A stretch of 64,000 nucleotides of DNA from Neobacillus sp. PS2-9 (GTDB lineage Bacteria > Bacillota > Bacilli > Bacillales > Cytobacillaceae). Of the stretch, positions 1-64,000 are shown piece after piece; the stretch's first letter is position 1, and each line of letters begins with the position of its first letter. The position numbers and the translations under genes were made by a program. The stretch is taken from assembly GCF_030915525.1 (NCBI RefSeq), contig NZ_CP133269.1, positions 4,065,001-4,129,000 of the forward strand. The letters run 5' to 3'. Under the pieces are notes generated by a model that worked only from the letters and a program-made list of their open reading frames with translations, had not been told where the DNA came from and searched no databases.

Positions 1-1310
1 TAACCAAAAGAAACATGATCAAACTTTACATTTCCTTTAAAGCGGTCAGTTCTCACATTGCTAACATCTTCCCCAGGTTCATCCATTAATTTAAACACCC
101 GTTCACCTGCAACTAATGCCTGTTCTAAGTTAGCTAATTGATTGACAATCCCTTGAACCGGCTGAAACAAACGATTAATGTAATCGACAAAAGCATATAG
201 CACCCCTAAGGAAATAACGTTAGCTGGGAGTAGTGCTTGTGCACCAAAATACCAGATGAAGGCTACAAATACTAAATTCCTTAAAATCCCGACTAAATTA
301 TGTGATGTTAAGCTATTCAAGCTTAATAATTTATTTTGATAGTGAAAATGTTCCTGGTTAAGCTTTCCAAACTCTTCTTTTGTATCCCTTTCTCTGCTAA
401 ATGCTTGAATAATGCTCATTCCCTGGATTGATTCATTAATCATCGCATTTATATCACTGTTTCTTGATCGTATGACACGGTTATATTTCGCTGCATACTT
501 TCTGTAAATAATAGTCCAAGCATATAAGATAGGTAATAATAATAAACAAATCGCAGCAAGTTTTACATTTAGAATGAACAAAGCTGCATAAATCCCTGTA
601 ATATAAATGGCACTTGTAAAAAATGTGGCTAAAACTGTGACGTAAAGCTCTCTTATTGCTTCTGTATCATTTGTGATCCGTGCCACCACTTTACCGGCGG
701 GAAAGGTATCAAAGTATTGAATAGGTAATCGTTGAATCTGTCCAAAAACATCCTCACGCATCTTTTGAATAATACGGTTAGCTGACTTTTTCAAGAAAAA
801 CCGTTCCCCATATTGAAAAATGGCTGACAGTACTAAAAGACCAAAATAGAGAGCTAATAGTTGAAAGATACTCGGAATTTCTGGCTGATAAAATGCTAAT
901 AATTCTGAGCCAGTCAGGATTTCCACCTGATATTCAGCCTTATTGTTTCCTTTTTGAATAGTTAGCTTTTCTCCCTTTAAGCTTCTTTTTCCATCGAATT
1001 TAAGCTTTTGGTCTACGAATACAAATGTTGAATTCACCTGCAAAATACGAATGGGTTTCCCTATTTCTTGATTGCTAGTGTGATATTTCTCTCTTATATA
1101 ATATTTCCCATTAAATTTGACAGCCTTTTTGCCCTCTTTTGTTTCATACCAAGTGGACTCAATCCCTAAAATATGCTGATCAATGATATTTTTTGCAATA
1201 AACGGTCCAGCCAAATCAGTTACAACCGAGATGGTCAGCATGAACAATGCAGCAACAATAATTTTCTTATAACCCAAAGCATATTTAACTAAACGACGTC
1301 CTGTTGTCAT
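1..1310 (-). CDS. bmrD: Multidrug ABC exporter subunit BmrD (partial, C-terminus beyond left edge)
   Basis: The frame stays open from its ATG to the window edge (about 436 codons), so the nucleotide-binding domain is missing here. The visible part is the membrane domain of a type IV ABC exporter. Between the first and second membrane helices (roughly residues 40-125) is a large polar insertion rich in Lys, Gly and Tyr; an extracellular domain at this place is characteristic of BmrD (YheH). The intracellular loops carry the usual exporter motifs (FDTFPAGKVVARITND). The ATG overlaps the bmrC stop as ATGA, so the two are translationally coupled and very likely form the heterodimer BmrCD. In B. 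subtilis this pump expels several drugs and is induced by ribosome-targeting antibiotics. Identity is from remembered family similarity. Confidence 0.9.
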   Translation of the reverse strand, partial: MTTGRRLVKYALGYKKIIVAALFMLTISVVTDLAGPFIAKNIIDQHILGIESTWYETKEGKKAVKFNGKYYIREKYHTSNQEIGKPIRILQVNSTFVFVDQKLKFDGKRSLKGEKLTIQKGNNKAEYQVEILTGSELLAFYQPEIPSIFQLLALYFGLLVLSAIFQYGERFFLKKSANRIIQKMREDVFGQIQRLPIQYFDTFPAGKVVARITNDTEAIRELYVTVLATFFTSAIYITGIYAALFILNVKLAAICLLLLPILYAWTIIYRKYAAKYNRVIRSRNSDINAMINESIQGMSIIQAFSRERDTKEEFGKLNQEHFHYQNKLLSLNSLTSHNLVGILRNLVFVAFIWYFGAQALLPANVISLGVLYAFVDYINRLFQPVQGIVNQLANLEQALVAGERVFKLMDEPGEDVSNVRTDRFKGNVKFDHVSFG

Positions 1311-3064
1311 GCTGTCACCTCACTCTCTACTTTATTTTCAATCTGCTGGCGTAAAAATTGTTCCTTATACCACCCGTCTTTTTCTAAAAGCTGTTCATGT
1401 GTTCCTTCTTCGATAATCCGGCCTTCGTCCAAGACTAAAATATGATCGGCATGCTGTACTGCTGACATTCGATGAGTAGTAATAATGGTCGTTTTTTCTT
1501 GTCTAACTTTACGAATATTCTCAATGATTCTTTTTTCCGTTTTGGCATCTACCGCTGACAAGGAATCATCTAGAATAAGTATTTCTGGATTTCTAATTAA
1601 TGCCCTCGCAATGGATATCCTTTGTTTTTGCCCACCAGATAAAGCCACTCCTTTTTCACCAACAAGAGTATTTAGACCATCAGGAAGCATGTCTAAGTCT
1701 TTACGAAAGGCAGCTAAATCTATAGCCATTTCTAAATCTTTCTCACTCGCCTCTCGTCTACCAAAGAGGATATTTTCTTTCACACTTTTTGAAAAAAGCA
1801 CATGATCCTGAGGCACATAGCCTATCCAATGGCGAATCTGGTTAAGTGTTTGTTGCTCTAACGAAACATTGGATATGGACAACTCCCCTGATCCTAATGG
1901 GTATTGCCTTAATAATTGTTTAATAAAAGTTGTCTTTCCGCTACCCGTTTTCCCAACGATCCCTAATGTTTGCCCTTGGAACAGCTCAACATTTACATTG
2001 ATAAGATTATTCTCCTTAGAAGATGGGTAACGGAAGGTAACCTCTTTATAGTCAATTCGACTAGGATTTGATACTTCAACCACTTGAACTGGATTTACCA
2101 CATCCTCTTTGTAACTAAGAGTTTCATTAACACGGTCTAATGAGGCATTTCCGCGCTGCATGACATTAATTAACTCTCCTATTGCAAACATCGGCCAAAT
2201 TAGCATTCCTAAGTAAACATTAAAAGATACAAGATTTCCTAATGTAATTGCTTGGTGGAAAACTAGATAGGCTCCATATCCAAGTCCAATTAAATAACTA
2301 ATTCCAACAAGCACTTTGATAGTTGGGTCAAACAATGAATCAATCTTTGCTACTCTGATATTTTTTTCATACACATCTTCCGTTAATTGATGGAATCGCT
2401 CACAATCAGCCTTTTCTTGAACATAGGCCCGAATAACCCTTACTCCAGCGATTGATTCTAAGACACTGTCATTGAGCTCACCAAAAGAATCTTGGGCTTC
2501 CATAAAGCGAGTATGAAGTCTTTTTCCATACATTTTCATTAGTAGTGCCATTATGGGGAGTGGAAGAATGGCAGCTAGAGTTAGCTTCCAACTAATCATA
2601 ACTCCCATCGTGATAAGTAGAGTCAACATCCAGACACTTGAATCAACAAGGGTTAATATTCCAAATCCAGCTGTAATCGAAATAGCCTTTAGGTCATTAG
2701 TGGCACGTGCCATTAAATCACCTGTACGGTTTTGTTCGTAAAAGGCTGGTGTCATCTTTAACAAATGGTTCATAAAACGGGACCTTAGCTTTCGCTCAAC
2801 TAAAAAGGCTCCTCCAAACAATTGATACATCCATATATAGGTGATAGCATAGGAGCTTACCATGATGATTAAAAGAATACTAAGATAGTGTATAATTTTT
2901 TCTTTATTCATTACACCGATATGAATATCATCGATTGCCATACCAATTATTTTTGGCGGTATTACGTCTAGAAGACCTACTAAAATCAATAGCGTCACAG
3001 CTACCACATATCGTTTCCAATTCTCTTTAAAGAACCAGCTTAATTTTTTTAATACCGAAAACAT
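1307..3064 (-). CDS. bmrC: Multidrug ABC exporter subunit BmrC
   Basis: 585 residues, the same length as B. subtilis BmrC (YheI), with a near-identical opening (MFSVLKKL..WFFK). Six membrane helices occupy about residues 15-310 and the ATPase domain 335-570. Walker A is GKTGSGKTT (371-379), the Q-loop VPQD is near 417 and the signature LSGGQ is at 475-479. Walker B ends LILDD, so the catalytic glutamate is Asp500: one ATP site is degenerate, as known for BmrC-type half-transporters. A ribosome binding site AGGGAGG lies 8 bases before the ATG. It ends in an ATGA overlap with bmrD. A 19-residue ORF sits 25 bases upstream in the position of the B. subtilis leader bmrB. Confidence 0.95.
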   Translation of the reverse strand: MFSVLKKLSWFFKENWKRYVVAVTLLILVGLLDVIPPKIIGMAIDDIHIGVMNKEKIIHYLSILLIIMVSSYAITYIWMYQLFGGAFLVERKLRSRFMNHLLKMTPAFYEQNRTGDLMARATNDLKAISITAGFGILTLVDSSVWMLTLLITMGVMISWKLTLAAILPLPIMALLMKMYGKRLHTRFMEAQDSFGELNDSVLESIAGVRVIRAYVQEKADCERFHQLTEDVYEKNIRVAKIDSLFDPTIKVLVGISYLIGLGYGAYLVFHQAITLGNLVSFNVYLGMLIWPMFAIGELINVMQRGNASLDRVNETLSYKEDVVNPVQVVEVSNPSRIDYKEVTFRYPSSKENNLINVNVELFQGQTLGIVGKTGSGKTTFIKQLLRQYPLGSGELSISNVSLEQQTLNQIRHWIGYVPQDHVLFSKSVKENILFGRREASEKDLEMAIDLAAFRKDLDMLPDGLNTLVGEKGVALSGGQKQRISIARALIRNPEILILDDSLSAVDAKTEKRIIENIRKVRQEKTTIITTHRMSAVQHADHILVLDEGRIIEEGTHEQLLEKDGWYKEQFLRQQIENKVESEVTA

Positions 3065-3088
3065 TTCCGAATTCCTCCCTTTGTTAAC

Positions 3089-3148
3089 CTATCCGCCCTC
3101 TGGCTCCTTTTTTGTGTGTGCTAGTCTCACTTCTGAAATGATTAACAT
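3089..3148 (-). CDS. Putative 19-residue leader peptide upstream of bmrC (bmrB-like position)
   Basis: The short ORF reads MLIISEVRLAHTKKEPEGG and is preceded by AGGAGG with 8 bases spacing. It ends 25 bases before the bmrC ATG. In B. subtilis a leader peptide gene, bmrB, sits here and couples ribosome stalling to bmrCD expression by attenuation. This peptide is shorter and I see no sequence similarity to BmrB, so the parallel rests on position and ribosome binding site only. An alternative overlapping start (ATG 8 bases upstream, other frame) is too close to the binding site. I found no convincing terminator hairpin between this ORF and bmrC. Confidence 0.5.
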   Translation of the reverse strand: MLIISEVRLAHTKKEPEGG

Positions 3149-3178
3149 CGTTCATTCCTCCTATAGATTAATATTCAT

Positions 3179-3366
3179 AAAGCCTCTGTTAAACTTGTCT
3201 GTTGATTTCCGCTCCAGGTGCGAGCGGTTCGTGGGCGTTTCGGCGAGCCTCCTCGGCGCTTGCGCCTGCGGGGTCTCCCCTGAACCGTACTCCCACAGGA
3301 GTCTTCGCACCTTCCTCTCCAATCAACAGGGTATAAAAATTAACCATGTTCATAACACAGCCTTTA
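3179..3366. repeat. GC-rich interspersed repeat, copy 1 (~185 bp)
   Basis: One of three same-orientation copies (others at 5775 and 22513). It starts AGCCTCTGTTAAAC and ends with TAACACAGCC, giving short terminal inverted repeats. Inside is a second inverted pair, CTGTTGATT and AATCAACAG. The core is far richer in GC than its surroundings (for example GGCGAGCCTCCTCGGCGC). Such elements are common between genes in Bacillaceae and have no known function. Confidence 0.85.
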
Positions 3367-3367
3367 T

Positions 3368-3400
3368 AAAAAAAAGCATACTGCAAATGGTGCAGTATGC
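3368..3400 (-). terminator. Intrinsic terminator (second of a tandem pair)
   Basis: Perfect 10-bp stem GCATACTGCA / TGCAGTATGC with a 5-base loop, followed on the minus strand by eight Ts. It lies just after another terminator at 3419-3461, so read-through from the small peptide gene toward bmrC is doubly blocked. Confidence 0.75.
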
Positions 3401-3418
3401 CTCCTTTTAAAATGGGAC

Positions 3419-3461
3419 AAAAAAACACAAGTTGCGCAGCGAAGTAAACGCAACCTGTGTT
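3419..3461 (-). terminator. Intrinsic terminator of the 23-residue peptide gene
   Basis: Thirteen-base arms (AACACAAGTTGCG / CGCAACCTGTGTT, one mismatch), 12-base loop, then seven Ts on the minus strand. It begins 28 bases after the stop codon of the tiny ORF at 3490-3561. Confidence 0.85.
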
Positions 3462-3489
3462 TGGTTTAATCACGTCAAACAGAAAATAA

Positions 3490-3561
3490 TTAACAGAAAA
3501 CGATTGATGGTAAGGTTACATTCACATATTCAGTTGTTGAATTTAAATTGTTCTTTTTCAT
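3490..3561 (-). CDS. 23-residue peptide of unknown function
   Basis: A very short ORF with every mark of a real gene: a good sigma-A promoter (3599-3627), a GGAGGG ribosome binding site 7 bases before the ATG, and a strong terminator right behind it. The peptide begins MKKNNLNSTTEY, has a hydrophobic end VTLPSIVFC and finishes in its only cysteine. It has no N-terminal signal peptide pattern, no long membrane helix of type I toxin length, and no double-glycine leader. It could be a signalling or modified peptide, a small membrane-associated regulator, or a dual-function small RNA. I do not recognise a family. No modification or export gene lies beside it, except the BmrCD exporter about 0.4 kb downstream. 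Confidence 0.6.
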   Translation of the reverse strand: MKKNNLNSTTEYVNVTLPSIVFC

Positions 3562-3598
3562 GTTGTAACCCTCCATTTCCTTTTTTTTCTTCTTTGTT

Positions 3599-3627
3599 AG
3601 ATTATCATCGACGGTTTTTAAAGTCAA
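3599..3627 (-). promoter_or_regulatory. Sigma-A promoter of the small peptide gene
   Basis: On the minus strand TTGACT, 17 bases, TAATCT. It lies about 38 bases before the peptide ATG and just past the end of the penicillin-binding protein gene. Confidence 0.65.
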
Positions 3628-3659
3628 TTCCCATTTTTCAGAAACCTTCAAACTTCTGC

Positions 3660-5690
3660 TTAATGCCCTTTACCTTTTCCTTTATGCTTGTTCTTTTTAT
3701 CCCACTTTTCTTTTTGTTTATTCCATTTATTTTCCCATTTTTGGACTTCGTTATTAAACTGCTGTTCGATTCCCCGTTTACTCTCTTCTTCTTTCTTTTT
3801 CTTCTCCATCAAAGTAGAAATATGGGTCACTTTAAAGCTTTGATTAGGTTGGTTTCTAAGAGCGTCCGTCATCACATCACGGAATAACACCGCTGAACCT
3901 GTACCGCTTGTTGGAGTTATATAATGACTGGCATCTGTTTTGTCATAGCCAACCCAAAACGCTCCAACTAGTTGAGGAGTATAGCCAACGAACCATTGAT
4001 CTTTCAACCCATTGATCCCTTTAATTGGCACCTGAGTGGAACCTGTTTTCCCTGCTGTTTCCCTACCAGGTATTTGCGCCGCTTTTCCTGTTCCTTGTTC
4101 CACTACACCTAAGAGCATGGTAGTCATATTATCCGTAACTGATTTTGTCGTCACTTTCACTTTCTTTTCTTTCCACTCGGCGACAACCTGACCATCTGCG
4201 TCAACAATTTTTTTGATTACATGTGCTTCTATACGGACGCCATTATTAGGAAACACGGAAAAGGCTTCTGCCATATCAAGAGGGGAAACCCCCTTATGCA
4301 ACCCGCCAAGAGCAAGTGATAGATTACGGTCAGCTTTATCCAAGGAAATACCAAACCTTTTGATTGAATCCAACCCTTTTTGTATCCCAAGTTGATTAAG
4401 TAGCCATACGGCAGAGACATTTTTCGACTCTTTCACTGCCTCATACATCGGTACTTCGCCCTCATATTGATGGTCATAATTACTCGGCTGGTAGCTTCCG
4501 AACTTCATTGGCTCATCCTTTAACATATCAGTAATTTTCCAACCTTCTTCAAGTGCAGGCGTATACACGGCTAACGGCTTAAAAGAAGATCCTGGTTGTG
4601 CTTCTAACTGTGTAGCACGGTTATATCCTCTGAAAGTGTGCTCGCCCCTACCACCAACAAGTGCTCTGACTCCTCCAGTTTTAGGGTCAACGATGACACC
4701 ACCACTTTGAACAAGCCGATCGTTTCCTTTAGGGAACAAGGTATCATTTTCATACGTTTTCTCCATCGCTACTTGCACTTTTGGGTCAAGCTCCGTGTAA
4801 ATTCGGTATCCCCCTGTTAATAAATCATCTTGTGATAAACCATATTGTTTAATTGCTTCCTCTAACACTTGATCAACATAATAAGGGAATTTTCCACGAA
4901 ACGGATCTCCTCCCTTATCATTTAAAACTACTTCCTCATGTAAAGCTTGTTCATATTGCTTACTCGAAATATATCCTTGTTTTTTCATTTGTAATAAGAC
5001 GATATTACGACGTTCCGTTGCACTTTTCATATGGTCATACGGATTTAAAGCAGAAGGAGCTTTAATTAAGCCTGCAAGTAATGCAGATTCACTAACAGTT
5101 AAATCTTTCACCTCTTTAGCAAAATATTTACTCGCTGCTTGTTTAATTCCATATGCTCCATTCCCAAAATATATTTGATTTAAATACATTTGGAGGATTT
5201 CTTGTTTTGAATATTTTCTTTCAACCGCAAGGGATAAGAAAACTTCCTGTATTTTTCTGTTCAATGTTTTTTCAGATGTAAGTAGTGTGTTTTTTGTTAA
5301 TTGTTGGGTAATCGTACTACCCCCTTCGACCATTCCTCCTGCTTTAAGGTCCCGAAAGAGAGCCCTCGAGGTACCTATCAGATCGACACCATTATGTTGA
5401 TAGTATCGATGATCCTCGATGGCAACAACAGCATTTTTCATTGACACGGGAACTTCCTTAATAGGAACTCCTTCATTCTTATTAGCTGAAACCTTACTTG
5501 CCACTTTTTCATTCACATCATAAAAAACTGTGGGCTGTGGCAGTTCATTTTTCAATTTAGATATATCGGCACTATTTGCAAAGTAAGAAATAATTCCAAA
5601 AAAACCTAGGATGATGATTAATACAAATAAAACAATGAATTGAAGCAAATGCCACTTTTTCCAGTTCTTAAAAATATCTTTAAATATCAT
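3660..5690 (-). CDS. Class A penicillin-binding protein (transglycosylase/transpeptidase)
   Basis: 676 residues, the size of B. subtilis PbpG/PbpF-type enzymes. A short cytoplasmic tail is followed by one membrane helix (about 16-36). The glycosyltransferase domain (about 55-230) has the EDHRYYQHNGVD motif with catalytic Glu92, plus GGSTITQQL. The transpeptidase domain carries SSFK (nucleophile Ser368), SKN (422-424) and KTG (548-550), so both activities look intact. It polymerises and cross-links peptidoglycan outside the membrane. The tail after about residue 640 is unusually rich in Lys, Trp and Glu and ends KGKGKGH, which may bind wall or teichoic polymer. Which B. subtilis paralogue it matches best cannot be settled here. 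An AAGGAAG site precedes the ATG by 7 bases. Confidence 0.93.
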   Translation of the reverse strand: MIFKDIFKNWKKWHLLQFIVLFVLIIILGFFGIISYFANSADISKLKNELPQPTVFYDVNEKVASKVSANKNEGVPIKEVPVSMKNAVVAIEDHRYYQHNGVDLIGTSRALFRDLKAGGMVEGGSTITQQLTKNTLLTSEKTLNRKIQEVFLSLAVERKYSKQEILQMYLNQIYFGNGAYGIKQAASKYFAKEVKDLTVSESALLAGLIKAPSALNPYDHMKSATERRNIVLLQMKKQGYISSKQYEQALHEEVVLNDKGGDPFRGKFPYYVDQVLEEAIKQYGLSQDDLLTGGYRIYTELDPKVQVAMEKTYENDTLFPKGNDRLVQSGGVIVDPKTGGVRALVGGRGEHTFRGYNRATQLEAQPGSSFKPLAVYTPALEEGWKITDMLKDEPMKFGSYQPSNYDHQYEGEVPMYEAVKESKNVSAVWLLNQLGIQKGLDSIKRFGISLDKADRNLSLALGGLHKGVSPLDMAEAFSVFPNNGVRIEAHVIKKIVDADGQVVAEWKEKKVKVTTKSVTDNMTTMLLGVVEQGTGKAAQIPGRETAGKTGSTQVPIKGINGLKDQWFVGYTPQLVGAFWVGYDKTDASHYITPTSGTGSAVLFRDVMTDALRNQPNQSFKVTHISTLMEKKKKEEESKRGIEQQFNNEVQKWENKWNKQKEKWDKKNKHKGKGKGH

Positions 5691-5774
5691 TTGATGACTT
5701 CCTTCTCTGTAAATTATGACAGGTATAATTTTCGATGATTCGCAATGTTTTATGACGGTTTCAATAAAAATAAT

Positions 5775-5956
5775 TCTCTGTTAAACGTGTCTGTTGATTT
5801 CCGCTCCAGTCGCTTCGCTTTCCGTGGGCGTTTCGGCGAGCCTCCTCGGCGCTTGCGCCTGCGGGGTCTCTCCTGAACCGTACTCCCACAGGAGTCTTCG
5901 CGCCTTCCGCTCCAATCAACAGGGTATAAAAATCATCAAGTTTCTTTTACACAGCT
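5775..5956. repeat. GC-rich interspersed repeat, copy 2 (~182 bp)
   Basis: Nearly identical in its core to the copy at 3179, same orientation. It starts TTCTCTGTTAAAC and ends TTACACAGC. Its left variable arm (TCGCTTCGCTTTCCGTGGG) differs from copy 1, which has lost part of that stem. It lies in the gap between the penicillin-binding protein and XRE genes. Confidence 0.85.
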
Positions 5957-5963
5957 AAAAATA

Positions 5964-5991
5964 AAAAAAGATGGACAAGTGCCATCTTTCT
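5964..5991 (-). terminator. Terminator after the XRE regulator
   Basis: Stem AAAGATGG / CCATCTTT with a 7-base loop, followed on the minus strand by a T-rich run; 18 bases after the XRE stop codon. Confidence 0.7.
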
Positions 5992-6007
5992 TCATTCGTC
6001 ATTATAA

Positions 6008-6460
6008 TTAGCTTTTTGTTATTTCTTTAAAGCGTTGTTTTGTAAGCTTTTCATCGAAGCTACTAAAAATCCTATAGTTTTGCTCATCTAGTATTCGAAA
6101 ATGTTTACTAAGTATATTTTGTTGAAGAATAAATCCATTCTTCTTATATACTACTTTCCACCAAATTCGGCCGCCAAGTGTTTTCGTTTTACGAAAATCT
6201 ATTCCTTCACGTGCGACAGTTTCCAATACTTCTAAAGGCTCATTTCCAAATAAGAATTGAACTGTTTCTGTTTCACGAAAAAGAGCACATATAGAAACAG
6301 CAGTGGACCAGTTGGCAAGAACTCTTCCCTTCTCAATTTGTACAAGTGTTTTTTTTGAGACACCAATAATTTCTGCCATTTTATCCTGAGTATATCCTGC
6401 TTCCGTCCGAATAAGACGAAGCTTTTCAGAAACCTGCATAATAATTTCATCCCTGGTCAC
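6008..6460 (-). CDS. XRE-family transcriptional regulator
   Basis: 150 residues. The N-terminal 70 residues form a Cro/C1-type helix-turn-helix (LRLIRTEAGYTQDKMAEIIGVSK then LVQIEKG). The C-terminal half has a Trp- and Tyr-rich stretch (GGRIWWKVVYKKNGFILQQN) that I do not recognise as a known effector domain. The GTG start sits 7 bases behind GGAAGGG. It stands alone, bounded by terminators and a repeat, and is most likely a DNA-binding repressor with a local target. The two neighbours (penicillin-binding protein and feo operon) are candidates, but nothing in the sequence links them. Confidence 0.85.
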   Translation of the reverse strand: MTRDEIIMQVSEKLRLIRTEAGYTQDKMAEIIGVSKKTLVQIEKGRVLANWSTAVSICALFRETETVQFLFGNEPLEVLETVAREGIDFRKTKTLGGRIWWKVVYKKNGFILQQNILSKHFRILDEQNYRIFSSFDEKLTKQRFKEITKS

Positions 6461-6530
6461 ATATAAGCCCTTCCTTCACTAACATCTAGTGTAATTTTAC
6501 ACAACTTCCGTCTCTCGTTCAAATATTATG

Positions 6531-6567
6531 AAAAAAACTGCTATCCATTCAACTGATAGCAGTTTTA
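6531..6567 (-). terminator. Terminator of the feo operon
   Basis: Stem AAAACTGCTATC / GATAGCAGTTTT with a 9-base loop, then a T-run on the minus strand. It lies just after the small Cys-rich gene that closes the operon. Confidence 0.8.
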
Positions 6568-6575
6568 TATCTAGG

Positions 6576-6734
6576 TTATTTATTTATGTTTGGCGGAAGT
6601 CCACACTGACTTGAACAGGAATTTTTAAGTTCACATGCAGCGCATTTCCCTTTTTTAGATTTATTTATGAACTTTACTAAAGCCCATGTTGCATATCCAA
6701 AAATCGCTGCACCAATAATAATATTGGCAATCAT
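6576..6734 (-). CDS. FeoB-associated Cys-rich membrane protein
   Basis: 52 residues. One membrane helix at the start (MIANIIIGAAIFGYATWALV), a basic stretch, then four cysteines (CAAC, SC, QC). This layout and its place 21 bases behind feoB fit the small FeoB-associated Cys-rich protein family found in Firmicutes. It probably sits in the membrane beside FeoB. The cysteines could handle ferrous iron or an iron-sulfur centre, but that role is inferred. The start follows an AGAGGTGAGAGCT ribosome binding region. Confidence 0.8.
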   Translation of the reverse strand: MIANIIIGAAIFGYATWALVKFINKSKKGKCAACELKNSCSSQCGLPPNINK

Positions 6735-6755
6735 AGCTCTCACCTCTTTTTAGAA

Positions 6756-8759
6756 TTAACCAATTCCCAACAACATACCACCTTGGTAAATGATTAATGA
6801 CAATACATAGGCAATCACAAAGGCATAAATCATAGAAAAAGCTGTCCATTTTTTTGAATTAGTTTCTTTATATATCGTTGCTACAGTTGCTAAGCATGGA
6901 ATATATAACAAAATGAATACCATGAAACTATAAGCAGCAAGCGGTGTGTAATAATTAGCCAGCAATGCTTGCAAACCAGCATCATTTGGAACAAAATAAA
7001 TAATATTCATCGTTGAGATAATCGCTTCTTTTGCTAGAAATCCAGTAATTAACGATGCCGAAGCCTGCCATGTTCCAAAGCCAATTGGATCAAAGATTGG
7101 AGCAATTACGTTTCCAATTGCTGCTAAGAAACTATGATCCATATCTACATTTAGTCCTTTGGGGCCCGCATAGGATAACAACCAAATAAATACAGAACCT
7201 GCAAAAATAAATGTACCAGCCTTTCTTACAAACCCTTTCCCTTTATCCCATGTACTTCTCCAAAGAGATTGAAACTGTGGCAACCTATATGGCGGCAGTT
7301 CAATAACAAACAAGGAAGTTTCAGATTTTAGTAAGGTAGTAGAGAATACTTTGGCCAATACTAAGGCAACAACAATCCCTAGAACATAAAGACTTAACAC
7401 AACAAATGCTTTATGAGCGGCGAAAAATGCTCCGACAAATAAGGCATATACAGGTAATCGTGCGGAACATGACATTAACGGGGTGAGCAGGATCGTTAAC
7501 AAACGCTCACGTGGGGTTTCAATTGTTCGTGCTGCCATGATTCCAGGTACATTACAACCAAAACCTATCATCATCGGAATAAATGCTTTTCCGTTTAGTC
7601 CAACCGATTCCATAATTCGATCCATTACTAGTGCAACACGAGCCATGTACCCAGAGTCCTCAAGTAATGAAATGAAAAAGAAGAGTATAAAAATTTGTGG
7701 AACAAACACAAGTACGCCACCGACACCTGCTACCAAACCTTCAATAATTAATGCATGAATAAATGCTGATGCATGAATGGCTCCTAACACTTTCTCAAAG
7801 CCAGCCGTTACAGGGCCGGTTAAGAAAGCATCTAAAACGTCTGATAAGGGAGTTCCCAACCAATCAAACGTTAACATAAACATAAAATACATTAACAGCA
7901 AAAAGATCGGCATACCAAGGTATCGATTTGTAACGATAGAATCTATCTTTTCAGACAAAGGTATTACGGTATCACTTTTTCTAGCCACTTCAGCAATGAT
8001 TTTTTCAATAACTTCTTTTCTTTTTAGATAAATAAAGTTTGTTAATGATTTAAAGTCGGTCTGTTTTTGTAACTCCGATTCTAATTTTCCCATAATAGCT
8101 TTAAGCTTTTGTGGGTTGGTTAGGCCATTAACATAGTTTTTTACATATTCATTGCCTTCAAAGTATTGGACCGCTAAAAAACGTAGAGAGTGATTTGTTT
8201 TTCCAGTTAATTCTCCTGAAAATGCAGTAATTGCTTCCTCGAGCTCTTTACCATAATAAGTGAGATTCTTTTTAGTTGGTTGGATGGATTTCGCTCCGAT
8301 TACATCTACAAGCTTATCGCACCCTTTCCCACTTCTTGCCACAACAGGCACTACTGAAACACCGAGAATCTCTGAAAGTTTCATATAATCAATTTGAATG
8401 CCTCGCTTATTAGCAACATCTATCATATTTAATCCGATAAGTGCAGGCTTTTCAAACTCAAGCAATTGGAGTGTTAAATGGAGATTCCGCTCCAATTGTG
8501 AGGCATCTAAAATATTCAATAAACGATCAACTGATTCATTTAAAAAGAAGGAAGTGACAACACCTTCATCTTTTGATAATGGATTAAGAGTGTATACTCC
8601 AGGTAAATCTATTAAATGTCCAAGGTTTTTCTTAAATACTCCAACCTTTTTTTCAACTGTTACACCGCTCCAGTTCCCAACATATTCATAGGAACCTGTT
8701 AAGTTATTAAACAATGATGTCTTTCCTGTATTTGGGTTTCCTATAAGAGCAATTTCCAT
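6756..8759 (-). CDS. feoB: Ferrous iron transporter FeoB
   Basis: 667 residues with the standard FeoB build. The N-terminal GTPase has G1 GNPNTGKTS (7-15), G3 DLPG near 51 and G4 NMID. A helical guanine-dissociation-inhibitor-like region follows (about 170-260). The membrane part holds two Gate motifs, with Cys in GCNVPGIMAAR and CSARLPVYALFVG. It imports Fe2+ across the cytoplasmic membrane. Its ATG overlaps the feoA stop (TAATG), so translation is coupled. A Fur box lies upstream of feoA, so the operon should be switched on under iron limitation. Confidence 0.97.
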   Translation of the reverse strand: MEIALIGNPNTGKTSLFNNLTGSYEYVGNWSGVTVEKKVGVFKKNLGHLIDLPGVYTLNPLSKDEGVVTSFFLNESVDRLLNILDASQLERNLHLTLQLLEFEKPALIGLNMIDVANKRGIQIDYMKLSEILGVSVVPVVARSGKGCDKLVDVIGAKSIQPTKKNLTYYGKELEEAITAFSGELTGKTNHSLRFLAVQYFEGNEYVKNYVNGLTNPQKLKAIMGKLESELQKQTDFKSLTNFIYLKRKEVIEKIIAEVARKSDTVIPLSEKIDSIVTNRYLGMPIFLLLMYFMFMLTFDWLGTPLSDVLDAFLTGPVTAGFEKVLGAIHASAFIHALIIEGLVAGVGGVLVFVPQIFILFFFISLLEDSGYMARVALVMDRIMESVGLNGKAFIPMMIGFGCNVPGIMAARTIETPRERLLTILLTPLMSCSARLPVYALFVGAFFAAHKAFVVLSLYVLGIVVALVLAKVFSTTLLKSETSLFVIELPPYRLPQFQSLWRSTWDKGKGFVRKAGTFIFAGSVFIWLLSYAGPKGLNVDMDHSFLAAIGNVIAPIFDPIGFGTWQASASLITGFLAKEAIISTMNIIYFVPNDAGLQALLANYYTPLAAYSFMVFILLYIPCLATVATIYKETNSKKWTAFSMIYAFVIAYVLSLIIYQGGMLLGIG

Positions 8760-8983
8760 TAGATTCTTTCCACCTCAATCTGAACGGCTTCCTTGCGGCG
8801 GATTCCAACGCATTGTCCGCAGGACTCTATCATAATTGGGCCACCAAACGGCATGACGCATTTTACACATACTTCTGAGCCTTCTGTGATTCCTAAATCA
8901 AGCAATCGTCTTTGAACTAGGTGACCAACATGAGAAAGATCTAATATTTTCCCTTTATCTCCCGCTTTTAATGAACCAAACAT
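8759..8983 (-). CDS. feoA: Ferrous iron transport protein FeoA
   Basis: 74 residues from the ATG chosen here. An in-frame GTG three codons earlier lies inside the AAGGGTG ribosome binding site, so the ATG (MFGSLKAG) is the likely start. The protein is an SH3-like FeoA domain (RLLDLGITEGSEV, then GGPIMIE) with two extra cysteines (ESCGQC). FeoA-type proteins bind FeoB on the cytoplasmic side and are needed for efficient Fe2+ uptake. It is first in the feoA-feoB-Cys-rich protein operon. Confidence 0.93.
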   Translation of the reverse strand: MFGSLKAGDKGKILDLSHVGHLVQRRLLDLGITEGSEVCVKCVMPFGGPIMIESCGQCVGIRRKEAVQIEVERI

Positions 8984-9008
8984 GTATATCACCCTTATCT
9001 AGGTTAAT

Positions 9009-9023
9009 TGAGAATGATTATCT
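9009..9023. promoter_or_regulatory. Fur box upstream of feoA
   Basis: TGAGAATGATTATCT matches the Bacillus 7-1-7 Fur consensus TGATAATNATTATCA at 12 of the 14 defined positions. It lies 26 bases before the feoA start, where it would block transcription when iron is plentiful. Confidence 0.85.
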
Positions 9024-9098
9024 TTCTATATTGCCATTTTAACACTTTTTTTAGGTAATAAGCATATTAAATTTGACAAAGTTTCGAAAAAATTTCAT

Positions 9099-9135
9099 AA
9101 AAAAAAGGAAGAGCGTCTCGCTTTTCCTTTTTTTT
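9099..9135 (-). terminator. Terminator after thiT (symmetric)
   Basis: Arms AAAAGGAAGAGCG / CGCTTTTCCTTTT around a TCT loop, with A and T runs on both sides, so it could act in both directions. It directly follows the thiT stop codon. Confidence 0.75.
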
Positions 9136-9146
9136 ACTAACCTGGT

Positions 9147-9725
9147 TTATTTGAACAGTCTTTTTGGTAATGCACTGATAACTAGAATAATGATAATGGC
9201 ACTGATAATAAAACTTGGGAGCATATAGGTACCATTATATAGCAGGGAGTAAACAGCTACTGGCTGCCCTTTTGGAGCATACTCTCCAAAAAATACAATT
9301 CCTGATACAACATGGCAAAGGTAACGAAGAACACTTCCTAAGAAGGCTCCAAGTACTACGTAGGTCATCCATTTTCCTTTGTTCTGATCATTAAGTGCAT
9401 TCTTTATTTGTGCTGCAAAAATACCGGCGAAGCCCACAACAGTAAAGGCAATAAAGTAATCAATAATTCCTTGAATCAGGGTATAAATTTGTGAATATCC
9501 AAGAATAAATTGTAACAGGCCTAGTAAGAATCCTGTAAGGACGCCACCTTTAACCCCCCAGCGATAAGCCATAAGAAACACCGGGACCATGGCAATCGAA
9601 ATAGATCCGCCTTGTGGCCAAATTTTAAATGAAAGGATATTCCCAACATAATCTAATAAATAAGCAAGTGCGGTAAACACCGCTACTTCTGTAATAAAAA
9701 GCGTGTTACTCCTGTTCTTGTTCAT
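9147..9725 (-). CDS. thiT: Thiamine ECF transporter S component ThiT
   Basis: 192 residues with six predicted membrane helices. The conserved ThiT pattern is present: AVFTALAYLLDY, WPQGGSISIAMVPVFLMAYRWG and GLLQFILG, which form the thiamine-binding pocket in known ThiT proteins. It binds thiamine outside and works with the shared EcfA1-A2-T energising module, which is not in this window. A TPP riboswitch and its terminator lie directly upstream, so it is off when thiamine pyrophosphate is abundant. The ribosome binding site AAGGGGG is followed by ATG at 7 bases. Confidence 0.95.
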   Translation of the reverse strand: MNKNRSNTLFITEVAVFTALAYLLDYVGNILSFKIWPQGGSISIAMVPVFLMAYRWGVKGGVLTGFLLGLLQFILGYSQIYTLIQGIIDYFIAFTVVGFAGIFAAQIKNALNDQNKGKWMTYVVLGAFLGSVLRYLCHVVSGIVFFGEYAPKGQPVAVYSLLYNGTYMLPSFIISAIIIILVISALPKRLFK

Positions 9726-9770
9726 TTTTGTTTCCCCCTTTTATATGTAAATCCAATAAAACAGTCCACA

Positions 9771-9809
9771 AAAAAAGCAATGCATGACTATTAGGAATGT
9801 CTGCATTGC
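9771..9809 (-). terminator. Riboswitch-controlled terminator in front of thiT
   Basis: Arms GTCATGCATTGC and GCAATGCAGAC pair on the minus strand and are followed by T6. It lies between the TPP aptamer and thiT and is the expected expression platform. Confidence 0.85.
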
Positions 9810-9821
9810 TTTGCTATCGGC

Positions 9822-9914
9822 AAACCACATCCCTACGCTAGCGTTAACTAACAGGTTCATAGGGTCAGAACTCTACCGTTCACTCTCAGCCGCATAAAAG
9901 CAGCTCCCCTTGTG
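9822..9914 (-). promoter_or_regulatory. TPP riboswitch (THI element)
   Basis: On the minus strand the conserved aptamer parts appear in order: AAGGGGAGCTGC, GCGGCTGAGAGTG, GACCCTATGAACCTGTTAG, and the closing GCGTAGGGATGTGG. These are the standard thi-box blocks. It controls thiT by transcription termination. Confidence 0.95.
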
Positions 9915-10155
9915 GAAATATTCTATTGTTTTCCCTTAAAAATATACTACTGTTTCTTTGTTTTTACAAGGAATATCTACATGCTGGGCCTTATAGAAAC
10001 AATAACTTAAAAGATAAAATACGAAAATCCACCTTCGTTTTATTTATAGAAATTATTGGGAAATATTTTTTTTATTTATATCTTAGAGGATTTTTGCCTT
10101 TACCCTCGAATTTACATGGTAATCAGTTTTGTTAAAACCATAGGGGGACACAACA

Positions 10156-11280
10156 ATGTTTACGGGAGAACAAACGGATTTAGTTGCTTTTTTTCAAAAA
10201 AATAAAGAGAAACTAGTTCAAGAGTGGGAAGATTCCATTGTGATTAATCATGGGGACCCCTTCAAGTTGAAAATCAGGGAAAATGGGGAAGCCCTACTTA
10301 ATGTAATCCTTTCAATGCATAAGGTATCTAAAGAGGAACTTATAGAAATCGTAAAAAAGATTGCCATAGAAGTTTCAGAAGAAAGGGTACTGGCTAATAT
10401 CAATATTGGTGATTTTGTCTACAATGTTAATCTCGGTCGGACCATTCTATATAGTTATTTGAGTAAAACAGGAATTTCCTGGTCAGATTTGCAGGAATCC
10501 ATAAATAAGATCAATTTTTGTTTTGATAAATTTTTATACTATGCAGTTTCCCATTATTCAGAAGCAAAAAACAAGATTATTGAAGAAAAGACGATGTTCA
10601 TTGATTCAACTCACCAGGACCGATTAACCCTTCTCGGTCAAATGACATCAAGCTTTATTCATGAATTTAGGAATCCGCTCACTTCAGTTCAAGGATTCAT
10701 CCAATTACTTAAGGCAGATTATCCAAACATGAGATATTTAGATATCATTTCAGGGGAGTTAGACCAACTTAATTTTCGAATATCCCAGTTTCTTCTGCTT
10801 TCAAAGAAGGAACTTATTGGGAAAGAAAAAATTGATTTCAAATTGAATCAACTTATCGATGAGGTGTTAAATTTCCTTTATCCTAGTATATTGGATGGAA
10901 AAGTGAAAATTAAAAGAGATTTGAGCAAAGATTTCACTTTGAATGGATATGCTGATGAAATTAGACAAGTCTTTATTAATATTATTTTTAATGCAATTGA
11001 TGTTCTAAATCATCACGAAGTGGACTTACCTACAATTGAAATAAGCACCTGTGTGGAAAATGAAGAGTTGATTAAAATCAGTATATCTAATAATGGACCT
11101 GCCATTCCGGCGGAATTAAGAAAAACCATTTTTGAACCCTTTTTTACAACTAAAAAGCTAGGTACTGGTCTTGGATTATTTGTTTGTAAAGAAATTATTG
11201 AGAAACATAAGGGAGAATTAACATGCGATTCCTCTCTTGATAAAACAACTTTTTCTATCTGCTTACCTGTACTATCTTAA
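10156..11280 (+). CDS. Orphan sensor histidine kinase (sporulation-kinase-like)
   Basis: 374 residues, no membrane helices, so cytoplasmic. The first 150 residues form a helical domain resembling the RsbR/RsbRD N-terminal type (FFQKNKEKLVQEWEDSI). The kinase core follows: H-box FIHEFRNPLTSVQGFIQLL with phospho-accepting His169, N-box FINIIFNAIDVL, and G-box LGTGLGLFVCKEI. No response regulator gene is adjacent. The H-box style (HEFRNPLT.VQGF.QLL) is typical of phosphorelay kinases such as the B. subtilis Kin family that feed Spo0F, so a sporulation input is a reasonable but unproven guess. A GGGGGA site precedes the ATG by 9 bases. The 240 bases upstream hold no other recognisable gene. Confidence 0.88.
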   Translation: MFTGEQTDLVAFFQKNKEKLVQEWEDSIVINHGDPFKLKIRENGEALLNVILSMHKVSKEELIEIVKKIAIEVSEERVLANINIGDFVYNVNLGRTILYSYLSKTGISWSDLQESINKINFCFDKFLYYAVSHYSEAKNKIIEEKTMFIDSTHQDRLTLLGQMTSSFIHEFRNPLTSVQGFIQLLKADYPNMRYLDIISGELDQLNFRISQFLLLSKKELIGKEKIDFKLNQLIDEVLNFLYPSILDGKVKIKRDLSKDFTLNGYADEIRQVFINIIFNAIDVLNHHEVDLPTIEISTCVENEELIKISISNNGPAIPAELRKTIFEPFFTTKKLGTGLGLFVCKEIIEKHKGELTCDSSLDKTTFSICLPVLS

Positions 11281-11304
11281 AAAGGGACAAACCTACCTCC
11301 TTTC

Positions 11305-11337
11305 AAATCCCACTTTTAAAAAGCAGGGATTTTTTTA
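11305..11337 (+). terminator. Terminator after the histidine kinase
   Basis: AAATCCC, a loop of about 17 bases with weak internal pairing, GGGAT then T7. Confidence 0.6.
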
Positions 11338-11413
11338 TTTCTTCCTTATATACATCTTCCGCAATATAACCATTTTGCATATGATGTACTAAAAATTTGG
11401 GGAGACTAGGCGT

Positions 11414-11968
11414 ATGTTTACATTAAAAGTTGATAATGAAATTGAACTTCAGTTGTTTCAACACCACCACGCTTTAAAACTTTATCAACTGGTTGAAAAG
11501 AATCGAGACCATTTACGAGAATGGCTGCCTTGGGTGGACTCCATGAATTCCCCTTATCAATTTGAATCGATTATCCCCATCTGGCTCAACCAATTTGCTG
11601 AAAATCAAGGGTTCAATGTTGGAATTCTCTTTAAGGGAGAACTCGTCGGTTCCGTTGGCTTACACCAAATAGATTGGCATAACAGAACGGTTAGTATTGG
11701 CTACTATCTTTCCCAATCCGCAGTAGGACATGGCGTCATGACACGTTCCGTTCAAGCTTTACTTAATTATGCTTTCTTCGATTTGGGTTTAAATCGGGTA
11801 GAAATACGCTGCGGTGAAAATAACAAAAAAAGTCGTGCCATTCCTGAAAGGCTTGGTTTTGTAAAGGAAGGCACAATAAGAGACGGTGAACAATTATACG
11901 GTAAATATCATGACCTCATTTGCTATGGCATGCTTGCTCGCGACTGGAATGGTTTTGTCTCGAGTTAA
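11414..11968 (+). CDS. RimL/YdaF-type GNAT N-acetyltransferase
   Basis: 184 residues, matching B. subtilis YdaF (183) in length and layout: MFTLKVDNEIELQLF at the start, LREWLPWV after the first helix, the acetyl-CoA loop around SIGYYLSQSAVGHGVMT, LGLNRVEIRCGENNKKSRAIPERLGF, and the end YGKYHDLICYGMLARDW. It transfers an acetyl group from acetyl-CoA to an N-terminal amine, probably of a ribosomal protein by analogy with RimL/RimJ. It is monocistronic and its end overlaps by four bases the end of the convergent membrane-protein gene. Confidence 0.9.
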   Translation: MFTLKVDNEIELQLFQHHHALKLYQLVEKNRDHLREWLPWVDSMNSPYQFESIIPIWLNQFAENQGFNVGILFKGELVGSVGLHQIDWHNRTVSIGYYLSQSAVGHGVMTRSVQALLNYAFFDLGLNRVEIRCGENNKKSRAIPERLGFVKEGTIRDGEQLYGKYHDLICYGMLARDWNGFVSS

Positions 11969-12462
11969 GCTATTTTTTTTATAGATTGATTCACCTTAAA
12001 AAAAAGACAAATTAACATTATTTGGACAATCGGATAGAACGGAAATGAATAAAAAATCATATACCCTTCTCTATAATGATACACACCAAGTTCATGGGCG
12101 AACCATTCAAGAGTAAACCCAAAAAGTGACCAGCAAAGAATGTAGAAAAAGAAATACTTGAATGGTATCTTAAACCAGTCCCAAATATAAATAAAAAAAT
12201 ATGAGGATGGGCCAAACATGGTATAAGAGAAAAAATCAATCAACTGAAAGGAAGAATTATCATTTACATTGTAAAAATTAAATGGTTCGATACTAATGGT
12301 ATGATCGAAAAAGAAACCAACAAAAATACCAAATAACACTAAGAAGAGGCTTATATTAAATGAAAAACGCTTTTTCATAAAAAAAATGGCCCCGAATCCA
12401 ACAATATTCATAATGATGACAAACCATTCATTTTGATTGAATGAATGATCATATATGGTCAT
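11965..12462 (-). CDS. Integral membrane protein of unknown function (CBO0543-like)
   Basis: 165 residues with four to five hydrophobic helices. The motif EWFAHELGVYHYREGYMIFYSFPFYPI near the C-terminus recalls the uncharacterised CBO0543-type membrane proteins of spore formers; this is from memory and not certain. It starts in an ATGA overlap with the upstream membrane gene, so the two are cotranslated and may interact. No catalytic or transport motif is visible. Confidence 0.7.
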   Translation of the reverse strand: MTIYDHSFNQNEWFVIIMNIVGFGAIFFMKKRFSFNISLFLVLFGIFVGFFFDHTISIEPFNFYNVNDNSSFQLIDFFSYTMFGPSSYFFIYIWDWFKIPFKYFFFYILCWSLFGFTLEWFAHELGVYHYREGYMIFYSFPFYPIVQIMLICLFFKVNQSIKKIA

Positions 12463-12926
12463 ATTTCTTCCTCACTTTCTTTATGCTCTAGAAATTTAAG
12501 AACATAAACCAATATCACAAAAAAACTTAAGTAAAGAAGGACAGATAATATCAAATGCCAATGTATATAAACTAAAAGCTTTGCCTTAATGGCTGTAAAT
12601 TCAATTAAAAAGAATGAAGCTATCATCCCTAAAACGAGGAGTGTTTTCGCCTTGTTTTTTTTTATTTGTTTATAAGCATTAAGGAATATTAAAAAAAGTA
12701 GTGGACATACGCCATCACGATAGAGAATGAATGCAAAGAAACCTTCCTTTTGATGTGTGTATTCAATGAAATGCTTATTTAACGAAAGGATAGTCATTGA
12801 ATTGATCAGCAGCATCGAAGAAAGAAAGAAAAGATTCAACTGATTCACAAAAGATATTTTTTTCGATTGAAAGGTAAAAATAGCTGCTAAAATTAAGGTC
12901 ATTAGTGTTGAAAAGAAAATAATCAT
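12459..12926 (-). CDS. Integral membrane protein, cotranslated with the next gene
   Basis: 155 residues from the chosen ATG (MIIFFSTLMTLILA), which lies 5 bases behind GTGGGGG. A longer frame begins at 12995 but lacks a good binding site and would put a polar 23-residue tail before the first helix. Five hydrophobic segments are visible, with a basic tail loop (YKQIKKNKAK) and an acidic C-terminus. I do not recognise a family. The coupling to the following gene suggests a two-protein membrane unit. Confidence 0.65.
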   Translation of the reverse strand: MIIFFSTLMTLILAAIFTFQSKKISFVNQLNLFFLSSMLLINSMTILSLNKHFIEYTHQKEGFFAFILYRDGVCPLLFLIFLNAYKQIKKNKAKTLLVLGMIASFFLIEFTAIKAKLLVYIHWHLILSVLLYLSFFVILVYVLKFLEHKESEEEI

Positions 12927-13115
12927 TTTTCCCCCACTTGGCACTAGAAAATTTCCTTTATTATTCCACATTGTAGAAAATTTAAGCATTATCATATTCC
13001 ATAGGAAGCGATTATAAGTTTATTGCCTCTCTTCAAGTAGAATTACGGAGTTAGGGCATAATGAAAGAAAAGTAATCGTAAGTGAGGTGGCACCCTTACT
13101 ATTGTAAGGTGAGAT

Positions 13116-14426
13116 ATGATTGGGATAAATGTAGGGATTATTGTTATCCTAGTTGCTTTTACTGCATTTTTTGTGGCCTCTGAATTTGCAATGGTAAAGG
13201 TACGAACAACAAGAATTGATCAATTAATCGCAGAAGGCAATACAAAAGCAGAGAAGGCGAAGAAAATACTCTCCAATTTGGATGGATATTTATCCGCTAC
13301 TCAAGTAGGAATTACTATTACCTCCTTAATACTCGGCTGGCTAGGGGAGCCAACCATAAGAATATTACTAAATCCCCTATTTGAATGGATTCAATTACCC
13401 TTTTCAATAAAACAGATCCTCTCGTTTATAGTGGCCTTTGGTGTTATCACTTATTTTAATGTTGTGGTTGGAGAACTCGCTCCTAAAACATTTGCTATTC
13501 AGAAAGCGGAACAAATCATTTTGCTGTTTGCTCCAGCACTTATTTTGTTTTATAGACTAATGTATCCTTTTATTTGGGCCCTCAATAGATCAGCACGCTT
13601 TGTTACCGGTCTTTTCGGGATTGCCCCAATCTCTGATCAAGACATGGTTCTTTCCGAAGAGGAACTAAGGATGATACTTTCCCAAAGCTATGAGAGTGGA
13701 GAAATTAATCAATCTGAATATCGCTATATGAATCGAATTTTCGAGTTTGATAATCGGATTGCGAAAGAAATTATGGTACCAAGGACAGAAGTGATCACCC
13801 TTTCTAAAGATGCTTGTATGGAAGAAATTATTAATATTGTAAAGGAAGAAAAATATACAAGATATCCATTAATTGATGGGGATAAGGACAATATTTTAGG
13901 TGTTGTAAATATTAAAGAAGTACTAACGGATTGTATCCAGCAAAAATGCAATGGTAAGGAACCCCTCCTTCCATACTTGAAACCAGTCATTCATGTGATA
14001 GAAACGATTCCCATTCAAGAACTATTAGTAAAACTGCAAAAAAACAGAAGCCATATGGCAGTGTTATTAGATGAGTATGGTGGCACAGCCGGTATTGTAA
14101 CCGTTGAGGACATACTTGAAGAAATTGTGGGAGAAATACGGGATGAATTTGATTTGGACGAGCTCCCTCTTATTCAGAAAAAGGGAGAAAACCACTACGT
14201 GCTGGATGGAAAAGTACTAATTAGTGCGGTAAATGATCTTTTAGGTACCAACCTCGAAGAAGAAGAGGTTGACACGATTGGAGGCTGGTTTTTAACACAA
14301 AAATTTGATGTACATGAAGGAGAAAGCATTGAAATGGAAGGATTTGTTTTTCAGATAAAAGAAATTGAAGGACACCATATACTATATATTGAAGTTAAAA
14401 AAGCACCAACGTCTTCTGTTCAGTAG
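13116..14426 (+). CDS. CNNM/CorC-type membrane transporter with CBS domains (MpfA-like), first copy
   Basis: 436 residues. Domains in order: DUF21 (CNNM) membrane domain about 1-190 with [14 protein letters not shown], a CBS pair about 205-330 starting [10 protein letters not shown], and a CorC_HlyC domain about 345-430. B. subtilis relatives YhdP (MpfA) and YhdT act in Mg2+ export and protect against Mg2+, Mn2+ or Co2+ stress; older databases call them hemolysins. The close paralogue at 15075 and the MerR gene between them resemble the B. subtilis yhdP/yhdQ/yhdT cluster. The mRNA leader shares a short motif with that of the second copy. Confidence 0.9.
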
Positions 14427-14439
14427 GAGGCGTTTTTTT
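14408..14439 (+). terminator. Terminator overlapping the end of the first CNNM gene
   Basis: AACGTCTTCTG and AGTAGGAGGCGTT pair imperfectly across the stop codon and are followed by T7. Confidence 0.6.
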
Positions 14440-14578
14440 GATCATTTTTTTATTATAAACCTATATTTTATTATTCATATTTACATTGCTTTCCCATAAA
14501 ATGTTGATAACAACTGCTAATTAACCAGAACGTTTGACTGTATAGTTTAAATTATTTATAATTATTGTAATTTTAATT

Positions 14579-15013
14579 ATGTTGAGGTGGTATGATGGGG
14601 CTGTCTATCGTATTGGCGAAATAGCCGAAATAGCGCATGTGTCAAAGAGAACGATCGACTATTACACGTCTATTGGCTTATTAAAAGCAGAACGCTCTAA
14701 GTCAAATTACCGCATCTATTCGGATGATTCATTAGAGGATCTAAAATTTATAGAAGAATGCAAGAGTCTGCATTACCCTTTAGACGAGATTAGAAGAAAG
14801 CTAGAAATGAGAAAGGCAAAGAATATTCGTGAATCAGAAGTGGATAGACATGTTAGTGCAGTAACACAGCAAATGAAGCAGCTTCATAGCGATTTATTTG
14901 ATCTCATACCAGTTTTAGAAAACTTGGATGAACATCAGAAGGAAAAATTAATGAACAACTTGAGCCTGCTCAGAAATGCACTAAAGACGTCACTGATGAA
15001 AGTAACGAGTTAA
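14579..15013 (+). CDS. MerR-family transcriptional regulator
   Basis: 144 residues. The N-terminal winged helix-turn-helix is clear (YRIGEIAEIAHVSKRTIDYYTSIGLLKAERS..NYRIY), followed by a helical dimerisation arm. There is no CxxC or other obvious metal-binding cysteine. It lies between two CNNM-type transporters and 61 bases before the second, much as yhdQ sits beside yhdP in B. subtilis, so it likely controls them. The start is uncertain: a GAGGTGG ribosome binding site is followed at once by ATGATG in another frame, which yields only a 10-codon ORF; the ATG used here lies before that site and has no binding site of its own. Confidence 0.8.
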   Translation: MLRWYDGAVYRIGEIAEIAHVSKRTIDYYTSIGLLKAERSKSNYRIYSDDSLEDLKFIEECKSLHYPLDEIRRKLEMRKAKNIRESEVDRHVSAVTQQMKQLHSDLFDLIPVLENLDEHQKEKLMNNLSLLRNALKTSLMKVTS

Positions 15014-15074
15014 TTTTTTTATTATATTGGGAGGTGACTCCTTACTCGTCTTACAACGGGTTAAGGGAACTTAT

Positions 15075-16427
15075 TTGGACATATTTAACTTGGTTATTAT
15101 AGCCATTTTAATTGCTTTAACTGCTTTTTTTGTAACTTCAGAGTTTGCAATTGTAAAAATAAGAAGTTCAAGGATAGACCAGTTAATTGAGGAAGGAAGT
15201 TCGAAGGCAGTTTCTGCAAAAAAGGTGATTTCAAACCTGGATGAATATCTTTCTGCCTGTCAGTTAGGAATTACAATCACTGCCTTAGGTTTAGGGTGGA
15301 TTGGGGAATCAACCATTGAGCATATGCTAAGTCCTCTTTTCCATAAAATAAACATTCCTGAGAGTGCAACGCAGGTATTATCGGTAGGAATTGCGTTTGC
15401 AGCCATTACCTTTTTGCATGTAGTGGTTGGAGAGCTCGCACCTAAGACTTTGGCCATTCAAAAGGCTGAATTAATTACCTTAATTGTGTCACGTCCACTC
15501 ATCCTCTTCTATAAAATCATGTACCCTTTTATTTGGGTACTGAATGGGTCTGCACGGGTTGTTTCCAGTCTATTTGGACTGAAGCCCGTATCAGAGAACG
15601 AAATTGCTCATACAGAGGAAGAACTTCGAATCATCCTTTCTGAAAGCTATAAAAGTGGTGAAATTAACCAATCAGAGTTTAAGTATGTAAATAAAATTTT
15701 TGAGTTTGATAATCGAATTGCTAAAGAAATAATGGTCCCTCGGACAGAAATGGTTTCTTTATCAAAAGATGACTCATTAGAAACATTTCTACAAGTGTTA
15801 CGAGAAGAAAAGTTTACAAGGTATCCAATTATTGATGGAGATAAAGACCATATTATCGGATTAGTGAATATTAAAGAAGTGATGACTGATATAATAGGCA
15901 ATGAAAGTCTTTCTTCTCAAACATTAGAAAACTATACTCGACCAATTATTAGAGTGATAGAGACGATTCCTATTCATGACCTTCTTGTAAAAATGCAAAA
16001 GGATCGAGTCCATATGGCTATTTTAATGGATGAATATGGTGGTACTTCGGGCCTTGTAACCGTTGAAGATATACTCGAAGAAATTGTAGGGGAAATTCGT
16101 GACGAATTTGATATGGATGAAATTCCAGAAATCCGTAAAATAAAAGAAAACCATTATATCATAGACTCTAAGGTTTTAGTTACCGAGGTTAATGATTTAT
16201 TGGGAATTGAAATTGATGATGAAGATATAGATACTATTGGTGGGTGGATCCTAACTGAAAATTATGAAGCAAAAGAAGGAGACACCTTTATTCACGACGC
16301 CTTTACCTTTAAAATCCTGGATATGGAGGAACATCATATCCGGTATATTGAAGTCACAAAAATCTCTAATGATGGCGAAGCTGTAATTCAGCAAATGGCC
16401 GTACCGAATTCAGAAGTACTTTCATAA
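15075..16427 (+). CDS. CNNM/CorC-type membrane transporter with CBS domains (MpfA-like), second copy
   Basis: 451 codons from the TTG chosen here, which follows AAGGGA by 6 bases and makes the N-terminus ([19 protein letters not shown]) line up with the paralogue at 13116. The longer frame from 15027 runs through a GGGAGGTGA site and adds 16 unlikely residues. Domains: DUF21 with [17 protein letters not shown] pair from [10 protein letters not shown], and C-terminal CorC_HlyC. The likely role is divalent cation export (Mg2+). A two-gene unit with the MerR regulator just upstream is likely. Confidence 0.88.
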
Positions 16428-16458
16428 AATAGACCAATCAGATTGGTCTATTTTTTTT
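16426..16458 (+). terminator. Terminator after the second CNNM gene
   Basis: AATAGACCAATC, AG, GATTGGTCTATT then a T-run. Confidence 0.85.
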
Positions 16459-16540
16459 GCCTAAATAACCAATTTATAGGACATATATCCAATCAATTAG
16501 CCCGCTTTTTACGTATTTTATTGTAAAGGAGGGATGAAGA

Positions 16541-16723
16541 ATGAACCATGTTTCAGTTTTATTTTTAGCTTGTATTCTGGCTGGGTTTGCCCTAATGAAA
16601 GTGGCAACAGTTGGATTCTTATCAAGCTTGTCATCATTTATTATTATTGTTGGTGCACTAGTAGTTATCGTTTTTGCTCTTGCAATTATTTACCTTGGCC
16701 TTAAATCGCTCACAAAAATGTAA
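16541..16723 (+). CDS. Small two-helix membrane protein
   Basis: 60 residues with a strong AAAGGAGGG ribosome binding site 7 bases before the ATG. Two hydrophobic helices (about 5-28 and 32-54) are joined by a short Ser-rich turn (SSLSSF), and the C-terminus is weakly basic. It is monocistronic with its own terminator. I do not recognise a family; small stress-related membrane proteins often look like this. Confidence 0.7.
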   Translation: MNHVSVLFLACILAGFALMKVATVGFLSSLSSFIIIVGALVVIVFALAIIYLGLKSLTKM

Positions 16724-16741
16724 GCGTTTTAAATAATTTTT

Positions 16742-16780
16742 AAAAAAGGGATCAGATGAAACCCCTCTGATCCCTTTTTG
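16742..16780. terminator. Bidirectional terminator
   Basis: AAAAAAGGGATCAGA and TCTGATCCCTTTTT pair perfectly; it separates the small membrane gene from the convergent coiled-coil gene. Confidence 0.85.
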
Positions 16781-16796
16781 TATCAATATTCAAAAA

Positions 16797-17093
16797 TTAT
16801 CTGTCTTTTAATATGATGAGCTCCTCTTCCGCTTTAGCTATTTTAACTAAATGTGAATCAAGCCGGCGATTAATGTGCTGAATTTCTTTGCTCTGTGTGT
16901 CCTCAATACGTTGTAAAGAATCTTTAATATCAGATAAGTCAATTTGATTGACCTCTACTCTATGTTCAATGCTATCCATCTTTTCTAGTCTGGAAAGCCT
17001 CTTTTCAATGTTCTCTAAAGTTGTATTAAATGTATGAATTAAACTTTTAATATCCGTGATATTTTCCGTTAATTTTTCAAGTTCTTTTTCCAT
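16797..17093 (-). CDS. Small coiled-coil protein of unknown function
   Basis: 98 residues from the ATG (MEKELEKL) that lies 8 bases behind AAAGGAG; the longer frame starts with a GTG inside that site. Nearly the whole chain has heptad spacing of Leu/Ile (LEKLTENITDIKSLIHTFNTTLENIEKRLSRLEKM), so it should form a long helical coiled coil. It has no signal peptide or membrane segment. Function unknown; a structural or scaffold role is the most that can be said. Confidence 0.7.
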   Translation of the reverse strand: MEKELEKLTENITDIKSLIHTFNTTLENIEKRLSRLEKMDSIEHRVEVNQIDLSDIKDSLQRIEDTQSKEIQHINRRLDSHLVKIAKAEEELIILKDR

Positions 17094-17225
17094 CTCGAAC
17101 ACTCCTTTAACTTTTTCTTTTTCTTTTTCTTTTATTTTAACATCGTTTTCACTATCAACATGTTACAAAAACAGCAACAATGAAAAAGTGAGCAATAATA
17201 AGTCTAAGGAGGTTCTACATCATTC

Positions 17226-17486
17226 CTACTTCAATTTCCAAACCCTCAGTACATACCCTCCACACCCACATTGGTCAATAAATTTTATTCTTACATGTTC
17301 TGCATACAACTCTTGGATTAAGGGCTGTAAATAGTCCATCGGATTACCAAATACAACAGATGTAACTAGATTAACAAAACAGCCAACTTTAGTTTCTTCT
17401 ATTGATAATAATGCATCACTTATTATCAGGTCTACATCGTGCTCATATTCATCATGCTCTAAATCCTTCGTCCAATCTTTATTCAT
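17226..17486 (-). CDS. Small acidic protein with a CGCGG motif
   Basis: 86 residues from the ATG (MNKDWTKDLEHDEYEHD) behind GGAGG at 5 bases; the longer frame upstream lacks support. The N-terminus is highly acidic. The C-terminus carries QCGCGGYVLRVWK, and there is one further cysteine (GCFVNLV). The clustered cysteines suggest metal or iron-sulfur binding, or redox activity. I do not recognise the family. Confidence 0.65.
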   Translation of the reverse strand: MNKDWTKDLEHDEYEHDVDLIISDALLSIEETKVGCFVNLVTSVVFGNPMDYLQPLIQELYAEHVRIKFIDQCGCGGYVLRVWKLK

Positions 17487-17767
17487 ATAATCCTCCATGC
17501 ATGTGAATTTTATTTGTAATTTAATTAAACCCTTTTTTTTAGTCAAAGTTATTGTTTTATCTCACACATGTGAACAATTCGAATCGAAAAAATGAACATT
17601 TTTTTAATTAGGTAACTGGTGTGCGTTAACCGTGAATTTTATCACAGGCAAAACAATAGAAAAGTTATACTCTTTCACTATAAGGAAAAAGGCAATTAAA
17701 CAATCATTATTTGCCTTCACTCTGGCCTTAAATTGATAATCAACTAGGAAAAGGTTGGTGTATAAAT

Positions 17768-18079
17768 ATGTTTATTTCAATCGACGAAAAAGCTACCTCA
17801 TGGTTTACGAAAGAATTTGAATTCAATAAACCATTCAGTATTCGCATGTTTCCTCAATATGCAGGATTTGGTGAGAAGCATAAGGGTTACAGCCTTGCTT
17901 TTTCTGCTGAGATTCCTGCAAATGCTGGATATGTAAAAGAAATCAATGGAATTACCTTTTTTGTAGAGGGAAATGATGTGTGGTTTTTTGAAGATACGGA
18001 AACATACCTATCAGTTGATGACTTGGTGGATGAGATTTTAGTTACGTTCAAGGAAGAATATAAAACTACAATTAATTAA
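17768..18079 (+). CDS. HesB/YneR-like protein
   Basis: 103 residues. The pattern (ITEKA-like start, FSIRMFPQYAGFGEKHKGYSLAF, GITFFVEGNDVWFFEDTE) matches the HesB-like YneR family of B. subtilis. These share the fold of iron-sulfur carrier A-type proteins, but the three conserved cysteines of IscA/SufA are absent here, so a classical Fe-S carrier role is unlikely. It is monocistronic and ends at a symmetric terminator shared with the convergent lipoprotein gene. Confidence 0.8.
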   Translation: MFISIDEKATSWFTKEFEFNKPFSIRMFPQYAGFGEKHKGYSLAFSAEIPANAGYVKEINGITFFVEGNDVWFFEDTETYLSVDDLVDEILVTFKEEYKTTIN

Positions 18080-18094
18080 CGTTCCAATAAAAAC

Positions 18095-18136
18095 AAAAGG
18101 TATCCACGTTTTTACTAGTGGATACCTTTTGTTTTT
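18095..18136. terminator. Bidirectional terminator
   Basis: AAAAGGTATCCAC and GTGGATACCTTTT pair perfectly, with A and T runs on either side, between convergent genes. Confidence 0.9.
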
Positions 18137-18149
18137 GACGTAAATTAAT

Positions 18150-18698
18150 TTAATTTACTTGTTTATCTAAGCTTGGTGCCATTAGTTTTGCACTTTCAAA
18201 TACGGTTTTAAGTTTTTCTTCACCTTGAGCAAAAGTTGCATCTGCCGCATCTAATGATGGTGCATCCTTTTTCAGTTCGTCCGCTTTAGCTTGGTAAGAT
18301 GCTGCATAGTCCTTCACAGCCGCCTCAAGGTCAGCTTTTTGATCTTTTAGTGAATCAGGTACTTGCACACTATTTAAATCAGCAGCAACAGCTGCTGCTG
18401 CTTCACTGGCTTTTGCTTTTTCCTCAGCCGTTGGTGCATCCTCAGGTTTAGCATCTGGTGCAGCTGCTTTAGCTGCCTTTGCTAAGTAAGCATTTAAATC
18501 CCCATCTTTTGCATTAATTCTCTTTCCAAGATCCATATAGAATCTCACTAATTCTTTTTTAACGTCAACTTTCGGTGCTTCTGCTTCTTTGGTTACTTCT
18601 TTCTTTTCTGTTGTTTTCGTTTCATCAGAGCTTGAACAAGCAGCAAGTCCGATTGCCATTGTAAATGCTGATACTACTAATAAAAACTTCTTCTTCAT
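18150..18698 (-). CDS. Ala/Lys-rich secreted lipoprotein of unknown function
   Basis: 182 residues from the ATG behind GGGGGAAG; the longer frame starts at a TTG overlapping that site. A short basic signal (MKKKFLLVVSAFTMAIGLAAC) ends in the lipobox LAAC, so the cysteine is lipid-modified and the protein is anchored outside the membrane. The mature part is rich in Ala, Lys and Asp and predicted all-helical, beginning with a Thr/Lys/Glu linker. No catalytic motif is visible. It could be a helical binding protein. Function unknown. Confidence 0.8.
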   Translation of the reverse strand: MKKKFLLVVSAFTMAIGLAACSSSDETKTTEKKEVTKEAEAPKVDVKKELVRFYMDLGKRINAKDGDLNAYLAKAAKAAAPDAKPEDAPTAEEKAKASEAAAAVAADLNSVQVPDSLKDQKADLEAAVKDYAASYQAKADELKKDAPSLDAADATFAQGEEKLKTVFESAKLMAPSLDKQVN

Positions 18699-18905
18699 CG
18701 TTACTTCCCCCAATTTCTCTTTTTGTGCATTGTTAATTCTACAACAACTTATCTGACGAGGAAAGTTTTTAAAGGTTACAAAAAAATGTACTTTTTTATA
18801 AAATTCCTCTCACTGAAAGAATATATGTAACGTAATATAAGTTTTTTATATTTTTTACGTTACTCGCTTTATTTTTCAGAAAATTAAGAATAAGTTGTGA
18901 ACTAT

Positions 18906-18935
18906 CTTACAATAATAACTATTTTTGTATATAAT
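18906..18935 (+). promoter_or_regulatory. Probable sigma-A promoter of the F0 mini-operon
   Basis: CTTACA, 18 bases, TATAAT, about 80 bases before the TTG start of the a-like gene. The rest of the 318-base gap from 18699 shows only AT-rich sequence and no other gene. Confidence 0.5.
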
Positions 18936-19016
18936 AAACATGACATAAGTTTTCTATTTTCTCCTCGTTCCATTACTAAAGTCCATTCATTTTTTGTTAA
19001 AGGGAGGTTGGACATC

Positions 19017-19730
19017 TTGGAACATACAAGACCACAAATATCGTTGTTTCATTTAACGTTTGATTTATCCATTCTACTTACCACAACTATTGTCGCTATA
19101 ATTGTTTTCCTCATTGCCTATCTATTGACAAAAAATTCTTCCTTACACACTCCAAATAAATGGCAAAATCTCATGGAATGGATTTTAGAGTTTGTTAAGG
19201 ATATTATGAATAACTCCATTGGAAACTCTAACAATATATTCATCTTATCCACTGGTGTAGTCTTACTAATGTATCTACTTATTTCAAATCTTTTAGGAGT
19301 ACCATTTTTAATTGTTACTACTGAAGAACATCCTGTGTCTTGGTGGAAATCTCCTACTGCAGATGCACATGTAACCATGACCCTGGCTATAATGATAATT
19401 GCCTATACACATTTTATTGATATCCGTATGAATGGATTTAAACATTTTGCTCTTAGCTTTTTCAAACCCTTTACATTCTTTTTTCCTATCAATGCTGTAG
19501 AACAACTTGCAACAACCTTAACCTTAGGGTTACGTTTGTTTGGAAATATTTATGCAGGGGAAATCCTTCTTGCCCTGTTAGCAAATGCAGTAAATCATGG
19601 TTTTATTGTTGCTGCTCTGGCATCTATCCCTATGTTGATTTGGCAGGCATTTTGTATCTTTATTGGCGCCATACAGGCTTATATCTTTGTCACTCTGACA
19701 ATGGTTTATATTGCTCACCGATTAACATAA
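19017..19730 (+). CDS. ATP synthase F0 subunit a-like protein (orphan)
   Basis: 237 residues from the TTG that lies 9 bases behind AGGGAGG; the longer frame to 18897 adds 40 residues with no binding site. The length is normal for Bacillus subunit a. Key parts are intact: the essential arginine in LTLGLRLFGNIYAGE (Arg173) and GAIQAYIFVTLTMVYIAH (217-234) in the last helix. Subunit a forms the ion half-channels beside the c-ring. What is odd is the setting: only a short b-like gene and an AtpZ-like gene follow, with no c, delta or F1 genes. It may replace the housekeeping subunit a under some condition, or act in another membrane complex. The central loop (TEEHPVSWWKSPTAD) looks usual. Confidence 0.88.
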   Translation: MEHTRPQISLFHLTFDLSILLTTTIVAIIVFLIAYLLTKNSSLHTPNKWQNLMEWILEFVKDIMNNSIGNSNNIFILSTGVVLLMYLLISNLLGVPFLIVTTEEHPVSWWKSPTADAHVTMTLAIMIIAYTHFIDIRMNGFKHFALSFFKPFTFFFPINAVEQLATTLTLGLRLFGNIYAGEILLALLANAVNHGFIVAALASIPMLIWQAFCIFIGAIQAYIFVTLTMVYIAHRLT

Positions 19731-19753
19731 TAATATGAAGGGAGTTGATTGTT

Positions 19754-20152
19754 TTGGGCGACTTTTCATTATTCGGACTTCCAGTTTCTTTAGGGACCAT
19801 GATTTATCAAGCTATCATTTTTACCATTCTTGTTTTTATACTAAAAAAGTTGGTTTTTAAAAAGATGGTGGATATTCTTGAGAAGAGGAAACACCACATC
19901 GAAAGACAGCTACTTTTAACTGAACAGTATAAGCTGGAAGCGGAACAACACTTAGAAGCGAGCAAAGACGTTCTTAAACAGGCAAAAAAAGAGGCAAGAG
20001 AGATCCGAACGTATTCTGAGAGTGAAGCAAAGCAAATTATTCATGACGCTAAAGTAGAGGCCAAAAATATAGTAAAAAAAGCAAAAGAAGAGGCCTTTTT
20101 GCAACATGCCCGACCCTTTTCACACTCAGACCAAATAAAAGAGGGGGCATAA
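19754..20152 (+). CDS. ATP synthase F0 subunit b-like protein, short
   Basis: 132 residues from the TTG (MGDFSLFGLPVSLG) set 9 bases behind AAGGGAG. One N-terminal membrane helix (about 14-32, containing MIYQAIIFTILVF) is followed by a long charged helix with many Lys/Glu/Ala (about 36-115), the usual tether and dimerisation region. Housekeeping Bacillus b subunits run to about 165-170 residues; here the C-terminal part that holds subunit delta is missing and the end is unrelated (HARPFSHSDQIKEGA). The gene is 3 bases before the AtpZ-like gene. It may pair with the housekeeping b or bind something other than F1. Confidence 0.82.
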   Translation: MGDFSLFGLPVSLGTMIYQAIIFTILVFILKKLVFKKMVDILEKRKHHIERQLLLTEQYKLEAEQHLEASKDVLKQAKKEAREIRTYSESEAKQIIHDAKVEAKNIVKKAKEEAFLQHARPFSHSDQIKEGA

Positions 20153-20155
20153 TGT

Positions 20156-21106
20156 ATGAAACACAAGTTCACTAAATATTTAGGTAGAATTACGGAAAAC
20201 CTAGAAATTGGACTAGAAGAGAAATGGATTTATGTTCACTATACAAAAGGATCAATTGAAAAAACAGCGTGTCTGTTAAAGAATGAAAATAAATCAGAGG
20301 AAGCATATCTTGAGGCTTTTCTTGAAGAAAATAAGGTGTCTGAGGAAATGAGAAAAGAAATTAAAACATTTTTTATAAACGGACAGTCACAAAGCGATAA
20401 ACATTGGAAGGATTCGACAAACTTTCTAATGAAAGCCGTGTCCTTGAATATGGTTTTTGGTATAGCTATTGCTATCTCCGTTTTTGCTGGCTATAAACTA
20501 GGTGATTTATTAGATAATCGTTATGATATCTACCCTTTATTTACTCTAATTGGGATATTTCTAGGTATTGGTGTTGGAGGGGCTACCGTTTATTCATTGG
20601 TCCATAAATATTTTCTAACCTCACAAAAAAATGAGATACCTGAACCAAAAGTGGAACAAATTAAAGACTATCCCGTTATAGAAGTTAGTATCGATGAGGT
20701 TCGAAAAGCGGTTAGAACCTTTTCCGATAATTTACCAAAGGGTGTCTATAGGACCATCCTGGTTAAAGAGGATCATAGTATCGACTTCAACCAACTTGCT
20801 CCCATCCTCGGAGGTGTCCCATCTAAAGATTTCTATATGTCTAAAGAAACTTATGATTTATTTGAAGAGCATGAGAAACAAATCCCCATCGAAATGGATA
20901 TGGTGCAAAAGGCTGTTGACCAATATGTAAAGGACCATAAGGAGTTTCCTATGTTAAAATTTGATCCGCAGCACAGAGTGAATTATTATCAGTTATTACA
21001 AGACCACTATCTAAAGAAAACACCCGAAATCCAATTTTATCTCACAGACCTAGATGGATTAATCACACATATAAAACCAAAGAAAAAAAACTCCTCTCTA
21101 TCTTGA
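20156..21106 (+). CDS. AtpZ/AtpI-like membrane protein with added N- and C-terminal soluble domains
   Basis: 316 residues. The centre (about 88-152) is an AtpZ/AtpI-type two-helix hairpin: LNMVFGIAIAISVFAGYKLG, DLLDNRYDIYP, then LFTLIGIFLGIGVGGATVYS. Normal AtpZ proteins are only about 70-90 residues. Here an acidic soluble region of about 85 residues precedes it, and about 160 residues follow, with the sequences VYRTILVKEDHSIDFNQLAPILGG and EIQFYLTDLDGLITHIKP. I do not recognise either extra part with confidence. AtpI/AtpZ proteins help c-ring assembly or Mg2+ supply to the synthase. It starts 3 bases after the b-like gene, inside one operon. Confidence 0.75.
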   Translation: MKHKFTKYLGRITENLEIGLEEKWIYVHYTKGSIEKTACLLKNENKSEEAYLEAFLEENKVSEEMRKEIKTFFINGQSQSDKHWKDSTNFLMKAVSLNMVFGIAIAISVFAGYKLGDLLDNRYDIYPLFTLIGIFLGIGVGGATVYSLVHKYFLTSQKNEIPEPKVEQIKDYPVIEVSIDEVRKAVRTFSDNLPKGVYRTILVKEDHSIDFNQLAPILGGVPSKDFYMSKETYDLFEEHEKQIPIEMDMVQKAVDQYVKDHKEFPMLKFDPQHRVNYYQLLQDHYLKKTPEIQFYLTDLDGLITHIKPKKKNSSLS

Positions 21107-21117
21107 GAGGATTTTTT
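21091..21117 (+). terminator. Terminator of the F0 mini-operon
   Basis: TCCTCTC, six-base loop, GAGAGGA then T5. It overlaps the stop codon of the AtpZ-like gene, so the operon ends here and holds only three genes. Confidence 0.8.
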
Positions 21118-21223
21118 CGGCTTAGATTCTTGCAATCATATATATCGGATGTTTTTTTTTGCTTTTTTTTCTGCTAAATTGAGATAATAGCATTAGTAAA
21201 TATTATAAAGGGGTACAAGTAGT

Positions 21224-22480
21224 ATGCAAAAGCAGAAAAATAAATCACAGCATTTAGCAACAATTTCTCTTGCTGTGATGGGAGTAGGTTTTCTAGCTAC
21301 CCTTCCATTACAGCATTCAATATGGGGTATGATTTTACAAGGAGGGTTTGAAGCGGGTCTTGTAGGTGGTTTGGCTGACTGGTTCGCAGTGACTGCTTTA
21401 TTTCGGCACCCATTAGGTATTCCCATTCCACACACAGCACTTCTGCCAAAAAATCGAAAAAGAATTATTGCTGGAATAATCTCCATGCTAGAAAATGATT
21501 GGTTAACAAAAGAAAGTATCCGAAGTAAAATTGAGACCATTCCTTTTACTGAAAAATTATTTGCTCTTTTTCAAAAAGAAATTACTTCTCAAGGGGTTAA
21601 GGAAAATCTCATTACACTCATTCAGCATTTTATTATGAAAGTCGATAGTAAGAAAATAGCGCCAATGATTGAAAAAGAAATAAAGCAACATTTAATTAAA
21701 TTAGATAGTAAGGACTATCTTCCACTTCTGATTGATCAAGTGATGGTCAGAAAATATGATGAAAAAACACTTGATTATATTCTAAAAGAAATCGACGAAT
21801 GGGCTCAAAAGGATAGTACAAAATATAGGCTTGGCGGAATGGCAGTCGATGCCGTTGAAAATATTAAAGCAGATGGATTTATGCAGTTCGCTTTAAAATC
21901 CTTTAGCAGCCTTGTTAATGAAGAAAAGCTCGGTAATATTATTCAAAACCTTATTTTAAAAGGGGTTGATAGCTACCGTGACCCTTTTAATCAAAATAGA
22001 CAATCATTAATCAGTCATATTCACACTAAACTGCATTCGATAAAAAATGATGAACAGTTGTATGGAGAACTAAATAATCTCAAAACACATCTAATTGAAA
22101 AATGGGAACCACAAGAACAATTAACTGAACTTCTAAATCAGTTTCAGAAAAAGGTACTTGATTTTGTTTCAGAACCTACCTTTTTCGATGAATACCTGCT
22201 TCCCCTTTTAAAAAATAGTCTTAATCAAATCGAAGCAAATCCTGAAAAAGTTAGTCAGTTTGAGGGTTGGATTAAGTCGCAAATTTCTAATTTTGTAGAT
22301 AAAAATCACGAAAAAATTGGTAAGTTGGTAGAAGAAAACTTAGAAAAGCTCGATGATAAAACACTCATCAAAATGGTGGAAACAAATGTCGGAAAAGACC
22401 TTCAGTGGATCCGTGTAAACGGGGCTGTATGTGGGTTTCTAATCGGACTAGTATTAGTAGGAATTAAAGCCTTTTTCTAA
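21224..22480 (+). CDS. DUF445 family membrane protein (YheB/YjiN-like)
   Basis: 418 residues. An N-terminal helix and the signature AGLVGGLADWFAVTALFRHPLGIPIPHTALLPKNRKRI are typical of DUF445 proteins. A long, charged helical middle section with repeated patterns follows, and a final membrane helix (VNGAVCGFLIGLVLVGIKAFF) closes the chain, so both ends are in the membrane. The biochemical function of the family is unknown. It is monocistronic with its own terminator. Confidence 0.88.
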   Translation: MQKQKNKSQHLATISLAVMGVGFLATLPLQHSIWGMILQGGFEAGLVGGLADWFAVTALFRHPLGIPIPHTALLPKNRKRIIAGIISMLENDWLTKESIRSKIETIPFTEKLFALFQKEITSQGVKENLITLIQHFIMKVDSKKIAPMIEKEIKQHLIKLDSKDYLPLLIDQVMVRKYDEKTLDYILKEIDEWAQKDSTKYRLGGMAVDAVENIKADGFMQFALKSFSSLVNEEKLGNIIQNLILKGVDSYRDPFNQNRQSLISHIHTKLHSIKNDEQLYGELNNLKTHLIEKWEPQEQLTELLNQFQKKVLDFVSEPTFFDEYLLPLLKNSLNQIEANPEKVSQFEGWIKSQISNFVDKNHEKIGKLVEENLEKLDDKTLIKMVETNVGKDLQWIRVNGAVCGFLIGLVLVGIKAFF

Positions 22481-22482
22481 GG

Positions 22483-22509
22483 AAGAGCAACCTCGGTTGC
22501 TCTTTTTTC
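22483..22509 (+). terminator. Terminator after the DUF445 gene
   Basis: AAGAGCAACC, TC, GGTTGCTCTT then T-run. Confidence 0.9.
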
Positions 22510-22512
22510 ATT

Positions 22513-22697
22513 TGGCTCTGTTAAACTTGCCTGTTGATTTCCGCTCCAGGCACTACGCTTTCCGTGGGTGTTTCGGCGAGCCTCCTCGGCGCTAGCGCCT
22601 GCGGGGTCTCCCCTGAACCATACTCCCACAGGAGTCTTCGTGCCTTCCGCTCCAATCAACAGGGTGTAAAAATCAACACTGTTCTTTAACACAGCCT
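22513..22697. repeat. GC-rich interspersed repeat, copy 3 (~185 bp)
   Basis: Same orientation and layout as the copies at 3179 and 5775. This copy has the clearest ends, GGCTCTGTTAAAC on the left and TTTAACACAGCC on the right, which are inverted repeats of each other with one mismatch. The region from here to 22805 holds no gene. Confidence 0.85.
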
Positions 22698-22804
22698 TTC
22701 ATTTAAAATATCGCCATTGTCCCTAAAAATCAATGTTCTAGTTCACATTTTTGTCACATATTTACTACTATAGGTACTATTTTTAGGTAAAAGGGGGTAG
22801 GAAA

Positions 22805-23170
22805 ATGGGCGTAAAGTTTATTAAAATATCTGTCTGTTATTTTGTTGTTGGGGTATGTTTAGGTATGTATATGTCAATGACTGAGAAGTTTGATTTTAGG
22901 CCTGTTCACGTCCATATTAATTTATTAGGTTGGACGGCCATGACTCTTGCTGGACTTATTTATGTAGCTTTTCCAACAGCGGCGGAAACAACTTTAGCGA
23001 AGGTTCACTTTTGGCTCCATAATATTGCATTGCCCATCATGATGATCGGGCTTGCCTTTTTAGTATCAGGAGTAAAGGCTGCAGGGCCAGCCGTTGCGGT
23101 CGGTGGCACCCTAATGGTATTAGGCATCATCCTCTTTGCCATTAACATCCTTAAGAATGTGAAGAACTAA
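22805..23170 (+). CDS. CcoN-like four-helix protein (cytochrome oxidase subunit I fragment family)
   Basis: 121 residues with four hydrophobic helices. The motif HVHINLLGW resembles the low-spin haem region of cbb3/NorB-type subunit I, and KVHFWLHNIALPIMMIG follows. The protein is far shorter than subunit I (about 450-500 residues) and lacks the copper and high-spin haem ligands, so it cannot be an oxidase alone. Stand-alone proteins of this kind occur in Bacillaceae. It could bind one haem or act as an assembly or quinol-interacting protein. The ribosome binding site AAAGGGGG is strong and the gene stands alone. Confidence 0.75.
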   Translation: MGVKFIKISVCYFVVGVCLGMYMSMTEKFDFRPVHVHINLLGWTAMTLAGLIYVAFPTAAETTLAKVHFWLHNIALPIMMIGLAFLVSGVKAAGPAVAVGGTLMVLGIILFAINILKNVKN

Positions 23171-23215
23171 TTGTCTTTGTTATCATACTCTAATTACATT
23201 TTCCAATATCAAGTA

Positions 23216-23245
23216 AAAAGACACCGGAAAATCCGGTGTCTTCTT
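23216..23245. terminator. Bidirectional terminator
   Basis: AAGACACCGGA and TCCGGTGTCTT form an 11-bp stem between convergent genes. Confidence 0.9.
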
Positions 23246-24092
23246 AATATCCTCTAAAAACGTATTGTTCTTTTGGAGCCGTGGTCTTTGACCACTCTTT
23301 AACCTTTAAATAAGGAATATTCATTTTAAAAGGTTGATAATAAATCGTTGAGACTTCTCCTTTTACACGAATCCACTCATCATTTTTGAGGTTAGTTCCC
23401 TTTGGCATGTCAACAAGCATCCCGAACACACCTGAGTCTGCAATACAGTGAATGACTCCAAATCGGAAAACAAACAGCTGATTTTTTTCAATCGTTTCAC
23501 TATCATTAAAAACAAAGCCCTTGAACTCAATTTCTTTCCCTAGGAAATCCCCCGAGTAATTATAGATAGTCTCCATTGCTTTTAAATAATTTTGATCATT
23601 TATAACGATTGTATCTTTGTTAATATATTTCTTTTTTTCTTTTTTCATTAACGCATCGTACGCTTCTTTCCCATAATAAACACTGGTATCAGGACGTAAG
23701 AATTGCTGCTGCATGAACGAATCCCCTTTCCCTTCATCATAAATAGGAAAGTGGAAACCTTTCGCCTTTACAATATTACTATCAAGCGTTGCGATTGGGA
23801 AAAATAATCCCGAAATAATAGGGAAGATAAAGATAGGATAAATGAAAAGCTTTTTGTACCATTTATCTTCCTTAGCATGATTATGTCCACAATGATCATG
23901 GCCACACTCATGCTCTTTAGATTGGTCCTTGTTCTGCATAAATATTTGAACAATTGTTAAGACCAACAGGGCATAGCCTGCGGTTGCAGATAAATAGGAA
24001 TATTTCATATTAATATATTTATTAATATCTCCGGTTATATGCAAATGAAATAAAAAATAAGTAAATCCAATGAGTATTAAACTTCTTATCAT
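23244..24092 (-). CDS. ycgQ: YcgQ-like membrane protein (TIGR03943 family)
   Basis: 282 residues. Three to four N-terminal helices are broken by a His/Cys-rich loop (ECGHDHCGHNH) that should bind metal, probably zinc. A soluble domain follows with the conserved pattern FVFNDSETIEKNQLFVFRFGVIHCIADSGVFGMLV. It lies 14 bases behind the YcgR-like permease, as in B. subtilis. The pair is thought to be involved in transport of an unknown, possibly metal-linked, substrate. The exact function is not established. Confidence 0.85.
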   Translation of the reverse strand: MIRSLILIGFTYFLFHLHITGDINKYINMKYSYLSATAGYALLVLTIVQIFMQNKDQSKEHECGHDHCGHNHAKEDKWYKKLFIYPIFIFPIISGLFFPIATLDSNIVKAKGFHFPIYDEGKGDSFMQQQFLRPDTSVYYGKEAYDALMKKEKKKYINKDTIVINDQNYLKAMETIYNYSGDFLGKEIEFKGFVFNDSETIEKNQLFVFRFGVIHCIADSGVFGMLVDMPKGTNLKNDEWIRVKGEVSTIYYQPFKMNIPYLKVKEWSKTTAPKEQYVFRGY

Positions 24093-24106
24093 AATATAAT
24101 CACTCC

Positions 24107-24991
24107 TTAAAACAATAAAGAGTATAAAAAGACGGTAATTGTTACGCCTGTCACAATCATAAATACCAACCGTTTTTTAAATGTTGCCAACATCATCATT
24201 AAATTTTTGATATCGATCATTGGTCCAAATACTAAAAATGCTAATAGTGATCCTGTAGAAAAAGTCGTTCTGAACGAGGAAGCGATAAAAGCATCCGCTT
24301 CTGAACATAGAGATAAAATGAATGATAGTGTCATCATCACGAAGGAAGATGATACTGGACCTTGACCTATAGAAACAAGTGTAGCTGTTTTAACATACGT
24401 TTGTACGGCTGCAGCAATTAAGGAGCCAATAATTAAATACTTACCCATGGAGAAAAATTCCTCTACTGCATGCTCAAGTGTTTGCCATATTTTCTTTAAC
24501 AAACTCTTCTCTCGATGTACATGATGGTGATGAAATTGTTCTTTAAATGGAGAATCCTTATAGCCATAGGCGATTAAAATACCAACTAGAATGGAAACAA
24601 TGATAGCACCTAAAGCACGATAAAGCGCAATTTTCCAATCACTTCCAAACGCGATGAATGTCGCAAACAATACAACGGGATTAATAATCGGTGCAGTTAA
24701 CATAAAGGCAATCCCAGCTGAAATCGGTACACCCTTTGATACTAAACGACTAACAATGGGAACAATCCCGCATTCGCATGATGGAAATAATATCCCCAGA
24801 AAACAAGCAAAAATGACAGCTAGGATTTTATTTTTTGGCATAATCCTCGCTATCATTTCTTCTGTAACAAAAATTTGAATGATACCAGAAATTAGAACTC
24901 CCAGCGTCACAAACGGCAATGCCTCAATTAGGATCGAGATAAATATAGTGTTCATTTGGTAGAATGATTGCGGTAATGTTATTCCAAACAT
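24107..24991 (-). CDS. ycgR: YcgR-like permease (DUF318/UPF0718)
   Basis: 294 residues from the ATG (MFGITLPQSF) behind AGGAGG; an in-frame ATG nine codons earlier has no site. It has about eight helices in two similar halves, with the family motifs FPSCECGIVPIVSRLVSKGVPISAGIAFMLTAP and CSEADAFIASSF. A His-rich cytoplasmic loop (HHHHVHREKS) sits in the middle. Family members are permeases of unsettled specificity; the paired Cys and His clusters in this protein and its partner point to metal handling. It is the first gene of a two-gene operon with ycgQ. Confidence 0.85.
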   Translation of the reverse strand: MFGITLPQSFYQMNTIFISILIEALPFVTLGVLISGIIQIFVTEEMIARIMPKNKILAVIFACFLGILFPSCECGIVPIVSRLVSKGVPISAGIAFMLTAPIINPVVLFATFIAFGSDWKIALYRALGAIIVSILVGILIAYGYKDSPFKEQFHHHHVHREKSLLKKIWQTLEHAVEEFFSMGKYLIIGSLIAAAVQTYVKTATLVSIGQGPVSSSFVMMTLSFILSLCSEADAFIASSFRTTFSTGSLLAFLVFGPMIDIKNLMMMLATFKKRLVFMIVTGVTITVFLYSLLF

Positions 24992-25095
24992 AGTAGTCCT
25001 CCTATTACCTATAATCATGGAGTCTACTATACTCTTATTTTATTAGTACGTCCAACGAAAAATATGGTCTTAAGTGATAAATTTTCCCAAAACAA

Positions 25096-25128
25096 TAAGG
25101 CTGATTTCATTACAAATAAATCAGCCCC
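25096..25128 (-). terminator. Terminator near the phosphatase gene
   Basis: AAGGCTGATTT and AAATCAGCC pair around a loop of about 12 bases just after the stop of the minus-strand phosphatase gene. Confidence 0.65.
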
Positions 25129-25136
25129 TTCGGTTG

Positions 25137-25946
25137 CTATCTTTTCTCCAGGTTTTCTATCCTTAGTTTAGCTTTTTCTTCGTCCGTTTTCCTATAATCA
25201 TAATTATAAATGGCTTCTTCCCAATCCCCATACATTGGATTAGGTAGAACGATAAATTTCTTTCCCCATATATCTTTGTATTTTTGAGTTTCCTTTATTC
25301 TTTCTTTGACGGATAATCCTTCAAATTCACTAAAATCGCCTAAATTATCGCCAAATAATAGGACAATATCATGTGTTTTGGCTACATATTGGCGCCTTGA
25401 CTCTTTCCCTTTTTCACCTGGTTGAAGTAATAGGACATGTTCTCTATCTGCTTGTGGAGCACCCACCATTTTTAAGTTTTTAATTGTTGCATTTTTCTGT
25501 GCTTCAAAACGATTTGTTATGTAAAATATCTCAATTCCTTTAGAATCTGCATACTTCAAAAATTCAAGCGCGCCTGGAAGAGGTTTGGCTTCTGCACGGT
25601 TAAACCACTTACTCCAATCAAAAGGGTTTCCATTCCCTGAAACAGCATACGAAGCCAAGTATGGACTATTGTCTAGTATCGTTTCATCGATATCCAAAAC
25701 AATAGCTGGCTTTAAGCTAGTGTGCTTCTTCTTTTTGCCTAAATAATCATCCAATCTTAATTTTCCTAAGTTATAACCTTGATAATATAAAGCTTTAGCT
25801 TCACCAGATTGTTGAAACCATAATACAGACATCGTATTTTGTTCATGCAACTTGGCTTGTGTACCTTGGATAGTTTGTGCCTTCGTATAGCTGCAGCATC
25901 CTAAAAATACTGTAATTGTCATGCAAATCGAAAACCATCTTTTCAC
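25137..25946 (-). CDS. 5'-nucleotidase / acid phosphatase, lipoprotein e(P4) family
   Basis: 269 residues, GTG start behind a GGGGGG site. The N-terminus is a lipoprotein signal (VFLGC box), so the enzyme is anchored outside the membrane. The HAD-type DDDD active site opens with PAIVLDIDETILDNSPY; later motifs are IEIFYITNR and LLFGDNLGDF. It removes phosphate from nucleotides or other phosphomonoesters outside the cell, helping scavenging of phosphate or nucleosides. It stands alone. Confidence 0.9.
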   Translation of the reverse strand: MKRWFSICMTITVFLGCCSYTKAQTIQGTQAKLHEQNTMSVLWFQQSGEAKALYYQGYNLGKLRLDDYLGKKKKHTSLKPAIVLDIDETILDNSPYLASYAVSGNGNPFDWSKWFNRAEAKPLPGALEFLKYADSKGIEIFYITNRFEAQKNATIKNLKMVGAPQADREHVLLLQPGEKGKESRRQYVAKTHDIVLLFGDNLGDFSEFEGLSVKERIKETQKYKDIWGKKFIVLPNPMYGDWEEAIYNYDYRKTDEEKAKLRIENLEKR

Positions 25947-26002
25947 TGAGGTCCCCCCACTTTTTTCTTGTTAGTATGGAAAAAAAAATCTTTTTTACTC
26001 AC

Positions 26003-26031
26003 TTTACATTTTCCTATTTTTTCTATATAGT
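26003..26031 (+). promoter_or_regulatory. Promoter of the TetR-MMPL unit
   Basis: TTTACA, 17 bases, TATAGT. The TetR-type operator begins four bases after the -10 element, so bound repressor would block initiation. Confidence 0.65.
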
Positions 26032-26034
26032 TTA

Positions 26035-26050
26035 CTTATCAACTGATAAG
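26035..26050. promoter_or_regulatory. Palindromic operator 1 (TetR)
   Basis: CTTATCAACTGATAAG, with 7-base arms around AC. The same palindrome with centre AT lies at 26754 before the MMPL gene. No other copy was seen in the window. Confidence 0.8.
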
Positions 26051-26072
26051 CAAATTATTCCGAAAGGACCCT

Positions 26073-26714
26073 ATGTCTAAAATGGGTAAAGATTTTAAGC
26101 ATAATGATGAAATAAATCCTAAAGAAACCTATCAAATCATAATCAAAACAGCTGAGCGTTTATTTATGGAATATGGGTATCGCGCTGTATCCACAAGGCA
26201 AATTGCAGACCTATGCGGCATAAGCCAACCTGCTCTATACCATCACTTTAAAAACAAACAAACACTTTATGTGGCAGTGATCGAGCATGCACTCCATCAC
26301 ACTGAAAAGGATTTAAATGGGATCTTAACTCAATTTGCTGCCTTTGATGATAGACTCGCTCAAATTACCACCTACATGATGGTGCATTTTGAAATGGATA
26401 TGTCACAAATGTTCCATGACATGCAGCATGAAATAAGCCCTGAAGATCAGCAACGAGTTCATCAATTGTGGGTAAAAGGGTTTCTAATGCCAATAGTTAC
26501 AATGATTAATGATGGGGTCTCTAATGGAGAAATAAAAAATCCAGAAGAGATTGATTCAACTTCTACTGAGATGGCTTTTTTAATACTTAACATTATTAAA
26601 TCCATTCTGCAGCCCTCAAACATTGGAAGCTTGCCAAAGAATGAACAAACCGCAATGATAAAGCATAAAGCCAATCTCATTGTTGAAATTTTTTTAAAAG
26701 GGATTAGTCGTTAA
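26073..26714 (+). CDS. TetR-family repressor
   Basis: 213 residues. An N-terminal helix-turn-helix of TetR type (AERLFMEYGYRAVSTRQIADLCGISQPALYHHFKNKQTLY) is followed by a helical ligand-binding domain. Matching palindromes stand before this gene and before the MMPL exporter gene, so it most likely represses both and is released by an exported compound. RBS AAAGGA lies 4 bases before the ATG. Confidence 0.93.
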   Translation: MSKMGKDFKHNDEINPKETYQIIIKTAERLFMEYGYRAVSTRQIADLCGISQPALYHHFKNKQTLYVAVIEHALHHTEKDLNGILTQFAAFDDRLAQITTYMMVHFEMDMSQMFHDMQHEISPEDQQRVHQLWVKGFLMPIVTMINDGVSNGEIKNPEEIDSTSTEMAFLILNIIKSILQPSNIGSLPKNEQTAMIKHKANLIVEIFLKGISR

Positions 26715-26716
26715 AT

Positions 26717-26741
26717 AGAAGGCTGAATAACAGCCTTTTCT
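26717..26741 (+). terminator. Weak terminator between tetR and MMPL gene
   Basis: AAGGCTG, AATAA, CAGCCTT then TTC. A short stem and short T-run suggest partial termination. Confidence 0.55.
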
Positions 26742-26753
26742 CTTTGCCTATAG

Positions 26754-26769
26754 CTTATCAATTGATAAG
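26754..26769. promoter_or_regulatory. Palindromic operator 2 (TetR)
   Basis: CTTATCAATTGATAAG, a perfect 16-bp palindrome 28 bases before the MMPL start. Confidence 0.85.
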
Positions 26770-26796
26770 GAGAATTTTAGATTGGAGTGAACTACA

Positions 26797-29028
26797 TTGG
26801 AGAAAAAATGGATAAAAAATTATGGAAATGCAGTCAGTGGTAAAAAAGGAAGATGGATTGTCCTTTTGGCTTGGCTCGTCCTTGCCGCTGTTCTAAACGT
26901 GACTCTTCCTCAAGCCAATTCGCAAAAGAATGAAATGGCACCAAATTTAGCGGAGGAAACTTGGTCGGAGCAAGCAAATAAAATTGCCGAGAAGGAATTT
27001 CCAGCAAGCTCAGGGACTCCTGCGCTCCTAACCTGGTACCGAGTTTCAGGGATTACAGACAATGATCTTTCACTTATTCAGCAATATACAAAGGATGTAA
27101 CGGAAAATCCGGTTTCATCCCAAGATACAATTGTTCCGTTTTATCAGTTCCCACTCCCTGTACTAAAGGAACAGTTATCTAAGGATGGAACAACACTCAT
27201 TTTGCCCCTAAGCTTTAAAAAGGGGGCAGACAAGGAAAAGATTGCAGAAGGAATAAAACAATTAAAAGATAAATCAGCTTCGATATTTTCACCAGATCCA
27301 ACGAAAGCAAAAATCAAAGATGCAAACAAGTTAATTCTGCGGGTAACAGGTCCTGCAGGTATCGCACAAGATGCAACAGAATTATTTAGCCAAGGGGATC
27401 TTTCCTTACTGCTTGGTACAGTTGCTATCGTTCTAGTACTCCTACTTGTTATTTACCGCTCCCCTATTTTAGCTCTTATCCCTTTACTTGGAGTAGGAAT
27501 TGCATACGGGGTTATAAGTCCAATACTTGGAGGAATTGGTAAAGCAGGCTGGGCAGTCTTCGATTCACAAGCGCTTTCCATTATGACGGTACTACTCTTT
27601 GGCGCAGGAACAGACTATTGCTTATTCCTTATCTCAAGATTTAGAAGTTATTTGGAAGTAGAAAAAGATAAACGTGTGGCAATGATCCGCTCCTTAAAAG
27701 GTTCATCCGGAGCCATTGCGATGAGTGGTCTAACCGTTGTCTTTTCATTGTTAGTGTTATTGTTATCAAAATACGGTGCCATCCATCGTTTTGCTATACC
27801 TTTTAGCGTATCAATTTTAATTATGATGATTGCCAGCTTAACCTTGATTCCAGCCCTATTAAGCATTTTTGGCAGAGTCTCCTTCTTCCCGCTCATCCCA
27901 CGTACAACTGAGATGCAAGAAGAACGGGCACGTAAAAAAGGAAAATCCATCCCAGTAAAAATAAAGAAAGAAGGGTTTGGATTAAAGCTGGGAGATTTCA
28001 TTATTAAAAGGCCGAAGCTTCTAATGACGGCTACCATTCTCTTTCTAGGGGTATTCGCTTTATTCTCAACTAAGATCCAATATACGTACGATACCTTATC
28101 TTCTTTTCCAAAGGATATGCCATCAAGAGAGGGATTTGACCTAATTGCAGAACACTTTAATCCAGGCGAACTTGCCCCTGTTCAAATCATCCTGCAAACA
28201 GACGGGAAAGAAAGTTCAGTTAAAACTGGTGTAGAAAAGCTGCCATACGTGGCACATGTCTCTGATCCAAATCAAGGAGCCCAGGATCAAAATATCGTTA
28301 GCTACAATGTGGAATTAGACGTTAATCCATACTCAAATGAAGCCATGGATTATATCCCTGACCTCCGTAAGAAGATTGAATCCATCATGAAAAATGATGG
28401 TATTGCTGATACTTCTAAAAAAGTTTGGATAGGTGGTCAAACTGCCGTACAATTTGATACCAGACAAACGACAACAGATGATGCATTTGTTATCATCCCC
28501 ATTGTTATTGGTATCATTGCCTTACTATTATTAGTCTATCTTCGTTCAATTACTAGCATGCTTTATTTAATAGGAACAGTTCTGTTGTCATACTTCAGTG
28601 CGCTTGGCCTTGGTTGGGTCGTTCTGCATTATCTATTTGATGTAGACGCAATCCAAGGATTTATTCCTCTTTATTCCTTTGTATTTATTGTGGCATTAGG
28701 GGAGGATTACAACATCTTTATGATTTCGAGTATTTGGAAAAAGAGCAAGGAAATGCCACTGCTTCAAGCCATTAAAGAAGGGGTGGCTGAATCTGGTGCT
28801 GTAATTACCTCTGCGGGACTAATTCTCGCAGGAACTTTTGCCATTTTAACTACTCTGCCAATTCAAGTACTAGTCCACTTTGGCACGATCACAGCAATCG
28901 GTGTCTTGTTAGACACATTTATTGTTCGTCCATTACTAGTTCCTGCGCTTACTGTGCTCCTCGGAAAATGGGCATTCTGGCCCTCCAAGCGGAACTTGTT
29001 AGCAGTCGAACGGAACATAGAAAAATAA
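26797..29028 (+). CDS. MMPL/RND-superfamily exporter (YdfJ-like)
   Basis: 743 residues, TTG start 9 bases behind GGAG. Twelve helices in two sets of six, each set preceded by a large outer domain (about 40-190 and 440-570). Family motifs are GAGTDYCLFLISRFR in the first half and ALGEDYNIFMISSIWKK in the second; the Asp-Tyr pairs serve proton coupling. It pumps lipophilic compounds or drugs out of the membrane. It is controlled by the TetR gene just before it. Confidence 0.93.
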   Translation: MEKKWIKNYGNAVSGKKGRWIVLLAWLVLAAVLNVTLPQANSQKNEMAPNLAEETWSEQANKIAEKEFPASSGTPALLTWYRVSGITDNDLSLIQQYTKDVTENPVSSQDTIVPFYQFPLPVLKEQLSKDGTTLILPLSFKKGADKEKIAEGIKQLKDKSASIFSPDPTKAKIKDANKLILRVTGPAGIAQDATELFSQGDLSLLLGTVAIVLVLLLVIYRSPILALIPLLGVGIAYGVISPILGGIGKAGWAVFDSQALSIMTVLLFGAGTDYCLFLISRFRSYLEVEKDKRVAMIRSLKGSSGAIAMSGLTVVFSLLVLLLSKYGAIHRFAIPFSVSILIMMIASLTLIPALLSIFGRVSFFPLIPRTTEMQEERARKKGKSIPVKIKKEGFGLKLGDFIIKRPKLLMTATILFLGVFALFSTKIQYTYDTLSSFPKDMPSREGFDLIAEHFNPGELAPVQIILQTDGKESSVKTGVEKLPYVAHVSDPNQGAQDQNIVSYNVELDVNPYSNEAMDYIPDLRKKIESIMKNDGIADTSKKVWIGGQTAVQFDTRQTTTDDAFVIIPIVIGIIALLLLVYLRSITSMLYLIGTVLLSYFSALGLGWVVLHYLFDVDAIQGFIPLYSFVFIVALGEDYNIFMISSIWKKSKEMPLLQAIKEGVAESGAVITSAGLILAGTFAILTTLPIQVLVHFGTITAIGVLLDTFIVRPLLVPALTVLLGKWAFWPSKRNLLAVERNIEK

Positions 29029-29033
29029 CAAAG

Positions 29034-29066
29034 CAAAAAGCAGTGGAGAAAATCCACTGCTTTCTT
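29034..29066. terminator. Bidirectional terminator
   Basis: AAAGCAGTGGA, GAAAA, TCCACTGCTTT, between convergent genes. Confidence 0.85.
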
Positions 29067-29071
29067 TTCAA

Positions 29072-30472
29072 TTAGCTTACACGTTTTTTCGTTGAAGATT
29101 GAAGGGATTCTTTCTTATGGAATCCTTTCATATAGTAAACTACCACCAAGAATACTAAAAATAGCGGCCCAATAACTAACGCAATTCGAGTATCTGGATT
29201 ATATACCATCAAACCAATAACAAATGCTAAAAACGCTAAGGAAATATAAGAGGTATAAGGGAAGAACGGCACCTTATATTTTAATGTTTTTATTTCACTT
29301 GGCTTTAACGTTTTACGGTAACGAATTTGTGATAAAAGGATGACGGCCCACGTCCAAATAGCTCCGAATGTAGCAATACTCGTAACCCATGTAAAGACTT
29401 TTGCCGGAACGATATAATTTAAGACAACACCGATTAACAAGGCCCCAGCAGAAGCTATTACAGCCATGCCTGGAACCCCATTTTTCGTAACCTTACCAAA
29501 ATTTTTTGGTGCTTCTCCATGCTCTGCAAGGTTAAACAACATTCTTGCGGTACTAAAAATTCCGCTATTGCAAGATGAAAGTGCAGCTGTCAGTACAACG
29601 AAGTTAATAATTCCTGCTGCACCTGGGATTCCAATTTTCTCGAATGTAAGTACAAACGGACTTCCCTTTGTTCCAATTTCTTCCCAAGGATAGATAGACA
29701 TGATAACAAACAAAGCCCCTACGTAAAAAATAAGAATACGCCAGAACACAGAATCAATGGCCCTTGCAAGAGATTTTTCTGGATTCTTTACCTCACCTGC
29801 AGTAACACCTATCATTTCAATGCCAAGGTATGCAAACATAACCATCTGTAATGACAGTAAAACCCCCTTTATTCCATTAGGGAATAGACCGCCATGTTGC
29901 CATAAATTATGAATACCAGTTGCAATTCCGCCATTTCCTAACCCGAAGAAAATCATCCCCGCTCCGACAACGATCATCGCCAGAATGGTAACAATTTTAA
30001 TCAATGCAAACCAAAATTCGAGTTCTCCATATGCTTTTACTGCAAGAAAATTAACCGTAGCCATGATGACAAGAGCTGCTAACGCCCAAATCCAGCGTGG
30101 AACATCCGGATACCAATATTCCATATAAATTCCAACGGCTGTAATCTCTGCCATACAGGTAACTACCCATAAGAACCAATAGTTCCAGCCTGTTATGTAC
30201 CCAGCAAGTGGTCCTAAATAGTCTCTTGCATATTTACTAAATGACCCTGCAACAGGTTTTTGAATAGCCATTTCTCCAAGGGCTCTCATAATAAAAAACA
30301 TGATTAAACCACTAAATGCATATCCGAGCAGAATCCCAGGTCCAGCCATTTTTATCGCTGTTGCAGACCCAAGAAATAAACCAACTCCAATAGCTGCCCC
30401 TAATGACATTAACGTAATATGCCTTTCTTCTAATCCGCGATGAAGTTCTTTCCCATGAGTGTTATTACTCAT
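29072..30472 (-). CDS. Amino acid permease (APC family, probably alanine/glycine)
   Basis: 466 residues with 12 helices. The opening GLEERHITLMSLGAAIGVGLFLGSA and the motif ALGEMAIQKPVAGSFSKYARDYLGPLAGYITGWNYWFLWV class it with the AapA/CycA/ProY-type permeases. It is divergent from adeR-ald-alr, so alanine (L or D) is the probable substrate; this is inferred from context. An AGGGGAGG site precedes the ATG. A cre site lies about 160 bases upstream. Confidence 0.88.
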   Translation of the reverse strand: MSNNTHGKELHRGLEERHITLMSLGAAIGVGLFLGSATAIKMAGPGILLGYAFSGLIMFFIMRALGEMAIQKPVAGSFSKYARDYLGPLAGYITGWNYWFLWVVTCMAEITAVGIYMEYWYPDVPRWIWALAALVIMATVNFLAVKAYGELEFWFALIKIVTILAMIVVGAGMIFFGLGNGGIATGIHNLWQHGGLFPNGIKGVLLSLQMVMFAYLGIEMIGVTAGEVKNPEKSLARAIDSVFWRILIFYVGALFVIMSIYPWEEIGTKGSPFVLTFEKIGIPGAAGIINFVVLTAALSSCNSGIFSTARMLFNLAEHGEAPKNFGKVTKNGVPGMAVIASAGALLIGVVLNYIVPAKVFTWVTSIATFGAIWTWAVILLSQIRYRKTLKPSEIKTLKYKVPFFPYTSYISLAFLAFVIGLMVYNPDTRIALVIGPLFLVFLVVVYYMKGFHKKESLQSSTKKRVS

Positions 30473-30634
30473 ATCATAACCTCCCCTTGATCATCAAACC
30501 TCTAATATTCCCATTCTCCACTTTGTTAAAACTCACAATTCCCTTTAATAATAAACTTTCTTAAAATATAAATAATACTATTATTTTTAAGAAAATTCAT
30601 TAATTTTTTCGCTCTAATCCTCCTTTTCAGAATG

Positions 30635-30648
30635 TGTTAGCGCTTACA
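30635..30648. promoter_or_regulatory. cre site (CcpA) between the permease and adeR
   Basis: TGTTAGCGCTTACA fits the cre consensus TGWNANCGNTNWCA at every defined position. It lies in the divergent gap 30473-30810, which otherwise shows only AT-rich sequence, so glucose may repress the alanine module. Confidence 0.75.
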
Positions 30649-30810
30649 AATTAGTATTTACGAAAATAAATACTATTGTGACAAATACTCGAAATTATCT
30701 TAACATTTTTGTGAACAAAGTTTTTTGTAGAAATACGAGAAATTTCCATGTTTTTTTTGTAAAATTAAACAAAGTAACTTTTATTTCTCGTAATCTTGGA
30801 GGAAACCGAA

Positions 30811-32049
30811 TTGAATATGAAACACCATGATCCATTTAAAATTACCTTTGAAAGCTTAGATGAATTTGCCGATCTTATCAGCCAAGTTCTTAAATGCCCA
30901 ATCACCATTGAAGATGCGAATCACCGCCTTCTTGCCTATAGTACACATGACGAACGGACAGATCCCGCTAGAATTTCTACGATTATCGGCCGAAGAGTTC
31001 CGGAAAAAGTAATCAACCAATTGTGGAAAGAAGGAACTATTCCAGCGCTTTTAAAAACGGATGAACCTATTCGTGTGAAAAGTATGAATGACATTGGTCT
31101 TGGCGATAGAGTGGCAATATCGATTTGGAAACAGGATGAGGTATTAGGATTTATTTGGGCAATAGAGATTGATAAAACATTAACAGATGAGGACTTTACC
31201 CTGTTAAAAAAGGCCGCAGATGCCGTAAAAAATAAACTGTTACAGCTACAAACTAGAAAAAATAAAAAAGAAGAACGCTCCCAAGAATTCTTTTGGAAAC
31301 TATTAACTGGCCACTTAAAAGAGAAAGAGGAGATTATTCAGCACTTTCAAACATTGCAAATTACTCCCCCATCGTCTTTTGCTGTTTTTGTTTTTCAGTT
31401 CCAACAAAATATCACAACTAAAGAAGAACATGAAATTTCTTATCTATTAAAGACCGCTCAGCGAATGAAGATTTTACTAAATACCATTGACTGCAACCAA
31501 CTGATCTTACTGGTACAAGCATCTCATATCGAGAATCCCTTACAAGAACTCGATCATTTTGCCGAAAACTTCCTCTCAAAAATGAACGACCGCTATGGAA
31601 TGAGGAATATCCATCCGGTCTATAGCAGTATTTATGATGACTTTCAAAAAATAGGAAAAGCCTATAAGGAAGCATTAATTGTTTTATCAATAAACGAAAA
31701 ATTCCCTATAGAAACGAAGGAGATCTTTAGTTATCAACGACTGGGAATTTATCAACTCTTTGAAATGATCCTAGAAAACAGAAAAAATGAAGCGTACGAA
31801 AATTACGCATTAAAAAGAATCAAAGAGTATGACCAAAAACATAAAAGCAATCTCATTGAAACGTTAGAGGTCTTTTTAAATAAGGATTCAAACATTAATG
31901 ATGCAGCCAAGGAATTAAATGTCCATGCCAACACGCTAAATTATCGACTCAAACGCATTACAGAGATTGGTGAAGTTAATTTCAAGGACCCCAATCAAAA
32001 AATAATGCTTCTTCTCGATTTGAAGCTAGCCAAATACCAGGGGATTTGA
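30811..32049 (+). CDS. adeR: PucR-family regulator AdeR, activator of ald
   Basis: 412 residues from the TTG 8 bases behind GGAGG; an in-frame TTG at 30796 lies inside that site. The first 140 residues are a GAF-like sensing region (CPITIEDANHRLLAYSTH), the middle is the GGDEF-like CdaR part, and the end is the PucR helix-turn-helix (FLNKDSNINDAAKELNVHANTLNYRLKRITEI). In B. subtilis AdeR activates ald in response to alanine. Here it directly precedes ald in the same direction, with a 128-base gap that holds the ald promoter. Confidence 0.88.
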   Translation: MNMKHHDPFKITFESLDEFADLISQVLKCPITIEDANHRLLAYSTHDERTDPARISTIIGRRVPEKVINQLWKEGTIPALLKTDEPIRVKSMNDIGLGDRVAISIWKQDEVLGFIWAIEIDKTLTDEDFTLLKKAADAVKNKLLQLQTRKNKKEERSQEFFWKLLTGHLKEKEEIIQHFQTLQITPPSSFAVFVFQFQQNITTKEEHEISYLLKTAQRMKILLNTIDCNQLILLVQASHIENPLQELDHFAENFLSKMNDRYGMRNIHPVYSSIYDDFQKIGKAYKEALIVLSINEKFPIETKEIFSYQRLGIYQLFEMILENRKNEAYENYALKRIKEYDQKHKSNLIETLEVFLNKDSNINDAAKELNVHANTLNYRLKRITEIGEVNFKDPNQKIMLLLDLKLAKYQGI

Positions 32050-32100
32050 ACATTTTGTGAAAATCCCCAAAAAGAATGAAAATCTTTCTCCTTTCTTAAC

Positions 32101-32131
32101 AAAGAAATTCTTTTGTAAACGTTTTATACTT
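32101..32131 (+). promoter_or_regulatory. Likely ald promoter region (activator-dependent)
   Basis: A good -10 TATACT (32125-32130) has no recognisable -35, which suits a promoter that needs AdeR. TGTAAACGTTTTAT just before it is a weak cre look-alike (last two positions do not fit). Confidence 0.4.
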
Positions 32132-32177
32132 TAGCCATAGCAAATCAATTCAATGTTTCAAGGGGAGGAAATAGATT

Positions 32178-33311
32178 ATGTTTATTGGGGTTCCTAAGGA
32201 AATTAAAAATAATGAAAATCGTGTAGCTCTTACTCCGGCTGGTGTTGTTTCATTTTTAAATGCTGGTCATACAGTTTTAATTGAAAAGGACGCTGGAATT
32301 GGAAGCGGTTTCACTAATGAGGATTATGCTAAAGCTGGTGCTGAGATTATTGATACAGCAGAGCAAGTATGGACAAAAGCTGAAATGATCATGAAGGTTA
32401 AAGAGCCTTTATCAAGTGAATACAAGTACTTCCGTCAAGGGTTAATATTATTTACTTATTTACACCTTGCAGCAGAACCTGCTTTAGCAGAAGCATTAAA
32501 GCAGTCAGGCGTAATCGCCATCGCTTATGAAACTGTATCAGTAAACAGAACTCTTCCACTTCTTACACCAATGAGTGAAGTTGCAGGACGTATGGCTGCT
32601 CAAATTGGCGCACAGTTCTTACAAAAAAATAACGGCGGACAAGGTATCTTACTTGCGGGTGTCCCTGGTGTGAACCGTGGGAAAGTAACCATAGTTGGTG
32701 GCGGTATCGTTGGAACAAACGCAGCTAAAATGGCAATCGGCCTTGGGGCTGATGTAACTATTATCGATTTAAGTGCGGACCGTCTCCGTCAGCTTGATGA
32801 TATTTTCGGAAACCAAATCAAAACATTAATGTCTAATCCATTCAATATCGCTGAAGCTGTAGCTGAAGCTGACCTTTTAATTGGTGCAGTCTTAATTCCA
32901 GGTGCAAAAGCTCCTAAGCTTGTGACTGAGGAAATGGTTAAGGCAATGAAACCTGGTTCCGTGATTGTCGACGTAGCTATCGACCAAGGTGGTATCGTTG
33001 AATCAATCGATCATGTAACAACTCATGATAACCCAACATTTGTTAAGCATGGTGTCGTACATTATTCTGTAGCTAATATGCCTGGAGCAGTTCCAAGAAC
33101 TTCTACTATTGCTCTAACAAACGTTACTGTACCATATGCGTTGCAGATTGCAAACAAAGGGGTATTCAAAGCTATTTCTGAAAATGCTGCATTATTGCTT
33201 GGTGTGAACGTGGCAAACGGAGAAATCACTTACGAAGCAGTGGCAAAAGATCTAGGCTATGACTATGTAACAGTAGAAAAGGCATTAGAAAAAGAACTAG
33301 CTGCTAACTAA
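32178..33311 (+). CDS. ald: Alanine dehydrogenase
   Basis: 377 residues, full length for Ald. Conserved: [32 protein letters not shown] with the substrate lysine, the NAD-binding loop [24 protein letters not shown], and [14 protein letters not shown]. It converts L-alanine, NAD+ and water to pyruvate, ammonia and NADH in the cytoplasm, and lets the cell use alanine for carbon and nitrogen, also important in sporulating Bacillus. RBS GGGGAGG. Confidence 0.97.
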
Positions 33312-33320
33312 TAATTGATT

Positions 33321-33355
33321 AATCCCCTCGAGACAACTCTTGAGGGGATTTTTTC
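33321..33355 (+). terminator. Terminator after ald
   Basis: AATCCCCTC, 12-base loop, GAGGGGATT then T-run. Confidence 0.85.
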
Positions 33356-33376
33356 TTTATAGGGAGATGGTATTAG

Positions 33377-34561
33377 ATGCACCAAATGAGTTACCGTGAT
33401 ACTTGGGCCGAAGTATCGCTTGATCATATTCAAGCTAATGTGATTCAGTTCAGACAATTTGTCCAACATCAATCTAAACTAATGGCTGTTGTAAAGGCAG
33501 ATGGATATGGACACGGGGCTGTATACGTCGCTAAAGCTGCCATTTTGGCAGGTGCTGACTATTTAGGGGTGGCTCTTTTAGATGAAGCTATTCAGCTTAG
33601 AGAGGCTGGATTAGTAACACCCATTCTCATTCTAGGTTATACGCCTCCACGATCAGTTAAAGAAGCTATTCAGTACAACATTACACTAACTGTATTTGAT
33701 GATGAAGTATTGGACGAAATTATCTTCCATTCTGCTCAGTTATGTAAAACCGCATATGTCCATTTAAAGATTGATACTGGCATGTCTAGAATTGGTGTGA
33801 CTTCCTCTGAAGAGGCCTCACTTCTTGCCGAAAAAGTTATGACTGCTGAATACGTATATCTTGAAGGGGTATTTACTCATTTCTCCAATGCAGACAATGA
33901 GGATCCCACTTATACTTATAAGCAGTTCCAAAAGTTCCAATCAATCCTGTCCTATTTGGACAGCAAGCAAATTCCCATTCCAATTAAGCATTGTTGTAAT
34001 AGTGCTGCCACCATGAATTTTCCAGAAATGCATATGGATATGGTCAGAATTGGAATTGCCTTGTACGGTTTGTATCCAGATAGGTCTTTAAAAAGTCACC
34101 CCCTTCAACTAAAACAAGCCATGAGTCTGAAAACTAGAATTGCTGCTTTGAAAAATGTAGAGGCTTCTCAACCAATTAGCTATGGATGTACTTGGAGTCC
34201 AAAAAAAGATAGTAAGATTGCCACTCTTCCAATCGGATATGCTGACGGCCTTTCCCGTCTTCTTTCAAATAAAGGAACGGTTTTAATTCGTAATCAGCAT
34301 GCTAAGATTACAGGCCGGGTATGTATGGACCAAACAATGATTGATATAACAGAGATAGAAAATTGCACGGTAGGTGATGAAGTGACCATTTTTGGGACCA
34401 GTCATTCCTCCTTTCAATCCGTAGATCAACTGGCAGAATGGATGGGCACCATCAATTACGAAGTTGTTTGTTTGATCGGAAAACGAGTACCAAGAGTATA
34501 TTTATTTAAGAAAGACTCAGTTGATTTTGAAATAAATAAACATAAATGCTATGTTAGCTAA
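33377..34561 (+). CDS. alr: Alanine racemase
   Basis: 394 residues, PLP-dependent fold III. The lysine that binds PLP is in MAVVKADGYGHGA (near residue 41), and the catalytic tyrosine in QPISYGCTW. GRVCMDQTMIDIT and PIGYADGLSR are present. It interconverts L- and D-alanine for peptidoglycan, or for catabolism of D-alanine through Ald. Placed behind ald with a terminator between them, it probably has partly separate control. Bacillus species often carry two racemases; the catabolic location suggests this may be the second. Confidence 0.93.
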   Translation: MHQMSYRDTWAEVSLDHIQANVIQFRQFVQHQSKLMAVVKADGYGHGAVYVAKAAILAGADYLGVALLDEAIQLREAGLVTPILILGYTPPRSVKEAIQYNITLTVFDDEVLDEIIFHSAQLCKTAYVHLKIDTGMSRIGVTSSEEASLLAEKVMTAEYVYLEGVFTHFSNADNEDPTYTYKQFQKFQSILSYLDSKQIPIPIKHCCNSAATMNFPEMHMDMVRIGIALYGLYPDRSLKSHPLQLKQAMSLKTRIAALKNVEASQPISYGCTWSPKKDSKIATLPIGYADGLSRLLSNKGTVLIRNQHAKITGRVCMDQTMIDITEIENCTVGDEVTIFGTSHSSFQSVDQLAEWMGTINYEVVCLIGKRVPRVYLFKKDSVDFEINKHKCYVS

Positions 34562-34563
34562 AA

Positions 34564-34597
34564 ATAATCCCTCTTTTAACACAAGAGGGATTATTTC
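34564..34597 (+). terminator. Terminator after alr
   Basis: AATAATCCCTCTT and AAGAGGGATTATT around a 6-7-base loop, then T-rich. Confidence 0.8.
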
Positions 34598-34736
34598 ATT
34601 GGGCTTTATTGATGTGTTATTTTCATAAAAAAGGGAAAAACAATTTTAGAGCACCCGAGTATGATTCGTTCTGCATAAATCCTGCACATTTAGGTTGTAT
34701 AATGAATCAGTAACTAACTACAAGGAGGTAATAATA

Positions 34737-35339
34737 GTGCAAAATCGTACTGTCTTATTTCTTTTCACCGTGATTACTGCCTTATTTTTAGCGGCATGTT
34801 CAAATGTTAACGGGAATGAACATTCAAATACTAATCATGGTGAGAAAAAAACAGAGCAAGATAAGGATTCAAGTAATATGAACCATAAAGGTATGGAAGG
34901 CATGAATCATTCAAGTACTGGTGAAGTACCAGAAGATTTAAAAGAAGCCGAAAATCCAACCTTTAAAGTCGGAAGTCATGCAATAATTCACGCAGACCAT
35001 ATGGAAGGAATGAATGGTGCAGAAGCAACCATTGTAGGTGCTTATGATACTACTGTTTATACAATTTCTTATACACCGACAACTGGCGGAGACAAGGTGA
35101 CAAATCACAAATGGATTATACATGAAGAAATTAAAGACGCTAGTGACAAGCCCTATAATCCAGGGGACGAAATTAACGTAGAGGCAGACCATATGAAGGG
35201 GATGAAGGGTGCGACTGCTGTAATTGATTCAGCCGAACAAACAACAGTTTATATGGTTGATTACACACCGACAACTGGTGGAGAAAAAGTGACAAATCAT
35301 AAATGGGTAACAGAAGGCGAACTTTCAGCTAAGCAATAA
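34737..35339 (+). CDS. ydhK: YdhK-like lipoprotein with two DUF1541 repeats
   Basis: 200 residues from the GTG (VQNRTVLFLF) 7 bases behind AAGGAGG. The signal ends in the lipobox FLAAC. After a His/Met/Asn-rich linker (NMNHKGMEGMNHSS) come two near-copies of a domain of about 60 residues, each with ADHM.GM.GA and YTPTTGG.KVTNHKW. The Met- and His-rich motifs suggest copper or other soft-metal binding outside the membrane; that is inferred. A TATAAT box about 35 bases upstream probably drives it. Confidence 0.85.
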   Translation: MQNRTVLFLFTVITALFLAACSNVNGNEHSNTNHGEKKTEQDKDSSNMNHKGMEGMNHSSTGEVPEDLKEAENPTFKVGSHAIIHADHMEGMNGAEATIVGAYDTTVYTISYTPTTGGDKVTNHKWIIHEEIKDASDKPYNPGDEINVEADHMKGMKGATAVIDSAEQTTVYMVDYTPTTGGEKVTNHKWVTEGELSAKQ

Positions 35340-35350
35340 TCATAAAAGTT

Positions 35351-35390
35351 TAAGGAATAGCCCTTACATATTTGGCTATTCCTTTTTCAC
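35351..35390. terminator. Bidirectional terminator
   Basis: AAGGAATAGCC and GGCTATTCCTT pair around a loop of about 12 bases, then T5; between convergent genes. Confidence 0.8.
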
Positions 35391-35401
35391 TATAACTTAT
35401 T

Positions 35402-36763
35402 TCAATTTCCATTATTAATTGGTAAAAGTAACTCTACATTGGTTCCTGATCCTTCTTTGCTAATTATTTTAATATCCCCTTTGTGTAGTTTTATAATACT
35501 TTTGGCAATATGAAGACCCAATCCAGAACCTCCAGTTTCTCGGCTTCTTGCTTTATCCACTCTGTAAAACCGTTCAAAAATATTGTCTATTTCTTCTTTT
35601 GGTATCCCAATTCCATAATCTTTTATATCAATGATTGCATGATGCTGATCCTTTTTTAAAAAGACTTCAATTCTGTCATTGCTATATTTAATCGCATTAT
35701 CCAGCAAGATGATGATAACTTGTTTAATCTTTAATTCATCTGCACGAATGATGATGGGAATTTCTTCATAATGTAATGTTATTTCCCGCTTATAAACATC
35801 TTTTAGTTGTTTTAAAATATCTTTGCATAAATTAACCAAATTTACTTCGTTTATTTCTAATACATTTTCTTTTTCTAATGTGGCTAATTCTAAAAAAGTT
35901 TCGGTCATTTTTTGTATTCTAGTTGCCTCAGAATGAATGGCTTTAAGTGCTTCTTCCGCCATTTCATTATTTTCTATTCCATGTCTCCTTAGAAGATTAG
36001 CGTAGCTCTTAATGACTGTTAATGGTGTCTTTAATTCATGCGATGCATCAGAAACAAATTGTTTTTGTCTTTCCATATTTATTAGAAGCCTATTAATCAT
36101 ACGGTTAAAGGTTCTCGCCATGGTTTGGAGTTCATCTTTTGTCTTATTTTGAACGGTGATGATTTTAGGAACACCACTCTTTTCTATTTCCTCCATCGTT
36201 TTAATCATATTAGCTATCGGTCTCATTATCATATTAGCTAGCCATCTTCCTCCCAGCAAAGATAATAAAGCAGCTAATACAGTAGAAATAATTAAGATTG
36301 CCCTTAACATTTCTTTTCTCGCTTCTAGCCCCCTTAATCGTTCTCCAATTTCCAAGGTTTTATTTCCATTATAAAATGGAACACGAACAATCAATACTTC
36401 CTCTTCTCCATGTTCAGTAGAAATCAGATGGGTTTTAGTCTGTTTTATTAATGTTGATTGACCTTTAATTTTTTTTGAAAGTAACTTGTCATTTGTCACC
36501 TCATAAATCAGCTTGTTCTTTTGATCCATAATTCTTATATAGGAATGTTCTGTTAAATAATCTTCTAATTCCCTTTTCATACTAGTAAAAGATTGAATTG
36601 TATTAAGGTCTTTTACTATATCTCCTGCTTTTTGAAAAAGCATATCTTCTTCCATATTTACTGTTGTTTTCATAAATAATAAAAAAACACCGAAATTTAT
36701 AAGGATTAATATGCAAAGCATCCAAGCAGTCGTTAATAAATTAATTTTTGTTGTGATCTTCAT
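35402..36763 (-). CDS. Sensor histidine kinase (YkoH-like)
   Basis: 453 residues from the ATG 7 bases behind AGGGAG (the TTG one codon earlier is less likely). Two helices (about 10-30 and 155-175) flank an outer sensing domain of about 120 residues. HAMP follows, then the H-box FVSDASHELKTPLTVIKSY, the N-box and the G-box GSGLGLHIAKSI. It overlaps its response regulator by 23 bases. Size and layout match B. subtilis YkoH. The neighbouring lipid and efflux genes suggest it senses membrane damage or an amphipathic antimicrobial. Confidence 0.9.
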   Translation of the reverse strand: MKITTKINLLTTAWMLCILILINFGVFLLFMKTTVNMEEDMLFQKAGDIVKDLNTIQSFTSMKRELEDYLTEHSYIRIMDQKNKLIYEVTNDKLLSKKIKGQSTLIKQTKTHLISTEHGEEEVLIVRVPFYNGNKTLEIGERLRGLEARKEMLRAILIISTVLAALLSLLGGRWLANMIMRPIANMIKTMEEIEKSGVPKIITVQNKTKDELQTMARTFNRMINRLLINMERQKQFVSDASHELKTPLTVIKSYANLLRRHGIENNEMAEEALKAIHSEATRIQKMTETFLELATLEKENVLEINEVNLVNLCKDILKQLKDVYKREITLHYEEIPIIIRADELKIKQVIIILLDNAIKYSNDRIEVFLKKDQHHAIIDIKDYGIGIPKEEIDNIFERFYRVDKARSRETGGSGLGLHIAKSIIKLHKGDIKIISKEGSGTNVELLLPINNGN

Positions 36764-37457
36764 CAATAATCTCCCTTATGGTAAAACCAATTCCTCTTAT
36801 AGTAGTAATTAATTGAGTAGGGAAGTCTTCATCAATTTTTTTTCTTAGATGTCTAATAAAAACATCAATTACGTTAGTTTCACCCTCGTATTCATACCCC
36901 CAAACCTTAAGAATAATATTATCTCGTGTAACCACTTTATTTTTATTGAGTACTAAATACACCAAGAAATCATATTCTTTGGGTGTTAATGTAATAGATT
37001 TTCTTCCTCTTTTTACTTCTCTTGTTTCTGTGTTTATGATTAGGTCATCCACTGTCAATATAGATTTCTCTTCGTAGGATTCTTCATTTTTAGGAGTATT
37101 TCGCAGGCATGCACGTATTCTTGCTAATAATTCTTCTATTTCAAAAGGCTTTGTGACATAGTCATTAGCACCCTGATCCAATCCCGCTACTTTATCAAAA
37201 GTAGTATTTCTAGCTGTTAAAAGAATGACAGGGGTATTACAATTTTCCTTTCTTAATCTTCTTAAAACATCTATTCCGCTTAACCCCGGCAGCATGACAT
37301 CCAACAAAATCAAGTCCATTTTCGTTTGCAAGGCGGTTTCTAATCCTGCCTTACCATCATGTTCTACTGTTACTTGATAGCCCTCGTACTCTAATTCCAC
37401 TTTTAAAACACGAGCAATCTGAACCTCATCTTCAATGACAAGAATATGTGTACTCAT
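36741..37457 (-). CDS. OmpR/PhoB-type response regulator (YkoG-like)
   Basis: 238 residues. The receiver domain has the acidic pocket (VIEDE), phospho-acceptor Asp in LILLDVMLPG, and Lys in VTKPFE. The C-terminal winged helix has LTPKEYDFLVYLVLNKNKVVTRDNI and VDVFIRHLRKKID. Such regulators bind direct repeats spaced 11 bp; triple TTAA repeats with that spacing lie at 38895 and 39582, upstream of the dedA-PAP2 operon that includes this gene and between pssA and the RND gene. Confidence 0.92.
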   Translation of the reverse strand: MSTHILVIEDEVQIARVLKVELEYEGYQVTVEHDGKAGLETALQTKMDLILLDVMLPGLSGIDVLRRLRKENCNTPVILLTARNTTFDKVAGLDQGANDYVTKPFEIEELLARIRACLRNTPKNEESYEEKSILTVDDLIINTETREVKRGRKSITLTPKEYDFLVYLVLNKNKVVTRDNIILKVWGYEYEGETNVIDVFIRHLRKKIDEDFPTQLITTIRGIGFTIREIIDEDHNKN

Positions 37458-37515
37458 CTACACTCATCCCTTCTAACCAATAGTAAATAAACCCCTTTGT
37501 TACCTTAATTTCCGC

Positions 37516-38793
37516 TCAATACTTTTCCATCACAAGTCGTAACATTTCAAACAATAAGATATTAAAAACTAGCCAGACACAGCCATATACATAACCACCA
37601 ACAATATCACTTGGCAGTGCATTATTCGATGCAATTGTTTCAATTGCTATACCTATTAATAAGATAAATCCAAAGATACTTCCCAAAATAGGCTTATAAT
37701 TCTTTTGCGAATGTCGGTTAAGTAAAAATAAACATGCTCCATATATAATGAAGGTAATAGTAGCGTTTAGATCAGGAAATTTATCGGAATGATATTTTCC
37801 AGTGAACCCTATCAATTCAAGATAGCTAAAAATTTGTATGATTGTTTCATGAAACAGCATTGCTCCTAATATTGAAACAATGAGTAGAAGATATTCTAAG
37901 AGCTTGTTCCTTCCTTTTGTCCAAATTCTTATAATCGTTACACAAATCAATGCACCTAGAGCATATGGAGTTTTGAATACGAGAAATATTTTCATCCAGT
38001 TCATATAAACCACAGATTGAACCATGTATTCAACAATTTCATTAAATTGAGTGAACTCATTATATAAATAATCTTGAGCTAGTCCAAGCATCAAGGTAAC
38101 CATTCCAATTAAAACTAAAGTAAGAAAAATAAGAAATATTTCAGTTGCTCTAATTGTTTTCAATCGTACAATCAATTGCTTCAACAAATGAATAATAGAT
38201 TCCTTTATTTTAACTTTATAATATCGATAAGCTAAATACCCAAGTAACACTATCATAAAAACAATAATAAAAAACATAAAATACTTACTTGCTGATTGAT
38301 GAAAAACCTCCCAACGAGGTCCCAAAACTTTTCCTAAAGTAATAAAACAAAATCCCCATAGAAATGATCCTGTGTAAGCGGGAATGAAAAATTTTCGGAA
38401 AGGCATTCTAGAAATACCCGAAATATAACCAGTAAAGTGCCTTATCCCTGGAATAAAATAGGCAAAGACCAAGAGTTTACTACCTGATTGATCAAACCAA
38501 GCGGCCGTTTTTTTATATCTCTCAGGTCCCAGATGAATGAATTTCCCATATTTTTCGATTAATTTATAGCCTCCAGCTTTACCAATCCAGTACGTTACGG
38601 TAATACCAACACCACCTGAAAGAAAGACAGTAAAGAGTGCCAAAGCGTAATTCATTTTCCCCTGAAATACGAAATAGCCAGCATAGCTCATTAAAAATTC
38701 CCCTGATATTGGCAGAGCTAAGAGTTCTAGAAAAATACCAATAAATAATATCAGATAACTGTGTTGTTCAAATAATGATATTAAATATGACAT
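37516..38793 (-). CDS. DedA-PAP2 fusion membrane protein with degenerate phosphatase site
   Basis: 425 residues. The first 200 are a DedA (VTT) domain with the hallmark acidic and arginine motifs (PISGEF near 28-33, FIPGIRHFTGYISG 113-126). DedA proteins move lipids such as undecaprenyl phosphate or phosphatidylethanolamine across the membrane. The second half (about 215-425) resembles a PAP2 phosphatase, but FPSGH is replaced by FPDLN (339-343) and the last motif reads NNALPSDIVGG without the Arg and His. It should therefore be catalytically dead, perhaps a lipid-binding part. It is the first gene of an operon with the two-component system (58-base gap). RBS TGGGGG. Confidence 0.85.
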   Translation of the reverse strand: MSYLISLFEQHSYLILFIGIFLELLALPISGEFLMSYAGYFVFQGKMNYALALFTVFLSGGVGITVTYWIGKAGGYKLIEKYGKFIHLGPERYKKTAAWFDQSGSKLLVFAYFIPGIRHFTGYISGISRMPFRKFFIPAYTGSFLWGFCFITLGKVLGPRWEVFHQSASKYFMFFIIVFMIVLLGYLAYRYYKVKIKESIIHLLKQLIVRLKTIRATEIFLIFLTLVLIGMVTLMLGLAQDYLYNEFTQFNEIVEYMVQSVVYMNWMKIFLVFKTPYALGALICVTIIRIWTKGRNKLLEYLLLIVSILGAMLFHETIIQIFSYLELIGFTGKYHSDKFPDLNATITFIIYGACLFLLNRHSQKNYKPILGSIFGFILLIGIAIETIASNNALPSDIVGGYVYGCVWLVFNILLFEMLRLVMEKY

Positions 38794-38894
38794 ATTAATG
38801 CCCCCATAGTTTATGAAAAGGAAATCAACTTAAGTAGAACAATCGTGTTAGCTTTACTAACAATGTACCACCATTTTAGATTGGATTTTATTTT

Positions 38895-38922
38895 TTAATG
38901 GATAATTAATGTTTTATTAAGA
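38895..38922. promoter_or_regulatory. Candidate response-regulator site: three TTAA boxes at 11-bp spacing
   Basis: TTAATG, 5 bases, TTAATG, 5 bases, TTAAGA. It lies about 100 bases before the dedA-PAP2 start. The same arrangement occurs at 39582. Because TTAA is palindromic, the strand cannot be fixed. The region is AT-rich, so chance is possible. Confidence 0.45.
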
Positions 38923-38945
38923 GTACAAAAAGATTAATGGATAAA

Positions 38946-38988
38946 ATAAAAAAGCTATTTCCCTTCGAAAAGGTTATTAGCTTTTTTC
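38946..38988 (-). terminator. Terminator after pssA
   Basis: AAAAAAGCTATT and ATTAGCTTTTTT pair, with an inner CCTTCGAAAAGG stem-loop, followed by Ts on the minus strand. Confidence 0.75.
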
Positions 38989-38999
38989 TGAATTATAGA

Positions 39000-39491
39000 T
39001 TAAAGTTTTTTAACCTTAATAGGACTTACCATTAAAAGAGCAAGAATTAAAGTAATCCATGCATTGCTATAAGAAAAGAACCCCATTGCAGCAAGCGGCA
39101 ATCCAGCTGCTGGAATTGGCAATCCGCTAAAATACCCAATGGTTGGTTTAACATTAAACTTAGCTAATCTTAACGCACCCATTATTGGGAAAAGGATAAA
39201 TGCCAAAGAAGTTAAAATGGACGTTGATTCAATTGTATGAAATATCAGCGCAGGAGCAACACCAAAACTAACAATATCCGCTAAGGAATCCAATTGTACA
39301 CCTATTTCACTGTTAACTTTTAATCCTCTTGCAACCCTCCCGTCAAGAAGATCAAAAATAGCTGAAATAACAATTAAAATAGAAGCAACTTCTAAAAATC
39401 CACTCATATTACAAGTTATGGAAAGAACTCCACACAATAAATTTCCCAATGTAAATAAATTGGGTACCGCTTTTGCTACCTGACTAAACAA
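39000..39491 (-). CDS. pssA: Phosphatidylserine synthase (CDP-alcohol phosphatidyltransferase)
   Basis: 163 residues from the TTG 6 bases behind GGAGGG; the longer frame runs through that site. The CDP-alcohol signature is complete: DLLDGRVARGLKVNSEIGVQLDSLAD, holding the Asp residues that bind Mg2+ and CDP-diacylglycerol. PNLFTLGNLLCG is typical of PssA. It makes phosphatidylserine from CDP-diacylglycerol and serine in the membrane. No psd (decarboxylase) gene follows, unlike B. subtilis pssA-ybfM-psd, where ybfM encodes a DedA protein; here a DedA fusion is the next gene downstream. It may be a second PssA used under envelope stress. Confidence 0.88.
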   Translation of the reverse strand: MFSQVAKAVPNLFTLGNLLCGVLSITCNMSGFLEVASILIVISAIFDLLDGRVARGLKVNSEIGVQLDSLADIVSFGVAPALIFHTIESTSILTSLAFILFPIMGALRLAKFNVKPTIGYFSGLPIPAAGLPLAAMGFFSYSNAWITLILALLMVSPIKVKKL

Positions 39492-39581
39492 GGTTGTCCC
39501 TCCTGACTTTAGCAATTTCACCACTTTAATTAGAATTTTCTATATATCCTTCCGTTTATTCTTTAAACCACATTTTGCATC

Positions 39582-39632
39582 TTAATGAAAGATTAATGAT
39601 TTATTAGGGGAATATACAGGTTTATTTTATAT
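39582..39632 (+). promoter_or_regulatory. Candidate response-regulator site and promoter of the RND-bcrC unit
   Basis: TTAATG, 5 bases, TTAATG, 5 bases, TTAGGG (39582-39609); 17 bases later TTATAT (39627-39632) could be the -10, so the third box would take the -35 place. This is the arrangement of PhoB-type activated promoters. It lies in the divergent gap between pssA and the RND gene. Confidence 0.45.
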
Positions 39633-39735
39633 CATTAACTTGCCCTACTTGATTGAAGTATTATTCTTGAATTCACTACAAAAACAACAAAGTTATTTGG
39701 GTTAAGTTGATATAAAACTTTGGGGAGGAAAAGCA

Positions 39736-42700
39736 ATGAAAAGACTAATAGAAGCTACCATGCAAAGAGCCATTCTTATGATTGTGTGTGTTGTAATCAT
39801 TTTGGCTTGGGGAGGAATCTCTGCTTACCAGATGCAAAAAGATTATTTGCCTGGGATTAACAATACTACTCTTTCAGTTAGTATGAGAGTTCCTGGTTTA
39901 CAGGCTGAACAAGTAAAACAGCAAGTGACCGATAATTTGGCAAGTGCTGTCAAAGTAGTAGATGAACTTTCTAATGTGGAAAGCACATCTTATGATGGCG
40001 GATTATTTATGAGTTTGTATTTCCCAATGGATACAGACATGAAACTAGCGGAAGATCAAGTAAACAAAGCGTTGGCAAATGCGGATCTTCCATCAACTAT
40101 TACAAGCACTCCTTCGGTAACACGTTTAACAACTAGTTCATTCCCGATTTTGACTTACAGTGTCACCAGTTCAAAATTGGATGAACAAACACTACGTTCA
40201 ACTGCAACACAGGAAATTGGGAAACAATTAAAATCTGTTCCTGGTGTATCAGATGTATCAGTCATTGGTGGAGCGAAAGATGGATATGTATTAACCATCC
40301 GTATGAAGGACCTATTAAAAAACGGATTAACTTTGGATGATGTGAATAAATCTTTTGTGTTGGCAGTTCCATCCATGCCTCAAGGGAATATCGTAAACAA
40401 TCAATTATCCATACCAGTTTCATTTGATGGATTACCATTAACAGTGCAACAAATGGAAAACGCAACAATTAAAAATAAGGAAGGAAAAGTTATTCCTATA
40501 TCAGCGTTTGGTACCATCACTCATTCTTTAAATGACGTAAAAACCGTTTCCAGAACAAACGGAGCGCCGAGTGTAACTTTAAATGTTATCAAAACACCAT
40601 CGGCCAATATTACAGATGTGGCTGACCAAGTAAAAGACCGTGTGGCACATCTTCAATTGGATACCGTAAATCCAAAAGATGTTTCGTTCAAAGTTCTACT
40701 TGACCGTGAAAAAGAATTAAACAGTTCTCTGTTCGGATTGGTACGAGAAGGTTTACTTGGCTGTTTATTTTCAATGATTTGTGTGTTCTTCTTTTTCCGA
40801 AATGTAAGAAGCACATTATTAATTGCGATTTCACTACCAATTTCATTACTAGCAACAACGGCCTTCTTAAAATCAATGGGTATCACGCTAAATATTCTAA
40901 CCGTTTCAGGTTTGATTGTAGCGATGGGCCGAATTGTCGATGACTCGATTGTTATCCTTGACAACATGTACCGAAAGAGAGAAGAACAGAAGGATAAGCC
41001 CTTACTTGCTATTCTCGCATTATCTGTCGTTGAAATGATTCCAGCAATCTTAGGTTCTACGTTAACAACGATTTCTGTTTATATTCCTATTGCATTTGTT
41101 GGTGGAGCCATAAGTGCTTCATACAGCGGTTTTGCTTGGTCGGTCGTAATTGCCTTAATCATTTCATTCTTTGTTGCGATGCTTGTGATTCCTGCACTTG
41201 CTTTTATAGGATGGAAAGGCGGAAACGGGGAAAAACAAACCGTCAAACTCGACTCAAAAATGAAGCCAATTCTTCAATCAGCTTTTAAACATAAGAAAGA
41301 AATGATTATTGTATCGATCTTAGTGTTTTTAGCTGCTGGTGCTTATTCCGCTTTTCTTCCAGTAAGTTTATTACCTAGTGGAAAAATCGGACAAATTGCC
41401 ATTAAAGCAGAATTGCCAAAAGGAAGCACCTTAATTCAAGTAAATTCTGAAGTACAAAAAATCGAGAAAGCATTAAAAGAAAATTCAAAGGTTACGGCAT
41501 ACTCAGCCAATTTCGGTTCAACCATGACACCACAAAGTGATGATGTGTTTGACCAGGGTGGCGGCTTTATAACCTATCCAAACGTCGCTAACCTTTCCGT
41601 CGTATTGAAGAATGACAAAGATGCTGATTCAGTCATTAAACAATTGAAAAAGCAACTTCCGTCATTATCTAAAGATGTTACTTTTACTGTAACAAGCCAA
41701 AACATTTCTGGTGATGATTCACAAATGCGTATCTTGTTTACTGGTTCAAATCAAGCGACTTTGGATCAAGTAGCTCAAGAAGCAAGAACGAACTTATCAA
41801 AAATTGCCGACTTAAGTGTTGATGGAAAAGTTGATTTAACGAACGGTGCACCTAAGTACAAAGTAACATTTGACCAAAAAGCAATTCAAAATAAAGGTGT
41901 AAAAGTTGCGGACATTCTAATGGTCATCAATCGTTATATGTCTCAATCGAAAGACGCAACTATTACGGTGGATCACAAAGCACTTCCTGTTGACCAATAT
42001 TTAGATCAAATCGCATCAGGAACAAATGCAACGATTAGCATAAATGCAACTGCTGATGATGTTATTGCATCTCTATCTACTGAAACGTTTATTGGCAATA
42101 ATGGTGAAATGGTCCGTTTTGACCAATTAGCAAAGATTACAAAAAATCAGGCTCCTTCAACGATTAGCGAACGAGATGGCGAACCATTCTCCCTTGTCAC
42201 AGCACAGATTACATCAAATGATATTAGTAAAGTGTCAAGTCAAGCAGACAAAGCTCTAAGCAGCATGAAACTTCCTAAAGATGTAACGTACTCATTAGGA
42301 GGAATTTCAGAACAAGTAAAACAAATGATTTTCGATATGTCAGTTGCCGTTGCTTTTTCGATCCTATTAGTTTTACTAATCACGTCTTCCATTTTCAAGG
42401 GATGGAGAGCACCGTTATCTGTACTTTTAAGCATTCCACTTGCTTTAAGTGGTGTAGTCATTACACTAATTTTGTTCCATGGAGAATGGAATTTGGCCGC
42501 ATTAATCGGTGTTCTTATGCTTACAGGTATTGTAGTGACGAACGGAATAGTGTTAATTGATAAAATTGAAAGAAATCGCAGAGAAGGAATGCCTATTAAA
42601 GAGGCAGTATTAAATGGTAGCCTTTCAAGGATTAGACCTATATTAATGACAGCAGCAGCAACAGTCCTTACGTTGTTACCACTTGCATTTTCTCATAATG

Positions 42701-42858
42701 CTGATACGGTCATTTCTCAAACACTTGGTATTGTTGTGATTGGTGGCATGATAACTTCTACAATCAACAGCTTTATCATCATTCCAATCATTTATGAATG
42801 GTTGCATAAAAAATCTGCTTCAAAAAATATTACAACAACTACAAAAACTATTAATTAG
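39736..42858 (+). CDS. RND-family efflux permease (SwrC-like)
   Basis: 1040 residues with the full AcrB/SwrC layout: helix 1, a large outer loop (about 35-335), helices 2-6, a cytoplasmic link, helix 7, a second outer loop (about 550-860) and helices 8-12. The proton-relay Asp pair is in GLIVAMGRIVDDSIVILDN. Gram-positive RND pumps such as SwrC (about 1065 residues) expel lipopeptides and similar amphiphiles from the membrane. RBS GGGGAGG. It is followed at 72 bases by bcrC. Confidence 0.93.
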   Translation: MKRLIEATMQRAILMIVCVVIILAWGGISAYQMQKDYLPGINNTTLSVSMRVPGLQAEQVKQQVTDNLASAVKVVDELSNVESTSYDGGLFMSLYFPMDTDMKLAEDQVNKALANADLPSTITSTPSVTRLTTSSFPILTYSVTSSKLDEQTLRSTATQEIGKQLKSVPGVSDVSVIGGAKDGYVLTIRMKDLLKNGLTLDDVNKSFVLAVPSMPQGNIVNNQLSIPVSFDGLPLTVQQMENATIKNKEGKVIPISAFGTITHSLNDVKTVSRTNGAPSVTLNVIKTPSANITDVADQVKDRVAHLQLDTVNPKDVSFKVLLDREKELNSSLFGLVREGLLGCLFSMICVFFFFRNVRSTLLIAISLPISLLATTAFLKSMGITLNILTVSGLIVAMGRIVDDSIVILDNMYRKREEQKDKPLLAILALSVVEMIPAILGSTLTTISVYIPIAFVGGAISASYSGFAWSVVIALIISFFVAMLVIPALAFIGWKGGNGEKQTVKLDSKMKPILQSAFKHKKEMIIVSILVFLAAGAYSAFLPVSLLPSGKIGQIAIKAELPKGSTLIQVNSEVQKIEKALKENSKVTAYSANFGSTMTPQSDDVFDQGGGFITYPNVANLSVVLKNDKDADSVIKQLKKQLPSLSKDVTFTVTSQNISGDDSQMRILFTGSNQATLDQVAQEARTNLSKIADLSVDGKVDLTNGAPKYKVTFDQKAIQNKGVKVADILMVINRYMSQSKDATITVDHKALPVDQYLDQIASGTNATISINATADDVIASLSTETFIGNNGEMVRFDQLAKITKNQAPSTISERDGEPFSLVTAQITSNDISKVSSQADKALSSMKLPKDVTYSLGGISEQVKQMIFDMSVAVAFSILLVLLITSSIFKGWRAPLSVLLSIPLALSGVVITLILFHGEWNLAALIGVLMLTGIVVTNGIVLIDKIERNRREGMPIKEAVLNGSLSRIRPILMTAAATVLTLLPLAFSHNADTVISQTLGIVVIGGMITSTINSFIIIPIIYEWLHKKSASKNITTTTKTIN

Positions 42859-42930
42859 AATTTTATGTACAATTTTGTATCTGGCTTCATTAACAATGAA
42901 TGAAGTCAGATAAAAGAAATGGGTGATAAA

Positions 42931-43512
42931 ATGAATTACAATATATTTCAAGCAATCAATCAATTTGCAGGTAAACATCCCATTATGGATAGATTAATGG
43001 TTTTTACTACGCACTATGCTCTGATTGTTTACGCTATCGTTTTACTTCTTATGTGGTTTTTTGGCAAAGAACAACATAAATATTCTGTTGTGTATGCTGC
43101 AATAACTGGTGGGTTAGGGCTGTTTATAAATTTTATCCTAGGGCATATTTATTATGAACCCCGACCATTTGAAACACATAAGGTTCATCTGCTAATTCAA
43201 CATGCAAAAGATACTTCTTTTCCAAGCGACCATTCAACAGGGGCTTTTTCCCTAGCACTAGCGGTATTGTTGCCCCAACGGAAAATTGGTTTAGGTATGC
43301 TTGTGTTTGCAATTTTAACAGGGATATCTCGAATTTACGTGGGACATCATTATCCATTTGATGTACTTGGCAGCTTGGTTGTAGGGTTATTTGCAAGTAC
43401 ACTTATTTACAAATTTAGTTCCTTATTAATCCCCATTCCTCAAACAATAATTAATATTTATAATCAAATCCCTTTAGTTCCGAAGACTAATCAAAAAGTA
43501 AAACATAATTGA
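42931..43512 (+). CDS. bcrC: Undecaprenyl-diphosphate phosphatase BcrC
   Basis: 193 residues from the ATG behind GGGTGA (MNYNIFQAIN matches the start of B. subtilis BcrC, MNYEIFKAI). PAP2 motifs are complete: YYEPRPF (75-80), FPSDHSTG (97-104), GISRIYVGHHYPFDVLGS (131-148). It removes phosphate from undecaprenyl diphosphate on the outer face, recycling the carrier for wall synthesis and giving bacitracin resistance. It follows the RND gene with only a short gap, so both probably respond to the same envelope signal. Confidence 0.92.
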   Translation: MNYNIFQAINQFAGKHPIMDRLMVFTTHYALIVYAIVLLLMWFFGKEQHKYSVVYAAITGGLGLFINFILGHIYYEPRPFETHKVHLLIQHAKDTSFPSDHSTGAFSLALAVLLPQRKIGLGMLVFAILTGISRIYVGHHYPFDVLGSLVVGLFASTLIYKFSSLLIPIPQTIINIYNQIPLVPKTNQKVKHN

Positions 43513-43525
43513 TGTTGAAATATCT

Positions 43526-43565
43526 TAAAGGGACAGCTAAAACATTAGCTGTCCCCCTTGTTTTA
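43526..43565 (+). terminator. Terminator after bcrC
   Basis: GGGACAGCTAA and TTAGCTGTCCC around a 4-base loop, then CCTTGTTTT. Confidence 0.85.
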
Positions 43566-43623
43566 TATGAGCTTCCATTAAACATGGATGTAAAATCATA
43601 ATTTTATTTGAAATTGAAGATGC

Positions 43624-43670
43624 AAAAAAAGCCTGTCACCAAGGCATAATTATCCCTTGGTGACAGGCTC
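43624..43670 (-). terminator. Terminator after the SulP gene
   Basis: GCCTGTCACCAAGG and CCTTGGTGACAGGC (14-bp perfect stem) followed by seven Ts on the minus strand. Confidence 0.9.
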
Positions 43671-43724
43671 CTTCATTTTCAAAAATTCACAATAATATTT
43701 AGAGCAGAAAGTGTATTTAACCCT

Positions 43725-45203
43725 TTAGTGACTAGCAACTTTCTCAAGTCCACCAGGCTTGTTATGAACTGCAATTTTGTCAATGAGTTTATTGCTTTCC
43801 GTGTTTAATCCTTTTAGATTTACCTTAACACCATTTTGATGATACTTTATGACCACTTTATCAATGGCACCAACAGCAGAATCATCCCAAAGATGAGCAT
43901 TTGATAAATCTAAATCAATTTCATTTATGTTTTCTTTAAAATCAAAACTTTTAACAAAATCGGTTACGGAAGCAAAGAAAAGTTGACCCGAAACATGATA
44001 AATCTTTTTATGAGAACCCTTAGCTGAAAGGCTCGTTACTTTCACTTTTGAAATCTTTGAAGCAAAGAAAATGGCACTTAGTATAACTCCCACCAAAACA
44101 CCCATAGATAAGTTATCCGTCTTTACCACTGTAATAACAGTCACGATCATAACAATCGTATCGGTAACTGGTACCTTTTTTAATGTTTTTAGGCAAGACC
44201 AATCAAAAGTTCCAATTGAAACCATAAACATAACTCCGACTAATGCAGCCATTGGAATTTGTACTAGGAATCCTTTAAGCAACATGATTAGTGTCAATAA
44301 AAATGCACCTGCAACAAATGTAGATAAACGTCCTCTACCACCAGATTTAACATTGATGACAGACTGACCAATCATCGCACATCCAGCCATACCGCCAAAA
44401 AATCCTGATACAATATTAGCGATACCTTGCCCACGTGCTTCCTTATTTTTATCACTTTCTGTATCTGTCATGTCATCTACTATAGAAGCAGTTAAAAGTG
44501 TTTCCACTAGTCCTACCATAGCAATAGACAAGGAATAAGGAAAAATGATTTGAAATGTCTCTAAGTTAAACGGAATGTCTGGAATCAAAAATATCGGTAA
44601 TTTGGAGGTCAATTCACCCATGTCCCCAACAGTACGAACATCGCTTCCTGTAAATATTGAAATTGCTGTAATTACAATAATCGCAACTAATGGTGATGGA
44701 ACAGCTTTTGTAAAACGAGGTAGGATGTAAATAATAGCTAAAGCACCTGCGACCATGGCATACATCTGCCATGTTGCTCCTTTAAATTGAACTAATTGAG
44801 CTGAAAAGATTAATATTGCAAGGGCATTAACAAATCCAGTCATTACGGATCTAGGAACAAATTTCATCAAACGACCTAGTTTTAAAGCTCCCATGATTAT
44901 TTGTAAAACTCCAGTTAGAATGGTTGCTGCCAGTAAATATTGCAAACCATGATCTTTAACCAGTGTCACCATTAATAAAGCCGTTGCACCCGTGGCAGCT
45001 GAGATCATCCCAGGTCTTCCACCCACAAAAGCAATCGTAACGGCAATACAAAATGAAGCGTACAATCCCACCATCGGATCTACACCTGCGATAATTGAGA
45101 ATGCAATTGCCTCTGGAATTAAAGCAAGCGCAACAACAATACCTGCTAAAACATCTCCCTTGACGTTTCCAAACCATGAATATTTAATTGTACTTAAATT
45201 CAA
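43725..45203 (-). CDS. SulP-family anion transporter with STAS domain
   Basis: 492 residues from the TTG 8 bases behind GGGAGAGG. The membrane domain (about 1-400) has [33 protein letters not shown], the SulP signature, and [23 protein letters not shown]. The C-terminal STAS domain (about 405-490) has [22 protein letters not shown]. SulP proteins carry sulfate, bicarbonate or other anions; the closest B. subtilis type is YvdB, which lies beside a carbonic anhydrase, but no such gene is here. The substrate is left open. Confidence 0.9.
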
Positions 45204-45550
45204 ACTTAGCACCTCTCCCTTTGTTTTGTTTTTTTATGACTTTCAACTCTCATGAAAGTCGGGTCCGTTGTTAACAAAACAAAGTATAAAGGATTGTGAC
45301 AAATTTGTGAAATTAAATGAAAACGCACACATCTTGTCCCATCTTAGGTTTACGCCATTTTCCTTCGGTTTTCGGCATAACATCTATTTTACTAATAATT
45401 TTATTGGAAGTTATGGGAATATTAATAGTGTGACATTAGGAGTTCTCTTTGGATTCTCTGGGGAATTGGCGGGGGAATTGAACGAATTACGCCAATTATC
45501 GTTTGGTATAAATAAGGCTGCTGTATCGTTATCAGCAGCCTTACTCCTAT
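45204..45550. other. Intergenic region between sulP and spoVR
   Basis: Holds a probable sulP promoter on the minus strand (TTTCAC, 18 bases, TATACT, near 45285-45315) and a hairpin AAGGCTGCTG / CAGCAGCCTT at 45514-45542 that may end spoVR. An open frame on the plus strand (45268-45762) runs into spoVR and has no ribosome binding site or coding character. Confidence 0.5.
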
Positions 45551-46966
45551 TTATAAGTATTTCCGATGGACCCCTTTACCATCATAAGAGAATAGCATTC
45601 GTCTTTCTTCAATCATTGTTTCCATGTGAACAGGTCTGCCCCAAAGCTGCTGCATATATGGAAGCACTTTTTCAAGGTATTTTACGTCTAGTTCGATTCC
45701 CTCATACCAGTGTTTTACATAGAGCTCTCCATTTTTCATATAATCACCGTCAATCACCGTAAGGTATGGAAATCCTCCATTTACCCGCATGTTGACTAGC
45801 TGATCACGGATATGCTCCCATGCTTTATCCACTACTTTGTAATCACGTCCTTGCTTTTGAAAAAGGTACATATCCTCTCTCATCACAAGATCCTTATTTA
45901 AATAATTGCGGAGGAAGGATATATCGGACTCTACTTCACGGACCTCAAACATTTTTTCTCTGCCTGACCCTGGTTTTACCCCTCTGCGTATCATTTCTTC
46001 TGTTGGATTATTATACCGTTCTTCAATGTCCTCAAAGATTTTGATTCCAAGATAATAAGGGTTAATTCCAGTCTTTGACGGCTGGACAACGCCTGCATTT
46101 AATTTCGCAAATTCAATAGCTTCCCCACTGGTTAAATCCATTTCCCTTAAAATCCGTTGGTGCCAATAGGAAGCCCAGCCTTCGTTCATGATTTTTGTCT
46201 CAAGCTGCGGCCAAAAGTAGAGCATTTCTTCCCGCATCATAGTTAAGATGTCACGCTGCCAATCTTCTAGCTCCCTGCTGTAGGTTTCAATGAACAATAA
46301 TAAATCCTTTTCCGGACGTGGAGGGAATTTCTTTTTTCTTGATTGGATTGTTTCTTTCTTTCCCTTGTCATCCAATTTCCAAAGGTCATCATAGGGTGTG
46401 GCAATAGTTGGATTTTCATCAACCTCTTCCTCATCATCCCCAATGGACCAGCTTAACTTCGGTCTCATGAGGGAAGGGTCAATATGCTCATCAATAGCTA
46501 AGACGGCATCAAGGAAGGTTTCTACCTCTTTTTTTCCATATTGAATTTCGTATTGATGGATCCTCTCCGCTGTCGCTGCCATACTCTCAACCATATCCCG
46601 TTTTGTATTTTGGAAACGGACATTATTTTTAAAGAAATCACAATGTGCTAATACGTGCGCGACGATTAACTTGTTCTGAATTAGCGTATTGGAATCCAGT
46701 AAAAACGCGTAGCATGGATTAGAGTTAATGACAAGTTCATAAATCTTACTTAGGCCTAAATCATAATGAAGTTTCATTTTATGAAATTGCTTTCCAAAGC
46801 TCCAATGAGAGAATCGAGTAGGCATTCCATAGGCCCCAAATGTATAAATAATTTCTGCCGGACAAATTTCATAACGCATTGGATAAAAGTCTAATCCAAA
46901 GCCATTTGCAATTTCGGTAATTTCACTAATCGCATACTCTAGTGATTTACGCTCTTCCGCATTCAT
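45551..46966 (-). CDS. spoVR: Stage V sporulation protein R
   Basis: 471 residues from the ATG 7 bases behind AAAGGGGG (B. subtilis SpoVR has 468). Typical SpoVR features are [42 protein letters not shown] and [12 protein letters not shown]. It acts in the mother cell during spore cortex formation; the molecular activity is not known. A sigma-E-like promoter directly upstream supports expression in the mother cell. Confidence 0.97.
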
Positions 46967-46993
46967 TGCCATTCCCCCTTTTCCTCTTACCAC

Positions 46994-47023
46994 AATGTAT
47001 GAAGAAAAGCCGGGATTGATGAA
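46994..47023 (-). promoter_or_regulatory. Sigma-E-like promoter of spoVR
   Basis: On the minus strand TTCATCAA, 14 bases, CATACATT. The -10 fits the sigma-E consensus CATACANT, and the spacing is as expected. It ends about 28 bases before the spoVR ATG. Confidence 0.65.
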
Positions 47024-47053
47024 AAAGAAGGAAAAAACAATAAGCTAGATCGC

Positions 47054-47371
47054 TTATTGTTTTTGAGATTCAACCGTTAAGTTGATTAATTTTTTGTTGG
47101 TAAGATCATGATTTACCTTTATGATAACAAAAAGGTTCTGATTATTTTCTTGTACTTTAAAACGAAAGCCGTCCTCCGCCTTTGATGCATCTATATTTTT
47201 TCGACCTAAATATTCATACTCCCTGATAGGCGCGCCTGGAAAATCAGCCTGTACAACCGCCATCGCAATTCTGCCGTACTTTTCATAATCTGGCTTCTGA
47301 GCATTGCCTGAATTAGTAAAACTAACTAGAAAAAAAGCCATCATTAATATTGAAACAATCGTTTTTTTCAT
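47054..47371 (-). CDS. Secreted DUF3889-type protein
   Basis: 105 residues from the ATG (MKKTIVSILMMAFFLVSF) 8 bases behind GGAGG. A signal peptide ends near SGNA-Q. The mature part reads PDYEKYGRIAMAVVQADFPGAPIREYEYLGRK, typical of the small Bacillus DUF3889 family, which has a YkuD/PepSY-like size but no known activity. It follows the M14 peptidase gene by 42 bases, so the two are probably cotranscribed and exported together. Confidence 0.8.
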   Translation of the reverse strand: MKKTIVSILMMAFFLVSFTNSGNAQKPDYEKYGRIAMAVVQADFPGAPIREYEYLGRKNIDASKAEDGFRFKVQENNQNLFVIIKVNHDLTNKKLINLTVESQKQ

Positions 47372-47413
47372 TTGTTTATCCTCCTGCTTATTTGGTTGTT
47401 TTATTTTCCCCAA

Positions 47414-48412
47414 TCATTTTTCTCTTATGAGTAAATCAGGGATTTTTCTGGCTTCTGCAGCTAGCTTAAGGCCTACCATTCGATTTCGTTTCCATTCTGT
47501 CTTAAAAACGGATAATGGAGGACTCGTTTCACCCACAAGATAGCTAATTTCTATGGTCATGGCAGGACGATGGTAGGTTGTAATAAACCAATCAGTAAAC
47601 CCGCCACCTATTGCTTTCTTAGGTGGCTTTCCTAATTTATAGTCTGTTAATTTTGCGATTTTTTTTGCAATCTTTTTGTCCCTCTTGAGATGTTTTCCAT
47701 TTTTATAGTTCCAAAAAATCTCTCTTCCCGCTGAGTGATAGGCCACTGCTATTGAAGGGTCCACCTCTTTAATAAAATTGGTTAGTGCAATGACTTCCTT
47801 TCCCTCAAGTGGCTTTTTCCCTTTATAAAATTGATAGTGTGGAGATGAGGGATGCTTAGGAAGCTGCATCCAACCGGCAGGGTATTGCCTATTTAAGTCA
47901 ATCCCCACCCCATTAGCTTTCCATCTTGTAAAATCACTAGAGCCTTTATTCATGCTTTTAATACGGTCTCGTTGTTCTTTTGTAATCCTTTCGAAATGGT
48001 TTTGTTGAATTTCTGCACCATCTGGATTTAACATGGGAACAAACCATATGGAAACATCATTAAGGATAGAGGCAGAGGTTAAAGGGTATTTCCTTGATTC
48101 CTCATAAGCATCCGCATAAGACTCCAACATCTTCATTAAAAGCATACTTGTTATCCATTCCCGTCCATGATGGGTACCAACTAAAACGATATTCTTTTTC
48201 CCTTTACCGAGTTTGATTGCCCAAATATCTCTTCCAAAATGAGTGGTTCCAATGGATTTCACTTCTAATTTCCCTTTATGTATTTCCCTTAATTGATTGA
48301 TGTCTTGTTCTAAACGTTCAAAGCTATAGGGTTTATTCGTTTGAATCACATTAGCTTCGCCAACCGTTTCAAAAGAAAATAGCATCAACATAATCACGCA
48401 AAGAATTTTCAC
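47414..48412 (-). CDS. Secreted M14-family metallocarboxypeptidase
   Basis: 332 residues, GTG start behind GGAGG. An N-terminal signal peptide (about 1-20) is followed by the zinc carboxypeptidase domain. Zinc ligands are in THHGREW (His and Glu) and VAYHSAGREIFW (His); substrate residues are in DLNRQYPAGW; the catalytic Glu is in PAMTIEISYLVG. Related Bacillus enzymes act on gamma-D-glutamyl links of wall peptides during sporulation or germination, but that specificity is inferred. It lies between sporulation-related genes. Confidence 0.9.
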   Translation of the reverse strand: MKILCVIMLMLFSFETVGEANVIQTNKPYSFERLEQDINQLREIHKGKLEVKSIGTTHFGRDIWAIKLGKGKKNIVLVGTHHGREWITSMLLMKMLESYADAYEESRKYPLTSASILNDVSIWFVPMLNPDGAEIQQNHFERITKEQRDRIKSMNKGSSDFTRWKANGVGIDLNRQYPAGWMQLPKHPSSPHYQFYKGKKPLEGKEVIALTNFIKEVDPSIAVAYHSAGREIFWNYKNGKHLKRDKKIAKKIAKLTDYKLGKPPKKAIGGGFTDWFITTYHRPAMTIEISYLVGETSPPLSVFKTEWKRNRMVGLKLAAEARKIPDLLIREK

Positions 48413-48563
48413 ATAAGAACCTCCATATTTACAATTAACGAAAGAATTATACAGGTAAAAGTTGAAAACCTTGTTAACAATGGGTGTCCAACATTTTCTG
48501 TGAAAGTTATCTGCAGAATGTCATACAATAATCTCAACTCCTAATAAGGAGGAGATAAAGTAA

Positions 48564-48818
48564 ATGAATAAAGTGGATTACGATCGGGCGTTATATTACA
48601 CACACCGGTCCGAATGGGATAATTTGCTTATATTAATGGTTCGGACAAAAGATCAATTTTTGTCCAAAAGAATTGAACAGTTCCTACATGCGTACAACTT
48701 TGAACGTGACTACACTGTAATTGAAACGAAACTCTATAATTTGCTTCGTTACATCGACCATGCAAACGAAACAATAGAAGCTGATGCAAATGAGATACCG
48801 ATGTATAGTCTTTCCTGA
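48564..48818 (+). CDS. yhdB: YhdB-like protein
   Basis: 84 residues, nearly the same opening as B. subtilis YhdB (DYDRALYYTHRS.WDNLLILMVRT). Small, soluble, rich in Tyr and His. Function unknown. Its place near yhcY-yhcZ is also found in B. subtilis. RBS AAGGAGGAG 8-9 bases before the ATG. Confidence 0.88.
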   Translation: MNKVDYDRALYYTHRSEWDNLLILMVRTKDQFLSKRIEQFLHAYNFERDYTVIETKLYNLLRYIDHANETIEADANEIPMYSLS

Positions 48819-48882
48819 AAAAACAAGTGGATACAGATTTTGTTGAGAGAAAATTTTTACAACCGGGCCAAAGAATTCCACC

Positions 48883-48917
48883 AAAAAAACGGCTTCCATT
48901 TCTGGAGCCGTTTTTTA
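48883..48917. terminator. Bidirectional terminator
   Basis: AAAAACGGCT and AGCCGTTTTT around a loop of about 10 bases, between convergent yhdB and yhcZ. Confidence 0.85.
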
Positions 48918-48924
48918 CCGATTT

Positions 48925-49581
48925 TTATCCTATCTTATCATTTTTGATTACTCCATTACGTACCGCAAAAAGAGCAGCCTGTGTACGATCCGCTAGCTCA
49001 AGCTTTGCTAAAACATTGGAAACATGGGTTTTTACCGTCTTTTCAGTAATAAATAACGATGAAGCAATTTCTTTATTACTTTTTCCACTAGCTATTTCCT
49101 TAAGGACTTCCAACTCTCTTTTGGTCAACTCATTCAAATGGTTCTTGCCCTCATTTTGTTTCGAGGTTAAATAGGTTAATAAATGAGTCGTTGCTTTTGG
49201 ATGCAATTGATTTTCACCATTCATTAACATTTTTATTGCCTTCACTAGCTCATCGGGTTCTATATCCTTCAATTGATAGCCTGAGGCACCCGCTTCAATT
49301 GCAGGTATTACATGGTTCTGGTCCGAAAAACTGGTTAGTATCATTACCTTCATACTTGGATGCTTTGCTTTAATTTTCTGTGTTGCTTCAATTCCGTCCA
49401 TAACCGGCATGACTAGATCCATTAAAACTAGGTCGGGCATTAATCGGTCTACTAACTCAACCGCTTCTTCTCCATTTTTCGCTTCTCCTACAATTTCAAT
49501 ATTTTCTTGTGTCTTTAAGAAAAACACCAAGCCTCTACGTACGACATGATGATCATCGGCTATTAGTATTCGAATACTCAA
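48925..49581 (-). CDS. yhcZ: NarL/LuxR-type response regulator YhcZ
   Basis: 218 residues, TTG start behind GGGGGG. The receiver has Asp pair ADDH, phospho-acceptor in DLVLMDLVMPVMDG and Lys in QLKDIEP. The LuxR helix-turn-helix is LTKRELEVLKEIASGKSNKEIASSLFITEKTVKTHVSNVLAKL. It pairs with YhcY, 12 bases upstream. Targets in B. subtilis are poorly defined. Confidence 0.92.
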   Translation of the reverse strand: MSIRILIADDHHVVRRGLVFFLKTQENIEIVGEAKNGEEAVELVDRLMPDLVLMDLVMPVMDGIEATQKIKAKHPSMKVMILTSFSDQNHVIPAIEAGASGYQLKDIEPDELVKAIKMLMNGENQLHPKATTHLLTYLTSKQNEGKNHLNELTKRELEVLKEIASGKSNKEIASSLFITEKTVKTHVSNVLAKLELADRTQAALFAVRNGVIKNDKIG

Positions 49582-49593
49582 AATTATCCCCCC

Positions 49594-50709
49594 TTAAAAC
49601 GGAATACTGACTCGTAGCTTTGCCCCTTTGTTTAGCTCACTTTCCAAATAAAAGGTTCCGCCTAAAGACTCCGCTCTGTTTCTCATGCTTTTTAGACCGA
49701 GCGATGGAAGCTCAGCACCTTCATCATAAGTAAACCCACATCCATTGTCTTTTATTTCTATGGTTATTCTGCTATCACTTCCATGAACTAATAAATGAAC
49801 ATCAGATTGTTGTGAATGTTTTTTGCAATTAGCTAATGCTTCTTGGCTAATTCTAAAAACAGCCTCCTCAATTCTGCTTGGTAGATTAATGACCCCGTTT
49901 ATTTTTATATTTGTATTTAATCCTAGCATTTCACCATAACTCGATAGTGCACTAACAATGCCTTGCTCTAATCCCTTTGGGCGTAACTGCCAAATAAGCG
50001 CTCTCATTTCATTTAATGCCTCTTGGGCTAAATCTTGAATATAACTAAAGGTTTCTTTCACCTCTTGATCCGTTGTCATTTCTTTCCCCCCACGGGCAGT
50101 CAGGCTTAAAGAGAAAAGGAGTTGATTAACAGAATCGTGCAGGTCTCTTGCTAATCTATTTCTTTCTGCTGTTAAAGCAATGTCTTGTTCTTTTTGTGTT
50201 AGATTTATCCTTTTTATAGCTGAGCCAATCTGCAAGGCAACTGATTCTAATAGAGCTAGCTCCTCATTGTTAAAGCTTGTTTTATTCGGTGACCCTACAT
50301 TTAATAATCCAAATTTTTCTTTCCCTGCTTTGAGTGGTACGGTCGCATGATGGGTTAATCCCCATGTATCCCCTAACTTATGTTCAATTGCATCTTCCAA
50401 GCGCATACATTCAATAATATTAGTTGCCTTATCTAGTCGACCTTTATTATAGCGATTAATACACCAGCAATCGCCGTTGCACATGGGAGCATACTTGTTG
50501 TCGGATAACGCGGGGGGAAGATTTTCTTTCGCAGCTAATGTAAAGGAGCCAGCATCATCAATAAGAAAGATCCATCCAGTTTGTAAACCGGTTACATGTA
50601 AAAGCTTCTTTAGAACCTCTGAAAGTACATTGTTTATGTCAGTTCCTTGGTTCAATAACTCGGCAATTTCTTTTAAAATTTGTAAATCCGAATGGTGACA
50701 CGTACTCAT
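49594..50709 (-). CDS. yhcY: GAF-domain histidine kinase YhcY
   Basis: 371 residues from the second ATG (MSTCHHSDL); the first lies too near the GGGGGA site. A cytoplasmic GAF domain (about 20-160) holds a cysteine cluster (MCNGDCWCINRY, then IECM) that could bind a cofactor or sense redox state. The HisKA_3 H-box is ERNRLARDLHDSVNQLLFSLSL, and the ATPase part ends SLGLKSMRNRAESLGG. It phosphorylates YhcZ. Directly upstream is the gene-free block with the IS element. Confidence 0.9.
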   Translation of the reverse strand: MSTCHHSDLQILKEIAELLNQGTDINNVLSEVLKKLLHVTGLQTGWIFLIDDAGSFTLAAKENLPPALSDNKYAPMCNGDCWCINRYNKGRLDKATNIIECMRLEDAIEHKLGDTWGLTHHATVPLKAGKEKFGLLNVGSPNKTSFNNEELALLESVALQIGSAIKRINLTQKEQDIALTAERNRLARDLHDSVNQLLFSLSLTARGGKEMTTDQEVKETFSYIQDLAQEALNEMRALIWQLRPKGLEQGIVSALSSYGEMLGLNTNIKINGVINLPSRIEEAVFRISQEALANCKKHSQQSDVHLLVHGSDSRITIEIKDNGCGFTYDEGAELPSLGLKSMRNRAESLGGTFYLESELNKGAKLRVSIPF

Positions 50710-51315
50710 AAACATCCCCCTGAAAATTCCAACTCTTGCAATTATTATAACGCTTTTCTTCTGCTAATTCCTTAGAAAAAAGTATGGTTTCTTCTCCGAC
50801 TTAAGTCGTAAAGAATAGAGGCTGACTCCTATGAGTAACAGATTCCATATTCGGGTGCTTTTTTATTAAAAGACACGAGAATTGATGTATGAATTGGCAT
50901 ACGTCTTTTTCAATATTTATCAAGGTTTCTAAGAAATTTCATTAACTTTGACACAGTAATTGACATCATTATTATGATGGACAATAAGTTTTGTACAATA
51001 AAAAAAGTGGGGCAAAACTTCTGTCATTTGCTGTGCCGTTTGATCTTTATAAGCTGGTGGTTAAAAGCTGCTGATTTCCGTATCTTAGGATCAAGAGGGT
51101 CCTCACTTATCGGTTGAGGGAGCAGGTTAAGCACCAGATCTGTAAATAGACGGAAAAATTCCGCTTATTTAGTAATTCTTATAAAAAAAAGCTTAAACAG
51201 ACGGAGAAATTCCGCCTATTGACTCGAAAAATGTGAAAATGAGGAGATTTTGCTTGGTATAACCGGAAAAACTCCGCTTAATTTACCCTGAAACGAGCAC
51301 GATTCTAAATTTAAC

Positions 51316-52715
51316 AGTCAAGCCCATTATTATGTGTAAATTCATTCCTCATGAAAAGCAATGTTAAGCAGATGATTTATTTTTGGTGTACTGGAAGGGG
51401 GTACCCCCTTCCAGTACACCAAAAATTCGCGCTTCGGGTCGCTATTTTTTCTCTTCTTTGTCCTGAATTATTCTTCTTCCTACTTCCTCGGCATAGTCCA
51501 TTAAGACCGCTCCAATTAATCTGAAAGCTGACTGTGTATTAGGAAATATTCTAATTACCCTCTCTCTTCTCCGGACTTCCTCATTGATTCTTTCTAACGA
51601 GTTTGTACTTCGAATATGCTTATGATATTTCGGTTTCTCATTCAAGTATTGAATGGCATCTTCGAAGCCTTCCTCTAATATTTCTATGGCCTTGTCTAAT
51701 TTTGAATTGCCACTAAATTGCTCAATGAACTCTTTCTTATATTTTCTGGCTTCCTCTACGGTCGCTACTTCAAATATTCTCTTTAACCCGATTTTGACTT
51801 CATCCATACCCTTTTTAGGCATATGGGTTATGATATTCTTTTTGAAGTGTACCGTACATCTTTGCCAGGCAGATCCTACAAACTCCGTTCCGATGGCAGC
51901 TTTTAACCCTTTGTGTGCATCAGAAATGATTAGCTTAGGTGATTGTAGACCTCTAGACTGTAAGTATTGGAAGAAACGCTGCCAAGCTTCAGTACTCTCT
52001 TTATGATCTACTCTCAAACCAAGAATTTCACGCCTATTGTTCTCGTCAACAGCCGTTGCGATATAAACAGCTTTAGATACGACACGGTTATGTTCTCTTA
52101 CTTTGATATACATGGCATCTGCAAAGATATATGGGTAGTACATTGTGTTCAGGGGCCGACTTGCCCATTGATTCACTACAGGATCTAGCTTTTCTGTAAG
52201 AGTGGATACAAATGATTTAGAGACCTTATTCCCACAGAGTTGTTCCACAATATTGGAAACCTTTCTTGTGGAAACCCCATTCACCACCATTTCAAGCATA
52301 GCTAATACAAATGATTGGTCACACCGGGCATATTGTTCAAACACTGTAGTTGAAAACTCTCCACTACGAGTACGAGGTACTCTAAGCGTAATTTTTCCAA
52401 TGCTAAATAATAAATCACGATCATAATATCCATTGCGGTAGTCACGACGTAAGCTTGAACGTTCGTAAGAACCGGCTTGTAAGAACTCATCGCGTTCTTT
52501 TTCCATAACAGAGTTTAATACAAGGACAATAGAAGCTTTGATGACAGCGTCTATATCAGAGTTCATAACAGAATCTTTTAAATCATCAATATTTAGGTTA
52601 AACTGTATTTGAGTCATAATTAATTCCTCCACATTGTTTTCGTCGCTGATAACATTGTAGCCATGAGGAATTAATTTGACTCATTTTCTTTTTACACAAT
52701 TATATGGACTTAATC
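51316..52715 (-). mobile_element. IS256-family insertion sequence, complete, with target duplication
   Basis: 1400 bp. The right end is GATTAAGTCCATATAATTG (read inward), close to IS256 ends; the left end AGTCAAGCCCATTATTATG matches it imperfectly (conserved TGTGTAAA in both). The exact 8-bp direct repeat AATTTAAC flanks it at 51308-51315 and 52716-52723, the target length usual for IS256. The transposase is intact, so it may be active. Confidence 0.93.
51442..52617 (-). CDS. IS256-family transposase
   Basis: 391 residues from the ATG behind GGAGG (MTQIQFNLNIDD). The family features are complete: GYYDRDLLFSIGKITLRVPRTRSGEF, the catalytic Asp residues in IFADAMYIKV and LIISDAHKGL, WQRCTVHFKKNI, and the Glu in STNSLERINEEVRRR. 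It moves the surrounding IS by a DDE mechanism through a circular intermediate. No frameshift or stop interrupts it. Confidence 0.96.
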   Translation of the reverse strand: MTQIQFNLNIDDLKDSVMNSDIDAVIKASIVLVLNSVMEKERDEFLQAGSYERSSLRRDYRNGYYDRDLLFSIGKITLRVPRTRSGEFSTTVFEQYARCDQSFVLAMLEMVVNGVSTRKVSNIVEQLCGNKVSKSFVSTLTEKLDPVVNQWASRPLNTMYYPYIFADAMYIKVREHNRVVSKAVYIATAVDENNRREILGLRVDHKESTEAWQRFFQYLQSRGLQSPKLIISDAHKGLKAAIGTEFVGSAWQRCTVHFKKNIITHMPKKGMDEVKIGLKRIFEVATVEEARKYKKEFIEQFSGNSKLDKAIEILEEGFEDAIQYLNEKPKYHKHIRSTNSLERINEEVRRRERVIRIFPNTQSAFRLIGAVLMDYAEEVGRRIIQDKEEKK

Positions 52716-52971
52716 AATTTAACCGGAAAAACTCCGCTTATTTTACTATTGCTGGTTACTCGATTAAGGACAAGACATCCAATTCAAATGGGAGTGAGGT
52801 TTATTTAAATAAGGTATTTTTATTCCTAATAAAGAAACTCGCCAAATTACTATGGCGAGTTTTACTTTTTATATACCAATAACGATGCCAATCCGACTGT
52901 CATTTCAGCAAGTATTTTAATACAATCACTTCGAAACGGAACCCTTTACTCTTAGGAGCCAGCCTCTAATA

Positions 52972-53694
52972 TTATGCTATTGGATATTGCTGTGCGAATG
53001 GATGGATGACAATTTCATCAATTAACATATGCTTCGGAGCAGACGCCATGTAAACAACTGCGTTTGCAATATCTTCTACTTTTAACCAATCTTTTTTCTC
53101 TGGCAAACCTTGTGTAGATTCCGCAAAGTATGTATCAACCATTCCAGGATTAATGGTTCCAACCCGTATTCCATATTCCCGAACTTCCTGGGCAACTGAG
53201 CCTGAGAAACCTTGTACAGCATATTTTGTTGCTGTATAGGCAGCCCCATTAGGAATCGTATACCGTGCAACATCAGATGAAATCGTAATAATGGTTCCGG
53301 TCCTTCTTTCCTTCATATGTGGAAGGACAGCCTTTGTGGCTAAGAACACCCCTTGAACATTTACCTCAAAAACCTTTTTCCATTCTTCGAGAGTAACTTG
53401 CTCTGTTAATTTAAAGAATCCAACACCTGCGTTATTTACTAGAAGATCCACAGCTCCGTAGACTTCAATTGTCTTATTTACTACACTCTCCATATCCTCT
53501 TCTTTTGAGACATCTGCTTGAATAGGATTAATATCGGGAAAGCCCATTTCCTTTAATTCTTCTGCTGTTTTTAAAATTTGGGAAGAGCTGCCAACAATGG
53601 TTAATTTCATCCCTTGTTCAGCTAGTTTTACGGCAATTTCCCTGCCAATTCCACGCGATGCACCGGTTACAATAGCAATTTGATTTTGTAGCAT
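52972..53694 (-). CDS. Short-chain dehydrogenase/reductase
   Basis: 240 residues from the ATG (MLQNQIAIVTG) behind AAAGGAG. Cofactor loop TGASRGIG (near 10-17), NNAGVG, catalytic Ser in ISSDVAR and YTATK (YxxxK). The C-terminus (HMLIDEIVIHPFAQQYPIA) is typical of a FabG-like/YdfG-like clan of Bacillus. Likely an NAD(P)-dependent oxidoreductase; substrate unknown. It lies 45 bases behind pgcA and may share its transcript. Confidence 0.92.
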   Translation of the reverse strand: MLQNQIAIVTGASRGIGREIAVKLAEQGMKLTIVGSSSQILKTAEELKEMGFPDINPIQADVSKEEDMESVVNKTIEVYGAVDLLVNNAGVGFFKLTEQVTLEEWKKVFEVNVQGVFLATKAVLPHMKERRTGTIITISSDVARYTIPNGAAYTATKYAVQGFSGSVAQEVREYGIRVGTINPGMVDTYFAESTQGLPEKKDWLKVEDIANAVVYMASAPKHMLIDEIVIHPFAQQYPIA

Positions 53695-53739
53695 GATTGT
53701 TTCTCCTTTCGTGATGAGTTTCATTGTTGTTTTTTGCTC

Positions 53740-55482
53740 TTACCGTTCTTGAATCATTTTCATTTTTCTTTCCACTACATCCATAAATTCTTTTTCCACT
53801 GCTTGAAGTTTCAGCTTACTATCCTCCAAACGATCACTGTTTACACCAAAGTAGAATTTAACCTTTGGTTCTGTGCCTGATGGTCTTAAGCAAACCCATG
53901 TACCGTCTTCAAAAGTATATTTTAGCACATTAGATTTAGGCAGCTGAATCTTCTCTTCTTTCGTATTCGTTAACCGAATACCAGTTAAATAATCCTCCGT
54001 TGTAGCGGTCTTTAAGGAACCTAAATTAGTTAATGGCTCCATTCGGAAGGAAGCTAGTAGACTTTGAATCATTTCTGCTCCTTCTTTCCCCTTCAATGTT
54101 AACGAACGAAGGCCTTCCTGATAAAAACCGTATTTTTCAAACACCTGCATCATTCCATTATAGAGGGACAAGCCTTGTTTTTTATAAAAGGCACAAACCT
54201 CTGTGGCTAAGAGAGCAGCCTGAATGGCGTCTTTATCACGGGCAAAGTCGCCGATTAAGTACCCATAGGACTCTTCATAACCAAATAAGAAGGTATGGTC
54301 ACCTGTTTCTTCATACTCCTTTATTTTCTCAGCAATAAACTTAAAACCTGTTAAAACGTCTATTGTTTCAAGGACATACGCTGAGGTGATTTTTCTTCCT
54401 AACTCAGAGGTAACAATCGTTTTTAAAACCACTCCATTTTGAGGCAATGTTCCCTTTTCTTTTTTCTGAGAAAGGAGATAATCAAGCAATAATGCCCCAG
54501 TTTGATTTCCAGTCAGAACGACATACTCTCCTTCCTCATTACGTACCGCGATACCAAGACGGTCAGCATCTGGATCGGTTGCAATTAGTAGGTCAGCCCC
54601 CACTATTAAGCCATCGCGGATAGCTAATTGAAAAGCAGCATGTTCTTCCGGATTAGGACTTTTCACTGTAGAAAATTCAGCGTCCGGAATCTCCTGCTCC
54701 TTTACAACTGTTACATTTTTATACCCTAATGCAGAGAGTGCAGCGCGAACCGGCTTATTGGCTGTCCCATGTAATGGGGTAAAAACCACTTTAACATTGG
54801 CCTCTTCTGAGAGATTGGGATTCTCTGAAATCGTTTTGAGTTTTTCAGTATAAGCTTGGTCTATTTCCGAACCGATTGTCTTAATTAATCCAGCAGCTCT
54901 TAATTGATCTTCACTGCCGACTTCAATCAATAGCTCGTTTTCTATTTCATTGACCTTTGAAATAACTTGATCAGCAGGAATAGGCGGAAGCTGACCACCA
55001 TCTGATCCATACACTTTGTACCCATTATACTCCGGTGGATTATGACTGGCAGTTATAACAATACCAGAAAAGGCATGTAGGTACCTTAAGGCAAAGGAAA
55101 GTTCAGGGGTCGGTCTTAATTCGTCAAATATATAGGTTTGAATTCCTTTGGTAGCTAGTGTTTTTGCAGCCTCCAAGGCAAACTCAGGAGACTTATGACG
55201 TGAATCATAAGCAATAACAACCCCTCTTTGTTTTGCTTCTAATCCTTGTTCCTCTATGTATGCAGCTAAACCTGCTGATGCTTTACGAACCGTATAGATG
55301 TTCATTCGATTTGTACCTGCACCAATCTCACCGCGCATTCCGCCTGTTCCAAATTCTAAATTCTTATAAAAAGCCTCTTCTAGTTGTTTTTCATCATTCT
55401 TCCACTCATTTAGTTGAGCTTGTAATTCAGCATCTAAGCCTTCGAACTCCATCCAGCTTTTTGCAACTGTTTTCCAGTTCAT
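53740..55482 (-). CDS. pgcA: Alpha-phosphoglucomutase
   Basis: 580 residues, as in B. subtilis PgcA (YhxB). The phosphoserine loop is [16 protein letters not shown], the metal loop DPDADRLG, the sugar loop [12 protein letters not shown] and the phosphate-binding end [12 protein letters not shown]. It interconverts glucose 6-phosphate and glucose 1-phosphate, which feeds UDP-glucose for teichoic acid glucosylation, glycolipid anchors and cell-size control by UgtP. RBS AGGAGGGG. No missing residue was noticed. Confidence 0.96.
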
Positions 55483-55590
55483 TTGTTCCCCTCCTCATCC
55501 ATCTATTTAATATTGTTTCTAAGTAATAGCCTGATACTCCTTTAAAAATCACTCAAAATAAGCCGACAATTTTTGCAAAGTGTTGAAATA

Positions 55591-55621
55591 GAAAAAAGCC
55601 TGATTTGCATCAGGCTCGGTT
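55591..55621 (-). terminator. Terminator after yhcU
   Basis: AGCCTGAT, TTGC, ATCAGGCT, followed by Ts on the minus strand. Confidence 0.8.
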
Positions 55622-55626
55622 TGTTC

Positions 55627-56013
55627 CTATATTATTAATTCATTATCAGCTTTTGTGTAAATACTAAGCATAGAATGTCTCATGCCCTTCACACTGAGAA
55701 ATTGTTCAAAATCAAAAGGGAAGGATAATCCAAATTCTTCAAGTGTGTCAACATTTTTATTGTATAGTGCAGCATATTGATCATCCAGCGGAGAAGATTC
55801 AAGAATGGAAATTAATGTTTGTATACATGTCATTACCTGAAAAGCATCTTTTAATGTGCTAAATTCTTCAGTAGGATGTAAAATTCCTAGTTGCTCAAAT
55901 TGACAAATCTCTTCGTCACTAAAATAGAGGGGAAAAATATTAGAGTAAATGTACCTCACCAGTTCATTGATTTCTTCTTCTTGACTTGGTGTCGAGGCAA
56001 AAACAATTTTCAC
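55627..56013 (-). CDS. yhcU: YhcU-like protein (DUF5365)
   Basis: 128 residues, GTG start behind AAAGGTGGG. Soluble and acidic, with a helical pattern (VRYIYSNIFPLYFSDEEICQFEQLGIL). It lies next to, and divergent from, the yhcT-like pseudouridine synthase, as in B. subtilis, which supports the assignment. Function unknown. Confidence 0.8.
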   Translation of the reverse strand: MKIVFASTPSQEEEINELVRYIYSNIFPLYFSDEEICQFEQLGILHPTEEFSTLKDAFQVMTCIQTLISILESSPLDDQYAALYNKNVDTLEEFGLSFPFDFEQFLSVKGMRHSMLSIYTKADNELII

Positions 56014-56104
56014 TTATAACCCACCTTTGCCGTCGCTATATTCTGTCGTATTATATAAAATAAGAATAACATAATTTACACCGATAATCGGTGGTAATTG
56101 TAAC

Positions 56105-56262
56105 CACATTTCAAAGCGGAAGCGCCTTGGTAGCCCCGACAGGCAAATGTTCTTCGGCAAGAAAAGTCCGTATTTTGACTTTTATTGCCGAAGGTTATTT
56201 GACCCGAGGGGCTAGGCGCTGGAGCTAGACACATTTCAAAGCGGAAGCGCCTTGGTCAGCGC
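56105..56262. repeat. Hairpin-type interspersed repeat with a 27-bp direct repeat
   Basis: The main unit runs GCGGAAGCGCCTTGGTAGCC to GGGGCTAGGCGCTGGAGC, whose ends pair, with an inner TTCTTCGGCAA / TTGCCGAAGG pair. A second copy of its left end (CACATTTCAAAGCGGAAGCG and the next 7 bases) starts at 56230, so the unit is followed by a truncated duplicate. Such units are widespread in Bacillaceae genomes. It ends 10 bases before the yhcT ribosome binding site. Confidence 0.8.
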
Positions 56263-56280
56263 CGATATAAGGAGATATAT

Positions 56281-57204
56281 ATGCTTAAAACAATGCGTAA
56301 GGGCGAATGGTTTCATATGGTAATACCTAATGAATGGGAAGGAAAGACACCAGAAGAGGTGTTCCGTCAAATATGGGAAGCTCCTAAAAAATTAACTCAT
56401 AGCTTTAGAATGGAAAATACAGTTCTATTAGATGGAAACCGGATCAATTGGACTTTACCATTACATTCCGGCAACGTGTTACAAATCAAACTGTTTGTTG
56501 ATGAGCCACTTACAGTGATCCCTCAATTCCATGATATTGATGTAATCTACGAGGATGACCATGTAATGGTGGTAAACAAGCCCCCATTTATGAACACACA
56601 TCCAAATGATATTACAACGGACCACACTACACTGATCAACGCCCTTGCTTTCTATTTACAATCAAAGGGAGAAGATAGAAATATTCGCCAAATCCACCGA
56701 TTAGACCGAGATACTTCAGGGGCAATTTTGTTTGCTAAGCATGCCTTAGCAGGAGCAATATTAGACAAAATGCTGGAAAAACGGGAGATAAAGAGAACAT
56801 ACATAGCTGCGGTACACGGTCTGGTAAGACCAAAAAAAGGACGAATTAATAAGGCAATTGGCCGGGACCGCCACCATGCGTCGCGAAGAAGAGTGTCCGA
56901 TACTGGACAGGAAGCTATTACTAATTATCAGGTACTAACTGAGGAGAAAAATAAACATTTTTCGATTGTAAGATGCTGGCTTGAAACTGGAAGAACCCAT
57001 CAAATAAGAGTCCATTTAAGCCATTTAGGTCACCCTTTAATCGGTGATACACTTTATGGTGGAGAGGAAATAGTGAATCGGCAGGCATTGCATGCGGCGA
57101 AGCTTGAATTCAATCATCCTCTTACCCAAGAACTAATTACATGCCATGCCCCAATTCCAGATTTACAAAACCTGTTTCAATCCATCGATATTTACTCGTT
57201 GTAA
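56281..57204 (+). CDS. yhcT: RluA-family pseudouridine synthase YhcT
   Basis: 307 residues (B. subtilis YhcT about 302). An S4-like N-terminal part (ILLDG-type VLLDGNRINW) precedes the catalytic domain with HRLDRDTSGAILFAK, whose second Asp is catalytic, and GRTHQIRVHLSHLGHPLIGD. It isomerises uridine to pseudouridine in RNA, probably rRNA or tRNA. RBS AAGGAG lies 6 bases before the ATG, just behind a repeat element that must be part of the mRNA leader unless a promoter lies inside it. Confidence 0.93.
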   Translation: MLKTMRKGEWFHMVIPNEWEGKTPEEVFRQIWEAPKKLTHSFRMENTVLLDGNRINWTLPLHSGNVLQIKLFVDEPLTVIPQFHDIDVIYEDDHVMVVNKPPFMNTHPNDITTDHTTLINALAFYLQSKGEDRNIRQIHRLDRDTSGAILFAKHALAGAILDKMLEKREIKRTYIAAVHGLVRPKKGRINKAIGRDRHHASRRRVSDTGQEAITNYQVLTEEKNKHFSIVRCWLETGRTHQIRVHLSHLGHPLIGDTLYGGEEIVNRQALHAAKLEFNHPLTQELITCHAPIPDLQNLFQSIDIYSL

Positions 57205-57227
57205 TGTGGAAGGAAACAGAGTATGAC

Positions 57228-57260
57228 GAAAAGCCTCCCAATTCAGGAGGCTTTTCATTA
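57228..57260. terminator. Bidirectional terminator
   Basis: AAAAGCCTCC and GGAGGCTTTT around a 7-base loop, between convergent genes. Confidence 0.85.
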
Positions 57261-57278
57261 TCCAAGTTTATTTTTGTA

Positions 57279-57533
57279 TTAATCGGCTTTTCTGAAGGCT
57301 CTCATTACAAAGCTTAAAAGAAGAACCAACACTGCAGCTCCAATTATTGCGGGAACTATAGCAAAGTCAGCTACATGCGGACCCCAGTTTCCTAAAATTG
57401 CTGTCCCGATCCATGCACCAACAAATCCAGCAATAATGTTACCTATAATTCCACCAGGAATATTTCTTCCAACAATAAGCCCAGCTAACCAACCAATCAC
57501 TCCGCCTACAATTAATGCCCAAATAAAGCTCAC
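57279..57533 (-). CDS. GlsB/YeaQ/YmgE-family small membrane protein
   Basis: 84 residues from the GTG (VSFIWALIVGG) behind AAGGAGTG; the longer frame runs across that site. Three Gly-rich helices: WALIVGGVIGWLAGLIVG, IPGGIIGNIIAGFVGAWIGTAI and a C-terminal helix, with a basic end. The transglycosylase-associated-protein label of this family is historical; members are stress-linked membrane proteins of unknown mechanism. Confidence 0.88.
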   Translation of the reverse strand: MSFIWALIVGGVIGWLAGLIVGRNIPGGIIGNIIAGFVGAWIGTAILGNWGPHVADFAIVPAIIGAAVLVLLLSFVMRAFRKAD

Positions 57534-57879
57534 TTTAGAACACTCCTTTTTAGTATTCATCATTTCACTTATTTATTAGCATTTACCACTTCTCAGGCAG
57601 TAGTGGAAAGTTAATTCTTGCTGCCTGTACTAATAAAGTACCCAGTTTTCTTTTTTATACTCCTAGGAGAACTAATAAGAAAAATAATTAAACAAACTGT
57701 ATACATAAATTATTGAACCAAAGCAAAAATAAAAAAGAACTTTATTTGGCGAGATGTAGTTATCAGAAAATTCTAATGTTAAGTTTTTGTAAATTTCGTA
57801 AAGATGGTTTCTTTTTTCGACATATTTCATATAAAATATCTTAGGGTTGTACATATTTAATTTAATGGGGGTAATCCAC
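57534..57879. other. Intergenic region upstream of ykaA-pit
   Basis: A gap of about 345 bp between divergent genes, very AT-rich. It must hold promoters for both sides, but I could not fix a clear -35/-10 pair. A minus-strand frame here (57672-58205) runs antisense to ykaA and is not coding. Nothing else is recognisable. Confidence 0.4.
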
Positions 57880-58497
57880 ATGGCATTAAAGAAAACTGAT
57901 AAGTTCTCAGTATTACTTAGCAAAATTTCCGCTAATTTAACAGAAAGTACAAATTTCTTCACAGAATATAAGTTGAAAAACGTAAGTGACTTAAAAATTT
58001 TCTCTGAGAAAATGAAAGAACTAGAAACTAAGGGCGACTCTTTTGTACATGAAGTTATTAAAGAATTGAATGATGCCTTCATTACTCCAATCGAACGTGA
58101 AGATATTCTCCACCTAGCAATGAGTATGGATGATGTCCTCGACGGTCTTGAAGGATGTGCGGCACTATTCGAAATGTATTCCATAACAAATGCTGATAAC
58201 TTCATGATTCAATTTGTAGATGCTATCCAAGGAAGCGTCCATGAAATCGATAAAGCTGTTGAATTACTTTCCAATAAAAAACTAGCTCAAATTCGTGAAC
58301 ATGCAATAAAAATTAAGGATTTCGAATCAAAATGCGATAATATCCTACGTCTGTCTATTAAGAATTTATTTACAGTTGAAAAAGATCCAATTCGTATTAT
58401 TCAATATAAAGAAATTTATGAAGAACTGGAAGATATCGCTGACTACTGTCAAGCAGTTGCCAATACTCTTGAAACCATCATTATGAAGAATGCATAA
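57880..58497 (+). CDS. ykaA: DUF47/PhoU-like accessory protein of Pit (YkaA)
   Basis: 205 residues from the ATG (MALKKTDKFS) 8 bases behind TGGGGG. All-helical PhoU-like domain (KGDSFVHEVIKELNDAFITPIEREDILHLAMSMDDVLDGLEG). It directly precedes pit with an 11-base gap. Such proteins regulate or support the Pit phosphate carrier. Confidence 0.92.
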   Translation: MALKKTDKFSVLLSKISANLTESTNFFTEYKLKNVSDLKIFSEKMKELETKGDSFVHEVIKELNDAFITPIEREDILHLAMSMDDVLDGLEGCAALFEMYSITNADNFMIQFVDAIQGSVHEIDKAVELLSNKKLAQIREHAIKIKDFESKCDNILRLSIKNLFTVEKDPIRIIQYKEIYEELEDIADYCQAVANTLETIIMKNA

Positions 58498-58508
58498 GGA
58501 GCAAAAAT

Positions 58509-59510
58509 ATGAGCATTGTTTTAATCTCAACCATATTAATTGTTATTGGCGCTCTTGCATTTGATTTTATTAATGGTTTCCATGATACTGCAAATGCGAT
58601 TGCTACCTCTGTTTCAACTAAAGCATTAAAACCACGCCAAGCAATTTTATTGGCTGCCGTAATGAACTTTGTTGGTGCACTTACATTTACGGGTGTTGCT
58701 AAAACAGTATCTAAGGATATTGTTGATCCATTCATGTTGCACAATGGTTCTGTTGTTATTCTCGCAGCATTACTTTCAGCTATTTTTTGGAACTTACTTA
58801 CTTGGTATTTTGGAATCCCAAGTAGTTCTTCACACGCAATTATTGGTTCAATTGCTGGTGCAGCAATAGCAGCAGAAGGGTTTAATGTCCTGAACTATAC
58901 TGGCTTTATTAAAATCTTAGAAGCACTTATAATATCACCGTTATTAGCTTTTGTGATTGGTTTTATCATTTATAGTATTTTTAAGGTTGCATTTAAAAAC
59001 TTTAACTTAACGAAAACTAATCGGAATTTCCGTTATATCCAAATTGCCACTGCTGCATTACAATCTTATTCACACGGGACAAATGATGCTCAGAAATCAA
59101 TGGGTATTATCACACTCGCTTTAATTTCCAACAACTATCTAAATCCAGATGCGGGTATTCCTTTTTGGGTACAATTGTCCTGTGCCGTTGCAATGGGATT
59201 AGGTACTTCTATTGGTGGATGGAAAATTATTAAAACGGTTGGCGGTAAGATCATGAAGATCCGTCCAATTAATGGTGTTGCAGCAGATTTAACTGGAGCA
59301 GCCGTAATTTTCGGTGCAACTGCAATCCACTTACCTGTAAGTACAACACATGTTATTTCTTCAGGGATTTTAGGGGTTGGTTCTGCTCACCGCCTAAAAG
59401 GAGTTAAATGGGATACCGCACAGCGAATGCTGATCACTTGGGTTATTACCCTTCCAATTACTGCACTTATTGCAGGACTTTGTTATTTTATTCTAAATTT
59501 ATTCTTTTAA
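58509..59510 (+). CDS. pit: Low-affinity inorganic phosphate transporter Pit
   Basis: 333 residues, about ten helices in two halves. The paired Pit signature is intact: FDFINGFHDTANAIATSVST in the first half and SYSHGTNDAQKSMGII in the second. It carries metal-phosphate together with protons into the cytoplasm. RBS AAGGAG 6-7 bases before ATG, in an operon with ykaA. Confidence 0.94.
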   Translation: MSIVLISTILIVIGALAFDFINGFHDTANAIATSVSTKALKPRQAILLAAVMNFVGALTFTGVAKTVSKDIVDPFMLHNGSVVILAALLSAIFWNLLTWYFGIPSSSSHAIIGSIAGAAIAAEGFNVLNYTGFIKILEALIISPLLAFVIGFIIYSIFKVAFKNFNLTKTNRNFRYIQIATAALQSYSHGTNDAQKSMGIITLALISNNYLNPDAGIPFWVQLSCAVAMGLGTSIGGWKIIKTVGGKIMKIRPINGVAADLTGAAVIFGATAIHLPVSTTHVISSGILGVGSAHRLKGVKWDTAQRMLITWVITLPITALIAGLCYFILNLFF

Positions 59511-59513
59511 GAT

Positions 59514-59548
59514 TGAAAAAGCAGCTGAACCTTCAGCTGCTTTTTTTT
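59514..59548 (+). terminator. Terminator after pit
   Basis: AAAGCAGCTGAA, CC, TTCAGCTGCTTT then T-run. Confidence 0.9.
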
Positions 59549-59602
59549 GTTTCTACTTCTAAATAATGGACTCTCACATATTTTAAATGTAAAAGGACAA
59601 GG

Positions 59603-60196
59603 TTGGGGCTGATCAAATATATGAAACAAAAAATCGCTGCAATGCTTCTTGGGAGTTTACTCCTAAGTCTTGGAGTAAATGGCTTTTTAGTACCATACCA
59701 GCTCCTAGATGGTGGTGTCATCGGGTTAGGGTTAATTATTCACTACTTTTATGGCTGGCCAACTGGACTGAGTATCATTTTATTAAGTTTACCTCTCTAT
59801 GTCCTAGCGTGGTTTTTCGAGAGACGTTATTTTTTTTATAGCCTCCATGGGTTAATTATTTCATCCTTTTGCATTGATTTATTTTCATTTATTAATGGAA
59901 AGATTCATCTTGATATACTGCCAAGCACGGTAATAGGTGGAATTCTGGTTGGTATAGGAATTGGCCTTATGCTTCGCTATGAAACAAGTACAGGAGGAAC
60001 AGATTTACTTGCTCAAATGTTAACCAAATTTACTTCTATCAATATCGGCATTATCATTTTTTTGATTGATGGACTAGTTATTACAAGCGGCATTCAAGTC
60101 GTTGGACTAGAAAAATTTTTCTACTCCCTTCTTACCATTCTCTGTGTTGGGTTAATGACAACAGTTACCGTTTCTCGAAGACCCGAAACAAATTAA
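59603..60196 (+). CDS. YitT-family membrane protein (DUF161), without DUF2179
   Basis: 197 residues with five to six helices. The family motif GSLLLSLGVNGFLVPYQLLDGGVIGLGLIIHY and RYETSTGGTDLLAQML are clear. Full-length YitT proteins (about 280 residues) add a cytoplasmic DUF2179 domain that is absent here; the gene stops soon after the last helix, so this is the short form. Function of the family is unknown. Start is either this TTG behind AAAGGA or an ATG six codons later. Confidence 0.82.
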   Translation: MGLIKYMKQKIAAMLLGSLLLSLGVNGFLVPYQLLDGGVIGLGLIIHYFYGWPTGLSIILLSLPLYVLAWFFERRYFFYSLHGLIISSFCIDLFSFINGKIHLDILPSTVIGGILVGIGIGLMLRYETSTGGTDLLAQMLTKFTSINIGIIIFLIDGLVITSGIQVVGLEKFFYSLLTILCVGLMTTVTVSRRPETN

Positions 60197-60212
60197 TGCA
60201 CTTTACCTTTAG

Positions 60213-60254
60213 AAAAGAGGCTGGCTCATTGTTTGGCCAGCCTCTTTTCATTGC
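60213..60254. terminator. Bidirectional terminator
   Basis: AAAAGAGGCTGGC and GCCAGCCTCTTTT around an 11-base loop; it slightly overlaps the end of the kinase gene. Confidence 0.85.
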
Positions 60255-61783
60255 AAATTACTTCTTGACAGCCTAGTTTTGAAGTCCGGGAATACAACGA
60301 TAAAAATGCTCCCTTTTCCCAATTGGGATTGAACCGTTATTTCTCCACCATGAGCGATGACAATCTCTTGGGCAATCGCTAAGCCTAAACCAGTCCCACC
60401 AATTTTCCGTCTATCCGAGTTATCCACACGGTAAAACTTTGTAAATAACTTGTCAATTGAATCTTTTGGAATACCCAATCCGTTATCACTAACGGCAATT
60501 TTTAATTTCCTATCACTTTTAAAGACTTGAATCTTTATATTCCCACCGTCCGGAGAATATTTAATAGCATTATTTATTAAATTTGTGAAAACCTGAATGA
60601 TTTTTGTCTGATCACCAAGTATGACGGGATCGGCTACAAAGGCCTCAAGCGTAATATCATGGTGTCTGGTTGTCATCTGCTGAACCTCAATTACCTTCTC
60701 TAGGAGCGGTACCATTTCAATATACCTTTTCTCATAAGATTGTTTACCTGACTCCAAACGCTGCAAGTCGAGGAAATCATTGATTAAAGCTGTAAGCCGT
60801 TTGGCCTCATTAAAAATAGTGGTAAGATATTTTTCTTTTCGCTCTGGTTTTAATTCACGGTGCAGCATTAATTCAGAAAAACCTAAAATACTTGCTAATG
60901 GTGTACGTAATTCATGGCTAACCGTATTAACTAATTCTGATTTGATTTTCACAAGTGAATCTAATTCCTTATTTCTCGCGATCAATGACTGCTCATTTTC
61001 TTGGACCTTTACGACCATTTTTTGAAAGGCATATGATAAAGCACCAATTTCATCGTCGCGATTCATATAGGTAGGTATGACCGCATCTTTTCCATCAGCA
61101 ATATCATTTGCAGCAAAAGTTAGTTGGGTTAAAGGCTGTCCAACTTGTTTTAACATTAAGCGAATAATCCTTAACAATAACAACAGAATGAAAAAGATAA
61201 ATAAAACAAAACCAATTTGAATATAGGTTTTAATTCTTATTAGTTTTTGATAGAGATTTTCACTGTCTTGATCAATGTCATGCAAATAAGTATTCATGAA
61301 TTGTCTAAATTGAATAACCCTCGCTGTTCCTTGGTTATTTGCAATGTTTACCACTTCTTCTTTATTTCCCGTTTCATATTCGTGAATGACTTTAGGAAGC
61401 GTGTCATTAAAATAATATTGTGTAAAATCATGAATAGTAGCTAGTAATTGTCTATCTTGCTTTGTAGTAGCATGTTTAGTTAATTTAATGACCCGACTCT
61501 TTATTTTAGGCTCTTGTGCCAGTGCATTATCTCTCAAAGTTGGATTATCATAGGCAATATACCCTCGAATATCGAATAATGCTTGATTAAAATAATCATT
61601 TACCTCCACTGCAATTTTCTGTTTTGCTTTTAGTTCATCACGCTTCGTAATATAGGAGTTATTTAGAAAGTTTTGTGTTGCCAATAATAGCGTTGAACCA
61701 ATAACAAAACAAACAAGAAAGAGTCTGGTGAGTGTGACGAATCTTTTTACTAAACTTCTTTTAAAAACTAATTTACTTTTCAT
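60248..61783 (-). CDS. Sensor histidine kinase with HAMP
   Basis: 511 residues from the ATG (MKSKLVFK) 6 bases behind GAGGAAA; it overlaps the regulator gene by 11 bases. Helix 1 (about 15-35), an outer helical sensor of about 145 residues (CHASE3-like in size), helix 2, then HAMP. Kinase motifs: H-box LVNTVSHELRTPLASILGFSEL, N-box FTNLINNAIKYS, G-boxes VSDNGLGIP and GGTGLGLAIAQEI. The partner is the stand-alone receiver upstream. With the glycan-enzyme-like gene it may govern exopolysaccharide or wall-glycan processing. Confidence 0.9.
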   Translation of the reverse strand: MKSKLVFKRSLVKRFVTLTRLFLVCFVIGSTLLLATQNFLNNSYITKRDELKAKQKIAVEVNDYFNQALFDIRGYIAYDNPTLRDNALAQEPKIKSRVIKLTKHATTKQDRQLLATIHDFTQYYFNDTLPKVIHEYETGNKEEVVNIANNQGTARVIQFRQFMNTYLHDIDQDSENLYQKLIRIKTYIQIGFVLFIFFILLLLLRIIRLMLKQVGQPLTQLTFAANDIADGKDAVIPTYMNRDDEIGALSYAFQKMVVKVQENEQSLIARNKELDSLVKIKSELVNTVSHELRTPLASILGFSELMLHRELKPERKEKYLTTIFNEAKRLTALINDFLDLQRLESGKQSYEKRYIEMVPLLEKVIEVQQMTTRHHDITLEAFVADPVILGDQTKIIQVFTNLINNAIKYSPDGGNIKIQVFKSDRKLKIAVSDNGLGIPKDSIDKLFTKFYRVDNSDRRKIGGTGLGLAIAQEIVIAHGGEITVQSQLGKGSIFIVVFPDFKTRLSRSNLQ

Positions 61784-62141
61784 TAAAGATTTCCTCAACC
61801 ATTTGCAAAAGCTGACTTGGAATAAATGGTTTTGTCATGTAATAATCAGCGCCTGCCTCAAACACCTTCTCTTGTTCAAATTGCTGACTTTTTGCAGATA
61901 ACATCAAGATTTTTGTATGGGTATGTTCAACCATTGGCTTAATCTTCTGAATGACTTCAAGTCCCGTTAAAAATGGCATCATATAATCTAATATAATTAG
62001 ATCGTAGAAACTTCGTTCGATGAATTCTAAAGCCTCCTGACCATCCTCTGCTTCATCTACTTGATATTCCTTCTCTTCGAACGTATCAATAATCAGCATT
62101 CTTAATATTTCTTCATCTTCCGCTAATAAGATTCTTTTCAC
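61773..62141 (-). CDS. Stand-alone CheY-like response regulator
   Basis: 122 residues, receiver domain only: LLAEDEE, phospho-acceptor in YDLIILDYMMPFLTG, and Lys in YYMTKPF. No DNA-binding output domain, so it must act by protein contact. It overlaps the enzyme-like gene before it by 4 bases and the kinase after it, so the three are translated as one unit. Confidence 0.92.
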   Translation of the reverse strand: MKRILLAEDEEILRMLIIDTFEEKEYQVDEAEDGQEALEFIERSFYDLIILDYMMPFLTGLEVIQKIKPMVEHTHTKILMLSAKSQQFEQEKVFEAGADYYMTKPFIPSQLLQMVEEIFNEK

Positions 62142-64000
62142 TTCAAACCATCCTTTATATCTGTCTTAAGGAACGTGTCTGCCATGATTTGATAGGATTT
62201 CTTCAACCGTTCAAAATAGACCGGTGAATCCCAGGGCTTCCAACTAAACAAATAACTTTCTTTTTGACGGACAAGATTTCCAGTTACTTTCGGAAATGAT
62301 TGTTGAATTTTCCCTTCTTTTGTTGTTACAACAGCTGTTCTGATTCCATTTGTTTCTACACTACCGGTTAATCCTTGTTTCCAAAAATCCCCCATTACTT
62401 CTCTTAGGCTCGGATCTTTAAAGTTTAGGAGCTGCCAAGGTATACGCACCTCAATATTTTTGTTGTCACCACTAATACTAATATCCGTTAATGAATCAAA
62501 CTTTTTATTAGAAGGATTAGCATTTCCAAAGCGAAGTACGCCCGTTTCATAACTCTGAAACGGAATAACAGTATTCGTTGTGGGAATAGTTAGCTTCTTG
62601 TTTAACGCCAAACGAATAGGATGAAACATGCCATTTTCCTTCTTGTTAGCATAGGGCTCTTTTGGAACCATATTTAAGAGTGCTGCATACTGAAAATAGA
62701 AAGTGTCATAATAGCTATCTACCATTACCCGTGAATCATTAGGTCCATTTATCTTAACTAAAAAATCAATTCCATAGTCTGAACGGATCTTGGAATCCTT
62801 CGTTAATGCAATAGTAGACTGACCTTGGTTATCTATTGTATCTAATAACAAATAAATTCCATCCTGATTAAAGTCCACTGGCTGATTATACTTTAATAGA
62901 AAATACACATAGCCACTGTTAGTGGTCATACGTACTTCACGTAAAGAGTCCTTCCTGTTGTTTGAATGGTAAATAGGCTTAACGTCTGCTAAGTCCCAAT
63001 CCTTGGTCTCACCATCAACAATAACCTCTGTTTCCTTCTTCCCTGGTTCAAAACCAAGTAATCCAAAGTGCTGCTCATTAGTTTGCTGGTTATCCCAGTA
63101 AGGCCTGCGATCCGGATTATCAAAATCCATGGTATTCCATGTACGCTTAAACCACTCATCTTGCCAGGTAAAAACAAGACCACCCGCATATCCTTCACCT
63201 ACAATGGAGTGATATAACTGTCGATCAATCTTTCCTTGTTCTTCTTCTGAATGGAAACCTTGATTCATTCCATTGGTATTCTTGTGTGTTAAGCCTCTGG
63301 AGGATGGAACTCCGAACTCAGCCACTAAAACCGGCATGTTATGAGCTTCACGCAGTTCATGTAAATATCCTGCATAATTGCTTTTCTTCCCACTAGAATC
63401 AACATAGTTGGTATATTTCGGTTCATAGTTAAGAAAGTCAGGATAATATGGATAGATATGATAGGAAGCAAACAATCCTGCATGAAAATTGTTTGTTGCT
63501 ACAATATGATTGGGATTAATTGAAACCATATCTTCTGTCTCAAGCGGCTCACTCGGATGATTCAACAAGTCTGTTGTTACCCAGTTGGTAAAGCTAAGCG
63601 AGTGCTGCCATCGATATTGTTTCGACTCATACTCTGAAGCATAGTCAAGTAACCCGGCGAGCCAAACTTCAAAAGGATTGCCTTTTTCCGTTTTAAAATA
63701 TTTTCCACTGTATTGTCCAATAGCAGCATGCTTTGCATTTGTGTTGGTTACCATGGAAGGGTCCCACTCGGTTCCTATTATCATTCCAAGTACATAATTA
63801 GAAATATCATATTTATATACGCCCGATGCATGTCCTGGACGGGCCGGCAACTTAGCGTTTCCATGAATAATATCAATCATATTTTTTATTTCTAATCTCG
63901 CGTCCTCAATGTTCTCGGATGCATATGCATCTTGAGTACGAATTAGGTTTTCCTCATTCACCCATGTACCATGTATGATATACAGCGGTTTATTTGCCAT
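62138..64000 (-). CDS. Glycoside-hydrolase-like protein with C-terminal beta-sandwich (partial, N-terminus beyond right edge)
   Basis: 620 codons visible. The ATG at the very edge is probably internal because the text starts in mid-fold (YIIHGTWVNEEN). The first 330 residues look like the second part of a TIM barrel: SYHIYPYYPDFLNYE, then VLVAEFGVPSSRG with a likely catalytic Glu (residue 228 of the visible part) and GLVFTWQDEWFKRTW. From about 335 a beta-sandwich like a CBM9-type carbohydrate-binding domain follows (VIVDGETKDWDL, GYVYFLLKY). It probably acts on an extracellular or exported polysaccharide. ATGA-type overlap with the regulator gene. Confidence 0.7.
   Translation of the reverse strand: MANKPLYIIHGTWVNEENLIRTQDAYASENIEDARLEIKNMIDIIHGNAKLPARPGHASGVYKYDISNYVLGMIIGTEWDPSMVTNTNAKHAAIGQYSGKYFKTEKGNPFEVWLAGLLDYASEYESKQYRWQHSLSFTNWVTTDLLNHPSEPLETEDMVSINPNHIVATNNFHAGLFASYHIYPYYPDFLNYEPKYTNYVDSSGKKSNYAGYLHELREAHNMPVLVAEFGVPSSRGLTHKNTNGMNQGFHSEEEQGKIDRQLYHSIVGEGYAGGLVFTWQDEWFKRTWNTMDFDNPDRRPYWDNQQTNEQHFGLLGFEPGKKETEVIVDGETKDWDLADVKPIYHSNNRKDSLREVRMTTNSGYVYFLLKYNQPVDFNQDGIYLLLDTIDNQGQSTIALTKDSKIRSDYGIDFLVKINGPNDSRVMVDSYYDTFYFQYAALLNMVPKEPYANKKENGMFHPIRLALNKKLTIPTTNTVIPFQSYETGVLRFGNANPSNKKFDSLTDISISGDNKNIEVRIPWQLLNFKDPSLREVMGDFWKQGLTGSVETNGIRTAVVTTKEGKIQQSFPKVTGNLVRQKESYLFSWKPWDSPVYFERLKKSYQIMADTFLKTDIKDGLK

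Follow-up and report, generated by a model that had tools for sequence, protein, structure and literature searches.

Why would a bacterium with a complete housekeeping ATP synthase encode a second F0 subunit a, together with a short b-type subunit and an AtpZ-containing protein, and provide them with no rotor? The question is raised by three genes, referred to here as a2, b2 and z2, in a 64,000-nucleotide stretch of the Neobacillus sp. PS2-9 genome (contig NZ_CP133269.1, positions 4,065,001 to 4,129,000; the window). They occupy positions 19017–21106 on one strand (+) and are separated by gaps of 14 and 3 bases. A first-pass annotation had read them as extra a, b and AtpZ-like genes in a tight operon, and Pfam models together with the short gaps bear out all three assignments. 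In the open-licence literature no description of such a gene set was found. Because the set, conserved in some Neobacillus-type soil bacteria, retains the proton-channel part of the motor with neither rotor nor arm to the ATP-making head, these cells may use or regulate their energy rotor in a manner so far undescribed.

a2 (19017–19730, +) is a second F0 subunit a of 237 residues, with a TTG start and 47% identity to the housekeeping subunit a (a1). It matches PF00119 (ATP-synt_A) over its whole length at 163.8 bits against a cut-off of 33.9, and the NCBIfam model TIGR01131 at 146 (cut-off 102.6); its score of 261.1 against the narrower NF004479 falls just under the cut-off of 268. b2 (19745–20152, +) is a short b-type subunit of 135 residues that lacks the delta-binding domain when aligned to PS3 b. 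Judged from aligned relatives, its true start is likely the TTG at 19754 (LGDFSLFG), giving 132 residues. It scores 60.9 bits against PF00430 (ATP-synt_B; membrane helix and coiled coil; cut-off 28) and 43 against TIGR01144, below the cut-off of 65.5, and is 28% identical to the housekeeping b (b1) over the shared part.

z2 (20156–21106, +) is a protein of 316 residues in which an N-domain (1 to about 85) is followed by an AtpZ hairpin (99–146) and a DUF3939 domain (174–305). The hairpin scores 40.1 bits against PF09527 (AtpZ, ATPase_gene1; cut-off 26.6) and 14.4 against the NCBIfam model TIGR02230, below its cut-off of 46.7, whilst DUF3939 scores 194.6 bits against PF13075 (cut-off 21.3). The AtpZ-like character given to the third protein by the annotation therefore stands, but DUF3939 had gone unnamed. 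Pfam gives no significant match in the first 90 residues of z2. AlphaFold models built from 12 rows are poor, both for z2 (pLDDT 61.5, pTM 0.34) and for DUF3939 alone (pLDDT 53.2, pTM 0.47), a Foldseek search with the whole-z2 model gave no PDB match at E ≤0.001 (best 0.25), and a z2 profile searched against solved chains returned no more than a weak match (E 0.077). Both recognised domains occur elsewhere as separate proteins, AtpZ in the atp operon and DUF3939 as a stand-alone protein, and no paper on DUF3939 was found in the open-licence literature.

Compared with the housekeeping Bacillaceae F0 (atpZ-atpI-atpB-atpE-atpF; PS3 structures 6n2d/6n2y), the likeness lies in a2, which matches PS3 a over residues 1–236 (E 1.6e-67) with the same core residues, in b2, which corresponds in its membrane portion and in most of its coiled coil, and in AtpZ, which is encoded in both places. 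The set differs in having no c, delta or F1 genes, in the missing delta-binding domain of b2, in the fusion of AtpZ to the N-domain and DUF3939, and in that a2 forms a clade of its own.

The genome, a single contig of 5,192,194 bases, holds two subunit a genes and one c gene. The main atp operon (L003) is complete, with atpZ, atpI, a, c, b, delta, alpha, gamma, beta and epsilon in turn, the names being assigned from order and sequence. Because the other a sits in a complete operon, a2-b2-z2 is an extra set, and a housekeeping gene displaced by rearrangement is ruled out. The annotation had proposed a search for the main operon and an extra c, and had named a second complete atp operon, or the lack of any other subunit a, as outcomes that would undo its reading; there is one complete operon with its own a, one c gene, and neither of those outcomes. 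A second complete ATPase or an N-ATPase is likewise rejected, since the set has no c, delta or F1 genes of its own and the one c gene of the genome lies in the main operon. The set resembles an N-ATPase or alternate F1F0 in that F-type genes are present in addition to the housekeeping operon. The N-ATPase, however, is a complete enzyme, and its models are not matched: a2 scores 69.1 against TIGR03306 (cut-off 302.1) and b2 34.8 against TIGR03321 (cut-off 224.7).

With a b2 profile, b2-type genes score at E 6e-34 or better and housekeeping b at 1e-21 or worse across the family and order draws, so that the two can be told apart. By this measure b2-type genes occur in 42 of 193 family genomes, nine of which hold two. 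The genomes fall in the window's genus (28/61) and in genera g122 (5/5), g123 (6/8), g128 (1/2) and g3 (2/21); no other genus is listed with one. When the order was sampled evenly, b2 was found in 5 of 299 genomes, two from the window's genus and three from genus g32 of another family, and in a class draw of 398 it is found in the own genome only. The sole other match below 1e-26 among the remaining 397, in G481, has an E-value of 3.4e-27, between both score groups, and its b gene is preceded by housekeeping-type a and c genes.

Other genomes contributed 53 b2-type loci (50 from the family search and 3 more), of which 40, in 32 genomes, were picked by hand. a2 lies directly upstream of b2 in all 40, and z2-type sequence follows b2 in 39, the exception being L120. 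A separate z2 search found a2-b2-z2 in 11/11 loci (7 Neobacillus, 4 Bacillus sp.), so that, on the co-occurrence survey suggested by the annotation, the three genes are always together in the loci examined apart from L120. Recurrence of this order speaks against a chance arrangement. The surrounding genes are of about seven kinds, sorted by eye, which argues that the three genes persist as a unit; neighbours differ from clade to clade and indicate no pathway. A plasmid cassette was considered and rejected, no z2 match being found among 72,556 plasmid records. In two loci (L118, L121) a second a2-b2-z2 set stands just behind a gene that resembles one for a two-helix K+ channel with a nucleotide-binding domain. 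In the window itself, positions 22805–23170 encode a 121-residue membrane protein with a weak, partial match to haem-copper oxidase subunit I (27.7 against a Pfam cut-off of 34.8).

Which rotor could a2 serve? The gaps of 14 and 3 bases leave no room for a c gene within the set, and a hidden one is ruled out further by tblastn with the own c, which gave 0 matches in the 40 loci. Exactly one c gene was found in 41 of the 42 b2 genomes (the draft G365 showed none), and genomes with two a2-b2 sets still have one. Given that the set has no c and the genome a single one, any rotor of a2 must be the housekeeping c-ring. That c carries EALP at its ion-binding site, a motif of the H+ type; with the only c gene looking H+-type, sodium specificity of the set, which the annotation had entertained as an alternative ion, finds no support.

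The a2 protein looks channel-competent from its alignment. Across 39 a2 and 21 housekeeping a rows, the latter hand-picked and including the own one, N91, D116, H132, R173, N177, E182, Q220 and Y231 (a2 numbering) are invariant in 39/39 a2 rows, five of which (R173, N177, E182, Q220 and Y231) are the essential arginine and half-channel residues. The essential arginine noted in the annotation is thus kept, with the other core residues, throughout these rows. Other positions mark a2 specifically: H118, Y130 and N159 in 39/39, Q163 and T226 in 38, and C213 in 37. In the tree of the same rows, a single branch (SH-aLRT 96) parts all 39 a2 rows from all 21 a1 rows, a split that rules out import of another species' housekeeping a, with the reservation that the method was quick, gave a long-branch warning and included one very long a1 row (L158). 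The frame of a2 is interrupted in 4/40 loci (L104, L108, L122, L130), of which L122 and L130 were left out of the residue table and tree. L104 and L108 come from sister genomes and are interrupted at different places. The interruptions may be assembly error or decay.

Identity between a1 and a2 is unevenly spread. It reaches 64% in helix 5, which holds the arginine, and 56% in helix 6, against 35–37% over residues 1–80 (helix labels are our own, and a1_L158, a2_L104, a2_L108 and a2_L125 were left out of these regional figures). Among the a1 rows and among the a2 rows, too, these two helices are the most conserved parts (77–83%). All three genes show low dN/dS, namely 0.04–0.19 for a2 and 0.05–0.27 for b2 (14 pairs each) and 0.06–0.25 for z2 (12 pairs), with 0–0.11 for housekeeping a and b (five pairs each); many dS values exceed 1, two further z2 pairs were saturated and gave no dS, and the z2 value of L124/L125 covers their DUF3939 gene only. 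The low ratios indicate that a2, b2 and z2 are kept for their proteins.

What b2 lacks is the arm to F1. It aligns to residues 6–114 of the 168 of PS3 b and 6–100 of the 156 of E. coli b. For E. coli b, the review PMC6131620 limits the dimerisation domain to residues 62–122 and assigns delta binding to the C-terminal domain. By alignment, the membrane part of b2 is intact and much of its dimerisation part is present, whereas the part that binds delta is missing. The shortness is general, with 41 b2 rows at 122–135 residues and 16 housekeeping b rows, aligned from the start, at 172–177. Since b2 stops short of the delta-binding domain, it cannot by itself tie a2 to F1. The suggestion in the annotation of an alternative stator exchanged into the enzyme survives as far as an extra, c-less set on the housekeeping ring is concerned, and is not supported as worded for the stator, b2 being too short for F1. 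In three b2 rows (window, L124, L111) the coiled coil is four residues shorter than that of housekeeping b, a gap that may change its register.

One alternative is that a2 replaces a1 in the whole F1F0 under some condition, held by b1 or a b1/b2 heterodimer, and alters the proton path with respect to pH, pmf or slip. In favour, no core residue of a functional a is missing from a2, and both a subunits would have to use one c-ring. Yet b2 is always encoded with a2 and is always short, and a mere exchange of a would not need it. Binding of b1 is also doubtful, as the a1–a2 differences are greatest outside helices 5 and 6, presumably the half of the protein that meets b. At the position beside the channel which we take to be that of the alkaliphile lysine, lysine occurs in 2/39 a2 rows and glycine in 36/39. 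Such an exchange is accordingly judged unlikely.

The reading tentatively preferred here, a possible rather than a probable one, is that a2-b2-z2 docks on the housekeeping c-ring as a regulated proton port untethered from F1. The set would be a dedicated stator-side module of F0, rotorless and borrowing the housekeeping H+ c-ring, in which a2 would supply a second pair of half-channels and an essential arginine. A b2 dimer would anchor a2 in the membrane, too short to reach delta atop F1, and the AtpZ hairpin of z2 would join a2 and b2 there, leaving the N-domain and DUF3939 as a putative cytoplasmic gate or sensor. As b2 cannot tie a2 to F1, protons passing at a2 would turn or slip the ring without ATP, and an engaged ring would pass protons without driving ATP synthesis, as a regulated bypass or clutch; a conserved upstream element would set the conditions under which the proteins are made. 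The sequences themselves show the content and order of the genes, their conservation, the single c gene, the absence of a delta-binding domain and the kept channel residues; that the set docks on the ring, passes protons, is gated by z2 and is regulated is what we infer from them.

Several observations favour this port: the core residues kept in 39/39 rows, the likeness of helices 5 and 6, the a2 dN/dS of 0.04–0.19, the single c gene, the missing delta-binding domain of b2 and the togetherness of the genes. There is also an engineered precedent, since PMC12229609 describes a PS3 enzyme with several a subunits on one c-ring and says that natural enzymes have one. The present set would share with it more than one proton-conducting a per c-ring, here supposed, but that enzyme is designed and has full-length stalks to F1, and the set has the short b2 and is known from its genes. 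That each extra a of the engineered enzyme has a full stalk to F1 is the main weakness of the analogy. Other points count against the port as well. Helices 5 and 6 change slowly in general, which may account for part of their likeness. The cell would pay dearly for a leak through an open F0, whose gate is a supposition, and a2 and b2 are dispensable, having been lost in several lineages while DUF3939 stays. The fuller proposal of a natural bypass of the rotary motor, in which a dedicated a2 docks on the housekeeping c-ring without a stator and the tripartite AtpZ–DUF3939 protein opens and closes an F1-independent proton path, is doubtful. A rotorless set of this kind, an additional a conserved together with a short b, would be a component from nature for sharing, gating or uncoupling a c-ring, and it would give DUF3939 and AtpZ a testable partner.

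The modules of z2 bear on which parts of the set belong together. The N-domain plus AtpZ, as a full model match, is present in 46/193 family genomes, namely all 42 with b2 and four without it (G418, G422, G321, G366). In three loci (L106, L116, L119) z2 stops ahead of DUF3939, and genus g32, at its three loci, encodes the AtpZ part and DUF3939 in separate, adjoining genes. DUF3939 is the more widespread, in 88/299 order genomes and mostly in frames of about 150–200 residues, and the neighbours of its stand-alone genes vary.

Remnants of a2 and b2 are found beside DUF3939 genes. Traces of a2 lie directly ahead of the kept DUF3939 gene in G439 (L258) and G319 (L263), as do a b2 tail in G422 (L265) and an a2 N-terminal scar in G438 (L211). 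These four scars are read as a series of in-place losses of a2 and b2. In G418, DUF3939 is kept and a2 and b2 are gone without trace, and at seven genus g3 loci DUF3939 and a portion of the membrane stretch are present and a2 and b2 are absent; judged by eye, these lie where G375 has its a2-b2-z2 set. On this reading a2 and b2 have been lost repeatedly while DUF3939 stayed, which implies that they are useful in some lineages only. The module and loss patterns together point to a2, b2 and the N-domain–AtpZ part as the core, with DUF3939 as a partner with a life of its own.

The same losses are what would be expected if a useful AtpZ–DUF3939 gene were carrying along an ancient duplicate of a and b that itself does little. 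The traces in G439, G319, G422 and G438, their disappearance in G418, the seven genus g3 loci with DUF3939 and no a2 or b2, and the four interrupted a2 frames among 40 loci all fit such decay. Where the genes are present, however, a2, b2 and z2 are under purifying selection, nine family genomes hold two b2-type genes and the core residues are invariant, so that a decaying duplicate is given the smallest chance of the readings weighed here.

The AtpZ part suggests another role. AtpZ is reported to have a role in Mg2+ acquisition in B. pseudofirmus (PMC4453477), and by analogy the set could be a c-independent cation transporter or an accessory to one. The AtpZ hairpin lies above the Pfam cut-off both in z2 and in the separate g32 protein, and the reported Mg2+ role speaks for the idea; against it, nothing would explain why a2 keeps the residues that face c, few tests stand behind the family name of PF09527, and the genome already has an atpZ-atpI pair. 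Cation uptake is thus thought very unlikely.

Conserved sequence precedes a2. The annotation had given the operon its own promoter and terminator; a conserved predicted promoter is present, and the terminator is in doubt. A probable −10 element, TATAAT, lies at 18930–18935 (+) within a block (18927–18936) of column identity 0.84 in 14 rows, from alignment and a pattern scan. A ribosome-binding site (AAAGGGAGG) and a conserved nine-base spacer ahead of the a2 start occupy 18999–19016 (+), with column identity 0.85–0.92 in the aligned starts. At the other end, a pattern scan gives a terminator-like hairpin with T runs on both sides at 21092–21111 (no strand assigned), overlapping the z2 stop. 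Three such sites occur in the 4 kb scanned against 2.4 expected in shuffles, and the terminator is not established because the count is not above shuffles.

At the aligned a2 start, 7/40 rows are without ATG (TTG 3, ATC 2, ATA 1, ACG 1): the window at 19017, L131, L132, L133, L134, L135 and L137. Each is preceded by a good ribosome-binding site and by a spacer of conserved, TTGGACATC-like sequence, and further non-ATG a2 starts are seen in L006, L008, L010, L011, L012 and L015. Initiation at ATC, ATA or ACG would be unusual. Weak starts in some Neobacillus a2 genes are as expected for a protein needed in small amounts, and would suit a non-conducting regulatory or assembly factor that controls how much enzyme is active, either by binding to free c-rings, AtpI or F0 intermediates or by competition with a1b1. 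The absence of a rotor and of an arm to F1 fits this too, but a subunit serving purely as a dummy could do without the essential arginine and the channel residues, which are kept in 39/39 rows; this makes such a factor distinctly unlikely.

Upstream of the promoter lies a conserved operator-like element (CAGAAAATTA...TTGTGAACTATCTTACAA) at 18877–18912 (+). It forms part of a block (18877–18916) with column identity 0.84–0.95 in 14 Neobacillus-type rows (L123 and L129 left out), against mostly 0.6–0.7 in the flanks of the same rows. A 31-base form of the block, with ≤3 mismatches allowed, is found in 24/60 genus genomes, one copy each, and its reversed-pattern control gives 0. Of these sites, 21/24 precede a2-b2-z2, b2 being present in 27/60 of those genomes, and the block is also found in G418, G422 and G438, in which a2 and b2 are gone and the DUF3939 gene is kept.

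The TTGTGAACTATCTTACAA core is similar to operators of Rex or Fnr. PMC2883068 gives TTGTGAAW4TTCACAA as the Rex consensus of S. aureus, from which positions 18895–18912 differ at 3/18 positions. The short Rex-like pattern is not enriched genome-wide (45 sites with 2 mismatches against 42 in a reversed control), and a tie to nitrate respiration was rejected with narG as the marker (17/27 b2 genomes against 15/33 without b2, Fisher p 0.20). Given the lack of enrichment and of narG association, redox control of a2-b2-z2 is a lead only. Two TTGTGAA-type palindromes in the same genome, at 3174359 (L218) and 1662714 (L223), each lie ahead of a gene. Those genes look like NADH dehydrogenase and lactate dehydrogenase respectively, presumably of the Rex-controlled kind.
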